Shown here piece after piece: positions 1 through 45,279 of a DNA stretch of 45,279 bases. Under the pieces are notes generated by a model. It searched no databases, was not told where the DNA came from, and worked only from the letters and a program-made list of their open reading frames with translations. Each line of letters opens with the position of its first letter. Within the stretch, counting starts at the first letter, position 1. Source of the DNA: an uncultured Clostridia bacterium (GTDB taxonomy: Bacteria > Bacillota > Clostridia > Christensenellales > Aristaeellaceae); the NCBI GenBank assembly GCA_947166705.1, contig CAMVFE010000019.1, positions 1-45,279 on the forward strand, written 5' to 3'. Position numbers and translations under genes: made by a program.

Positions 1-55
1 TGGTTCTCTTTTTGCTACCTCCTTTGTGTTACCTATGTATTGTACTCTTACACTG

Positions 56-115
56 GTAGTATAAAATCATCAAATGGTGTAGTATAAAATCATCAAATGG
101 AAATCATATTCCACA
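56..115 (-). repeat. Tandem 22-nt repeats, possible IS21-type element end
   Basis: Two identical 22-nt copies beginning GTAGTATAAAATCATC lie at 56-77 and 79-100, one base apart. A third, degenerate unit follows and ends in CCACA at 111-115, so read on the minus strand the block begins TGTGG. Several short tandem repeats running inward from a 5'-TG terminus are typical of IS21-family ends. A purine-rich AAAGGAGG lies on the minus strand at 20-27, so a gene reading leftward out of the window, perhaps istA, is plausible. That gene is not visible here, and the family assignment is an inference. Confidence 0.4.
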
Positions 116-291
116 TGGATTTTCCTCTGAATCGCTATCAAAATTAACTTTTTCCGTCTTTCCATGAAAACCATTTCTGATCATTTCGGGTCGTTTTTCA
201 AGCGACATTTCACATATCAGATGGGATGCCATTTTGACGTAATTCAATTACGCCAATGATTGTGGAAAACCTTTGCATCTGATTCGATGCT
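116..291. other. AT-rich spacer without a recognisable gene
   Basis: No supported coding region was found. A short minus-strand reading frame of about 34 codons ends next to the repeat block, but it has no recognisable motif or ribosome binding site. It may be a remnant of a gene interrupted by the element to its left. Confidence 0.4.
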
Positions 292-336
292 CCTTTCTGA
301 CTGATCACACAGCCTTGTGATCAGTATACAGAAAGG
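292..336. repeat. Two-tier inverted repeat
   Basis: The inner arms CTGATCACA (301-309) and TGTGATCAG (316-324) are perfect. The outer arms CCTTTCTG (292-299) and CAGAAAGG (329-336) are also perfect. No T-run follows, so this is not a classical terminator. The dyad ends two bases before the first GTACCG repeat, so it may be part of a mobile-element boundary or a protein-binding site. Confidence 0.6.
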
Positions 337-337
337 C

Positions 338-411
338 GTACCGTTTATCCGAAATACTTGTACCGATTAGTCCGGAATGCGCGTACCGCTAGTTTCGGAA
401 TGTTCGTACCG
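338..411 (+). repeat. Four-copy GTACCG repeat, IS21-like terminal repeats
   Basis: GTACCG begins at 338, 360, 383 and 406, a 22-23 nt period. Three copies are followed by a TTNNTCCGAAAT- or TTTCGGAAT-like tract, giving a degenerate unit of about 22 nt. Multiple subterminal repeats upstream of the transposase gene are characteristic of IS21-family elements, and an IstA-like N-terminal stub starts directly downstream. Confidence 0.5.
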
Positions 412-419
412 GTCGGCCG

Positions 420-475
420 AAATTTGCAAGTCAAGCCTACATGGAAGGAAAAGGATCAATCCGTGAGATAGCAGC
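420..475 (+). pseudogene. IstA-like transposase, N-terminal stub
   Basis: The frame through the ATG at 441 reads FASQAYMEGKGSIREIAA. This resembles the start of IS21-family IstA transposases, where an EGKSIREIA segment opens the helix-turn-helix. After about codon 12 the similarity ends and the frame runs into an unrelated sequence, stopping near 564. Only the first few percent of a transposase remains. The upstream repeats support the assignment. Confidence 0.45.
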
Positions 476-609
476 TGTATATTTCGGCTCATTCCTCAAA
501 AGAGTCACAGGCGGCATACCGGGCGCTTGGATGCAGTTTCGCAGAAGAAATCAATGAGGAACTGGCAGCAGCGGAGCCGTTTGACGTCCAAATGGAATAC
601 AGATTATAA
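472..609 (+). pseudogene. GNAT acetyltransferase, C-terminal remnant
   Basis: From codon 472 to the TAA at 607-609 the frame reads QLYISAHSSKESQAAYRALG and continues to a terminal EPFDVQMEYRL. This matches the C-terminal end of a common clostridial GNAT N-acetyltransferase type, in which an LYISAHS strand precedes YRALGC and the chain ends EPxDxQxEY. A TAG at 469-471 lies just upstream in this frame, and the preceding bases belong to the IstA-like stub in another frame. The acetyl-CoA-binding core is missing, so this is a broken gene. The breakpoint is at about 470-476. Confidence 0.65.
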
Positions 610-782
610 AGAGATCTTAAATCCCAAATTGAATTCCGGCTTTAGGGCTGTTTACGAGCATCAGGTTCGATACAGCAAGGATACGATGCAAGTATACGAT
701 GCAAACATTAAACCTATTGACTTAGTAGGTAAAAAATGATATTTTTGTTATGTCTACAGCCGCAGGAGGGACATGACATAAC
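610..782. other. Spacer downstream of the GNAT remnant
   Basis: AT-rich sequence with no recognisable gene. A 70-codon frame crosses 527-739, but it overlaps the GNAT remnant in another frame and has no ribosome binding site. The only clear signal is the GCAGGAGGG ribosome binding site at about 763-771 for the next ORF. Confidence 0.4.
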
Positions 783-1001
783 ATGAAATCATTATTGATT
801 AAAGATACCACGAAGGAAGAGCGGGAAAGAATTGTCCATCAGGCCCTATGGGGGAGCTGCGGGATCGACTGTGAATTCTGCTCCGGATGTGATAATCGCG
901 GCGGAGGACGCATTGAGGGAATCTATCAGGATTACATAGACGGAAAAAAGGAAATCCGGGAGATCAATGAGGAATACAGTGCTCCGTTCGTGAGGGGGTA
1001 A
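783..1001 (+). CDS. Small Cys-rich protein of unknown function
   Basis: A 72-residue protein preceded by a strong AGGAGGG about 11 nt before the ATG. It begins MKSLLIKDTTKEERERIV and carries a tight cysteine group, CGIDCEFCSGC, followed by a Gly-rich turn and an acidic helix (IYQDYIDGKKEIREINEEY). I recall similar short proteins in Clostridia, but no function is known to me. Metal binding by the four cysteines is an inference. The clear ribosome binding site suggests it may be intact, unlike its neighbours. The last codons lie at a breakpoint, because the sequence right after the stop is a partial duplicate of the TcdA-like fragment, so the natural C-terminus may be altered. Confidence 0.6.
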   Translation: MKSLLIKDTTKEERERIVHQALWGSCGIDCEFCSGCDNRGGGRIEGIYQDYIDGKKEIREINEEYSAPFVRG

Positions 1002-1056
1002 TCAGTTTTCCGGAACAGGGATGCGGGGGATATAAAGCCAATCAGTTTTCCAGAAC
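1000..1056 (+). repeat. Direct repeat AATCAGTTTTCC, two copies
   Basis: AATCAGTTTTCCGGAACA at 1000-1017 recurs as AATCAGTTTTCCAGAACA at 1040-1057, 40 bp apart with one mismatch. The second copy encodes the NQFSRT start of the TcdA-like fragment. A short duplication at a gene-fragment boundary suggests slippage or an illegitimate recombination event. Confidence 0.65.
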
Positions 1057-1165
1057 ACAGCTTCTTTTTGGACCGGAGGCCATGAATAAGCTTTCCCGAT
1101 GCAGTGTTGCGGTTTTCGGAATCGGTGGGGTAGGGGGGCATGCGGTTGAAGCGCTTGCACGTTGC
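1040..1165 (+). pseudogene. TcdA/ThiF-like dehydratase, N-terminal remnant
   Basis: The frame starting at 1040 reads NQFSRTQLLFGPEAMNKLSR, then CSVAVFGIGGVGGHAVEALA. This is the opening of a TcdA (YgdL)-type E1-like enzyme: the FSRTxLLxG lead-in followed by the GxGGVGG adenylate-binding loop. TcdA cyclises tRNA threonylcarbamoyladenosine. The similarity stops at about 1163, where the sequence becomes an Xre-type regulator in another frame. There is no start codon in frame and no catalytic Cys region, so this is a gene fragment. Confidence 0.7.
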
Positions 1166-1361
1166 GCAGGCAGTTGCCGTTGCCAGAGCTCAAAGCGGTT
1201 TATCCCAAACCCAGCTGGCTGTATTGACCGGTATTGATCAGTCCGATCTGTCCAAAATTGAGAGAGGAGTTTCCAACCCTTCTATATCAACTCTGGAAAG
1301 AATCGCAAAAGCTCTTGGAGGCTATCTTTTGATCAGCATCCAGTCGCCCAGCGCATCGTAA
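1140..1361 (+). pseudogene. Xre/HigA-type HTH protein, C-terminal remnant
   Basis: An ATG at 1140 opens a 73-codon frame, but similarity to Xre/HigA-like DNA-binding proteins begins only at about 1161. The helix-turn-helix is complete: LSQTQLAVLTGIDQSDLSKI followed by NPSISTLERIAKALG. The final LLISIQ strand is typical of HigA-type antitoxins. The first ~7 codons are TcdA-like sequence read out of frame, so the ATG is not the original start and no ribosome binding site precedes it. The short chimera could still fold as a DNA-binding domain if translated. No toxin partner is visible. Confidence 0.6.
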
Positions 1362-1382
1362 TACGATCGATCGACGGCAGTT

Positions 1383-2015
1383 CTATTTTTCCCTGATCGG
1401 ATGCCGGACCACCGTCTTCAGCTTTTCCGGCGCGGTTTTCCTTGCGTCGCTCAGATAGATCTCATGGTGCATGCGCTGCTCAGAGATGTCAAGCGTGTAC
1501 CCCTGTTCTTCCATGAAGCGATGCATCAGATCAACCGTCTCGGGTTCATCATCATAGGCTCCCAGATGCATGCACTGTACGCAAAGCCCTTCGTCATACG
1601 TCCAGAACTCGACCGTTGAATAATCCATCTTTTTCTTCAGAGCCGCTGCTTCCACAGCCCAGTCAAAGTCCGCTTTCTTCACAAAATCCGGGAGACGAAT
1701 GACTGAGATCCAGTTGAACTGTTCCTTGTGGGCATAATCCATGCCCATAACTCCGTCCTGCCACCAGAAGCCTTCCAGCGGCGGGACGACATAATCAAAG
1801 TAGCCGTCAATCCGATGATCGCCCATTTTGCTCATCTTGACGGTAAAAGCGATGCCATAAAGCAATCCTATGGCCTGCCTGTAATTCCCTTCTGCTTGAT
1901 TGGGATCACCCTTTCCTCTGACCGCGATAAAGTTCATTGGCGGTACCGTCACGATGGCAGGTTGATTCTTCGGCATATAGAACTCTTTGTACTCTTTCTT
2001 GTAATCGAACGCCAT
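1383..2015 (-). CDS. GyrI-like small-molecule-binding domain protein
   Basis: A 210-residue single-domain protein of the GyrI-like (SOUL/BacI-related) family of cytosolic ligand-binding proteins. Supporting segments are the opening PAIVTVPPMNFIAVRGKGDP, the FDYVVPPLEGFWW strand, and the ending HHEIYLSDARKTAPEKLKTV, common in this group. It starts 4 nt after the upstream gene's stop, and its AGGAGGT ribosome binding site lies in the end of that gene, so translation is probably coupled. It is third in an operon with a WYL regulator. Members often bind hydrophobic or cationic drugs, but its ligand is unknown. Stand-alone proteins of this kind are often encoded beside YafY-type regulators, which fits this context. 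Confidence 0.85.
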   Translation of the reverse strand: MAFDYKKEYKEFYMPKNQPAIVTVPPMNFIAVRGKGDPNQAEGNYRQAIGLLYGIAFTVKMSKMGDHRIDGYFDYVVPPLEGFWWQDGVMGMDYAHKEQFNWISVIRLPDFVKKADFDWAVEAAALKKKMDYSTVEFWTYDEGLCVQCMHLGAYDDEPETVDLMHRFMEEQGYTLDISEQRMHHEIYLSDARKTAPEKLKTVVRHPIREK

Positions 2016-2019
2016 AATC

Positions 2020-2667
2020 TTACCTCCTGAGCCGTTTTATCCTTTCTTCCACGGTCTTCATAAACTCTTCTTCGGAGAGGCTGGGATCTCTTGTCCCCAG
2101 GATCAAATCGCAGGGCAGTCTTTCGCATTCACCGCACGAATGGAATCCATTCCGAATCTTGCAGCAATCATAGACAGGGCATGCTTTTCCTTCAGGTGCA
2201 TGGAATACCTTTCCGCATAAGGCACTGCAGCCATTACACATTTTACCGTAACAATAACACGCGCCGCAGTCAGAACCGCAGCAGCTGATCATTTCATTCC
2301 GGCTCGTCATTTCGAGTATCTCCCTTTGCATTTTCCTGCTCAGACTGTTCAGCACAAGCTGATAAGCTTTATCCAGCAGGTTCCTGAGAACATCATCCGG
2401 AACCGCACCGTTGGCTTTCACTGAATTCCAGTGTGTTTTATTCATATAGTATCCTGGGATTATATCGTCATATTGCTTTCGCCAGAATTCTCCCTCCAAA
2501 GGTTCCAGCTTTAAAGTGATGTAATAAGGCTGGTCATGATCATCCCTGCAGATCGCCGCAAACATTTTTCCCCCGATCTGATATCGTATCCAGTTCCATT
2601 CTGCCTGAAGATCCTTTATCACACCGCGTTTTTCCATCAAATATGCATCGATCCAGGGATATTTCAT
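2020..2667 (-). CDS. MmcQ/YjbR-like domain fused to a Cys-rich DUF3795-like domain
   Basis: A 215-residue protein. Residues ~1-120 look like the MmcQ/YjbR fold: a GVIKDLQAEW lead, a YYITLKLEP strand, and PGYYMNKTHWNSV leading to LRNLLDKAYQLV. Residues ~125-215 are a DUF3795-like Cys-rich region with CCGSDCGACYCYG, CNGCSALCGK and CGECERLPC groups, probably binding zinc or another metal. An ATG six codons upstream lies inside the GGGAGGA ribosome binding site, so the ATG at 2667 is preferred. The gene begins 4 nt after the regulator's stop and ends 4 nt before the GyrI-like gene, so the three are co-transcribed. The biochemical role is unknown. Confidence 0.75.
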   Translation of the reverse strand: MKYPWIDAYLMEKRGVIKDLQAEWNWIRYQIGGKMFAAICRDDHDQPYYITLKLEPLEGEFWRKQYDDIIPGYYMNKTHWNSVKANGAVPDDVLRNLLDKAYQLVLNSLSRKMQREILEMTSRNEMISCCGSDCGACYCYGKMCNGCSALCGKVFHAPEGKACPVYDCCKIRNGFHSCGECERLPCDLILGTRDPSLSEEEFMKTVEERIKRLRR

Positions 2668-2671
2668 GCAG

Positions 2672-3583
2672 TCAGTTCCTCCCATATGTATTTTTCAGGG
2701 CTTCAGCTATATGCCGGATTCTGTCACGAACGTCTGTGGGCTCCAGTACTTCCGCTTTTGCTCCGAACGTCAAAAGCCAGGAGACAAGATTGTCCATATC
2801 CGTATAATCCGCCGTGAAGAGCAGACGTCCATCAGCAGCTTCCGAAAAACAATGCGGGCCAAATTCCTCAACCAGCCGCCACTTCACATCCGGCGCAAAA
2901 AGAGCTTTCACGCTGATCCCGCCCGGAAAGATCTTTTCATTGGATAAATCTGGCAAGGGAACACTCCTGCAGTCAAAATGATGATTAGTTTCTGTAACAC
3001 CATCCATTCGGTTCAGCTTGAACAGTCTGAAGTCTTCTTTTGTTACGCACCATCCCCATACATACCAGCTGGACCATTTGAAGATGAGATAATAGGGCTC
3101 AATCGCGCGTGCGCTTTCCCCGGATGGGGCATAATACCTGAACTCCAGTTGATTTCTTCTCTCTATCGCGCTCTGAATGATTTCAATTTTAGGAGCAAGA
3201 GAAGGTTTGTACCAGGACGACAGATCGATCAGCATGGAATCCCTGCCGCTGATAAAGGTTGATGATCCTGATTGGAGTTTTTCCATCAGCTGACTGTAAT
3301 ACCGGCTTCCGCTGATACTGTCAAGGCTTCTGAGCCCGGCGAGAATCATCTGCATATCCCTGGATGTCAGGATGGTCCGATCCATGCGATACCCGTCCAT
3401 GATGCTGATGCCTCCGCCAGCACCTTGTACGGTCCTGATTGGGATTCCTGCATTGCAAAGGTTCTCAATATCTCTGTTAATCGTTCTCCTTGATACCTCG
3501 AACTTTTCTGCCAGTTCAGGCGCGGTTACCTTTTCTTCCTGCAGCAAGACGGACAATATCCCAATCAGCCTGTCGACCTTCAT
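2672..3583 (-). CDS. YafY/DeoR-type transcriptional regulator with WYL domain
   Basis: A regulator of about 303 residues. An N-terminal winged HTH is clear (MKVDRLIGILSVLLQ, then VTAPELAEKFEVSRRTINRD), followed by the GAGGGISI wing. The C-terminal half is a WYL ligand-sensing domain: LEFRYYAPSGESARAIEPY, then WYVWGWCVTKEDFRLFKLNR. The ATG at 3583 has a GGAG 9 nt upstream; an extension to 3670 would run through the operator and is unlikely. A perfect 30-bp palindrome lies 31 bp upstream of the start, suggesting autoregulation. It heads an operon with the MmcQ-DUF3795 and GyrI-like genes. WYL proteins sense ligands or nucleic acids; the inducer here is unknown. Confidence 0.9.
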   Translation of the reverse strand: MKVDRLIGILSVLLQEEKVTAPELAEKFEVSRRTINRDIENLCNAGIPIRTVQGAGGGISIMDGYRMDRTILTSRDMQMILAGLRSLDSISGSRYYSQLMEKLQSGSSTFISGRDSMLIDLSSWYKPSLAPKIEIIQSAIERRNQLEFRYYAPSGESARAIEPYYLIFKWSSWYVWGWCVTKEDFRLFKLNRMDGVTETNHHFDCRSVPLPDLSNEKIFPGGISVKALFAPDVKWRLVEEFGPHCFSEAADGRLLFTADYTDMDNLVSWLLTFGAKAEVLEPTDVRDRIRHIAEALKNTYGRN

Positions 3584-3613
3584 ATCCTCACGCTCCATCC
3601 GAATGATATAATA

Positions 3614-3643
3614 ATAAACACGACAACTGCTTGTCGTGTTTAT
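3614..3643 (-). promoter_or_regulatory. Perfect palindromic operator of the WYL regulator operon
   Basis: The arms ATAAACACGACAA and TTGTCGTGTTTAT are perfect 13-bp complements separated by CTGC. The site lies 31 bp upstream of the regulator start codon, in AT-rich DNA where its promoter should be. No T-run follows on the minus strand in terminator position. It is most simply an autoregulatory binding site with CACGACA half-sites. Confidence 0.8.
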
Positions 3644-4025
3644 TGTAACGGATATATTTTTCCTCTGCAAGCTGTTTACATCGGGAAACCCACCATGTCA
3701 GCAGGAGAAAAAGTACTCTTAGAGCTGCCCACTGAGCCATGCGACCTTAGCCACTATATTTCCGAACTTTTCTGGCAAACTCTCCTAATTAGTTCGGTTT
3801 CTTAGGGGAGGCTACCCGGTTTTCGATGTGAACGACTTGCCAGCGGCTCGTTCACTCGCACATCGCTGTTTTGCCCAAAGGTACCGGGTGGTACTCACGA
3901 AAAAGCAGGAAAAGGAGATGAAGCGTCGAATAATAATTATATAGGGGTTTTGTGCTTTCCAGGCAGTATTCGCGGCGCTCCCGGAAGGAAGCGGCGCGTG
4001 CCCCATATCAGAAGGAGGAAGCAAG
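3644..4025. other. Intergenic composition boundary with a long imperfect hairpin
   Basis: There is no supported gene in this 380-bp stretch. Base composition changes from AT-rich to GC-rich across it. Between 3812 and 3891 a long imperfect hairpin can be drawn. CTACCCGGT (3812-3820) pairs with ACCGGGTGG (3883-3891), and CGATGTGAACGA (3824-3835) pairs with TCGTTCAC plus CACATCG (3848-3865), which has a three-base insertion. CCTAA/TTAGG arms flank a loop at about 3784-3805. It could be the end of a mobile element, a MITE or a non-coding RNA. An ATTATATA run near 3935 could be a -10 region for the next gene. Confidence 0.45.
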
Positions 4026-5714
4026 ATGAAAAAACCGTTGTTGATTTGTCTGGCCCTGGTCGCCGTGGCGGCGATTGCGCTGGCGTGCGTCTTCGGTTCC
4101 CAGAAGGCCGCCCTGCAGAAGCAGGTGGACAGCCTGACCGCGGAACTGAATACCAAGGCCGGGGATCTGGATACCGCAAAGGGTGATCTGGAATCCGTGA
4201 AGGGCGAGCTGGAAGCCGCCCAGGCCGAGCTGACCGGGATGAAGGAACAGGCGGAGAAGGCGAAGAAGCCGGCTGATATCCGGTTCCCTGATTTCTTCGG
4301 AAAGTATCAGAAGCAGGGACAGCGGACCGTGACTCAGGTCAGCCTGACTCCCGGAAGCGCGATGACCGCCTCGATGCCGGAGGACGCGCAGAAGCCGGTT
4401 CAGGATCTGCTGAATGCGCTGAAGATCGAAGTCGTCACCCAGGGAATTGACGGGATGAAGCAGGGCAGCCTGCGCCTGGCGCTGAACGACGAGCCCGCCC
4501 TGGATATCACCGGGGCAGCCGACGGAACGGGGCTCTACGTGGGCTCCTCCCTGCTGGGGGACAAGGTGGTCCGCGTGACGGAGGAGCAGCTGAAGGGGCT
4601 GGCCAACCAGCTGGTTTCCTCGGGCGCCATGAGCCAGGAGCAGGTGGACAAGCTGCTGTCCAGCCTGTTCGGAGGCAGCATGCCGAGCCGGAAGGAAGCG
4701 CTGGCTTCCCTGCTCGGAAACGCGAACGTAACGCCCCTGCTGACCGCGCTGGCGGAGCTGATTCCGCCACAGGGCCTGCAGATGCAGCCGCTGGATGAGG
4801 TTCCCGGGGACGTGACCATCAACGCCGCGTACTCCCTGGTGATCCCGCTGAAGAAGGACGCCCTGGCCAACATCGCCGAGGAAGCGGCGAAGCTGATCTG
4901 GTCCCTGCCCATGGTCCAGCAGTCCGCCGGCGCCATGCAGCTCAACGGCGCGCCGATGACGGAGGAAAACCTGACGAAGGCGCTGCGCGCCTTCCCGGAC
5001 ATGATGGCGGAGGATACGGAATTCCGGCTCTACACGACCGCGGACGGAAACGAGATCCAGGGCCTGTGCTCCGCGCTGCTGGATGTGAACGGGACCCGGA
5101 TTCCCCTGGACTTCAACATGAAGGCCGACCAGGGGAACAGCGGCATGCGGCTGGAATGGACGGCGAACCTGAAGCCGGAAGGCCAGGACGGCATGCAGAT
5201 GGCCGGAAAGATGGACATGACCTCCACGGAGGAGGGCGGAAACCTGACCTATGTGATTACCGCCGCCCAGACGCAGGACGGCAGCGCCTTTACGCCCGTT
5301 GAGGAGACGATCAGCGCCGTATGGACCATCGCCGCGGACGCCGCGACGGCGGACCTGAAGATGGACGTGAAGGTGCTGGAGACCCCGGACGCGGAACCCA
5401 GGAACGTGGTGTTCGCCGCGAAGGTGGACAAGAAGGATCTGGGGGACCACGCGGAGCAGAACGTCACCTTCACCGTTTCCGAGGCGAAGGCGGGCGAACT
5501 GTTCACCCTGGACGCGCAGAGCAGGACGGATATGGGAGAAGCCTACATCATCGCGGAGGGCGCGGCGGAGCCCCTGGCCATGAACCAGGAGGAGCTGGGC
5601 GCCTTCATGCAGGAGATCTCCGGTTCCGCGATGCAGGGCCTGGGCACGCTGATCGGAAAGCTTCCGGAGAGCGTGCAGCCGCTGGTCATGCAGCTCTTCG
5701 GCGGCGGAAAGTGA
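4026..5714 (+). CDS. Membrane-anchored protein with coiled coil, unknown function
   Basis: 562 residues, preceded by AAGGAGGAAGC. A Lys-rich start and hydrophobic stretch (LLICLALVAVAAIALACVFG, about residues 5-24) form a signal anchor. Cys21 is not in a convincing lipobox because the -3 position is Ala. Residues ~28-80 are a heptad-rich coiled coil with repeated LE/AE/KG segments. The remaining ~480 residues, from about FPDFFGKY, alternate strand-like and acidic segments with no motif I recognise. The predicted topology places the bulk outside the cell. A terminator follows, and the next operon has its own promoter, so this gene is probably monocistronic. No function is assigned. Confidence 0.75.
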   Translation: MKKPLLICLALVAVAAIALACVFGSQKAALQKQVDSLTAELNTKAGDLDTAKGDLESVKGELEAAQAELTGMKEQAEKAKKPADIRFPDFFGKYQKQGQRTVTQVSLTPGSAMTASMPEDAQKPVQDLLNALKIEVVTQGIDGMKQGSLRLALNDEPALDITGAADGTGLYVGSSLLGDKVVRVTEEQLKGLANQLVSSGAMSQEQVDKLLSSLFGGSMPSRKEALASLLGNANVTPLLTALAELIPPQGLQMQPLDEVPGDVTINAAYSLVIPLKKDALANIAEEAAKLIWSLPMVQQSAGAMQLNGAPMTEENLTKALRAFPDMMAEDTEFRLYTTADGNEIQGLCSALLDVNGTRIPLDFNMKADQGNSGMRLEWTANLKPEGQDGMQMAGKMDMTSTEEGGNLTYVITAAQTQDGSAFTPVEETISAVWTIAADAATADLKMDVKVLETPDAEPRNVVFAAKVDKKDLGDHAEQNVTFTVSEAKAGELFTLDAQSRTDMGEAYIIAEGAAEPLAMNQEELGAFMQEISGSAMQGLGTLIGKLPESVQPLVMQLFGGGK

Positions 5715-5743
5715 GGACGGACCCGCCGGCGGGAAACGATTCC

Positions 5744-5769
5744 GGGGCAGCCGAAGGGCTGCCCCTTTT
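5744..5769 (+). terminator. Rho-independent terminator
   Basis: GGGGCAGCC (5744-5752), loop GAAG, GGCTGCCCC (5757-5765), then TTTT. It sits 30 bp after the stop of the coiled-coil protein gene. Confidence 0.85.
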
Positions 5770-5896
5770 CCGACCCCTGAGGGGGCGGACTCCGCTGCAG
5801 GCGGCTTTGCTGTTTCCTGCATCCGCCGCAGGCGGGCTGCAAACCTTGTGAACAGTAACAAAGCCGGGGAAATACATCCAAAAAACAATTCACGGC

Positions 5897-5925
5897 CTTG
5901 ACAGGCGGCCCGGAGGAGGGTAAGA
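5897..5925 (+). promoter_or_regulatory. Sigma-A-type promoter of the Trp T-box/trpXYZ operon
   Basis: A consensus -35 TTGACA (5897-5902) and a -10 TAAGAT (5920-5925) are separated by exactly 17 bp. Transcription would start near 5932, at the 5' edge of the T-box leader. Confidence 0.85.
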
Positions 5926-5931
5926 TACGCC

Positions 5932-6206
5932 CAAGAACCTGCGAGGGAGAGAAGTAACTGCCGGACGAAGGCGCACAGGGAGCCGCGAAGAGTGGGACCG
6001 CGGCGGCCGGCGCGGCAGCGAATGGACTCCTGAGGGCCGCGGCGAAAGGCGGAAGCCGATTAGCTTCGGACGGGATCCGCACCCGTTATCATGGCGGCGC
6101 GTATGTCGGTACGCGGAAAACGAGCCCGTGCGAAGCGCGGGGAAGTTGAGTGGCACAGCGGATAATACCGCCTCAACCGGAGAGGACTCCGGCTGAGGCT
6201 TTTTTA
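5932..6206 (+). promoter_or_regulatory. Tryptophan T-box leader
   Basis: An untranslated leader of about 275 nt between the promoter and trpX. The specifier loop reads GAA-TGG-A with TGG at 6023-6025, the codon for Trp, in the usual GAA-codon-A setting. The T-box segment GAGTGGCACAGCG (6148-6160) resembles the AGGGTGGNACCGCG consensus. Its TGGC bulge (6151-6154) would pair with a GCCA acceptor end, fitting the G discriminator of bacterial tRNA-Trp. The antiterminator pairs GTTGAG (6145-6150) with CTCAAC (6172-6177), and GCGG with CCGC. This is exclusive with the terminator at 6171-6205. Uncharged tRNA-Trp should therefore switch on the operon. No ORF is supported in the leader. Confidence 0.93.
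6171..6205 (+). terminator. T-box regulated terminator
   Basis: CCTCAACCGGAG (6171-6182), loop AGGA, CTCCGGCTGAGG (6187-6198), then C and six T. The 5' arm is shared with the antiterminator, as in classical T-box switches. Confidence 0.92.
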
Positions 6207-6325
6207 TTTGCCGGCCGAGGTTTTCCGACAGAGAAGGAAGCCCACACCGTTCGCGACGGGAAAGGATCCGCCCGGAGGGAAACGGGGGCTTCCGAAAGCA
6301 GACCATATGAAAGGGGATTCCGAAA

Positions 6326-7342
6326 ATGAAGAAGATTACGGCGATTCTGACTGTGCTGGCGCTGGCGCTGGCCGCCCTGTGCGGGACGGCCGCGGCGGAG
6401 GAGAAGACCTACACCATCGGCATCTGCAACTACGTGGACCATGCTTCCCTGAATCAGATCGTGGCCAGCCTGAAGGAGCGGCTTTCCGCCGTGGCGGAGG
6501 AGCGCGGCGTCACGATCCGGATCCTGGACGATAACGCCAACGCGGACGGCAGCGTCATGCAGCAGATCATCTCCAATTTCATCGCGGAAGAGGTGGATCT
6601 GATGGTGGGCGTGGCGACGCCCGTGGCCATGACCATGCAGGGCATGACCGAGGACCAGCCCATTCCGGTGGTTTTCGCGGCGGTATCCGATCCGCTGGCG
6701 GTGGAGCTGGTGAGCAGCCTGGAGGAGCCGGGCGCGAACATTACCGGGACGTCGGACTATCTGAACACCGACGCCATCATTGAGCTGATCTTCGCGGCCA
6801 ATCCCGCGGCGAAGAACATCGCCCTGCTGTACGACGCGGGCCAGGATGCCTCCGCCACCCCGATCGCCGCGGCGAAGGCGCTGCTGGAAGCGAAGGGCGT
6901 CAGCTACCGGGAGTACAACGGAAGCAACCAGCAGGAGGTCATCCTGGCGGCGGACGCCATCATCGCCGACGGGGCGGATGCCGTATTCACCCCCACGGAC
7001 AACACGATTATGGACGCCGAGCTGGCGATCGCTGAAAAGTTTGCCGAGGCGAAGATTCCCCACTACGCCGGCGCGGATTCCTTCGCTCTCAACGGCGCCT
7101 TCCTGGGCTTCGGCGTGGACTACGCGGAGCTGGGCAGGGCGACGGCGGACACGGCCGCGGCGATCCTGCTGGACGGGGCGGACCCCGCAAAGACACCGGT
7201 CCGGATGTTTGACAACGGCATCGCGACCATCAACACCGATACGGCGGCGGCCGTCGGCATCGACTACGAGACCGCGGCGGCGGCCTTCGCGCCCTTCTGC
7301 ACCCTGGTGCAGCCGATTGCCACCGCGGAGAATTTCGAGTGA
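6326..7342 (+). CDS. trpX: Tryptophan ABC transporter, substrate-binding protein TrpX
   Basis: 338 residues of the ABC_sub_bind family (PF04392 type), whose trpX branch is known to sit behind Trp T-boxes. An N-terminal signal peptide (residues ~1-25) ends in TAAAEEK, a plausible signal peptidase I site. The only early Cys (C19, AALC) lacks a proper lipobox. The mature protein shows the two-lobed pattern of the family: YTIGICNYVDHASLNQIV, DLMVGVATPVAMTMQ, PVVFAAVSDPLAVELV and ADAVFTPTDNTIM. It captures the amino acid outside the membrane and delivers it to TrpY. The T-box UGG specifier supports Trp as the ligand; related transporters can also carry Tyr or Phe-like compounds. Confidence 0.88.
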   Translation: MKKITAILTVLALALAALCGTAAAEEKTYTIGICNYVDHASLNQIVASLKERLSAVAEERGVTIRILDDNANADGSVMQQIISNFIAEEVDLMVGVATPVAMTMQGMTEDQPIPVVFAAVSDPLAVELVSSLEEPGANITGTSDYLNTDAIIELIFAANPAAKNIALLYDAGQDASATPIAAAKALLEAKGVSYREYNGSNQQEVILAADAIIADGADAVFTPTDNTIMDAELAIAEKFAEAKIPHYAGADSFALNGAFLGFGVDYAELGRATADTAAAILLDGADPAKTPVRMFDNGIATINTDTAAAVGIDYETAAAAFAPFCTLVQPIATAENFE

Positions 7343-7364
7343 GCGGCGTACCGCGCTGAAAACC

Positions 7365-7396
7365 GGGGGAGCGGAGCCGGAGGGCTCCGTTCCCCC
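7365..7396 (+). other. Intercistronic hairpin between trpX and trpY
   Basis: GGGGGAGCGGAGCC (7365-7378) pairs with GGCTCCGTTCCCCC (7383-7396) around a GGAG loop, 14 pairs with one G-T. No T-run follows. Such hairpins often stabilise the upstream binding-protein message or cause partial termination, giving more TrpX than TrpY/TrpZ. That role is an inference. Confidence 0.75.
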
Positions 7397-7433
7397 TTCC
7401 GCCGTTTTCGGGAAAAAAGGAAGGAACGAGAAA

Positions 7434-8369
7434 ATGTCGATCGATAAATGGCTGGGGCTGGGTCAGACGGCGCTGGAGCTGGGGCTGGTCAACGGCCTGA
7501 CGGTGCTGGCGCTGTTTCTGAGCTATTCCATGCTCAACGTATGCGACCTGTCCACCGACGGATGCTTCACGCTGGGGGCGGCGGTGGGAACGCTGACGGC
7601 GCTGGCGGGATACCCCCTTTTGTCCCTGCCGGCGGCGATGCTCGCGGGAAGCGTGTCCGGATTTGTGACGGCGGCGCTGCAGACGCGGATGGGCGTGCAG
7701 AGCCTGCTGGCCGGTATCGTGGTGAATACGGCCATCTACTCCCTGAACATGGCGCTGACGGGGAACCGGTCCACCCTCAGCCTGATCAAGGCGCCCACCG
7801 TTTTTTCCATGGCCAGGGACGCGCTGAAGGGGACGCCCCTGGCGGGGCAGTACGCCCTGCTCGTCCTGCTGGCCGCGGCGGCGCTGGCGGCGGTTTTCCT
7901 GTGCCTGTTCCTGCGGACGCGGCTGGGTCTGGCCATCCGGGCCACCGGCAGCAACGCGGACATGGTACGCTCCTCCTCCATCAATCCGGCGTTCACCACC
8001 ACCGTGGGGCTCTGCCTCTCCAACGCCCTGACCGGGCTTTCCGGCTGCCTGATGGCGCAGCAGCAGAAGTCCTTTGACGTCAACATGGGCCAGGGCATGG
8101 TGACGGTGGCGCTGGCCAGCCTGCTGATCGGCGGCGTCTTCTTCGGCAAAAACCGGAGCATTCCGCTGCGGGCGGCGGGAACGCTGCTGGGCGCCTTCCT
8201 GTTCCGGCTGGTCTACATGCTGGCGCTGCGGCTGAACATGCCCGCCTTCATGCTGAAGGCGGTTTCCGCGGCGATCGTGGTCATCGCGATCTCCGGGCCC
8301 TATCTGAAATCGCAGATTCCCGTGCTGATCCGCCGCGGACGGGCCGCGGGGAAGGGAGGGACCGCCTGA
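7434..8369 (+). CDS. trpY: Tryptophan ABC transporter, permease TrpY
   Basis: A 311-residue inner-membrane permease. The start is the ATG at 7434 (MSIDKWLGLGQTALELGL), preceded by AAGGAACG; longer reading frames upstream overlap trpX and are not used. The fold resembles LivH/BPD-transp_2-type permeases. It has about eight hydrophobic segments, including VNGLTVLALFLSYSML, YALLVLLAAAALAAVFLCLF and the GQGMVTVALASLLIGGVFFG loop. The N-D-L-S-x-D-G motif near VCDLSTDGCFTLGAA is typical of this permease branch. It forms the channel with TrpZ as ATPase and TrpX as the capture protein. Its stop overlaps the TrpZ start (TGATG). Confidence 0.88.
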   Translation: MSIDKWLGLGQTALELGLVNGLTVLALFLSYSMLNVCDLSTDGCFTLGAAVGTLTALAGYPLLSLPAAMLAGSVSGFVTAALQTRMGVQSLLAGIVVNTAIYSLNMALTGNRSTLSLIKAPTVFSMARDALKGTPLAGQYALLVLLAAAALAAVFLCLFLRTRLGLAIRATGSNADMVRSSSINPAFTTTVGLCLSNALTGLSGCLMAQQQKSFDVNMGQGMVTVALASLLIGGVFFGKNRSIPLRAAGTLLGAFLFRLVYMLALRLNMPAFMLKAVSAAIVVIAISGPYLKSQIPVLIRRGRAAGKGGTA

Positions 8370-9154
8370 TGCTGGAAATGACGGAGGTATCAAAAACCTT
8401 TCACGCGGGGACCTCGGACGCGAAAAAGGCGCTGGACCGGGTGAGCCTCAGGGTGGAGGACGGGGATTTCGTCAGCATCATCGGGGCGAACGGCGCGGGC
8501 AAATCCACGCTGTTCAACGCGATCTGCGGCAGCTTCCTGCCGGACGCGGGCAGCATCCGGATGGACGGGGAGGACATCACCCTCCTGCCGGAGCACCGGC
8601 GCGCCCGGAGGATCGGCCGCCTGTTTCAGGACCCCATGCGGGGCACGGCGCCGGACATGAGCATTGAGGAAAACCTGGCGCTGGCGGCGGGAAACGGCGG
8701 CTGGCTTTCCCGGGTCGGCGCGGCGGACCGGCGGGCTTTCCGGGAGCGGCTGAGCCTGCTGGGCATGGGGCTGGAGGACCGGATGAAGCAGCAGGTGGGG
8801 CTGCTGTCCGGCGGCCAGCGCCAGGCGCTGACGCTGCTGATGGCCACCTATCACCCCCCGAAGATCCTGCTGCTGGACGAGCATACGGCGGCGCTGGATC
8901 CCGGAACCGCGGAGAAGGTGCTGGCTATGACCCGGGACATCGTGGAGAAAAACCGCCTGACCTGCCTGATGATCACCCATAACATGCAGTCCGCCCTGGA
9001 CCTGGGGAACCGGACCCTGATGATGCATCAGGGAAGGATTCTCTTCGACACCCGGGGGGAGGAAAGGGCGCGCCTGACGGTGGACGACCTGCTGGAGAAG
9101 TTCCGGCAGCTCAATGGCGCCCGCCTGGATAACGACCGGATGCTGCTGAACTGA
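8369..9154 (+). CDS. trpZ: Tryptophan ABC transporter, ATPase TrpZ
   Basis: 261 residues with all ABC ATPase motifs: Walker A GANGAGKST (residues 39-47), a Q-loop at LFQDP, signature LLSGGQRQAL, Walker B ILLLDEHTAALD and the switch His in MITHNM. Walker B has DEH where most family members have DEP, a tolerated variant. The ATG overlaps the TrpY stop, indicating translational coupling. It powers the importer from the cytoplasmic face. The gene ends 25 bp before a shared bidirectional terminator. Confidence 0.9.
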   Translation: MLEMTEVSKTFHAGTSDAKKALDRVSLRVEDGDFVSIIGANGAGKSTLFNAICGSFLPDAGSIRMDGEDITLLPEHRRARRIGRLFQDPMRGTAPDMSIEENLALAAGNGGWLSRVGAADRRAFRERLSLLGMGLEDRMKQQVGLLSGGQRQALTLLMATYHPPKILLLDEHTAALDPGTAEKVLAMTRDIVEKNRLTCLMITHNMQSALDLGNRTLMMHQGRILFDTRGEERARLTVDDLLEKFRQLNGARLDNDRMLLN

Positions 9155-9179
9155 AAAGCCCGCGAAGGCGGGCATGCGA

Positions 9180-9207
9180 AAACCCCCGGAGCCGTCTCCG
9201 GGGGTTT
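9180..9207. terminator. Bidirectional terminator between convergent genes
   Basis: AAACCCCCGGAG (9180-9191), loop CCGT, CTCCGGGGGTTT (9196-9207). The A/T flanks serve both strands. It separates trpZ from the convergent acyl-CoA ligase gene. A second GC hairpin (GCCCGC/GCGGGC, about 9158-9173) lies just before it. Confidence 0.88.
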
Positions 9208-9210
9208 GCT

Positions 9211-10845
9211 TCACGATTTGTTCTGGCTGTCCACCAGGCCTTCCGCGCCGTACATCCTGCGGAGCTTTGGCTTTTCGATCTTTCCGGTGGGGTTCCGGGG
9301 AACGGGAGCCAGAATGATCCGGCGGGGCCGCTTGTAGCGCGGCAGGCCCTGGCAGAACTCCTGAATATCCTCCACGGTGCAGTCCACCCCGGGAACCAGC
9401 TCCACCACCGCGGCGGCGATTTCGCCCAGGCGCGGGTCCGGAAGGCCGATGACGGCAACGTCCTTGATCGGCTTGAACCCCGCCATGAAGTTCTCGATCT
9501 CCACCGGGTAGAGGTTTTCGCCGCCGGAGATGACGACGTCCTTCTTCCGGTCCACCAGATAGATGAAGCCCTCCTCGTCCATGCGGGCCATATCCCCGGT
9601 CAGGAGCCAGCCGTCCCGCAGGACCTCGGCCGTCGCCTGGGGATTGTGGTAATAGCAGACCATGACGCCGGGGCCCTTCAGGGCCAGCTCTCCGACCTCC
9701 CCCTGGGGCACATCCTTCATGTCTCCGTCCACGATCCGCACCTGCCAGCCGTAGCCGGGGATGCCGATCGCGCCGACCTTCCGGACGTTTTCGACGCCCA
9801 GGTGGACGGCGCCGGGGCCGATGGATTCGCTCAGGCCGTAGTTGGTGTCGTACTGATGGTTCGGGAAGTATTTCAGCCAGCGGCGGATCAGGCTCTGGGG
9901 AACCGGCTGGGCGCCGATATGCATCAGCCGCCACTGGTCCAGCTCATAGTCCTCAAGCCGCAGCTCCCCGCTGTCCAGCGCGGCCAGAATATCCTGCGCC
10001 CAGGGCACCAGCAGCCAGACGATGGTGCAGCGCTCCCGGCTGACGGCCTGGAGAATCGTTTCCGGCCGGGTGCCCTTCAGGATGACGGCCCTGCCTCCGG
10101 TCAGGAGGCTGCCGAACCAGTGCATCTTGGCCCCGGTGTGGTACAGGGGCGGGATGCAGAGGAAGCAGTCGTCCTTCGTCTGCCCGTGATGCGCCTGCTC
10201 CACCCGGCAGGAATGGATCAGGCTGCGGTGCAGGTGCAGGATGGCCTTGGGGAAGCCGGTGGTTCCGGAGGAAAAGTAGATGGCCGCCTCGTCCTCCTCC
10301 GTCAGGGTGCATTCCGGGAACAGGGAGCTGCTTTCGCTGACCAGCTCGTTCAGGTCGTCGGCAAAGGAAGGGCAGCCCGGGCCCATGTAGACCAGGTCCA
10401 CCTGGGGGATCCGGTCTGCGATCTCCTCCACGCGGCCGATGAACTCCGGCCCGAAAACCATCATGGAGCTGTCGGAGAGGTTGAGACAGTACTCGATCTC
10501 GCCGGAGGCGTAGCGGAAGTTCATGGGAACGGCGACGGCGCCGGTCTTCAGGATGCCGAAGTAGATCGGAAGCCAGTCGATACAGTTCATCAGGAGAATC
10601 GCGACCTTTTTTCCCTTGCCGATGCCGTGGCTCTTCAGCATGTTCGCGATCCGGTTGGCCTTTTCGTTGAAGACGGCCCAGGTGATCTCCCTCCGGTAGT
10701 GCCGGGCGCGGGAGCTGGGCTCCACCAGCTCAAACTCATGCCAGGTGACCCTGCGGGTCTCCGGCTGATCCGGATTGATCTCGATCAGTGCGGAATCGTC
10801 CGGCCATTCCCGGGCATTCCGCTCCAGCAGATGGACGATGGTCAT
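9211..10845 (-). CDS. AMP-forming acyl-CoA ligase
   Basis: A 544-residue class I adenylate-forming enzyme. It activates a carboxylate with ATP and CoA. Visible motifs are the P-loop SSGTTGFPK (residues 192-200), YGLSES (A5-type), LLTGDMARMDEEGFIYLVDR with the ATP-binding Asp, the hinge DRKKDVVISGGENLYPVEIE, and the C-terminal NPTGKIEK bearing the catalytic Lys. Length and motif order match fatty-acid or aryl-acid CoA ligases. The substrate cannot be read from sequence. The neighbouring Trp transporter and arylpyruvate genes make an aromatic or branched acid possible. The ATG has GGAGG 9 nt upstream and its own promoter. Residues ~42-52 (EPSSRARHYRR) look like a small insertion. Confidence 0.85.
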   Translation of the reverse strand: MTIVHLLERNAREWPDDSALIEINPDQPETRRVTWHEFELVEPSSRARHYRREITWAVFNEKANRIANMLKSHGIGKGKKVAILLMNCIDWLPIYFGILKTGAVAVPMNFRYASGEIEYCLNLSDSSMMVFGPEFIGRVEEIADRIPQVDLVYMGPGCPSFADDLNELVSESSSLFPECTLTEEDEAAIYFSSGTTGFPKAILHLHRSLIHSCRVEQAHHGQTKDDCFLCIPPLYHTGAKMHWFGSLLTGGRAVILKGTRPETILQAVSRERCTIVWLLVPWAQDILAALDSGELRLEDYELDQWRLMHIGAQPVPQSLIRRWLKYFPNHQYDTNYGLSESIGPGAVHLGVENVRKVGAIGIPGYGWQVRIVDGDMKDVPQGEVGELALKGPGVMVCYYHNPQATAEVLRDGWLLTGDMARMDEEGFIYLVDRKKDVVISGGENLYPVEIENFMAGFKPIKDVAVIGLPDPRLGEIAAAVVELVPGVDCTVEDIQEFCQGLPRYKRPRRIILAPVPRNPTGKIEKPKLRRMYGAEGLVDSQNKS

Positions 10846-10884
10846 GGTATTCTGCCTCCGTGCGTGAAAATGGGATCGGGTACC

Positions 10885-10913
10885 ATATTACCCTCTTTAA
10901 CGCTTAAAAGCAA
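10885..10913 (-). promoter_or_regulatory. Promoter of the acyl-CoA ligase gene
   Basis: On the minus strand, TTGCTT (10913-10908), 17 bp, then TAATAT (10890-10885). It lies about 40 bp upstream of the start codon, within an AT-rich patch of otherwise GC-rich DNA. Confidence 0.65.
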
Positions 10914-10980
10914 TAAAAAGTGCGGGAAAAGAACAATGCCCCGGGCGGGATAAAGAACAATTTCCCCGCGGAGAACGGGG

Positions 10981-11013
10981 AAAAATGAGCCCGCGGGAAC
11001 CTTCCCCGCGGCT
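10981..11013 (-). terminator. Terminator of the pseudouridine synthase gene
   Basis: On the minus strand AGCCGCGGGGAA (11013-11002), a two-base loop, TTCCCGCGGGCT (10999-10988), then CATTTTT. The hairpin starts about 10 bp after the stop codon. Confidence 0.8.
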
Positions 11014-11022
11014 TCCTCCCGT

Positions 11023-11883
11023 TCACAGCCAGTCCGGCCGGGATTCCAGGCGGATCTCCCCGCCGGTGACGGGATGAAGGAAGCGCAGGAAGGCGCTGTG
11101 GAGGGCGAAGCGGCGGGGGAACTCCTCCGGGAGCTCCGTCCCGTACAGAAAATCGCCGCAGACCGGGCAGCCCAGGGAGGCGAGATGCACGCGGATCTGA
11201 TGGGTCCGGCCGGTTTCCAGCCGGAGGAGGACCAGCGCCCGGCTTCCCCGGATCTCCAGCACCCGGTAGCGGGTGCGCGCCGGCCGGCCGTCGGGCCGGA
11301 TCTCCCGCCGGACGGAGGCGGCGTTCTCCTTGGCGATGGGGGCGTCGATGACGCCCTCGCGGGGATCCGGGACGCCCTCCGTCAGCGCCAGGTATTCCCG
11401 GACAAAGCCGTCGGAATGGAGCCGGCGCTGCAGCAAATCCTGGACGTGCCCGTTCTTCGCGATGACCATGAGCCCGCCGGTGCCCCGGTCCAGCCGGTTG
11501 ACCGGCCGGTAGATGAAGCCCTCCGGACAGCCGAGCCGGCTGTAGACCGCGTTTTCCAGGGAGTTGTCCGGCTGCCCGGCGCTGCTCTGGGAGGCCAGGC
11601 CGGCGGGCTTGTCGACGACGAGAAGATGCTCGTCCTCCCAGGGAACCTCCAGCGGCAGCGGCCAGGGCGAGGGAACGTAGCAGGGTTCGGCCGGGGGAAG
11701 GATTACCTCGATCCGGTCCCCGGCGCGCAGGCGTTCTCCCACGGAGACGCGCTCCCCGTTCCGGAGGATCCGGCCGTTCCATTTGGCGCTTTTCAGGGCG
11801 GACCAGCTCAGATGCATGGAATTCAGCAGCAGGTCCCGCAGGCTGCGGCCGTCCTCTTCCGGACGGACGATCCAGGAAAGCAT
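11023..11883 (-). CDS. RluA-family 23S rRNA/tRNA pseudouridine synthase
   Basis: 286 residues. An S4-like RNA-binding domain (residues ~5-75: RSLRDLLLNSMHLSWSALKS, then VSVGERLRAGDRIEVIL) precedes the catalytic domain. Catalytic motif II reads PVNRLDRGTGGLMVIAK, with the essential Asp in RLDR. EDEHLLVVDKPAGLASQSS and LETGRTHQIRVHLASLG are also standard. It isomerises uridine to pseudouridine in structured RNA; the target site is unknown. The ATG at 11883 has GGGAGG about 10 nt upstream; an ATG 15 codons earlier lies before that ribosome binding site and is less likely. It is divergent from iorA. Confidence 0.92.
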   Translation of the reverse strand: MLSWIVRPEEDGRSLRDLLLNSMHLSWSALKSAKWNGRILRNGERVSVGERLRAGDRIEVILPPAEPCYVPSPWPLPLEVPWEDEHLLVVDKPAGLASQSSAGQPDNSLENAVYSRLGCPEGFIYRPVNRLDRGTGGLMVIAKNGHVQDLLQRRLHSDGFVREYLALTEGVPDPREGVIDAPIAKENAASVRREIRPDGRPARTRYRVLEIRGSRALVLLRLETGRTHQIRVHLASLGCPVCGDFLYGTELPEEFPRRFALHSAFLRFLHPVTGGEIRLESRPDWL

Positions 11884-11975
11884 GGCGGCACCCCCCTCCC
11901 GTAATTTTCCGGAAACATTATAAGGCATTTCCGCGGAAAAGGCGAATCCGCTCCCCGGTTATACGGCGAAAAAAC

Positions 11976-12004
11976 GTGACAGGGGAGCGGGAAGCATGTA
12001 TAAT
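11976..12004 (+). promoter_or_regulatory. Promoter of iorAB
   Basis: GTGACA (11976-11981), a 17-bp spacer, then a perfect TATAAT (11999-12004). It lies about 58 bp upstream of the iorA start. Confidence 0.8.
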
Positions 12005-12061
12005 ATCCCGTGAGAATGAACATCACCCCTGAGCGCATCAGGGCGGAAGGGAAGGAAAGCT

Positions 12062-13819
12062 TTGAAAAAGCTGCTGATCGGCAACGAGGCGGTGGCCTGG
12101 GGCCTGTATAACGGCGGCCTGCGCGTTATCAGTTCCTATCCGGGAACCCCGTCGACGGAAATCACGGAGTTTCTGGCCAAACATGACGATATCCACACCG
12201 AATGGGCGCCCAACGAGAAGGTGGCCTGCGAGGCGGCCTTCGGCGCCAGCCTCGCCGGGGCGAGAGCCGCCTGCGCCATGAAGCACGTCGGGCTGAACGT
12301 GGCGGCGGATCCGCTGTTCACCCTCAGCTACACGGGCGTGACGGGCGGACTGGTCATCTGCGTGGCGGACGACCCCGCGATGCACTCCTCCCAGAACGAG
12401 CAGGACTCCCGGCACTACGCCATCGCCGCGAAGGTGCCGATGCTGGAGCCCTCGGACAGCGCGGAGGCCTATGCCTTTGCCCGCTCCGCCCTGGAGCTCA
12501 GCGAACAGTACGACACCCCCGTGATCCTGCGGATGTGTACGCGCATCGCCCACAGCCAGTGCCTGGTCGAGGTCGGGGAGCGGGAGGAAGCCCCCCTGAA
12601 GGAGTACGTCCGCCAGCTCGCCAAGTATATCATGATGCCCGGGTACGCCCGGGTCCGCCATCCCCTGGTGGAGCAGAGAATGCGGAACCTGCGGGCGCTG
12701 GCGGAGGACTGCGCGTACAACCGGGTGGAAAACCGGGGAAGCCGGATCGGCATCATCACCTCCGGGTGCAGCTACCTGTACGCGAAGGAAGTGTTCGGGG
12801 ACAGCGTTTCCATCCTGAAGATCGGCATGCCGAACCCGCTGCCGGAGAAGCTGATCCGCGATTTCGCCGCCTCGGTGGAAAAGCTCTACGTCATCGAGGA
12901 ACTGGATCCGGTGATCGAGAACCACGTCCGCGCGCTGGGCATTGAGTGCACCGGGAAAAGCCTGTTCAGCCCGCTGGGCGAATTCAGCCAGCAGACGATC
13001 CGGGACGCCTTCCGGAAGGAGGGCTTCCCCTTTGAGAACGCCCCGGAAAAGCAGGGGGACGCCCCCCAGGTGCCGGGCCGGCCGCCCATGATGTGCGCCG
13101 GATGCCCGCACCGGGGAATGTTCTACACCCTGGTGAAGAACCATATCACCGTGCTGGGGGATATCGGGTGCTATACGCTGGGCGCCGTAGCGCCGCTGAA
13201 CGCGCTCGACTCCACCCTGTGCATGGGCGCCAGCGTGAGCGGCATCCACGGCTTCAACCTGGCGCGGGGAAAGGAGACCGAGGGAAAGACCGTGGCGGTC
13301 ATCGGGGACTCCACCTTCATGCATTCCGGCATGACGGGGCTGGTGAACATCGCCTACAACGCCACGAACTCCACGGTGATCATCCTGGATAATTCCATCA
13401 CCGGCATGACCGGCCACCAGCAGAACCCGACCACCGGCTACAACATCAAGGGGGATCCGGCGGCGAAGGTGGACCTGGAGGCCCTTTGCCGGGCACTGGG
13501 GATCGCGCGGGTCCGGGTTGTGGATCCCTACGACCTGAAGGCGTGCGAGCGGGCGGTCCGCGAGGAGCTGGAGGCGGAGGAGCCCAGCGTCATCATTTCC
13601 CGCCGTCCCTGCGTGCTGCTGAAATACGTGAAGCACGGCGAGCCGCTGCGGGTGGACGCCGGCAAATGCCGCGGGTGCAGGCGCTGCATGGGCCTGGGCT
13701 GCCCGGCGGTCTCCATGAAGGACGGCAAGGCGCGCATCGACCGGACCCTCTGCGTGGGCTGCGGCGTGTGCGGACAGCTCTGCGCCTTTGACGCCATCGG
13801 GGAGGGAGCGAAGGAATGA
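12062..13819 (+). CDS. iorA: Indolepyruvate:ferredoxin oxidoreductase, alpha subunit
   Basis: 585 residues, starting at TTG 12062 behind GGAAGGAAA. IorA with IorB converts arylpyruvates plus CoA to arylacetyl-CoA and CO2, reducing ferredoxin, and uses thiamine diphosphate. Visible features are the N-terminal pyrimidine-binding part (ISSYPGTPSTEITEFLAKHD), the MCAGCPHRGMFYTL segment, the ThDP site GDIGCYTLG...GASVSG...GDSTFMHSG with an NS(I)T metal-binding region, and two C-terminal 4Fe-4S motifs, CRGCRRCMGLGCP and CVGCGVCGQLC. Length is typical of the family. The enzyme works in anaerobic amino-acid fermentation, or in reverse to make arylpyruvates from arylacetates. It overlaps iorB by 4 bp. 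Confidence 0.95.
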   Translation: MKKLLIGNEAVAWGLYNGGLRVISSYPGTPSTEITEFLAKHDDIHTEWAPNEKVACEAAFGASLAGARAACAMKHVGLNVAADPLFTLSYTGVTGGLVICVADDPAMHSSQNEQDSRHYAIAAKVPMLEPSDSAEAYAFARSALELSEQYDTPVILRMCTRIAHSQCLVEVGEREEAPLKEYVRQLAKYIMMPGYARVRHPLVEQRMRNLRALAEDCAYNRVENRGSRIGIITSGCSYLYAKEVFGDSVSILKIGMPNPLPEKLIRDFAASVEKLYVIEELDPVIENHVRALGIECTGKSLFSPLGEFSQQTIRDAFRKEGFPFENAPEKQGDAPQVPGRPPMMCAGCPHRGMFYTLVKNHITVLGDIGCYTLGAVAPLNALDSTLCMGASVSGIHGFNLARGKETEGKTVAVIGDSTFMHSGMTGLVNIAYNATNSTVIILDNSITGMTGHQQNPTTGYNIKGDPAAKVDLEALCRALGIARVRVVDPYDLKACERAVREELEAEEPSVIISRRPCVLLKYVKHGEPLRVDAGKCRGCRRCMGLGCPAVSMKDGKARIDRTLCVGCGVCGQLCAFDAIGEGAKE

Positions 13820-14388
13820 AAACGACAAGCATCATGATCGTCGGCGTGGGCGGCCAGGGGAGCCTTCTGGCCAGCCGGCTGCTGGGAAACCTGCTGACGG
13901 CGGAGGGGTACGACGTCAAGCTGAGCGAGGTCCACGGCATGAGCCAGCGCGGCGGCAGCGTCGTGACCTACGTCCGCTACGGGGAAAAGGTTTATTCCCC
14001 GGTGGTGACGGAGGGCGAGTGCGATTTCATCATCAGCTTTGAAAAGCTGGAGGCGGCCCGGTACGCGGACTGCCTGCGCAGGGGCGGCAAGATCATCGTG
14101 AATACCCAGGAGATCGATCCCATGCCCGTCATCACCGGCGCCGCGGAATATCCCTCGGGGATCCTGGACGAGCTGAAGGCCCGGGGCTTCGACGTGGACG
14201 CCTTCGACGCGCTGACGCCGGCGATGGAGGCGGGCAGCGCGAAGGCGGTGAACATCGTGCTGATGGGCCACTTCGCGGCCCGCTCCGGCATCGCGAAGGA
14301 GAAATGGACGGCGGCGCTGGAGCAGACGGTGCCCGCCAGGTTCCTGGACATGAACCGGAAGGCCTTCGAAGCCGGATACGGCGGCTGA
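13816..14388 (+). CDS. iorB: Indolepyruvate:ferredoxin oxidoreductase, beta subunit
   Basis: A 190-residue gamma-domain-type subunit of 2-oxoacid oxidoreductases. The N-terminus carries the typical GVGGQGSLLASRLLGNLL, followed by EVHGMSQRGGSVVTYVRYG, both highly conserved in IorB/PorG-like proteins. It pairs with IorA to complete the ThDP enzyme. Its ATG overlaps the iorA stop (ATGA), so expression is coupled. No iron-sulfur motif is present, as expected for this subunit. Confidence 0.95.
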   Translation: MKTTSIMIVGVGGQGSLLASRLLGNLLTAEGYDVKLSEVHGMSQRGGSVVTYVRYGEKVYSPVVTEGECDFIISFEKLEAARYADCLRRGGKIIVNTQEIDPMPVITGAAEYPSGILDELKARGFDVDAFDALTPAMEAGSAKAVNIVLMGHFAARSGIAKEKWTAALEQTVPARFLDMNRKAFEAGYGG

Positions 14389-14449
14389 GGCTGCGCGTCT
14401 GCATTTCTCCCGGAGCGGGATATTATACAGCCGAAGGGAGCGGTACCAC

Positions 14450-15784
14450 TTGAAATACTTCCAGGAAAAGACGGAAACCATGGCCCCGGAGGAAATCCGG
14501 AAGCTCCAGAGCGAAAAGCTGGTCCGGCAGGTCAGGCACGTGTACGAGCATGTGGAGCCCTACCGCTGGAAGATGGACGAGGCCGGCGTCCGGCCGGAGG
14601 ATATCCGGGGCGTCGAGGACCTGCCGAAGCTGCCCTTCCTGACCAAGGGGGACCTGCGGGACGAGTATCCCTGGGGCTTCCTGGCCGTTCCCCGGAAGGA
14701 CTGCGTACGCATTCAGTCCACCAGCGGAACCACGGGGCGCCGGGTCGTGGCCTTCTACACCCAGCACGACGTGGATCTTTGGGAGGAGTGCTGCGCCCGG
14801 GCGATCGTCGCCGCGGGCGGCTCCGAGGAGGACGTGGTGCAGGTGGCCTACGGGTACGGTCTGTTCACGGGCGGCCCGGGCCTGAACGGCGGCAGCCATA
14901 AGGTCGGCTGCCTGACCCTTCCCATGTCCTCCGGAAACACGGACCGGCAGATCCAGTTCATGATGGACCTGGGCGCGACGATCCTGTGCTGTACGCCCTC
15001 CTACGCCGCCTACCTGGGGGAGAGCCTGCGGGAGCGCGGCATTTCGCCGGAGGACAACCCCCTGCGGGCGGGCATCTTCGGCGCGGAGCCCTGGACGGAG
15101 GAGATGCGCCGCTCCATCGAAAAGACGCTGGGGATCAAGGCCTATGACATCTACGGCCTGACGGAAACCTCCGGCCCCGGGGTCGCCTTTGAGTGCGCGG
15201 AGCAGGCGGGCATGCACATCAACGAGGACCATTTCATCGCGGAGGTCATCGATCCGGACACCGGCGAGGTGCTTCCCGAGGGCAGCCGGGGCGAGCTGGT
15301 CTTCACCAGCCTGGACAAGGAAGCGTTCCCGCTTCTGCGGTACAGGACCCGGGATATCTGCATCCTGAGCCGGCGGAAGTGCGCCTGCGGACGGACCTTC
15401 GTCCGGATGACCAAGCCCATGGGCCGCAGCGATGACATGCTGATCATCCGCGGCGTAAACGTCTTCCCGAGCCAGATCGAGACCGTGCTGCTGAAGGAAG
15501 GCTACGCCCCGAACTACCAGATCGTGGTGGACCGGGTCAACAACAGCGATACCTTCGACATCCTGGTTGAGATGGATGAAGCGATGTTCGGCGACACGGT
15601 TTCGGCCGTCACCGGACGGGAGAAGGCGCTGGTCGCCGCCATGCGCGCGATGCTCGGCATCGGTCCGGCGGTGCACCTTGTGGCGCCACACTCCATCCAG
15701 CGCAGCGAGGGGAAGGCGGTTCGCGTGATCGACAAGCGCAAACTGGTGACCGAGGACGAGAACTTCCTCAACAGAAAGAACTGA
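14450..15784 (+). CDS. paaK: Phenylacetate-CoA ligase
   Basis: 444 residues of the PaaK branch of adenylate-forming enzymes, which interconverts aryl acetate, ATP and CoA with arylacetyl-CoA, AMP and PPi. Motifs are the P-loop STSGTTGRRVV (about residues 84-94), YGLTETSGPGV, LRYRTRDICIL, the hinge GRSDDMLIIRGVNVFPSQIE and the C-terminal EGKAVRVIDKR. C-rich RRKCACGR (about 305-311) is common in anaerobic PaaK. The start is TTG 14450 with AGGGAG about 10 nt upstream. It directly follows iorB, the enzyme that makes its product from arylpyruvate, and precedes an ACT protein, a recurring clostridial arrangement. The exact aryl substrate is not determined. Confidence 0.92.
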   Translation: MKYFQEKTETMAPEEIRKLQSEKLVRQVRHVYEHVEPYRWKMDEAGVRPEDIRGVEDLPKLPFLTKGDLRDEYPWGFLAVPRKDCVRIQSTSGTTGRRVVAFYTQHDVDLWEECCARAIVAAGGSEEDVVQVAYGYGLFTGGPGLNGGSHKVGCLTLPMSSGNTDRQIQFMMDLGATILCCTPSYAAYLGESLRERGISPEDNPLRAGIFGAEPWTEEMRRSIEKTLGIKAYDIYGLTETSGPGVAFECAEQAGMHINEDHFIAEVIDPDTGEVLPEGSRGELVFTSLDKEAFPLLRYRTRDICILSRRKCACGRTFVRMTKPMGRSDDMLIIRGVNVFPSQIETVLLKEGYAPNYQIVVDRVNNSDTFDILVEMDEAMFGDTVSAVTGREKALVAAMRAMLGIGPAVHLVAPHSIQRSEGKAVRVIDKRKLVTEDENFLNRKN

Positions 15785-15813
15785 AACTGAGAAGCGGGAA
15801 AGGAGCGGTAAGG

Positions 15814-16245
15814 ATGGCACTGAATCAACTGTCTGTTTTTGTCGACAATACCCCCGGGGCCCTGGCGGATATCGCGGAGGTGCTCGCGAACGCGGACATC
15901 AACCTGCGGGCGCTGTCCATCGCGGACACGGAGCGCTTCGGAATCCTGCGGATGATCGTCAGCGACAACCGGATGGCGGTTTCCGTGCTGAAGGGCAGGG
16001 GCTACATCGTCAAGGAGACGGAGGTCGTGGGCGTGAAGATCGGCGACCAGCCGGGGAAGATGGCGGAAGCCCTGAAGGTGCTGGACCTGGCCGGCATCAA
16101 CCTGGAATACCTGTACGCCTTCTGCGCGCGGACGCAGAAGCACGCCTACCTGGTGATCCGCGTGGCGGACAACCTGAAGGCGGAGGAGACGCTGACTGCG
16201 GCGGGGTTCCACATGATCGAGGACGCGGACGTCGCGAAGCTGTAA
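15814..16245 (+). CDS. Tandem ACT-domain regulatory protein
   Basis: 143 residues made of two ACT repeats (about 1-70 and 71-143) and nothing else. The first reads LSVFVDNTPGALADIAEVLA, the second VGVKIGDQPGKMAEALKVLD followed by INLEYLYAFCA. ACT pairs bind amino acids and modulate partner proteins. Because it follows paaK with a 29-bp gap containing AAAGGAGCGG, it probably senses an aromatic amino acid or arylacid for this pathway. Ligand and partner are inferred only from context. The gene is followed by a hairpin. Confidence 0.9.
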   Translation: MALNQLSVFVDNTPGALADIAEVLANADINLRALSIADTERFGILRMIVSDNRMAVSVLKGRGYIVKETEVVGVKIGDQPGKMAEALKVLDLAGINLEYLYAFCARTQKHAYLVIRVADNLKAEETLTAAGFHMIEDADVAKL

Positions 16246-16256
16246 AACCGGGAACC

Positions 16257-16296
16257 GGAAAAGGAGGGGGAGAGTCTGCTCTCCCTTTCCTTTTCC
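16257..16296 (+). terminator. Probable terminator after the ACT-domain gene
   Basis: GGAAAAGGAGGGGGAGAG (16257-16274), loop TCTG, then CTCTCCCTTTCCTTTTCC (16279-16296) form a long purine/pyrimidine stem with one unpaired base. The 3' arm itself is U-rich. It separates the aryl pathway from the ROK kinase operon, though readthrough is possible. Confidence 0.6.
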
Positions 16297-16326
16297 GCAG
16301 AAAAAGAGACGCGGGAGGAACGCAGA

Positions 16327-17199
16327 ATGAGAATTGGCGCACTGGAAGCCGGCGGAACGAAGATGGTGCTCGGGATCTTTGACGAGGAGGGACACCTGCT
16401 GGAGGATACGAAGCTTCCGACCCGGACGCCGGCGCAGACCATGCCGGAAATCATAAGCTTCTTTCGGGAGAAGGGGATCGAAAAGCTGGGAATCGGAACC
16501 TTCGGCCCGGTGGACCTGAGGGAGGATTCGCCTACCTACGGCAGCATCACGTCCACGCCGAAGCTGGACTGGCGGGATTATCCGCTGCTGAAGACGCTGA
16601 AGGAGGCGCTTGGGGTTCCCTGCGGCATCGATACCGACGTGAACGCCGCGGCGCTGGCGGAGGTGCGGCTGGGCGCCGCCCGGGGCTGCGCGAACGCGGT
16701 GTACGTGACGGTGGGGACCGGCGTGGGCGCCGGGATCTGCGTGGGCGGAAAGCTGGTCCACGGGCTGATGCATCCCGAAGTCGGGCATATGCTGCTGAAG
16801 CCGAATCCGAGGGATCCGCTGCCCCAGGGCATCTGCCCGTACCACGAAAGCTGCCTGGAGGGGCTCGCCTCCGGCCCGGCCATCGCCAAGAGGGCGGGAA
16901 CCGGCGCGGAGAACCTGCAGGACGATGATCCGGTCTTCACGCTGGAGACGGACTACCTGGCGCAGATGTGCGTGAACCTGATCATGGTGCTGAGCCCGGA
17001 GCGGATCGTAATCGGCGGCGGCGTGCTGGGCAAGGAGCACCTGCTGGACCGGGTGAGGAGGGAGACCGTCCGCCTGCTGGGCGGATACATCCAGGCGCCG
17101 GAGGTGACGGCGCGGATCGATTCCTACATCGTGCTGCCGGAGCTTTTCCCGATCAGCGGGCTGATCGGCTCCTGGCTGCTGGGGCGGGACGCGGTCTGA
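16327..17199 (+). CDS. ROK-family sugar kinase, fructokinase-like
   Basis: 290 residues. The phosphate-1 motif is GALEAGGTKMVLGIFD. The sugar-binding and metal site reads HPEVGHMLLKPNP and GICPYHESCLEGLASGPA, a His/Cys zinc site in the form seen in fructokinase/GmuE-type ROK proteins. NAVYVTVGTGVGAGI supplies a further ATP-binding loop. The catalytic base is probably in DTDVNAAALAE (D at about 103). It phosphorylates a hexose, likely fructose or a related ketose, using ATP in the cytosol. A GGGAGGA precedes the ATG. It heads a tight gene run with the deaminase-SLOG and helicase genes (17-bp gap), although a metabolic link is not obvious. Confidence 0.88.
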   Translation: MRIGALEAGGTKMVLGIFDEEGHLLEDTKLPTRTPAQTMPEIISFFREKGIEKLGIGTFGPVDLREDSPTYGSITSTPKLDWRDYPLLKTLKEALGVPCGIDTDVNAAALAEVRLGAARGCANAVYVTVGTGVGAGICVGGKLVHGLMHPEVGHMLLKPNPRDPLPQGICPYHESCLEGLASGPAIAKRAGTGAENLQDDDPVFTLETDYLAQMCVNLIMVLSPERIVIGGGVLGKEHLLDRVRRETVRLLGGYIQAPEVTARIDSYIVLPELFPISGLIGSWLLGRDAV

Positions 17200-17215
17200 G
17201 CGCGGGGAGGCGGGC

Positions 17216-19696
17216 ATGAAACCCTTCGGATCGTTTTATCTGGACAAGGAAAAGGATATTCTGGTGGAGCTGAGCCTGGAGGACGGGGAGATGTCCTATA
17301 CGCTCAGGACGCCGAACCACGGGACGGGCAACCTGATCTCGAACCTGGCCCGGCTCTGCGGCCTCCGGCTGGATGAGGACGCGGAGGGCCTGAAGATCAT
17401 CCGGGGAACGCTGCCCTGCTATATCGACGGAAGGAACCGGACGCTGTACGTGTTCCGGCTGCTGGACACCAAGATCGCCAATATCCATCCGGACGGAACG
17501 ATCGAGCGGAAGGCGTCCATTCCCGCAATCGCCAAGACCCTGATGAGCCAGACCAAGGACTACCGGCTCGATTTCCGCAAAACGGTGGTCAAGACCTACA
17601 TTCTGCGGGACTGCAAATTCCGCACGGACCTGCATACCCATATGAACGCCAACCTGGATCCGGACGTGCTGATCGCCCTGGGCATCCATCACCAGATCCG
17701 GTATCCGCTGTACTATATCCGCAAGCTGGGCCTGCGCTGCACGCAGGAGCAGGAGGCGCTGCTCGCGGAGCGGAGGGCGCGGACCGCGGAAAGCTTCCGG
17801 GATTCCCCGCTGAAGGGAAAGTACCTGGAGCGGAAGATCAACGACGCCACCTTCCTGAATTTCGCCTCGCTCATCCTTGAAAACCCGGAAAACGCGGCCT
17901 GGAACCTGCCCCGAATCCGCGCCTCGCTGGCGGTGATGAAGGACGGGCAGGCGGTCTTTACCAATCTTGAAAAGGTCTATCTGTACCGCTACGTCTTCTG
18001 CAAGGGGGTTCCGGCGGAGGATCCCATCCCCCCGGCGGGGGAGGAGCGGATTCCGGACCCGGAGATCCGCGACGCCCTGCGCCGGATGAAGGCGGACCGG
18101 GAGCATCCGGTCTTCCGAGACAACACCCTGGCGGAGGACAAGCTCCTGTGGATCGCCCGGGGCTACGCCCGCTGCGGGATCGACTACGCGGAGATCTCGG
18201 ACACCGCCCTGGTCCGGGCGGAGGACGCGCCGCGGATCCTGGCCCAGGCGCACCGGGTGCTGCCCGCCGTTCGCGCGGAGACGGGGGTGACCCTGCGGTT
18301 TCTGGCGGCGCTCCGCCGCACGCCGCTGACGATCCTGAAGGACAGGATCGACCCCGAGGACGCGGTGCGGGACAACCTGCGCACCCTGCGCGCGGTGGCG
18401 GAGGATCCCTATGTGGCGGGCAGCGATATCGTCGGGGAAGAGATGAATGACATCCGGGACCTGGCCCCCCTGCTGCGGGAGCTCGTCCGCCTGGCGGGGG
18501 AACAGCCCGGCTTTACGCTGCGGGTTCATGCCGGGGAGAACGACGGCCTGCGGGAGAATGTGGCGAATACCCTCCGGTGCATCCGGGAAGGGCTCGCACC
18601 CGGGCAGCCGATGCCGCAGGTCCGGATTGGCCACGGGCTGTATACGACCGGGCTTTCCTCCCGCAGGGGACAGGAGCTGCTGCGGGACCTGAAGGAGAGC
18701 GGCGCGGTGCTGGAGTTCCAGATCACCTCCAACGTCCGCCTGAACAACCTGAGCTCCCTGGAACGGCATCCCCTGCGGCAGTATCTGGCGGCGGGGGTGG
18801 CCTGCGTCCAGGGAACGGACGGGGGCGCGCTGTACGGAACGGACTCCATCGACGAGCAGCTGGCGCTGGAGAAGATGCTGAACCTGACCCGGGAGGAGCT
18901 GCTGGCCATGCGCCGGGCGGAGGATCGGGTCCGGGAGGCGGGGCTCCGCTCCCAGGCGGAAAAGGAAACTGCCTGGCGGGAAAAGGCCGGGGACCGGTCC
19001 CCGGAGGCGTATTACCGGGACCGGATCCGGGCGGAGGAGCGCTCGGAGGAGATCCTGATGGAGCTGCCCCGGCGCCGGGAGAGCAGCGTCGCGCTGGCCG
19101 GCCGGATCGAGGAGCTGCCGGTGGACCGGGTGCCGGTGATCCTGATCGGCGGATCCTTCAACAACGACCGGCACCTGACCCGGAAGCGGGCCGCGGTCTG
19201 CCGGATGCTGGATCGGATCATCGCCGGGGGGGATCCGGAAAAGATGTTCCTGGTCATCGGCCACAGCATGTCCGGGTACGAGCGGTACCTGACCGAACGA
19301 AACCAGGGGAAGATGGACGTGTTCGCCTTCGTGCCCTCGCGGATCGACGCGGCGGAGGCCGCCGCGATCCGGCGGATGGGGGTCAGCGTCCGCGTGTCCA
19401 TCGAGCCGAGCCCCATGGGCGTCTACAAGAGCATCTCCTACGAGATCTTCAAGCGGCGGCCCTCGGTGCTGGTGGCGCTGGACGGGAACTCCTCGGCGGT
19501 CAACCTGATCCAGGAGGCGAAGAACGGAAAGCGGAAATGCCATATTCTGGTCTTCGACCGGGCCCGCATGCTGCGGGAAAAGGCGCTGAGCCTTCAGGGC
19601 TACGCAACCCTGTTTGACGAAAAAACGGATCTGCCGGGGCTGGTCCGCGGGGCGGTGGAAGCCTGCTACCCGGAACGCTGGCTCCGCAGGGAGTAA
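17216..19696 (+). CDS. Adenosine deaminase-like protein with C-terminal SLOG-like domain
   Basis: 826 residues, far longer than ordinary adenosine deaminase (about 350). Residues 1-130 are an unassigned N-terminal domain. Residues ~131-580 carry the deaminase metal centre: HTH (140-142, in RTDLHTHMNANL), HAGE (438-441), RIGHG (H473), TSNV (504-507) and GTD (D535), so zinc binding and the catalytic Glu are intact. The usual second Asp of the TDD motif is Gly536, suggesting a changed substrate. The core holds a large insertion at about 165-330. Residues ~637-826 form a Rossmann-like domain (VILIGGSFNNDRHLTRKR, VFAFVP, SVLVALDGNSSAVNLI) resembling SLOG/LOG nucleotide-binding domains. It precedes the helicase gene by 15 bp. 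The function is unknown. Confidence 0.75.
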   Translation: MKPFGSFYLDKEKDILVELSLEDGEMSYTLRTPNHGTGNLISNLARLCGLRLDEDAEGLKIIRGTLPCYIDGRNRTLYVFRLLDTKIANIHPDGTIERKASIPAIAKTLMSQTKDYRLDFRKTVVKTYILRDCKFRTDLHTHMNANLDPDVLIALGIHHQIRYPLYYIRKLGLRCTQEQEALLAERRARTAESFRDSPLKGKYLERKINDATFLNFASLILENPENAAWNLPRIRASLAVMKDGQAVFTNLEKVYLYRYVFCKGVPAEDPIPPAGEERIPDPEIRDALRRMKADREHPVFRDNTLAEDKLLWIARGYARCGIDYAEISDTALVRAEDAPRILAQAHRVLPAVRAETGVTLRFLAALRRTPLTILKDRIDPEDAVRDNLRTLRAVAEDPYVAGSDIVGEEMNDIRDLAPLLRELVRLAGEQPGFTLRVHAGENDGLRENVANTLRCIREGLAPGQPMPQVRIGHGLYTTGLSSRRGQELLRDLKESGAVLEFQITSNVRLNNLSSLERHPLRQYLAAGVACVQGTDGGALYGTDSIDEQLALEKMLNLTREELLAMRRAEDRVREAGLRSQAEKETAWREKAGDRSPEAYYRDRIRAEERSEEILMELPRRRESSVALAGRIEELPVDRVPVILIGGSFNNDRHLTRKRAAVCRMLDRIIAGGDPEKMFLVIGHSMSGYERYLTERNQGKMDVFAFVPSRIDAAEAAAIRRMGVSVRVSIEPSPMGVYKSISYEIFKRRPSVLVALDGNSSAVNLIQEAKNGKRKCHILVFDRARMLREKALSLQGYATLFDEKTDLPGLVRGAVEACYPERWLRRE

Positions 19697-19711
19697 GAAG
19701 GAGAGAGGGCC

Positions 19712-22099
19712 GTGGACGCGCAGGAACTGGAAAAGCGCAGCCGGGAAGCCTATCAGCGGGGCGTGCTGAAGGAGCTGGAGAAGGAGATCCGCCAGCGCAC
19801 GCTGAAGAAGGCCGAGGTCATCACCCGCAGCATGCGGCCCGGGGAAAAGGCGGAATACCTGCAGAGCCGGTCCTTTCAGAACGCGCTGAACCAGACCCGG
19901 AAAAAGGACCGGGTTTATCAGGCGATCTCCGCGGGCGAATTTCCGGAGGATTACGAAGCGGAGTACCGGCGGCTGAAGCCCCTGCTGGAGGCCGAGCTGA
20001 AGCTCGGGCATCCGGCGGACCTGACCTTTCTGAAATCCGTGGCGCGGATCCACCGCCCCCTGCGGGAGGCCCGGGAGGCCCGGAAGCTGATTCTGGAGCG
20101 CCGGCCCGCGGCATACCTGAGGCGCGGCGCCGGGCAGCTGGCCGGGGAGGCGGACCGCGCCGTGACAGCCTACCTGACCCGCGGGGACCTGACCCACCTG
20201 ATCAGGCGGGAGGAGCTCCGCGGCTCCGTGGCGGAGAGCCTGATGAAATCCGTCTTCCGCCGCGGCGTGCCGGAGCAGGTGCTGGACGAGGCGCTGGGCA
20301 GCGGGGGAGCGGAGCGGCTGATGGAGGACCGGATCCGGGAGGCCTTTCCCGCGCTTGATAACTGCCGGGGCCTGCGGCTGGGGCAGGAAGGGACGGTGGA
20401 GGAGCTTCTGCGCCCGCAGATCCGGGAAGCCCGGGGGCATCTGCTGGCCGCCGTCCAGGCGCATTTTCCCCAGGGGCGGATCCGGAAGCACCTGAAGCAG
20501 AACCCCTCCCTCCGGGCGTGGCAGAAGCAGCGGGAGCAGTCCCGGAGCGACCGGAAAAACCTGCGGGAGGCGCTTCTGAAGGCCATCCCGGAGGAGATGA
20601 AGGACCTCTACCCGCTGGCCCGGGGCATGCGCAGGCGGTTTATCCTGCACCTGGGCCCCACCAACTCGGGAAAAACATGGGAGAGCATCCAGCGGCTGCA
20701 GACGGCGCGGAAGGGCATCTATCTGGGTCCCCTGCGCCTGCTGGCCTTCGAGCAGTTCGAGGCCATGAACCTGGCGGACGCGCCCTGCTCGCTGGTGACG
20801 GGGGAGGAGCGCATTCCCGTGCCCGGAAGCCGCATCCAGTCCTCCACCATCGAGATGGCGGACCTGGAGGCGGAATACGATATCGCGGTCATCGACGAGT
20901 GCCAGATGATTGCCGACCGGGACCGGGGCGGCGCGTGGAGCGCCGCGGTCCTGGGGCTGTGCGCGGAGGAAATCCACATCTGCGCCTCGCCCGACGCGGA
21001 GCGGCTGCTGACCGCGATGATCCGGGACTGCGGGGACGAGCTCAGCGTCGTCCGGCATGAGCGGATGGCGCCGCTTTCGGTGGAGGAGGGCGGCTTTCAT
21101 TTCCCCTCCGGCGTCCGGAAGGGGGACGCGCTGATCGTGTTTTCCAAGGCCCGGGTTCACGCGCTGGCGGCGGAGCTGAAGCAGCAGGGGTACCGGGTTT
21201 CCCTGATCTACGGGGCGCTGCCCCCCGACGTGCGGCGCAACCAGGCGGAGCGCTTCCGGCTGGGGGAGACGGACGTGGTGGTTTCCACGGACGCCATCGC
21301 GATGGGCATGAACCTGCCCATCGCCCGGGTCGTCTTCATGGAGAGCGAAAAGTTCGACGGCGACATCACCCGCCAGCTGACGGACTCCGAGATCCGCCAG
21401 ATCGCGGGCCGCGCGGGCAGATACGGGCAGTACGACATCGGGTACGTGAACGCCTTCGGCTTCAAACCCCTGGTGGCGCAGGCCCTGAGCCGGCCGGCCC
21501 TGCCGCTGACGACCGCGGTCATCCGCTTCCCCGAATCCCTGCTGGGGCTGCCCCTTTCGCTGACGGAAACCCTGAACCAGTGGGTCAGCATGAAGGACAA
21601 ATCCTATTTTTCCAAGGCGTCCACCATGCGGATGATGTCCCTGGCCGTCCGGATGGAAACCCGGAACACGGACAAGCGCCTGCTCTACGAGTTCCTCTGC
21701 ATCCCCTTTGACGAGGAGGACCCGGCGCTGCTGGCGGAATGGAAGAACATGTACCACGCGGAGTGCGCGGGACGGCACTTCGATGTGGAGGCAATCCTGC
21801 CGGAGCTGATCGATCCGGAGAGCTGCACCGTGGCGATGCTGGACCGGCTGGAGGGGGATTACCGGCTCTGCGACCTGTGCTACAACTATGCCCGCCGGTT
21901 CCTGGAGAACGCGGACGCGCTGCTGCAGACCATCCAGCAGCGGAAGGACCTGATTTCCTCCGGCATCATTCATGTCCTTTCCACCCAGAAGCTGCCGGGA
22001 CGGAAATGCCGCCTCTGCGGAAAACGCCTGCCCTGGGACTGGCCCTACGCCGTCTGCGACCCCTGCCACCGCTCCCGCGGGGGCTGGGCGGGGGCTTGA
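19712..22099 (+). CDS. Suv3-like RNA helicase with C-terminal zinc ribbon
   Basis: 795 residues, starting at GTG 19712 with AAGGAG 9 nt upstream. Residues 1-305 are a charged, helical N-terminal region without a recognised domain. The helicase core follows: Walker A LGPTNSGKTWES (about 314-325), motif Ia IYLGPLRLLA, motif II IDECQM (394-399, like the DEIQ of Suv3), motif V VVSTDAIAMGMNLP and motif VI QIAGRAGRYG. These match the Suv3 subgroup of Ski2-like RNA helicases, best known from the mitochondrial degradosome. The tail has a four-Cys zinc ribbon (C766, C769, C782, C785). It is probably an RNA-unwinding partner of the upstream deaminase-like protein; that link rests on adjacency only. Confidence 0.8.
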   Translation: MDAQELEKRSREAYQRGVLKELEKEIRQRTLKKAEVITRSMRPGEKAEYLQSRSFQNALNQTRKKDRVYQAISAGEFPEDYEAEYRRLKPLLEAELKLGHPADLTFLKSVARIHRPLREAREARKLILERRPAAYLRRGAGQLAGEADRAVTAYLTRGDLTHLIRREELRGSVAESLMKSVFRRGVPEQVLDEALGSGGAERLMEDRIREAFPALDNCRGLRLGQEGTVEELLRPQIREARGHLLAAVQAHFPQGRIRKHLKQNPSLRAWQKQREQSRSDRKNLREALLKAIPEEMKDLYPLARGMRRRFILHLGPTNSGKTWESIQRLQTARKGIYLGPLRLLAFEQFEAMNLADAPCSLVTGEERIPVPGSRIQSSTIEMADLEAEYDIAVIDECQMIADRDRGGAWSAAVLGLCAEEIHICASPDAERLLTAMIRDCGDELSVVRHERMAPLSVEEGGFHFPSGVRKGDALIVFSKARVHALAAELKQQGYRVSLIYGALPPDVRRNQAERFRLGETDVVVSTDAIAMGMNLPIARVVFMESEKFDGDITRQLTDSEIRQIAGRAGRYGQYDIGYVNAFGFKPLVAQALSRPALPLTTAVIRFPESLLGLPLSLTETLNQWVSMKDKSYFSKASTMRMMSLAVRMETRNTDKRLLYEFLCIPFDEEDPALLAEWKNMYHAECAGRHFDVEAILPELIDPESCTVAMLDRLEGDYRLCDLCYNYARRFLENADALLQTIQQRKDLISSGIIHVLSTQKLPGRKCRLCGKRLPWDWPYAVCDPCHRSRGGWAGA

Positions 22100-22174
22100 T
22101 AAATGCCTGGGAAGAGAGTAAAATGCGGTCAGACGGACGGCGATCCGAAACTGAAGACGGAGGAGTGAGCGCAT

Positions 22175-22708
22175 ATGAAGATTCTGGCCTGGCTGCTGAG
22201 CCTGTTTTTTGCTTTCAATCTGGGCGCTGAAAAGGGAACCGCGCCCAAGGCGTCGGACGATGAGCTCCGCGGCCGCGTGCAGGAGCACATCGACGTGATC
22301 GTGGACGAGAGCGCCGCGATCGTGGACGAGGTGACGGACGAACTGCGGAACAGCCCCGCCGCGCAGGACGCGGAGAAATACGCCCGGGACGTCCGGGAAA
22401 TCGCGGAGGGAACGCTGACCGACCTGAACCAGGTCGTGGAGAACACGAAGGACCGGGTCGAGGAGAAATTCGGCACGGGGGACGCGCCTGCCCTGGAAGA
22501 GGACACCGTGGAGGCGGAGTCCCTGCCGGAGCTGACGGAGGAAGCCGCGGAGACGGAGTCCCTGCCGGCCGTGGAGGAGGACGCCGTGGAGACGGAAGCA
22601 GCCGGGGACGCCCCGGAGTCTGAGCTTCCGCCGGCGGAGGCCCTGCCGGAGGCGGAGCTCCTGCCCGGCGAGGAAACCCCCGCCCCGGGCGAACCCGTCA
22701 ACGGCTGA
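22175..22708 (+). CDS. Small acidic exported protein, unknown function
   Basis: 177 residues with a short N-terminal hydrophobic segment (ILAWLLSLFFAFNLGAEKG, residues ~3-21) that looks like a signal peptide or anchor. Residues ~30-100 form helices rich in charged residues (IDVIVDESAAIVDEVTDEL). From about residue 105 the chain is an acidic, Pro- and Glu-rich low-complexity tail with repeated ESLPE/AxxL units. No enzymatic motif is present. GGAGGAG precedes the ATG. It lies 75 bp after the helicase and ends before a strong terminator, so it is probably the last gene of that operon. The function is unknown. Confidence 0.7.
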   Translation: MKILAWLLSLFFAFNLGAEKGTAPKASDDELRGRVQEHIDVIVDESAAIVDEVTDELRNSPAAQDAEKYARDVREIAEGTLTDLNQVVENTKDRVEEKFGTGDAPALEEDTVEAESLPELTEEAAETESLPAVEEDAVETEAAGDAPESELPPAEALPEAELLPGEETPAPGEPVNG

Positions 22709-22724
22709 CGGAAGAGTTCCCATC

Positions 22725-22756
22725 TCGGCGCTCCGGAGGGAGCGCCGATGCTTTTT
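22725..22756 (+). terminator. Rho-independent terminator
   Basis: TCGGCGCTCC (22725-22734), loop GGAG, GGAGCGCCGA (22739-22748), then TGC and five T. It closes the ROK-deaminase-helicase-exported protein operon. Confidence 0.9.
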
Positions 22757-22813
22757 CGGTCAATACACGGCCCGCGGGCGGCGGAAGCCCCGGGGAGAAA
22801 AGCGGGAGGAAAC

Positions 22814-25600
22814 ATGCTGACGGTTCAGAACCTGCGGAAGGAATACCGGTCGGGCACCCTCGTCCAAAAGGCGCTGGACGGGGTTTCCCTGTCCTTCCGC
22901 GAGCATGAATTCGTCGCGATCCTCGGGCCCTCCGGCTCCGGGAAGACCACGCTGCTGAACATGATCGGCGGGCTGGACCGCTATGACAGCGGGGACCTGC
23001 TGATCCACGGCGTTTCCACCCGGCAGTACCGGGACCGGGACTGGGACACCTACCGCAACCACACCGTGGGCTTCATTTTCCAGAGCTATAACCTGATTCC
23101 CCATCAGACGCTGCTGGCCAACGTCGAGCTGGCGCTGACGCTCAACGGGGTCAGCCGCGAGGAGCGGCGCCAGCGGGCGATGGAGGCGCTGGAGCGCGTC
23201 GGGCTGAAGGAGCACGCGCAGAAAAAGCCCGGGCAGCTCTCCGGGGGACAGATGCAGCGCGTCGCCATCGCGCGGGCGCTGGTCAACCGGCCGGCCATCC
23301 TGCTGGCGGACGAACCCACAGGCGCCCTGGACTCGGATACGGGGCGGCAGGTCATGGAGCTGCTCAGGGAGATGGCGGAGGACCACCTGGTGATCATGGT
23401 GACGCATAATCCGAAGCTGGCGAAGAAATACGCGACGCGCATCGTCCGGCTGAAGGACGGCCGGATCACCCGGGACTCCGATCCCTTTGAGGAGGATGAA
23501 ACCGGGGGCGAGCTGACGCGGCTCCGGAAGCCGTCCATGTCCTACGCCACCTCCTTCAGCCTGTCCCTGGCCAACCTCTGGTCCAAAAAGGCCCGGACCC
23601 TGCTGGTCGCCTTCGCGGCGTCGATCGGGATCGTGGGCATCGCGCTGATCCTTTCCCTTTCCAACGGGGCCAACGCGTATATCCGCCGGATGGAGCAGGA
23701 GAGCCTGAGCCAGTATCCCCTGCAGATCATGAGCTCCACCTTCTCCATGGCGGACTCCCTGGAGGCCTTCGCCCAGCTGCGCGGGGAGACGGAGTCCGGC
23801 GAGGCGGACGGCAGGATTCGGGAGGAGCAGCTGATGGGCGGCTTCATGGCCTCCACGGCGACCAACGACCTGGCGTCCCTGAAAAAGTGGATCGACAGCG
23901 GATACAGCGGCATGGAGGAGCAGGCCCGGGCGATCACCTATTCCTACGGGATCACGCCGCAGATTTACCTGCTGGGGGAGGAGGGCTTCCGGCAGGTGAA
24001 CCCGGATCAGACCCTGTCCACCTTCGGCGTCCGGTTTGACGAGAGCCTGTCGGGCATCTTCGCCAATTACGGCGCCGGCGAGGTTTTCCGCGCCCTGCCG
24101 GAAGACCGGGAGATGTATGAGCCGGAATATGAGCTGCTGGCGGGAGAATGGCCGAAGCGGGATACGGACTGCGTGGTGGTGCTGGCCGCCGGCGGCAGGA
24201 TCCCGGACGTGATGCTCTACGCCATGGGGCTGCGGGACGGGGAAAAGCTGGACGCCATGATCGAGGGAGTCGTGGCCGGGCAGGATGTGGACACGGGCCT
24301 GACGGAGACCCGGAGCTACGCGCCGGAGGACTTCCTGGGCATCACCTTCCGGCTGCTTCCGGCCTGGGAACGTTTCTCCCGGGATGAACAGCTGGGCGTC
24401 TGGACGGACTGCCGGGAGAACGAGAAGAAAATGCTGGAGCTGCTGAAGCTCCGCGGGCAGGAAATGCGGATCACCGGCGTGGTGCAGCCGAAGGAGGGGA
24501 CTTCCTTCGGCATCCTGGAGTTGGGCATCGAGTACCCGGCGGAGCTGATTACCCGGCTGATCCGGGAGGCGGGGGAAAGCCCCGCGGTCCGGGCCCAGCG
24601 GAAGAGCCCGGAGACGGACGTGCTGACGGGGGCCGCCTTCGGGGAAACGCCGGACATCGGCTACGGGTTCCTGAAGGACCTGATCGAGATCCATCCGGAC
24701 CAGCTGGGGGACGCTGTTTCCTTCCGGTGGGAGGACATCGGCAGCCTGGAGACGGAGGAGACCCGCCTGACGGCCGCGCGCACGGTCCGGATCCTGCGGG
24801 AGCTCAGCCGGACCGGGGAATCCCCGACCCTGCGGAGCATGGCGGAGGCGGGCATGCCGCTGCTGCTGGACCTGATCGAAATCGACAGCGAAAAGCTGGG
24901 GAAGGCGGTCGAGCTGGACCTGGATGACGGCCGCCTGAAGGAGCTCTTTTCCTCCCGGGCGTCGGCGGCGACCGCGACCCTGGCCGGGAACCTGCTGAAA
25001 TTCGGATACGCGGATCCCTCGCAGCCCATCATGGTGACCTTCTATCCCCGGGACTTTGAAAGCAAGAACGAGCTTCTCCGGATCCTGGACGCCTACAATG
25101 ACGTGATGCGGGAGGAGGGATATCCGGAGCGCGCGATCGCCTACACGGATTATGTCGGCGCGCTGATGTCCTCGGTCACGACCATCATTGACGTGATTAC
25201 CTACGTGCTGATCGCCTTCGTGGCGGTTTCCCTGGTGGTCTCCTCCATCATGATCGGCATCATCACCTATATCTCCGTGATCGAGCGGAGAAAGGAAATC
25301 GGCATCCTGCGGGCGATGGGTGCCTCCCGGCGGAACGTGATCCAGGTCTTCAACGCGGAGACCTTCATCATCGGGCTGCTGGCCGGCACCTTCGGCATCG
25401 GGCTGACCCTGCTGCTGCAGATTCCCATCAATTACGTGATCCGGACCCTGGCGAACCAGGAGGGGATCCGGGCCTTCCTGCCGCCCGGCGCGGGCGGCAT
25501 CCTGATCCTGCTGTGCATCCTGCTGACGCTGGTGGGCGGCTTCATTCCCGCCCGGAAGGCGGCGAAGCAGGACCCGGTGGAAGCGCTGCGGAGCGAATAG
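22814..25600 (+). CDS. MacB-like ABC transporter, fused ATPase and permease
   Basis: 928 residues. The ATPase occupies about 1-235: Walker A GPSGSGKT (38-45), signature [16 protein letters not shown], Walker [14 protein letters not shown] and MVTHNP. A FtsX-type permease follows: a first TM ([20 protein letters not shown], about 260-280), a ~500-residue extracellular region, and three C-terminal TMs ([60 protein letters not shown]). It ends DPVEALRSE, typical of the family. The ATG at 22814 follows GGAGGA closely. Such mechanotransmission ABC proteins export or sense peptides and envelope components; the substrate is unknown. No adjacent membrane-fusion or two-component genes are present. Confidence 0.88.
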
Positions 25601-25620
25601 GATTCGGGAGCAGGACAGGA

Positions 25621-25649
25621 TTGTCAAGAAGCGGAAAAACGGATATAAT
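25621..25649 (+). promoter_or_regulatory. Promoter of the frr-uppS-cdsA-dxr-rseP-ispG-polC operon
   Basis: TTGTCA (25621-25626), a 17-bp spacer, then a perfect TATAAT (25644-25649). It lies 44 bp before the frr start and 20 bp after the preceding stop. Confidence 0.88.
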
Positions 25650-25693
25650 ATCCCCAGTGATTATTTGTGCATCAACACAAGGAGGCGGAGAGA

Positions 25694-26251
25694 ATGACGG
25701 ACGCAGTTTTGAAGACCGCGAAGGAAAAGATGGCGAAGACCTGTGCGGTTTATGAGCGGGATCTGCAGAGCGTGCGCGCGGGCCGCGCGAACCCCCAGGT
25801 GCTGGACCGGATCATGGTGGACTATTACGGAACCCCCACGCCCATCAATCAGGTCGGAAACATCTCCGTGCCGGAGGCGCGGATGATGATTATCGCACCC
25901 TGGGAAGCCAAGATGATCACCCCCATCGAGAAGGCGATCCAGACCAGCGACCTGGGTCTGAATCCCTCCAATGACGGCAAGGTGATCCGACTCGTGTTTC
26001 CGGAGCTGAACGAGGAGCGCCGCAGGGAGCTGACCAAGGCGGCCAGCCGCGCCGCGGAGGAGGCCAAGGTGGCGGTCCGCTCGATCCGGCGGGATGCCAT
26101 GGAGCAGATCAAGAAGCTGAAGAAGAACAGCGAGATCACCGAGGACGACCAGCACGAGGCGGAGGAGGACCTGCAGAAGATCACCGACAAGGCGATCAAG
26201 GATGTGGACGCCATCTACGCCGCCAAGGAAAAGGAAATCATGGAGGTGTAA
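25694..26251 (+). CDS. frr: Ribosome recycling factor
   Basis: 185 residues, the standard length. It releases the 50S subunit from post-termination ribosomes with EF-G. Characteristic segments are RAGRANPQVLDRIMVDYYG, TPINQVGNISVPEARMMII, WEAKMITPIEKAIQTSDLGL, NPSNDGKVIRLVFPELNEER and the C-terminal helix DKAIKDVDAIYAAKEKEIM. The ATG at 25694 has AAGGAGG about 10 nt upstream; an earlier ATG at 25667 precedes this ribosome binding site and is rejected. The usual neighbours rpsB, tsf and pyrH are absent upstream, and the gene has its own promoter. Confidence 0.97.
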   Translation: MTDAVLKTAKEKMAKTCAVYERDLQSVRAGRANPQVLDRIMVDYYGTPTPINQVGNISVPEARMMIIAPWEAKMITPIEKAIQTSDLGLNPSNDGKVIRLVFPELNEERRRELTKAASRAAEEAKVAVRSIRRDAMEQIKKLKKNSEITEDDQHEAEEDLQKITDKAIKDVDAIYAAKEKEIMEV

Positions 26252-26337
26252 TCCGCCGCCGCGGGCCCGGGGACGGCATGCCGTGCTCCGGCGGGCCGGA
26301 CTGCGGGCGGGGAAACCCAGTCGGAGCAGCATATCAT

Positions 26338-26371
26338 GCGCGGCTTTTGTCCGAAAGTCCGCGCTTTTTTT
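26338..26371 (+). terminator. Terminator/attenuator between frr and uppS
   Basis: GCGCGG (26338-26343) pairs with CCGCGC (26359-26364). Inner CTTT/AAAG pairs extend the stem around a TGTCCG loop, and seven T follow. It lies inside what is normally one operon, so it probably lets abundant frr mRNA terminate while part of transcription reads into uppS. Confidence 0.85.
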
Positions 26372-26390
26372 CTCAGATGAAGGAGCGGAA

Positions 26391-27158
26391 ATGAATACAA
26401 GGCAGGTCATGGAACTTTGGAAGGCCTGGAAGGCGGACGGGGTGGAAAACCCGGAAACGCTGCCGAAGCATGTGGCCATCATCATGGACGGCAACGGACG
26501 GTGGGCCCGGAAGCACCGGCTCGCCGTTTCCAGGGGGCACCGCCAGGGCACGGAGGCGCTGCGGGAGATCATCCGGCACACGGACGACCTGGGCATCGGC
26601 GCGCTGAGCCTGTACGCCTTCTCCACCGAAAACTGGAACCGGCCCCAGGAGGAGGTGGCGGCGCTGATGCAGCTGATCCTGGACTTTTTTGCCTCGGAGA
26701 TCGACGAGCTGGATGAAAAGAACGTCCGGATCCTGATTCTTGGCGACAAGGGCGCCCTGCCGGAAAAGCAGCGGGAGACGCTGATCGAGGCGGAGCGGAG
26801 GACGGCCGGGAATACGGGGCTGAGGCTGAATATCGCGGTGAATTACGGGAGCCGGGCGGAGCTGGCCCGGGCGGCGAGGCTGATCGCGGAGGAGGTCCGG
26901 GACGGCCGGCTCCGGCCGGAGGAAATCGGCGAGGAGACCGTCGCCGGGCACCTCTACACCGCCGGGCAGCCGGATGTGGATCTGCTGATCCGCACCAGCG
27001 GGGAGATGCGGCTGAGCAATTTCCTGCTGTATCAGAACGCCTACGCGGAATTTGTTTTCCCGGAGGTGCTGTGGCCGGATTTCACCGTGGCCGAGTATGA
27101 CAGGTGCCTGGAGATCTTCGCGGGAAGAAACAGGCGGTACGGAGGGAGACAGGCATGA
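26391..27158 (+). CDS. uppS: Isoprenyl transferase (undecaprenyl diphosphate synthase)
   Basis: 255 residues. It extends farnesyl diphosphate with isopentenyl diphosphate in cis to C55-PP, the lipid carrier for cell-wall precursors. The catalytic site reads IIMDGNGRWARK with Asp33. The downstream substrate motifs SRGHRQG, LSLYAFSTENWNRP, and RTSGEMRLSNFLLYQ with EFVFPEVLWPDF are all intact. AAGGAGCGG precedes the ATG. Its stop overlaps the cdsA start (ATGA). Longer upstream frames cross the terminator and are not used. Confidence 0.96.
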   Translation: MNTRQVMELWKAWKADGVENPETLPKHVAIIMDGNGRWARKHRLAVSRGHRQGTEALREIIRHTDDLGIGALSLYAFSTENWNRPQEEVAALMQLILDFFASEIDELDEKNVRILILGDKGALPEKQRETLIEAERRTAGNTGLRLNIAVNYGSRAELARAARLIAEEVRDGRLRPEEIGEETVAGHLYTAGQPDVDLLIRTSGEMRLSNFLLYQNAYAEFVFPEVLWPDFTVAEYDRCLEIFAGRNRRYGGRQA

Positions 27159-27973
27159 AACAGAGAGTTATTACCGGGGCGCTGCTGTGCCTGCTGCTGA
27201 TTACGCTGCTCTGCCTGCCGGGATGGTGCATGGCGCTGGCGGCGCTGATCTGCGTCGGCTTCGCAACCTGGGAGGAGTACCACGCGCTGACGCTGGCGGG
27301 GCACCGGGTGGTGAGCTGGCCCGCGTGGGTGATCCTGGTGGGATCCGTGCCGCTGACGCACCTGTTCGGAACGCGGATGATCATTCCGCTGATGGCCATC
27401 GCGCTGCTTCTGATGTCCGTGCAGATCATCTTCCGGGAGCAGCCGGAGCTGACGGACCTGTCCATGTCCTCCCTGCCGATCCTGACGGTGGCGCTGCCGG
27501 GGCTGAGCCTGGTGGCGCTGAGCCTGACGGAGCAGAAGGCGGTGGAGGTGGTGCTGATGACCCTGGTGTTCGCCGTGCCGCTGACCGGGGACACGATGGC
27601 GCTGTTTGTCGGCAGCGCCGTAGGCGGGAAAAAGCTCTGCCCGCCGGTCAGCCCCCATAAGACGGTGGCCGGCGCCATCGGCGGGCTGGCCGGGAGCATC
27701 GCCGCGGCCATGATCATCTGCGCCATCGCCGCCTCCGTGTGCAACGCGGCGACGCTGGCCAGGCTGCCCGCCTGGTGGGAGTACCTGCTGCTCGGGGCTT
27801 TCGGCGGCCTGATCGGCCAGGTGGGGGACCTGTTCGCCTCCCTGGTCAAGCGCCACAGCGGGATCAAGGATTTTTCCAACCTGTTTCCCGGCCACGGGGG
27901 CATGCTGGACCGGCTGGACAGCGTGCTGTTCATGGCGGTGCTGGTTTACTGCTACAGGACGTTCATGATCTGA
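27155..27973 (+). CDS. cdsA: Phosphatidate cytidylyltransferase
   Basis: A 272-residue polytopic membrane enzyme with about eight hydrophobic segments. It makes CDP-diacylglycerol from CTP and phosphatidate for phospholipid synthesis. The family signature near the C-terminus is present: SPHKTVAGAIGGLAGS, and KRHSGIKDFSNLFPGHGGML with DRLDS, holding the metal-binding Asp residues. The ATG at 27155 overlaps the uppS stop and follows GGAGACAGG. An upstream ATG at 27104 lies inside uppS and is not supported. This uppS-cdsA-dxr order is typical of Firmicutes. Confidence 0.95.
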   Translation: MKQRVITGALLCLLLITLLCLPGWCMALAALICVGFATWEEYHALTLAGHRVVSWPAWVILVGSVPLTHLFGTRMIIPLMAIALLLMSVQIIFREQPELTDLSMSSLPILTVALPGLSLVALSLTEQKAVEVVLMTLVFAVPLTGDTMALFVGSAVGGKKLCPPVSPHKTVAGAIGGLAGSIAAAMIICAIAASVCNAATLARLPAWWEYLLLGAFGGLIGQVGDLFASLVKRHSGIKDFSNLFPGHGGMLDRLDSVLFMAVLVYCYRTFMI

Positions 27974-27992
27974 GACAGAGGACGGAGCTGAC

Positions 27993-29147
27993 ATGAAGAA
28001 GATTGCGATACTGGGCTCGACGGGATCCATCGGCACCCAGGCGCTGGACATCTGCGCGCGGCATCCGGAGGAATACCGGGTGACCGCGCTGACCGCGAAG
28101 GGAAACCGGGAGAAGCTCTTTGAGCAGGTGCGCCGCTTCCGGCCGGAAATGGCGGGTCTGGCGGACGGGATCGATCCGGCGGAGGTGCCGGAGGACCTGC
28201 GCGGCTGCCGTTGGATGAGCGGGAAGGAAGCGCTACGCGAGGCCGCCGCCGGGACGGAGGCGGACCAGGTGCTGGTCAGCATCGTGGGCATCGCCGGGCT
28301 GCAGAGCGTGCTGGACGCGCTGGAGGCCGGGCGCCAGGTGCTGCTCGCCAACAAGGAGGCGCTGGTGACCGGGGGGCATCTGGTGATGGAGCTGGCCCGG
28401 AAGAAGGGAAAGCCCATTCTGCCCGTGGACAGCGAGCACAGCGCCATCTTCCAGTGCCTGCAGGCTGCGGGGCCGAACCGGCCGACGCGGATCCTGCTGA
28501 CGGCCTCCGGCGGTCCCTTCCGGACCTGGCCGAAGGAAAAGATGCACCGCGCTTCCCGCGAGGAGGCGCTGCGGCATCCGAACTGGTCCATGGGTGCCAA
28601 GATCACGGTGGATTCCGCGAGCATGTTCAACAAGGGCCTGGAGATCATGGAAGCCCGGTGGCTGTTCGACATGCCGGCGGAAAGGATTCAGGTCGTCGTG
28701 CATCCGGAGAGCATCATCCATTCGGCCGTCGAGTTTGAGGACGGGGCGGTGCTGGCCCAGCTGGGCGTGCCGGACATGCGGGTGCCCATCGGCTATGCGA
28801 TGGCCTATCCCCAGCGTGAATCCACCGGGGTCGAGCCCCCGGACCTTTTCGCGCTGGGAAGGCTGACCTTCGAGCAGCCGGATGAGGAAAAGTTCCCGTC
28901 CCTGCGGATGGCAAGGGAGGCGCTCTCCGCCGGCGGCGCGGCCTGCACCGTGCTCAACGGCGCCAACGAGGAGGCGGTGGCCGCGTTCCTGCGGGGCGAG
29001 ATCGCCTTCGGGGAAATCTATACCCGGGTCGCCCGGGCGCTGGACCGGCTGGCCGGCCTGCCGGCCAGGAACCTTGAGGAGATTTTTGAGGCGGACCGGC
29101 TGGCCCGCCAGGCGGGAAAGGAAGGATCAACATCATCTTTGTACTGA
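27993..29147 (+). CDS. dxr: 1-deoxy-D-xylulose 5-phosphate reductoisomerase
   Basis: A 384-residue MEP-pathway enzyme that converts DXP to MEP with NADPH and a divalent metal. The N-terminal Rossmann motif is LGSTGSIGTQALDI. The active-site segments LLANKEALVTGG, LPVDSEHSAIFQCL, TASGGPF, HPNWSMGAKITVDSASMFNK (metal-binding Asp and substrate contacts) and GLEIMEA are all visible. It supplies isoprenoid precursors for the adjacent uppS. GGAG lies 5 nt before the ATG. Its last codons overlap the ribosome binding site and possible start region of rseP. Confidence 0.96.
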   Translation: MKKIAILGSTGSIGTQALDICARHPEEYRVTALTAKGNREKLFEQVRRFRPEMAGLADGIDPAEVPEDLRGCRWMSGKEALREAAAGTEADQVLVSIVGIAGLQSVLDALEAGRQVLLANKEALVTGGHLVMELARKKGKPILPVDSEHSAIFQCLQAAGPNRPTRILLTASGGPFRTWPKEKMHRASREEALRHPNWSMGAKITVDSASMFNKGLEIMEARWLFDMPAERIQVVVHPESIIHSAVEFEDGAVLAQLGVPDMRVPIGYAMAYPQRESTGVEPPDLFALGRLTFEQPDEEKFPSLRMAREALSAGGAACTVLNGANEEAVAAFLRGEIAFGEIYTRVARALDRLAGLPARNLEEIFEADRLARQAGKEGSTSSLY

Positions 29148-29152
29148 TTGCG

Positions 29153-30205
29153 GTGCTGCTGCTTGCGATTCTGATCATCGTGCACGAGCTGGGCCATTTC
29201 TGGGCGGCGCGGCTGATGAAAATCGAAGTCAGCGAGTTCGGCGTCGGATTCGGACCGAAGCTTTTCGGCTGGAAGAGCCGGAAGCACGAAACCCGTTTTG
29301 TCCTCCGGGCGGTTCCGCTGGGCGGATACAACGCCTTTTTCGGGGAGCGGGAGGAAAAGGAGCCGGACCCGGCGGATCCCAGGCGGTTTGAGAACCAGAA
29401 CATCTGGAGACGGATGTTTGTGATCGTCATGGGCCCGGTGATGAATTTCCTGCTGGCCTTCGTGCTGGCGACGGGCTACTACTGGATCGGCGGCATACCC
29501 ACCGCCGTGGGCGTGGATCCCTACATCTCCGGCGTGAACGCCTCGGGGCCGGCGCAGGAGGCCGGCCTGAAGGCGGAGGACGTGATCACGGAAATCAACG
29601 GCGTGAACATGCTGGACGGCACGCCCGATACGCTGCTGGACACCCTGGCCGGATACCGGGAGGGCGATCCGCCCCTGCGGGTGAAGGTTCAGCGGGGGAA
29701 GGAAACGCTGGAGACGGAGCTGACCCCCATATGGAACGAGCAGGAAAAGCGGATGATGGTGGGGGTCATCATCAGCGGCCGGTACCGGGTGGAGTATGAA
29801 AAGGCCACGTTCGAGAGCGCAGCGGGCGCCAGCGCGGAGATGTGCTGGCGGGCGGCGGGGATGATCCTGAACGCGCTGAAGAACCTGGTGACCACCGGGG
29901 AAGGCATCGAAGACACCGCCGGCCCGGTCGGAATCATCTCCATCGTCTCCTCGGAGGTGCGGTCCGGCGGATTCCAGGCCTTCCTGGAGCTGCTGATCTC
30001 CATCTCCATCAACCTGGGACTGATGAACCTGCTGCCCATTCCGGGGCTGGACGGGAGCAAGCTGCTGTTCGGGCTCATTGAAGCGGCCCGGGGGAAGCCC
30101 GTGCCGCGGAAGATGGAAACCGCCGTGACCCTGGCCGGGGTCGTCCTGCTGCTGGGGCTGATGGCGGTGCTGACCTTCCGGGACGTGATGAACCTGTTCC
30201 GGTAG
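29153..30205 (+). CDS. rseP: Site-2 protease RseP/RasP, zinc metalloprotease
   Basis: An intramembrane protease of about 350 residues. The zinc motif HELGH is in IIVHELGHFWAA, the PDZ domain covers about 105-185 (ASGPAQEAGLKAEDVITEIN), and the third zinc ligand is in NLLPIPGLDGSKLLFGLIEA. It cleaves anti-sigma factors and signal-peptide remnants in the membrane. GTG 29153 is the first conventional start, six bases after the dxr stop, but it would leave only ~8 residues before the zinc motif. Coding similarity (INIIFVLIAV) continues upstream to 29126, behind AAGGAAGG at 29118-29125. A non-AUG start, AUC at 29132, therefore gives a complete first membrane helix and better spacing. Confidence 0.92.
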   Translation: MLLLAILIIVHELGHFWAARLMKIEVSEFGVGFGPKLFGWKSRKHETRFVLRAVPLGGYNAFFGEREEKEPDPADPRRFENQNIWRRMFVIVMGPVMNFLLAFVLATGYYWIGGIPTAVGVDPYISGVNASGPAQEAGLKAEDVITEINGVNMLDGTPDTLLDTLAGYREGDPPLRVKVQRGKETLETELTPIWNEQEKRMMVGVIISGRYRVEYEKATFESAAGASAEMCWRAAGMILNALKNLVTTGEGIEDTAGPVGIISIVSSEVRSGGFQAFLELLISISINLGLMNLLPIPGLDGSKLLFGLIEAARGKPVPRKMETAVTLAGVVLLLGLMAVLTFRDVMNLFR

Positions 30206-30255
30206 GCCTTTCGGCGGCCCCGGGCCGCGCGCGGGAGAAGAACGGAGGAGAACGC

Positions 30256-31326
30256 ATGACGAAGAAGGTACAGGTGGGCGGCCTGAGCCTGGGCGGGGGA
30301 AGCCCCATCCTGGTGCAGAGCATGACGAACACGGACACGCGGGATACGGAGGCGACACTGCGCCAGATCCGCGCGCTGGCGGAGGCGGGCTGCGACCTGG
30401 TGCGGGTCAGCGTGTATGACGAGGAGTGCGCCCGGGCGGTCCGGACGCTGACGGACGGAAGCCCCGTGCCGCTGGTGGCGGACATCCATTTTGACTACCG
30501 GCTTGCGCTGGCGGCGATGGAGAACGGGATCGCCAAGCTGCGGATCAACCCCGGGAATATCGGGGGAGCGGACCGGGTGCGGATGGTGGCGGACTGCGCG
30601 AAGGCCCACCACATCCCGATCCGCATCGGGGTCAACAGCGGATCCGCGGAGAAGGAGCTGCTGGAGAAGTACGGCGGCCCGACGGCGGAGTGCCTCGTCG
30701 AGAGCGCGCTGAACCACGCCCGGCTGCTGGAGGACGCCGGGTTCGGGGATATCGTGCTGAGCATGAAATCCAGCGATGTGCGCACCACCGTCGAGGCTTA
30801 CCGGCTGGCGCATGAAAAATGCGATTATCCCCTGCACGTGGGCGTGACGGAGGCGGGCCTGCCGGGCCAGGGAACCGTCAAGAGCGCCATCGGAATCGGA
30901 AGCCTGCTGCTGGACGGCATCGGGGACACCATCCGGGTCAGCCTGAGCGGGGATCCGCTTCCCGAGGCGAAGGCGGGATGGGACATCCTGCGGGCGCTCG
31001 GCCTGCGCACCCGGGGCGTGCAGCTGATCGCCTGCCCGACCTGCGGGCGGACGGGCATTCCCGTGGCGGAGATCGCCGAGCGGGTGGAGCGGGAGCTTGG
31101 CAGCCTGACGGTTCCCCTGAAGGTCGCGGTCATGGGCTGCGTCGTCAACGGGATCGGCGAGGGAAAGGAAGCGGACATCGGCATCGCCGGAGGCGGAAAC
31201 GGCCAGGGCGTCCTGTTCGAGAAGGGACGGGAGCCCCGGAAGGTGGAGGGCGACCTGGCGGAAATCCTGATCCGGAGGGTCCGGGAGGCAGCCCGGGAAG
31301 CGGAAAACCGCGGGGCGGAGAGCTGA
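30256..31326 (+). CDS. ispG: 4-hydroxy-3-methylbut-2-en-1-yl diphosphate synthase
   Basis: A 356-residue iron-sulfur enzyme that reduces MEcPP to HMBPP in the MEP pathway using flavodoxin or ferredoxin electrons. The N-terminal TIM barrel contains PILVQSMTNTDTRDTEATLRQ, VADIHFDYRLAL and KLRINPGNIG. The 4Fe-4S ligands are CPTCGRTG and the later Cys in MGCVVNGIGEGKEADIGIAGG. The length is that of the short bacterial form. GGAGGAG precedes the ATG. It works in the same pathway as dxr upstream, with rseP between them in the usual Firmicutes order. Confidence 0.96.
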   Translation: MTKKVQVGGLSLGGGSPILVQSMTNTDTRDTEATLRQIRALAEAGCDLVRVSVYDEECARAVRTLTDGSPVPLVADIHFDYRLALAAMENGIAKLRINPGNIGGADRVRMVADCAKAHHIPIRIGVNSGSAEKELLEKYGGPTAECLVESALNHARLLEDAGFGDIVLSMKSSDVRTTVEAYRLAHEKCDYPLHVGVTEAGLPGQGTVKSAIGIGSLLLDGIGDTIRVSLSGDPLPEAKAGWDILRALGLRTRGVQLIACPTCGRTGIPVAEIAERVERELGSLTVPLKVAVMGCVVNGIGEGKEADIGIAGGGNGQGVLFEKGREPRKVEGDLAEILIRRVREAAREAENRGAES

Positions 31327-31357
31327 AGGCCGGGACGAAGGGAAGACGGGAAAACGG

Positions 31358-34300
31358 ATGAGCTATGAGGATTTGATGAGCCGGATCGCCCGGGAAATTC
31401 CGGAGCTGGCGGGAAAGCTGAGCGCTCCCCGGGCGACCTATGTCAGATCTCTGAAAAAAACCTATATCACCTTCGAAAGCCAGGTGCTGGTGGAGGAGAA
31501 GCAGTTCCTCCGGCTGGAACGCATCCTGCGGGACGCTTTTCCCGGCCGGCCGCTGGCGGTGCGCGTGATGAGCCCCTCGCTCCGGGAAAGCTTTCTGCGG
31601 GACGTGGGCGCCTACCGCTCCGTGCTGACGGATTTCCTGAAGCGGAACTACCCCGGCATCGTCGCGTGGCTGCCGAATATCGACTGGAGCTGCCAGGGAA
31701 ACCGGGTCACGCTGACCTTTCCGGACGAGTTTTCCATGGACTTTGTGGGAAGAAACAATATCACCAACCGGCTTGCGACCGCCATCCGGGAGATTTTTGA
31801 CGCCCGGGTGATCGTGGAGACGACCGTGGCGGGGGACCGGGAGGCCCGGCTCGCCCGGATGCAGCGGGAGCGGCAGGAGTCCCTGCTGACCGTGACGCGG
31901 GCGGAGATGGCCGAGCGGTACGGCGGCGGCTACGACGCGGCGAAGCCGAAGGCCGAAAGGGCGGCCAGGAGCGCGGAGAAGAAGGAGCGGGCGCCCAGGG
32001 AGAAGGTCGCGGCGCCGGAGAAGGAAAAGAGCGCGGCGGAGACGGGAATCCCGATTCCGGAGATGAGCAGCGAGACCGTCAGCAAGCCGATCCTGGGCCG
32101 CGCCATCGCGGAGCATCCGACGGAAATCCGGAGCCTGAACGCCGAAAGCGGCCTCGTAACCGTTCAGGGCGACGTTTTCCTGATGGAGACCCGGGAACTG
32201 AAGGGCGGCGAGACGCTGCTGGTGACCTTTGCCGTCACCGACTACACCTCCTCCATCCTGTGCAAGTGCTTCCTGCGGTACCGGGCGCGCCGAGGCAGGA
32301 AGGGGGAGGAGGAAACCCTGCCCCCCATCACGGAGGAGGAGCGCAAAGCCGTGGCCGACCGGGTGGCCCGCATCCGGGAGGGCATGAACGCCAAAATCCG
32401 GGGAGAATGCCAGTACGACAGCTATTCCCGGGAGCTCGCCATCATGATCCGGGATATGGTGGAGATGAAAAAAGAGGTCCGGCAGGACACCGCGGAGGAG
32501 AAGCGGGTGGAGCTGCACCTTCATACCAACATGTCCACCATGGACGCGCTGACCCCGGTGGGCGAGCTGATCGACCGGGCGGTCCAGTGGGGGCATCCCG
32601 CCATCGCGGTGACGGACCACGGCGTGCTGCAGAGCTTTCCCGCGGCCTTCCGGGCGGCGAAGGGAAGAATCAAGCTGATTCCGGGCTGCGAGGGCTACCT
32701 GATCGACGAGCAGGACATCGTGGAAAGGGCGGGAGACGAACCCTACGACGGCCCGATCGTCGTGCTGGACTTTGAGAGCACCGGGCTGAACACCTCAGGC
32801 GCCCGGATTATCGAGATCGGCGCGGTGCGGCTGGAGAAGGGCACCATCACGGACCAGTTCCAGGAGCTGGTGGACCCCGGAGAGCCGCTGAAGCCGAAGA
32901 TCACGGAAGTGACGAATATCACCGACGCCATGCTGAGCGGAAAGCCCCGGGCGGAGGAGATGCTGCCGAAGCTGATGGACTTCATCGGCGACTGCCCCAT
33001 CGCGGCGCATAACAGCGCCTTTGACGCGGCGCTCCTGCAGGCGGAGCTGAAGCGGCTGGGCCGGAGCTTCAGCAATCCGGTGCTTGACACGCTGACCTAT
33101 GCGCGGAAGCTCTATCCGGAGCTGAAGTCCTTCCGGCTGAAGGCCCTGTGCAAGCACCTGGGCGTCAGCCTGAAGAACGCGCACCGGGCCGTGCATGACG
33201 CCACGGCCACCGCACACTGCCTCCAGCGGATGTTCGAGGAGACGGCGGAGCGGTACCCGGAGATCCGCAGCTTCCGGGATCTGAACCAAAAGCTGCGGGG
33301 CGGCGCCATCGGCTCGAGCTGGCATATCATCCTGCTAGCGAAAAACCGGACGGGGCTGGTGAACCTGAACCGGCTCGTCTCCATCTCCCACCTGGAATAC
33401 TTCCGCCGGCAGCCCCATATGCCCCGGGAGGTCATCCGGAAATACCGGGAGGGCCTGATCCTGGGCAGCGCCTGCGAGGCGGGGGAGCTGTTCCGGGCGG
33501 TGCTGGCGGGCGAGGACATGGAAAAGCTGAAGGAAATCGCTTCCTTCTATGATTACCTGGAGATTCAGCCCATCGGCAACAACGCCTTCCTGCTGCGGGA
33601 GGACTATGTGAAGAGCGAGGAGGACCTGCGGGAGCTGAACCGGGTCATCGTCCGGCTCGGCGAGGAAACGGGAAAGCCCGTGGTCGCGACGGGGGACGTG
33701 CACTTCCTCGACCCCAAGGACGCGGTGGGACGGGCCATCATCCAGGCCGGCATGGACTATCCGGACGCGGACCAGCAGCCGCCCCTCTATTTCAAAACGA
33801 CCGACGAGATGCTGCGGGAATTCAGCTACCTGGGGGAGGAAAAGGCCCGTGAGGTGGTCATCGACAATCCCCGGAGGATCGCCGAAATGGTGGAGCCCAT
33901 CAGCCTGTTCCCGAAGCATCCCCGGGGAGAGGACACCTTCCAGCCCTACTGGGACGACGCGGAGGACAACATCCAGCGCATGACCTGGGATACGGCGGAG
34001 GAGATGTACGGCTCCCCGCTGCCGGAGATCGTCGAGGCCCGGCTGAAAAAGGAGCTGAAGTCCATCGTCGGGTACGGCTACTGCACGCTGTACAATATCG
34101 CCCAGAAGCTGGTTTCCCGCTCCCTGGAGGACGGCTACCTGGTTGGCTCCCGGGGATCCGTGGGCTCCAGCCTCGTGGCGCGCATGTGCGGGATCACCGA
34201 GGTCAACGCGCTTCCGCCCCACTACCGGTGCCCCCGGTGCCACCGGGGCTACTTCGACGTGGACCGGAGCCGCTACCACGTGGGCGTCGACCTGCCGGAC

Positions 34301-35809
34301 CGGGACTGCCCCTCCTGCGGAAAGAAGCTGACGAAGGACGGCTTCGACATTCCCTTCGAGGTGTTCCTCGGATTCGAGGGCGACAAGGTGCCGGATATCG
34401 ACCTGAACTTCTCCGGCGAATATCAGAACCGCGCGCACCACTACGTGGAGGAGCTTTTCGGCCACGACCATGTGTTCCGCGCGGGCACCATCTCCGGCCT
34501 GGCGGACAAGACGGCCTTCGGATACGCGCTGCACTACCTGGAGGACCGGGGCATCCAGGCGGGGAACGCGGAAAAGATGCGGCTGGCGGCGGAGTGCACC
34601 GGCGTCAAGCGGACCACCGGCCAGCATCCGGGCGGCATGGTGGTCGTGCCGCAGGAATACGACATCTGCGAGTTTACGGCGGTGCAGCATCCTGCGGACG
34701 ACCTGGAGAGCGACTTCACCACGACCCATTTCGATTTCAACTCCATGCACGACATCCTCGTGAAGCTGGACTGCCTGGGACACGACGACCCGACGATGAT
34801 GCACGAGCTGGAAAAGATCACGGGGGTGAATTTTCAGGAGGTTCCCCTGGACGACCCCGGGGTGCGGAGCCTGTTTACCTCCCCGGCGGCGCTGGGGGTG
34901 ACCCCGGAGGAAATCCTCTGCAACACGGGGACGTACGGCGTGCCGGAGTTCGGAACCGAGTTTGTCCGCGGTATGCTGCAGGACACGAAGCCCTGCACCA
35001 TGGAGGAGCTGCTGCGGATTTCCGGCCTGAGCCACGGGACGGACGTGTGGCTCGGCAACGCCAAGGACCTCATCAACGACGGCGTCGCCACCCTGAGCGA
35101 GTGCGTCTGCTGCCGCGACGATATCATGAACTACCTGATGGACAAGGGCGTTCAGCCGAAGCTGGCCTTCACGACGATGGAGAGCGTGCGCAAGGGCAAG
35201 GGCCTGAAGCCGGAGATGGAGCAGGCCATGGTGGAGGCCGGCGTGCCGGAATGGTTCATGGACAGCTGCCGGAAGATCAAATACATGTTCCCCAAGGGGC
35301 ACGCGGTGGCCTACGTCACCATGAGCCTGCGGGTCGCCTGGTTCAAGCTCCATGAGCCGCTGGCCTATTACTGCGCCTACTTCACGGTGCGGGGCGACGG
35401 CTTTGACGCGGGGACCATGATCCTTTCCCCGGATACCTGCCGGGAGCGGCTGCGGGAGATCCGCAATATGGATAAGCCCGGGGCGAAGGAGAAGGACATC
35501 GCCACCTGCCTGGAGCTGGTGCTGGAGATGAACATGCGGGGCATCCGCTTCCTGCCGGTGGACCTGTACCGGAGCGAGGTGACCCGCTTCGTGATCGAGG
35601 ACGGCAACATCCGCTGTCCCTTCACCAGCCTGAGCGGCCTGGGGGAGAACGCGGCGCAGCCCATCGTCGAAGCCCGGAAGCAGGGCGCTTTCCTGTCCGT
35701 GGAGGATCTGCGGCAGCGCGCGCGTCTCGGCTCCGGCGCCATCGAGCTGCTGCGGGCCCACGGCGCGCTGGAGGGGCTGAGCGAAACGAGCCAGATCAGC
35801 ATGTTCTGA
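31358..35809 (+). CDS. polC: DNA polymerase III alpha subunit, PolC type
   Basis: A 1483-residue replicative polymerase of low-GC-type Gram-positives, near the B. subtilis length (about 1437). Domains in order: an N-terminal region with an OB fold (to ~380), a PHP domain interrupted by the proofreading exonuclease (VELHLHTNMSTMDALTP at about 385; VVLDFESTGLN at about 468; HNSAFDAALL; HDATATAH), a zinc finger (CPRCHRG...CPSCGKK, about 957-990) and the palm with PDIDLNFSGEYQ (about 1012). The last is the catalytic Asp pair. The chain ends DLRQRARLGSGAIELLRAHGALEGL, the usual terminal region. It ends the operon begun at frr. The ribosome binding site is weak. Confidence 0.97.
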   Translation: MSYEDLMSRIAREIPELAGKLSAPRATYVRSLKKTYITFESQVLVEEKQFLRLERILRDAFPGRPLAVRVMSPSLRESFLRDVGAYRSVLTDFLKRNYPGIVAWLPNIDWSCQGNRVTLTFPDEFSMDFVGRNNITNRLATAIREIFDARVIVETTVAGDREARLARMQRERQESLLTVTRAEMAERYGGGYDAAKPKAERAARSAEKKERAPREKVAAPEKEKSAAETGIPIPEMSSETVSKPILGRAIAEHPTEIRSLNAESGLVTVQGDVFLMETRELKGGETLLVTFAVTDYTSSILCKCFLRYRARRGRKGEEETLPPITEEERKAVADRVARIREGMNAKIRGECQYDSYSRELAIMIRDMVEMKKEVRQDTAEEKRVELHLHTNMSTMDALTPVGELIDRAVQWGHPAIAVTDHGVLQSFPAAFRAAKGRIKLIPGCEGYLIDEQDIVERAGDEPYDGPIVVLDFESTGLNTSGARIIEIGAVRLEKGTITDQFQELVDPGEPLKPKITEVTNITDAMLSGKPRAEEMLPKLMDFIGDCPIAAHNSAFDAALLQAELKRLGRSFSNPVLDTLTYARKLYPELKSFRLKALCKHLGVSLKNAHRAVHDATATAHCLQRMFEETAERYPEIRSFRDLNQKLRGGAIGSSWHIILLAKNRTGLVNLNRLVSISHLEYFRRQPHMPREVIRKYREGLILGSACEAGELFRAVLAGEDMEKLKEIASFYDYLEIQPIGNNAFLLREDYVKSEEDLRELNRVIVRLGEETGKPVVATGDVHFLDPKDAVGRAIIQAGMDYPDADQQPPLYFKTTDEMLREFSYLGEEKAREVVIDNPRRIAEMVEPISLFPKHPRGEDTFQPYWDDAEDNIQRMTWDTAEEMYGSPLPEIVEARLKKELKSIVGYGYCTLYNIAQKLVSRSLEDGYLVGSRGSVGSSLVARMCGITEVNALPPHYRCPRCHRGYFDVDRSRYHVGVDLPDRDCPSCGKKLTKDGFDIPFEVFLGFEGDKVPDIDLNFSGEYQNRAHHYVEELFGHDHVFRAGTISGLADKTAFGYALHYLEDRGIQAGNAEKMRLAAECTGVKRTTGQHPGGMVVVPQEYDICEFTAVQHPADDLESDFTTTHFDFNSMHDILVKLDCLGHDDPTMMHELEKITGVNFQEVPLDDPGVRSLFTSPAALGVTPEEILCNTGTYGVPEFGTEFVRGMLQDTKPCTMEELLRISGLSHGTDVWLGNAKDLINDGVATLSECVCCRDDIMNYLMDKGVQPKLAFTTMESVRKGKGLKPEMEQAMVEAGVPEWFMDSCRKIKYMFPKGHAVAYVTMSLRVAWFKLHEPLAYYCAYFTVRGDGFDAGTMILSPDTCRERLREIRNMDKPGAKEKDIATCLELVLEMNMRGIRFLPVDLYRSEVTRFVIEDGNIRCPFTSLSGLGENAAQPIVEARKQGAFLSVEDLRQRARLGSGAIELLRAHGALEGLSETSQISMF

Positions 35810-35841
35810 CGCGCGCGCAGGCAGGGATGCAGCGCGCGCGT
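35808..35841 (+). other. GC-rich hairpin after polC
   Basis: GCGCGCGC arms at about 35810-35818 and 35832-35841 flank AGGCAGGGATGCA. No T-run follows, so it may stabilise the polC 3' end or terminate weakly before the DivIC-like gene. Confidence 0.45.
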
Positions 35842-35879
35842 GTCGAAAGAGAAAGGAAAGCGGAAAGGAGGCCGGAAGC

Positions 35880-36218
35880 ATGCACAGGACCATGAACTTC
35901 CGCAGGTTCGGATGGATCGTCGGCACCCTGCTGGCTGTCGCCGCGGCGCAGCTCTGGATCCTTTCTGGCCGGCTGGGCGCCAGCCGGCAGGAGGAGACGG
36001 CCCTCCGGGTGACGCTGAACCGGCTGGAGGATGAAAACAAGGAAATGGAAGCGGAGCTGAAGCTGGTGGATACGGAGGAATATATCGTTTCCAGCGCCGT
36101 GACGCAGTACGCTTTCATGAACCGGAACGACCTGCGCTTCCGCATCACCAACCCGGAGGCGCTTTATGCCTATACCGAGAACGAACTGAAAATACTCATG
36201 GATGAGCTGGCCGACTGA
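35880..36218 (+). CDS. DivIC/FtsB-like septum formation protein
   Basis: 112 residues with one transmembrane helix (WIVGTLLAVAAAQLWILSG, about 12-30), a coiled coil (EETALRVTLNRLEDENKEMEA, about 37-57) and a short periplasmic-side domain containing TEEYIVSSAVTQYAFMNRND. Single-TM proteins with a coiled coil and a (E)EYI...A motif are characteristic of DivIC/FtsB, which assemble with FtsL and DivIB at the division site. The gene lies ahead of a Ppx/GppA-family gene, as divIC often does in Firmicutes. AAGGAGG precedes the ATG. An alternative start at codon 5 is possible. No direct division motif proves the assignment. Confidence 0.65.
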   Translation: MHRTMNFRRFGWIVGTLLAVAAAQLWILSGRLGASRQEETALRVTLNRLEDENKEMEAELKLVDTEEYIVSSAVTQYAFMNRNDLRFRITNPEALYAYTENELKILMDELAD

Positions 36219-36285
36219 GGCCTTCCTTATCCGGGGACGCAGGCTGAACATCCCGGGCGGGCCGGAGAGCGAAACAGGAGGCAGC

Positions 36286-37200
36286 ATGCTGAAAGTCGCG
36301 GTGATCGGAATTGGATCCAACTCGGTTCGGATGCTGATCGCGGAGGTGGAGAAGGACGGATTCCGCCGCCTGACCCGCGACCGGGAGGGAACGCGGCTTT
36401 TTGCCGGGCTGGACGCGGCCGGGAACCTGCGGGAGGACAGCATGGAAAAGACCGCGGCCGCGGTGGCGCGCATGGCCGCGTCGGCCAGAAGGATCGGCTG
36501 CGACCGGCTGCATATCTTCGCGACCAGCGCCTCCCGGGACGCCCGGAACGGGGAGCGGTTCCTGGGGCTGCTGCGGGAAAAAACCGGCGCGGAGGCAGAG
36601 ATCGTGTCCGGCGAGGAGGAAGCGGTGCTGAGCTTCCTGGGGGCGACCGACCTGGCGGGGGGAGGCGTTCCCTGCGGCGTGGTGGATATCGGCGGGGGAA
36701 GCACGGAGCTGGTGATCGGGCAGGGCGCCCGCATCGACGCGGCCTTCTCATGCCAGATGGGCGCGGTACGCCTGTTCCAGCGCCTGCCGATCCGGCGCCG
36801 GGAGGATATGGCCGCCGTGGAAGCGGAGGCGGAGCGGATTCTGCGGGAGAAATGGCAGTCGATGCGCATGCCCCCCGTGCCGGAAAGCTGGATCGGAACC
36901 GGCGGAACCTTTACGGCGCTGGCGGCGCTGTACCGCGGCGTGCCGTGGACGGACCGGACGTATATGCACGGAACCTGCCTGCCCCGGGACAGCATCCGGG
37001 AGATCGGCGAAAAGCTGGCGGGCATGACGCCGGAGGAGCGGCTGAAGCTGGAGGGGCTGCAGCCCAGCCGGGCGGACATCGTCGTCCACGGGATCTGCAT
37101 CCTGCTGGCGGTGATGAAGCACCTGGGAAGGGACCGGATCCGGGTCAGCGAGTACGGAAACCTGGACGGATATATCCGGAAGCATTACTTCGAATGCTGA
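36286..37200 (+). CDS. Ppx/GppA-family phosphatase
   Basis: 304 residues of the ASKHA fold, equal to the catalytic N-terminal half of exopolyphosphatases; the C-terminal HD-like domain of long Ppx is absent. Family motifs are AVIGIGSNSVRMLIAEV, FATSASRDARNGERFL, GEEEAVLSFLGA, the P-loop CGVVDIGGGSTELVIG and GTGGTFTALAAL. The enzyme hydrolyses polyphosphate or pppGpp; which substrate is used cannot be told. The ATG at 36286 follows AGGAGG; an in-frame ATG 28 codons upstream overlaps the DivIC-like gene and has no ribosome binding site. It is the last gene before an intergenic region. Confidence 0.9.
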   Translation: MLKVAVIGIGSNSVRMLIAEVEKDGFRRLTRDREGTRLFAGLDAAGNLREDSMEKTAAAVARMAASARRIGCDRLHIFATSASRDARNGERFLGLLREKTGAEAEIVSGEEEAVLSFLGATDLAGGGVPCGVVDIGGGSTELVIGQGARIDAAFSCQMGAVRLFQRLPIRRREDMAAVEAEAERILREKWQSMRMPPVPESWIGTGGTFTALAALYRGVPWTDRTYMHGTCLPRDSIREIGEKLAGMTPEERLKLEGLQPSRADIVVHGICILLAVMKHLGRDRIRVSEYGNLDGYIRKHYFEC

Positions 37201-37250
37201 GGAAGCCTTTCCCGAGCGGGGGAAGGGCGGGCGCGGAAAAACGGACGCTG

Positions 37251-37271
37251 CCGGAAGCGGCCGCTTTCCGG
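37251..37271 (+). other. Hairpin downstream of the Ppx/GppA gene
   Basis: CCGGAAGCGG (37251-37260) pairs with CCGCTTTCCGG (37261-37271) with one bulged T. It may be a weak terminator without a T-run. A second small dyad (GAAACG/CGTTTC) lies at 37298-37312. No gene is seen in 37201-37340. Confidence 0.5.
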
Positions 37272-37351
37272 GCTTTCGGCGAAGGCTGTGCAGAAACGAA
37301 ACGCGCCGTTTCCGCGCGGCCGAAAACTTTTATATTTTTATCAGAATAAAT

Positions 37352-37368
37352 ATTGACTTTCTTTGACC
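37352..37368 (-). promoter_or_regulatory. CtsR-like operator
   Basis: On the minus strand GGTCAAA-GAA-AGTCAAT (37368-37352) matches the CtsR tandem heptamer RGTCAAA-N3-RGTCAAA with one end mismatch. It overlaps the -35 box and spacer of the hsp20 promoter, so CtsR binding would block transcription until heat shock. Confidence 0.8.
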
Positions 37369-37381
37369 TTTAGGATATAAT
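37353..37381 (+). promoter_or_regulatory. Promoter of hsp20
   Basis: TTGACT (37353-37358), a 17-bp spacer, then a perfect TATAAT (37376-37381). The start point would be near 37388, leaving a leader of about 110 nt. Confidence 0.88.
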
Positions 37382-37414
37382 ACAGTCACCATCAAGGAAA
37401 GGGGATCGGAAGAG

Positions 37415-37482
37415 CTCCGGACCGGGATGGTAGGAATGCGACCCTGCAAGCGAGGCGGCGAACCTGGCGCACAAGGCCGGAG
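37415..37482 (+). other. Closed RNA stem in the hsp20 leader
   Basis: CTCCGG (37415-37420) is complementary to CCGGAG (37477-37482), enclosing 56 nt of GC-rich sequence just upstream of the GGAGG ribosome binding site. It could modulate translation with temperature, but no known thermometer signature is visible. Confidence 0.4.
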
Positions 37483-37499
37483 AATTGGAGGTTTGCTTG

Positions 37500-37952
37500 A
37501 TGAGTACTTTTCTTCCTGCTGTGTTTGGTGAGAATCTGCTGGATGTGTTTGATGATTTTGACCGTGATTTCTTCCGCGGCTTCGGCCGTCCCGAGCATGT
37601 GCTCTACGGCAAGAACGCCGCAAGGATGATGAAGACCGACGTGAAGGAAACGGATGAAGGCTACGAGGTGGATGTGGAACTGCCCGGCTTCCGGAAGGAC
37701 GAGATCAAGCTGGAGCTGAACAACGGGTACCTGACCATCTCCGCGGAGAAGAACCTTCAGAAGGAGAGCAAGGACAGGATGCTGCGCCAGGAGCGCTATA
37801 CCGGCACCATGCAGCGCAGCTTCTACGTGGGCGAGAGCATCACGGAGGAGGATATCAAAGCCAGATATGAGGACGGCGTGCTGAGCCTGCGCCTTCCGAA
37901 GAAGGACGCCGTGAAGGTTCCTGAAAAGAAGCAGATCCTGATCGAAGGATAA
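37500..37952 (+). CDS. hsp20: Small heat-shock protein, Hsp20/alpha-crystallin family
   Basis: 150 residues. It is an ATP-independent holdase chaperone forming oligomers in the cytosol. The alpha-crystallin domain spans about 45-145: VKETDEGYEVDVELPGFRK, LNNGYLTISAEKN, and the conserved YEDGVLSLRLPKK. The C-terminal KKQILIEG carries the I-x-I motif that links dimers. GGAGG lies 8 nt before the ATG at 37500; a TTG five codons earlier is part of the ribosome binding site. It has its own promoter with a CtsR-like box and a terminator, so it is a single-gene heat-shock unit. Confidence 0.95.
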   Translation: MSTFLPAVFGENLLDVFDDFDRDFFRGFGRPEHVLYGKNAARMMKTDVKETDEGYEVDVELPGFRKDEIKLELNNGYLTISAEKNLQKESKDRMLRQERYTGTMQRSFYVGESITEEDIKARYEDGVLSLRLPKKDAVKVPEKKQILIEG

Positions 37953-37962
37953 ACACGGACTG

Positions 37963-37999
37963 AAAAAGCCCGCCGGAGTCAAATCCGGCGGGCTTTTTT
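37963..37999. terminator. Bidirectional terminator between hsp20 and the DegV gene
   Basis: AAAAAGCCCGCCGGA (37963-37977), loop GTCAAA, TCCGGCGGGC (37984-37993), then six T. The A-run and T-run make it effective for both convergent genes. Confidence 0.92.
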
Positions 38000-38009
38000 G
38001 CGGCAAAAA

Positions 38010-38879
38010 TCAGATGGTTCTTTCCTTCCCCAGGAAGGTGATGGCCAGGGTCCCCGGGCCGCAGTGGGCGCCGATGACGGGGCCGATGGGATCGATCCGG
38101 ATCTGCAGGTCCGGAATTTTTTTCAGCGCCAGGGCCTTCAGCTCCGCCGCTTCCTCGGGCGCGTCCGCGTGCAGGATGATGACGGGGCTCTCTGCCGGAT
38201 CCGGCTGATACTCCACCAGCTTGTCCACGAGGACGTTCAGCGCCTTTTTCCGTCCCCGGACCTTGTCCACGCTCTGCAGGGTGCCGTCCCGGGCTTCGGT
38301 GATGACCGGCTTGATGTCCAGCATGGAGCCGAAGGCCGCCGCGGTGGGGGAGATCCGCCCGCCACGCTTCAGATATTTCAGGTCGTCCACGGTGAACCAG
38401 CCGTGGGCGCGGAGCTTGTTTTTCTCCAGCCAGTCCGCCACCTCTTCGATGGGCGCGCCGGCGCGGTAGAGCTCATGCGCCTTCAGGGCCAGAAGCGTCA
38501 GCGGCGCGGAAATGGTCAGCGTGTCCACGATGATGAACGTCCGCTCCGGATATTTTTCCAGCAGGCGCTCCCGCGCGGCGCGGGCCGCCTGGATCGTGCA
38601 GCTCATCTTGCTGGAGAAGGCGACGAAGAGCAGGTCCTTCTCCTTCAGGATCGGCTCGAAATATTCGATATAATTCTCTTCGTTCAGCGCGGAGGTCACG
38701 GGAACCGCGCCGGCGCGCATCCGGTCATAGTAGCTCTTGTGGTCCAGCATCTGGCCCAGGTCGTCGAAATACTCCTTTCCGTCGAGGGCGTAGGGCATGT
38801 ACACGACGGGAATATCGTATTTTACCTTCAGGTCATAGGGCAGATCGCTGTCGCTGTCCATCATGAATACGTAGTCCAT
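38010..38879 (-). CDS. DegV family (FakB-type) fatty-acid-binding protein
   Basis: 289 residues. The family binds a single fatty acid; FakB members present it to the kinase FakA. Conserved segments are the opening DYVFMMDSDSDLPYDLKVKY, the binding-site Ser region in FVAFSSKMSCTIQAAR (SSKxS), VDTLTISAPLTLL, and RGGRISPTAAAFGSMLDIKPV. The ending GPVIGAHCGPGTLAITFLG carries the conserved G-x-H-x-GPG. GGGAGGA lies 6 nt before the ATG. It has its own promoter and is convergent with hsp20. No fakA is present here. Confidence 0.92.
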   Translation of the reverse strand: MDYVFMMDSDSDLPYDLKVKYDIPVVYMPYALDGKEYFDDLGQMLDHKSYYDRMRAGAVPVTSALNEENYIEYFEPILKEKDLLFVAFSSKMSCTIQAARAARERLLEKYPERTFIIVDTLTISAPLTLLALKAHELYRAGAPIEEVADWLEKNKLRAHGWFTVDDLKYLKRGGRISPTAAAFGSMLDIKPVITEARDGTLQSVDKVRGRKKALNVLVDKLVEYQPDPAESPVIILHADAPEEAAELKALALKKIPDLQIRIDPIGPVIGAHCGPGTLAITFLGKERTI

Positions 38880-38938
38880 TTTCCATCCTCCCTTTTCAGA
38901 GCAGAATCCTCCCCCGGATTCTTTCCGGAACCCAGATG

Positions 38939-38967
38939 ATTATAAGCCACGAAGGCTGAAAAAGCAA
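38939..38967 (-). promoter_or_regulatory. Promoter of the DegV gene
   Basis: On the minus strand, TTGCTT (38967-38962), a 17-bp spacer, then a perfect TATAAT (38944-38939). It lies about 60 bp upstream of the start codon. Confidence 0.8.
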
Positions 38968-38999
38968 GGGCGCGGCAGACTCGGAAGCCCGGGACGGCC

Positions 39000-40067
39000 T
39001 TATTCCGCTTCGGCGGGAAGCTCGGCGGGCAGGTCGGTGGGCAATTCTGTAGGAAGCTCGGCGGGCAGCCAGGGCGTGGGATCGAAGGCCAGCTCCTCGC
39101 AGAGCCAGCGGGTGCCGTCCGTGGTCAGATGGAGCACGTGGGAATTCCGGTAGGTATAGGCGACGGAGGCGTGCCGGTAATCCAGGAAGCGGGAGGCGTC
39201 CTTCATCTCATAGAGGCGGGGGGCGTTGGTCACAATAACCAGGTCGGGGTCGATTGCCCGGTAGAGGGCGGAGACCATGTGCTGCTTTCCGTGGTGGGGG
39301 TAGCGGAGGATATCCGCCTTCAGCGCCGCCGGATCCAGCGCGTCCGCCAGCTGCTGCTGGCCGGGGAGCTCGATGTCCGCGAGGGAGAGGAAGGAGGCAT
39401 CCCCGTAGCCGACCATGAACGCCGCGCTGCGGTTGTTCAGGGTCTCGTCCTCGCTGCACTTCAGCCAGGCCGTGAAGGTCACCAGCCCGTCCCCCATGGA
39501 CAGGATTTCCTCATCGCCGAAGGTGCCGACCGGAATGCCGTTTCCCTTGCAGTACTCCATGGCGGCGGCCATGTGCGCCGTTTCCCCCTCGGGGAAGCAG
39601 ACGAGCAGCTCCCCGACCGGCGCGGCCTCGTCGATGCTGTAAAGGCCGTTGAGATGGTCGTGGTGGGGATGGGTGTTGATGAGCCGGTCAATGTGGTCGA
39701 TGCCCAGGTATTTCAGCAGGGGAACCGTGTCCAGCCGGGCGCGCTCATCACCGCAGTCCAGCATCCAGACCTGCCCTTGGTACAGGAAGATGGCCGCGTC
39801 CTGGTCCCGGATGGGCGGGAACCAGATTTCCAGCAGGTCATCCTCCCCGGAAAAGGCGAAATCCGGACAGGCGTCCGGGTCGTGAATCCGGTCGATGACG
39901 CGGGGAAGGGAAGCATCCCCTCCGTCGGAGCCGGCCCGGGAGAGCAGCTCCTGCAGGACCGAGGCCGGAGCCGGGGACGCCGCGGGAGCGGGGGATTCCG
40001 CGGAGGCGGAAAAACAAAGGGCCGGGAGGGTCAAAAGAAGCAGGGTCAGGAAAAGTGTTTTTTTCAC
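39000..40067 (-). CDS. Exported metallo-beta-lactamase-fold hydrolase
   Basis: 355 residues, starting at GTG 40067 behind AAAGGA. A signal peptide (residues ~1-22, LFLTLLLLTLPALCFSASAE) and a Pro/Ala linker precede an MBL domain of the ComEC/Rec2 C-terminal type. Metal motifs are THPHHDH (HxHxDH), the later D in SLADIE, and RYPHHGKQHM. It ends in a Pro- and Glu-rich tail of ELPxE/DLP repeats (about residues 333-355), perhaps a wall-facing linker. Substrate is unknown; candidates are extracellular nucleic acids or phosphodiesters. It is divergent from rpoB and 120 bp upstream of the DegV gene. Confidence 0.82.
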   Translation of the reverse strand: MKKTLFLTLLLLTLPALCFSASAESPAPAASPAPASVLQELLSRAGSDGGDASLPRVIDRIHDPDACPDFAFSGEDDLLEIWFPPIRDQDAAIFLYQGQVWMLDCGDERARLDTVPLLKYLGIDHIDRLINTHPHHDHLNGLYSIDEAAPVGELLVCFPEGETAHMAAAMEYCKGNGIPVGTFGDEEILSMGDGLVTFTAWLKCSEDETLNNRSAAFMVGYGDASFLSLADIELPGQQQLADALDPAALKADILRYPHHGKQHMVSALYRAIDPDLVIVTNAPRLYEMKDASRFLDYRHASVAYTYRNSHVLHLTTDGTRWLCEELAFDPTPWLPAELPTELPTDLPAELPAEAE

Positions 40068-40088
40068 TACGGGGTCCTTTCCGAAAAG

Positions 40089-40115
40089 CAAATCCGGGAA
40101 TTTTTCCCGGATTTG
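40089..40115. repeat. Perfect inverted repeat between the MBL gene and rpoB
   Basis: CAAATCCGGGAA (40089-40100), TTT, TTCCCGGATTTG (40104-40115), a 12-bp arm dyad. It is 21 bp upstream of the MBL start and 30 bp from the rpoB -35. It may be an operator or an mRNA leader hairpin for the MBL gene. Confidence 0.7.
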
Positions 40116-40144
40116 AGAAAATTTTGGTTTCGAGCCGGAAAATG

Positions 40145-40173
40145 TTGACAAGCGGGTTTCCTCATGGTAAAAT
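40145..40173 (+). promoter_or_regulatory. Promoter of rpoBC
   Basis: A perfect -35 TTGACA (40145-40150), a 17-bp spacer, then TAAAAT (40168-40173). Transcription would begin near 40180, giving a leader of about 180 nt before rpoB in which no gene was found. Confidence 0.85.
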
Positions 40174-40359
40174 TTATGATTGCATCAGTATCGGATCGAT
40201 GCTGGCTTGCATTTTTGTGCTTTGCTATTTTACACAGATTCGGTGAGAATTGCAAGGGCAAAATGGAAGGGATGCGCCGGACGGCGGAAACGCGGCCCGC
40301 GCGGACGTTCCGGCAGCACGCAGATACCGGGCGGACAGAAATAAGGGGTGATTTGCTTC

Positions 40360-45279
<4,920 letters not shown>

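Follow-up and report, generated by a model that had tools for sequence, protein, structure and literature searches.

A putative SLOG-linked adenosine deaminase family member next to, but probably not paired with, a Suv3-type helicase in a Clostridia genome

Two adjacent genes in the stretch of DNA analysed here (45,279 nucleotides, hereafter the window) raise the question of whether they work as a unit and what the first of them does. The first is an open reading frame (ORF) at 17216..19696 (+) with an ATG start; it encodes P0001, an 826-aa protein that matches the adenosine deaminase (ADA) entry PF00962 in a Pfam search (E 2.9e-13; score 50 bits, the cut-off being 27). It is followed, after a gap of 15 bp, by a second ORF at 19712..22099 (+), which begins with GTG and encodes P0002, a Suv3-type RNA helicase of 795 aa. 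An antisense ORF of 1856 aa overlaps both, but the deaminase and helicase ORFs are the coding frames, since other genomes hold near full-length relatives of both proteins. The two genes that an earlier note had read from these letters are therefore real. As a feature of the window they are far beyond chance; their status as a unit is unconfirmed.

The helicase carries the two domains expected of a Suv3 protein, a DEXQ-box domain (DEXQc_Suv3, PF22527, E 8e-59; 20603..21055, +) and a Helicase_C domain (PF00271, E 2e-15; 21119..21427, +), and it matches Suv3/SUPV3L1 structures at E ~3e-69. With the CxxC...CxxC motifs of a zinc-ribbon-like tail read from the translation (~residues 766-785; 22007..22066, +), these matches bear out the Suv3-type motifs and zinc ribbon first described there. 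P0002 differs from Suv3/SUPV3L1 in being bacterial, in its N-terminal region and in this short tail, and no further Suv3 domain was found among its Pfam matches at E<=1.

The earlier note had also suggested that the two proteins may function together, as a pair for RNA editing or RNA quality. In favor of this, a gap of 15 bp separates the two genes of the window, which share a strand, and they are also adjacent in a second genome, G025 (locus L033). They are 5.9-10.5 kb apart in three more (G008, G036 and G027), a spacing which indicates that a loose linkage exists, and 117-174 kb apart on one contig in three others. Adjacency is nevertheless confined to two genomes, the window's included, of the 26 in the genus in which both genes occur, and of the ten genus members that lack a near full-length deaminase eight still have the helicase. 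Among 80 named related loci, of which 11 have <600 bases downstream and 59 at least 2400, L033 alone has a helicase directly adjoining the deaminase. Rare adjacency elsewhere is the very outcome that the note had named as speaking against the pair, which is thereby largely refuted as a unit. This rarity also leaves unsupported a joint role of the two proteins in A-to-I editing or RNA turnover, and we regard a shared function as extremely improbable. The idea of a deaminase that senses and modifies nucleotides survives, stripped of a shared role with the helicase. We read P0002 as an RNA helicase in its own right, which by chance lies directly downstream in the window genome and one other. The surroundings of the helicase vary, and in two genomes (G017 and G018) it adjoins its downstream neighbours of the window, with no deaminase. 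At locus L037, a 45%-identical Suv3-like helicase lies 1.6 kb from the deaminase on the other strand. A 796-aa protein beside the helicase in G008 bears the letters ‘HAGEN’; this was set aside as a chance motif, the protein reading by eye like a glycosidase.

The deaminase stands alone, without a conserved partner gene. Across 81 loci and 730 neighbouring ORFs, no group of neighbours had a near-fixed position in more than eight loci. When the stretches around 20 other genus loci were compared, no counterpart clustered with the ROK-family sugar kinase directly upstream in the window (16327..17199, +; PF00480, E 2e-58).

No entry for the P0001 family was found in any reference library. Its members begin with a family-specific N-domain, continue with an ADA barrel and end in a C-domain whose relationship to YspA-type SLOG domains has moderate support from profile comparison. 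The N-domain (aa 1-133; 17216..17614, +) has a mean column identity of 75% over 52 members, in which we found sub-threshold matches only in Pfam, none of them to CARF, and no match in the PDB. In a sample of 398 genomes of the phylum, the N-domain occurred in two genomes and the C-domain likewise, always together in one ORF, and we rejected the occurrence of either domain in other architectures. Two further weak C-domain matches in this sample (E 0.003-0.004) were set aside.

The barrel is of the ADA TIM type (~aa 134-585, with limits drawn by eye; 17615..18970, +), with a large insertion that follows the HxH strand; the PF00962 alignment spans residues 351-565. Its motifs were placed by alignment with two ordinary ADAs of the same genus (L184 and L185), and conservation was counted over 95 aligned rows, or 93 distinct sequences, leaving out the truncated loci L057, L064 and L099. 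The metal centre is complete, as the earlier note had it. Metal ligands H140 and H142 (H140-T-H142; 17633..17641, +) are both His in 94 rows, the remaining one being truncated; the metal ligand H438 and the catalytic Glu of the HAGE motif, E441 (18527..18538, +), are invariant, as is the catalytic His, H473 (18632..18634, +). The metal Asp, D535, is kept in 94 of the 95 rows, with Gly in L048. The family thus has the metal ligands, catalytic Glu and catalytic His of an ADA, and shares its TIM barrel and its HAGE and GHG motifs with bacterial adenosine deaminases. It differs from these in length (826 aa in P0001 against ~340 aa), in two extra domains and in the loss of both nucleoside-binding Asp residues, Asp19 and Asp296, which are kept in L184 and L185. 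The place of Asp19, which contacts the 5'/3'-OH, is taken by N144 (17645..17647, +; 88 N, six S and one gap in 95 rows), a position that is Asp in the ordinary ADAs of the genus. That of Asp296 is taken by G536, present in all 95 rows (D535-G536; 18818..18823, +), where six other aligned ADA-superfamily proteins of the genus read TDD or SDD.

Both of these positions are also changed in TaqCad1, to Gly264 and Asn549 (PMC12669630). As reported there, TaqCad1 converts ATP to ITP and deaminates adenosine at most weakly, and its N549D variant gives no reaction with ATP. Since the alterations of its active site coincide in position with those of this ATP-destroying antiviral enzyme, the P0001 deaminase may be a one-protein alarm enzyme. 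Its replacing residues differ from those described for TaqCad1 (N or S at 144 and G at 536, against Gly and Asn). That Gly536 of the family is not Asn as in Cad1 counts against an ATP-deaminase reading. The two changes support conclusions of limited reach.

The C-domain (aa ~636-781; 19121..19558, +, from profile comparison and alignment) contains the invariant stretches GGSF, YKS and DG(N), and E, N and Q residues elsewhere in it are invariant too. Profile similarity over a Rossmann-like core favours a SLOG-like domain of the YspA type. Using hhalign against 118 YspA-type SLOG sequences, the C-domain gave a probability of 86-88% over ~116 collinear columns, whereas shuffling the columns of the YspA profile 60 times never gave more than 19%; a stretch of ~30 residues carries part of this score and makes up the whole aligned range in three of eight YspA subsamples. 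The match to YspA/YAcAr proteins (PF10686) starts at the first strand and extends as far as the DG.S motif, which reads WDGKSxGT in those proteins and DGNSxxxN in P0001. They are mostly stand-alone proteins of ~115-130 aa, common in viral contigs, whereas the P0001 domain is fused to a deaminase. The SLOG-like fold that had been proposed for this end of the protein, and whose absence was the other outcome named in the note as speaking against its proposal, is thus favoured at the profile level, and Pfam and PDB sequence searches lent it no support; a search of Pfam for CARF matches in the C-domain of 52 members also returned none. Profiles of LOG and STALD proteins gave no match (0.1% for LOG), but these tests, with two to six sequences each, lack power, as the LOG-STALD control failed too. 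Further SLOG sequences were sought in viral contigs from one ThsA and one LOG protein, and none were found.

Two other readings of this domain were considered. It could be Toprim-like, given weak Toprim_2 matches in 28 of the 52 members (best E 0.007). In ten members scanned in detail these matches cover the DGN stretch only (fragment residues ~111-154), all of the matches listed for them fall below the Pfam cut-offs, and a crude Toprim profile of 11 sequences reached 2.7%, against 5-75% for eight YspA subsamples of the same size; we consider a Toprim-like domain unlikely. The SLOG superfamily also includes LOG phosphoribohydrolases, and a bifunctional enzyme is conceivable that destroys nucleotides in two ways, the barrel deaminating them and a LOG-like domain cleaving the glycosidic bond. 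The many invariant polar residues would suit such an activity (E730, K738, S739, E743, D756, N763, Q766 and N770 in all 95 rows, and N758 in 94). The C-domain nonetheless finds its best profile match in the YspA type and not in LOG, and we know of no catalysis by YspA-type SLOG domains, which leaves a second activity a little less likely still than a Toprim-like fold.

Among known systems, the earlier note had pointed to RADAR, in which RdrB is the deaminase and (d)ATP is turned into (d)ITP during phage infection. As described in PMC9994260, RdrB is a large ADA-fold protein with an N-terminal extension, an insertion that splits the core and a His/Glu centre, and the P0001 family has all of these at a similar size. 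The link failed at the profile level: P0001 matched no RdrB model (NF041744 in NCBIfam, or PADLOC) at E<=1, nor did any of 52 members in PADLOC, and a search of the window genome with NF041744 gave no hit. On the 398 phylum genomes the RdrB model gave seven weak matches below cut-off, in ORFs of 321-385 aa, and hence yielded no RdrB sequence for comparison. P0001 further differs from RdrB in its SLOG-like end and in having no RdrA-like partner: the neighbour in the window is a Suv3-type SF2 helicase, nothing recurs widely at 81 loci, and RdrA is absent from the PADLOC matches of 150 neighbour proteins (60-520 aa, offsets 1 and 2, E<=1e-10). With neither an RdrB match nor an RdrA-like partner, membership of RADAR was rejected. 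The closest PADLOC model is instead CARF_ADA, i.e. Cad1 (43 of 52 members, best E 5e-9), whose match in P0001 covers the ADA part only (residues 346-566); no CARF domain was matched in P0001 by Pfam. Cad1/CAAD shares with the family an ADA barrel, a Rossmann-like ligand-binding domain and replacement of both Asp residues, but it is set apart by its CARF domain and by its role in type III CRISPR systems. P0001 has a C-terminal, sensor-like domain of SLOG-like type and a third, N-terminal domain, and no type III CRISPR linkage or recurrent CRISPR gene was seen among the 150 neighbours, where the CRISPR-type PADLOC matches at E<=1e-10 were to two WYL, two Csa3 and one SAVED-TIR model, one protein each. 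P0001 also resembles Thoeris ThsA (SIR2-SLOG), an enzyme with a C-terminal SLOG sensor that, in the accounts drawn on here, gates a nucleotide-destroying effector. ThsA is a NADase that needs ThsB; P0001 is a deaminase, and the small profile of STALD-type SLOG domains found no match in it.

Our preferred reading, to which we give about an even chance, is that P0001 is a stand-alone, SLOG-gated deaminase of a phosphorylated adenine nucleotide. The C-terminal domain would bind a nucleotide-derived signal or metabolite, and the family-specific N-domain and the barrel insertion would build an oligomer. Binding of the signal would open the ADA barrel, which, using one metal ion and the HAGE Glu, would convert a phosphorylated adenine nucleotide, most likely ATP or dATP, to its inosine form. 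Of this, the sequences themselves give the domain order, the intact metal centre, the loss of both nucleoside-binding Asp residues, the lack of a conserved partner gene and the profile-level kinship with SLOG; substrate, gating, oligomer and physiological purpose are proposed from them. A one-protein immune or stress system is possible though rather doubtful: its own SLOG sensor would read a nucleotide signal, upon which the ATP/dATP pool would be deaminated, making it a CRISPR-free and partner-free counterpart of Cad1 and RADAR that many Clostridia of rumen and gut keep in their chromosomes and have exchanged with Coriobacteria. Gating would suit a metabolic enzyme as well as a defensive one. 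In the sources cited here, ATP deamination is described as a weapon for two systems, RADAR and Cad1, which need a partner or a CRISPR signal. If the preferred reading is true, a similarly altered active site joined to a SLOG-like domain would be a third, self-contained ATP-deaminating design, and with the ligand of that domain a new nucleotide signal or checkpoint would come to light in bacteria that are common in ruminant guts. Should its role be metabolic, the enzyme would nonetheless be a regulated nucleotide deaminase not described before.

The genomic setting lends weight to such a metabolic role, in which the deaminase would be a house-keeping purine enzyme under allosteric control, AMP-deaminase-like or acting in salvage, whose C-domain would sense the purine pool. 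This agrees with the preferred reading on gating, and departs from it on substrate and purpose. The window locus shares its stretch with polC and rpoB and is ~6 kb upstream of frr, and seven of 20 fetched genus loci have the deaminase at a single, conserved site of the chromosome, followed by the same three genes. The commonest families among the 150 neighbours, of which 25 of 134 are listed, are of the house-keeping kind (for example TrmO, TruB and FAD synthetase, with two to five proteins each). Neither a defence neighbourhood nor carriage by mobile elements was found in the loci, the neighbours or the plasmid, phage and viral searches. Plasmid and phage collections, and viral contigs in a search that reached close relatives only, held no full-length copy; two plasmid matches with an adenosine deaminase annotation, and two phage matches that had none, each spanned 20-30% of the query at 26-32% identity. 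We rejected phage, plasmid or viral carriage on these partial, low-identity matches, and the family is chromosomal. AMP deaminases, too, carry a large insertion after the HxH strand. Set against this, no AMP-deaminase match was found in Pfam at E<=1, and among the 25 neighbour families listed no purine gene recurs, adenylosuccinate synthetase appearing once.

The distribution of the family cuts both ways. A near full-length deaminase is present in 27 of 37 same-genus genomes, one copy having an in-frame stop, as might be expected of a house-keeping enzyme. Outside the genus it is patchy, being found at >700 bits in 18 of 299 genomes of one family in the same class and in two of the 398 of the phylum sample, which argues against that role; on balance, we consider a house-keeping role a substantial possibility that falls short of even. 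The window deaminase is also more similar to copies from Actinomycetota (68-72% identity) than to 19 of the 26 other same-genus copies (53-61%), a pattern which likewise fits a house-keeping gene poorly and points to transfer of the deaminase family across phyla.

The two genes that the earlier note had paired are both present as forward-strand open reading frames (ORFs) 15 bp apart: P0001, an ADA-SLOG deaminase of 826 aa (17216-19696), and P0002, a Suv3-type RNA helicase of 795 aa (19712-22099). A ROK kinase gene ends 16 bp upstream of P0001. Since frr, dxr, polC, a Ppx/GppA gene and rpoB start some 6 kb beyond the deaminase, its site is a core chromosomal stretch of the source genome (2.18 Mb in 73 contigs, the window being contig C19). 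ARAGORN found no tRNAs in the window, and no Rfam family reached gathering scores there. Elsewhere in the window, an ORF of 562 aa with a good coding score (4026-5714) has no Pfam match at E<=1e-5. Downstream of the helicase lie a small protein (177 aa, 22175-22708) that matched no Pfam family above cut-off and an ABC/FtsX-type transporter (22748-25600), and both genes also adjoin the helicase, in divergent orientation, in genomes G017 and G018.

Residues 351-565 of P0001 match Pfam A_deaminase (E 2.9e-13), and the family alignment (95 rows, 93 distinct sequences) confirms the complete metal centre that had been read from the protein. The barrel carries H140-x-H142 on strand 1, DxxGEE at 404-409, HAGE at 438-441, GHG at 472-474 and D535 on strand 8. 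Every row has H438, E441 and H473, a single truncated row lacks H140 and H142, and D535 is replaced by Gly in 1 of the 95 rows. In ordinary ADA, Asp19 and Asp296 (mouse numbering) are nucleoside-binding residues; their places are taken by N144 (88 Asn, 6 Ser and 1 gap) and G536 (95/95 rows). As an internal control, HLHLDGA and TDDP are kept in ordinary ADAs from two same-genus genomes (L184 and L185), and TDD or SDD is present in another four same-genus members of the ADA superfamily; L187 and L188, lacking a usable ORF, were left out. By eye, a second ADA-type group in the genus (L191 and L193, ~490-500 aa, SDDG motif) has a hydrophobic signal-like N-terminal segment and may comprise exported deaminases, while L189 and L190 (463-488 aa) appear to join a GNAT acetyltransferase domain and an ADA-type deaminase in one frame.

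TaqCad1, a CARF-ADA CRISPR effector, is likewise changed at both places, to Gly and Asn. It converts ATP to ITP once cyclic oligoadenylate occupies its CARF domain, deaminates adenosine weakly at most and, as the N549D variant, does not react with ATP (PMC12669630). RdrB of RADAR, a protein of ~90 kDa that also converts ATP to ITP, is extended at its N-terminus, has its core split by an insertion and has its centre at H152, H154, H498, H530 and E501 (PMC9994260). The general build is common to RdrB and the P0001 family: P0001 has 139 residues ahead of H140 and 296 between H142 and H438, and 344 separate H154 from H498 in RdrB. The suggested RADAR membership was not upheld, as neither the RdrB model nor any RADAR profile matched: at E<=1, P0001 gave no such match in PADLOC or NCBIfam and 52 members of its family gave none in PADLOC, and the RdrB model (NF041744) had no hit in the source genome. 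The nearest defence model in PADLOC was CARF_ADA, the model for Cad1, which matched 43 of the 52 (best E 5e-9). The family belongs to neither Cad1 nor RADAR. From the Cad1-like residue changes, the RdrB-like build and CARF_ADA as nearest model we infer, by analogy and with limited confidence, that the substrate may be a phosphorylated adenine nucleotide.

The C-domain (aa ~636-781), described earlier as SLOG-like, returned nothing above cut-off in Pfam or PDB sequence searches and scored 0.1-0.6% against LOG and STALD profiles of few sequences each. Its strand order (by eye) and its DGNSxxxNxxQxA motif resemble YspA-type SLOG proteins. The YspA-type profile comprised 118 sequences, some near-identical, from among the matches listed in viral contigs for a DNA pattern of that type's own motif; two were confirmed as PF10686 ('YspA, cpYpsA-related SLOG family'). 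With hhalign, the C-domain matched it at 86-88% probability (pairwise E 3-5e-6, ~116 collinear columns), against at most 19.3% for 60 column-shuffled profiles, 0.3% for a reversed profile and at most 1.0% for six other blocks of P0001. Genuine SLOG profiles also match poorly at small size (LOG-STALD 1-7%, STALD-YspA 5%, LOG-YspA 16%). Eight YspA subsamples of 11 sequences gave 5-75% against the C-domain, the DGNS stretch being the entire aligned range in three, and a crude Toprim profile, likewise of 11 sequences, scored 2.7%. We consider the C-domain quite probably a SLOG domain. The C-domain and the N-domain (aa 1-133) each occur in 2/398 genomes of the phylum, always within the same ORF.

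YspA-type SLOG proteins bearing the FWDGxSxGT motif are frequent among viral contigs (at least 120 loci, L236-L355). STALD domains occur in 2/61 related genomes, both same-genus (L173 in G007, L174 in G002), within what by eye are ThsA-like SIR2-SLOG proteins, and in 6/199 genomes of another family (L230-L235), five above cut-off.

In the best-supported reading, to which we give roughly even chances, P0001 would be a self-contained nucleotide deaminase gated by its SLOG-like domain, operating in a Cad1-like way. An ADA-SLOG fusion was not found described in the literature searched, including passages of PMC7159879, PMC7272460 and PMC12948488; the 2015 survey of SLOG systems fell outside this scope, and a prior mention is possible.

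The helicase was not borne out as a functional partner. A near full-length deaminase is present in 27 of the 37 genus members (with an in-frame stop in G003 and cut by a contig end in G024), a near full-length helicase in 34 (with an in-frame stop in G016) and both in 26. The helicase is present in 8 of the 10 genomes without a near full-length deaminase, two of which hold short fragments of the latter. Where both occur, they are adjacent in only 2/26 genomes (the source genome and G025), 5.9-10.5 kb apart in three, 117-174 kb apart on one contig in three and on separate contigs in the remaining 18; the two genes therefore form a loose neighbourhood, not a pair. Among the best 80 of 347 relatives, whose loci had <600 bases of downstream sequence in 11 cases and >=2400 in 59, the helicase adjoins the deaminase at one locus alone, that of G025 (L033), and a 45% helicase relative lies on the other strand near L037. 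The helicase's own surroundings shift between genomes.

The 347 relatives came from a search of one genome per GTDB species; the best 80 fall in Clostridia (Lachnospiraceae, Ruminococcaceae and further groups), Erysipelotrichaceae and Actinomycetota (Atopobiaceae/Coriobacteriaceae), with ruminant-gut assemblies as the source of many. The deaminase also scores >700 bits in 18/299 genomes of the family of G202, in the same class. In a quick tree of 94 rows without bootstrap, 19 Actinomycetota rows and 8 Clostridia rows, including the window, form one clade (SH-aLRT 100), and midpoint rooting nests the former within Clostridia. This mixed clade, and the higher identity to P0001 of Actinomycetota copies (68-72%) than of 19/26 other same-genus copies (53-61%), indicate at least one transfer of the gene between phyla. 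At seven of 20 fetched genus loci the deaminase occupies one common place, followed by the same genes, and four of these loci also share several upstream genes with the window; helicase identities split similarly (69-84% versus 57-61%), G032 and G036 falling differently for the two proteins; these features point to inheritance that is partly vertical within the genus. One assembly (JAFWIM01) carries two closely similar deaminase copies on two contigs (L066 and L067).

Around the window and the best 80 of 347 relatives (81 loci, 730 ORFs within six genes), the largest neighbour cluster, ABC-type ATPases by eye at scattered offsets, reaches 17 loci; every other cluster reaches at most 8, the 8-locus one spanning Ruminococcus-like and other Clostridia loci. 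We scanned 150 of the 730 (60-520 aa, offsets 1 and 2). Twelve PADLOC models matched at E<=1e-10 with 1-2 proteins each, as raw counts without a background rate, including viperin-, Avs1a-, LmuA- and RT-associated models; CRISPR-type matches were two WYL, two Csa3 and one SAVED-TIR, of one protein each. House-keeping names were the commonest Pfam families (25 of 134 listed). By tblastn, 72,556 plasmids and 50,697 phage records yielded no full-length copy, and neither did IMG/VR in a scan reaching close relatives only. These findings make a defence island or mobile cargo less likely and remain compatible with a solitary chromosomal immune gene; as purposes, immunity or stress and purine metabolism are in our estimate each less likely than not, purine metabolism being slightly ahead. 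A 4-alpha-glucanotransferase-like gene lies one or two places upstream at five related Lachnospiraceae and two Coriobacteriaceae loci (L051, L052, L080, L085, L093, L094 and L111), thus in two phyla, which may reflect chance or a shared maltodextrin locus.
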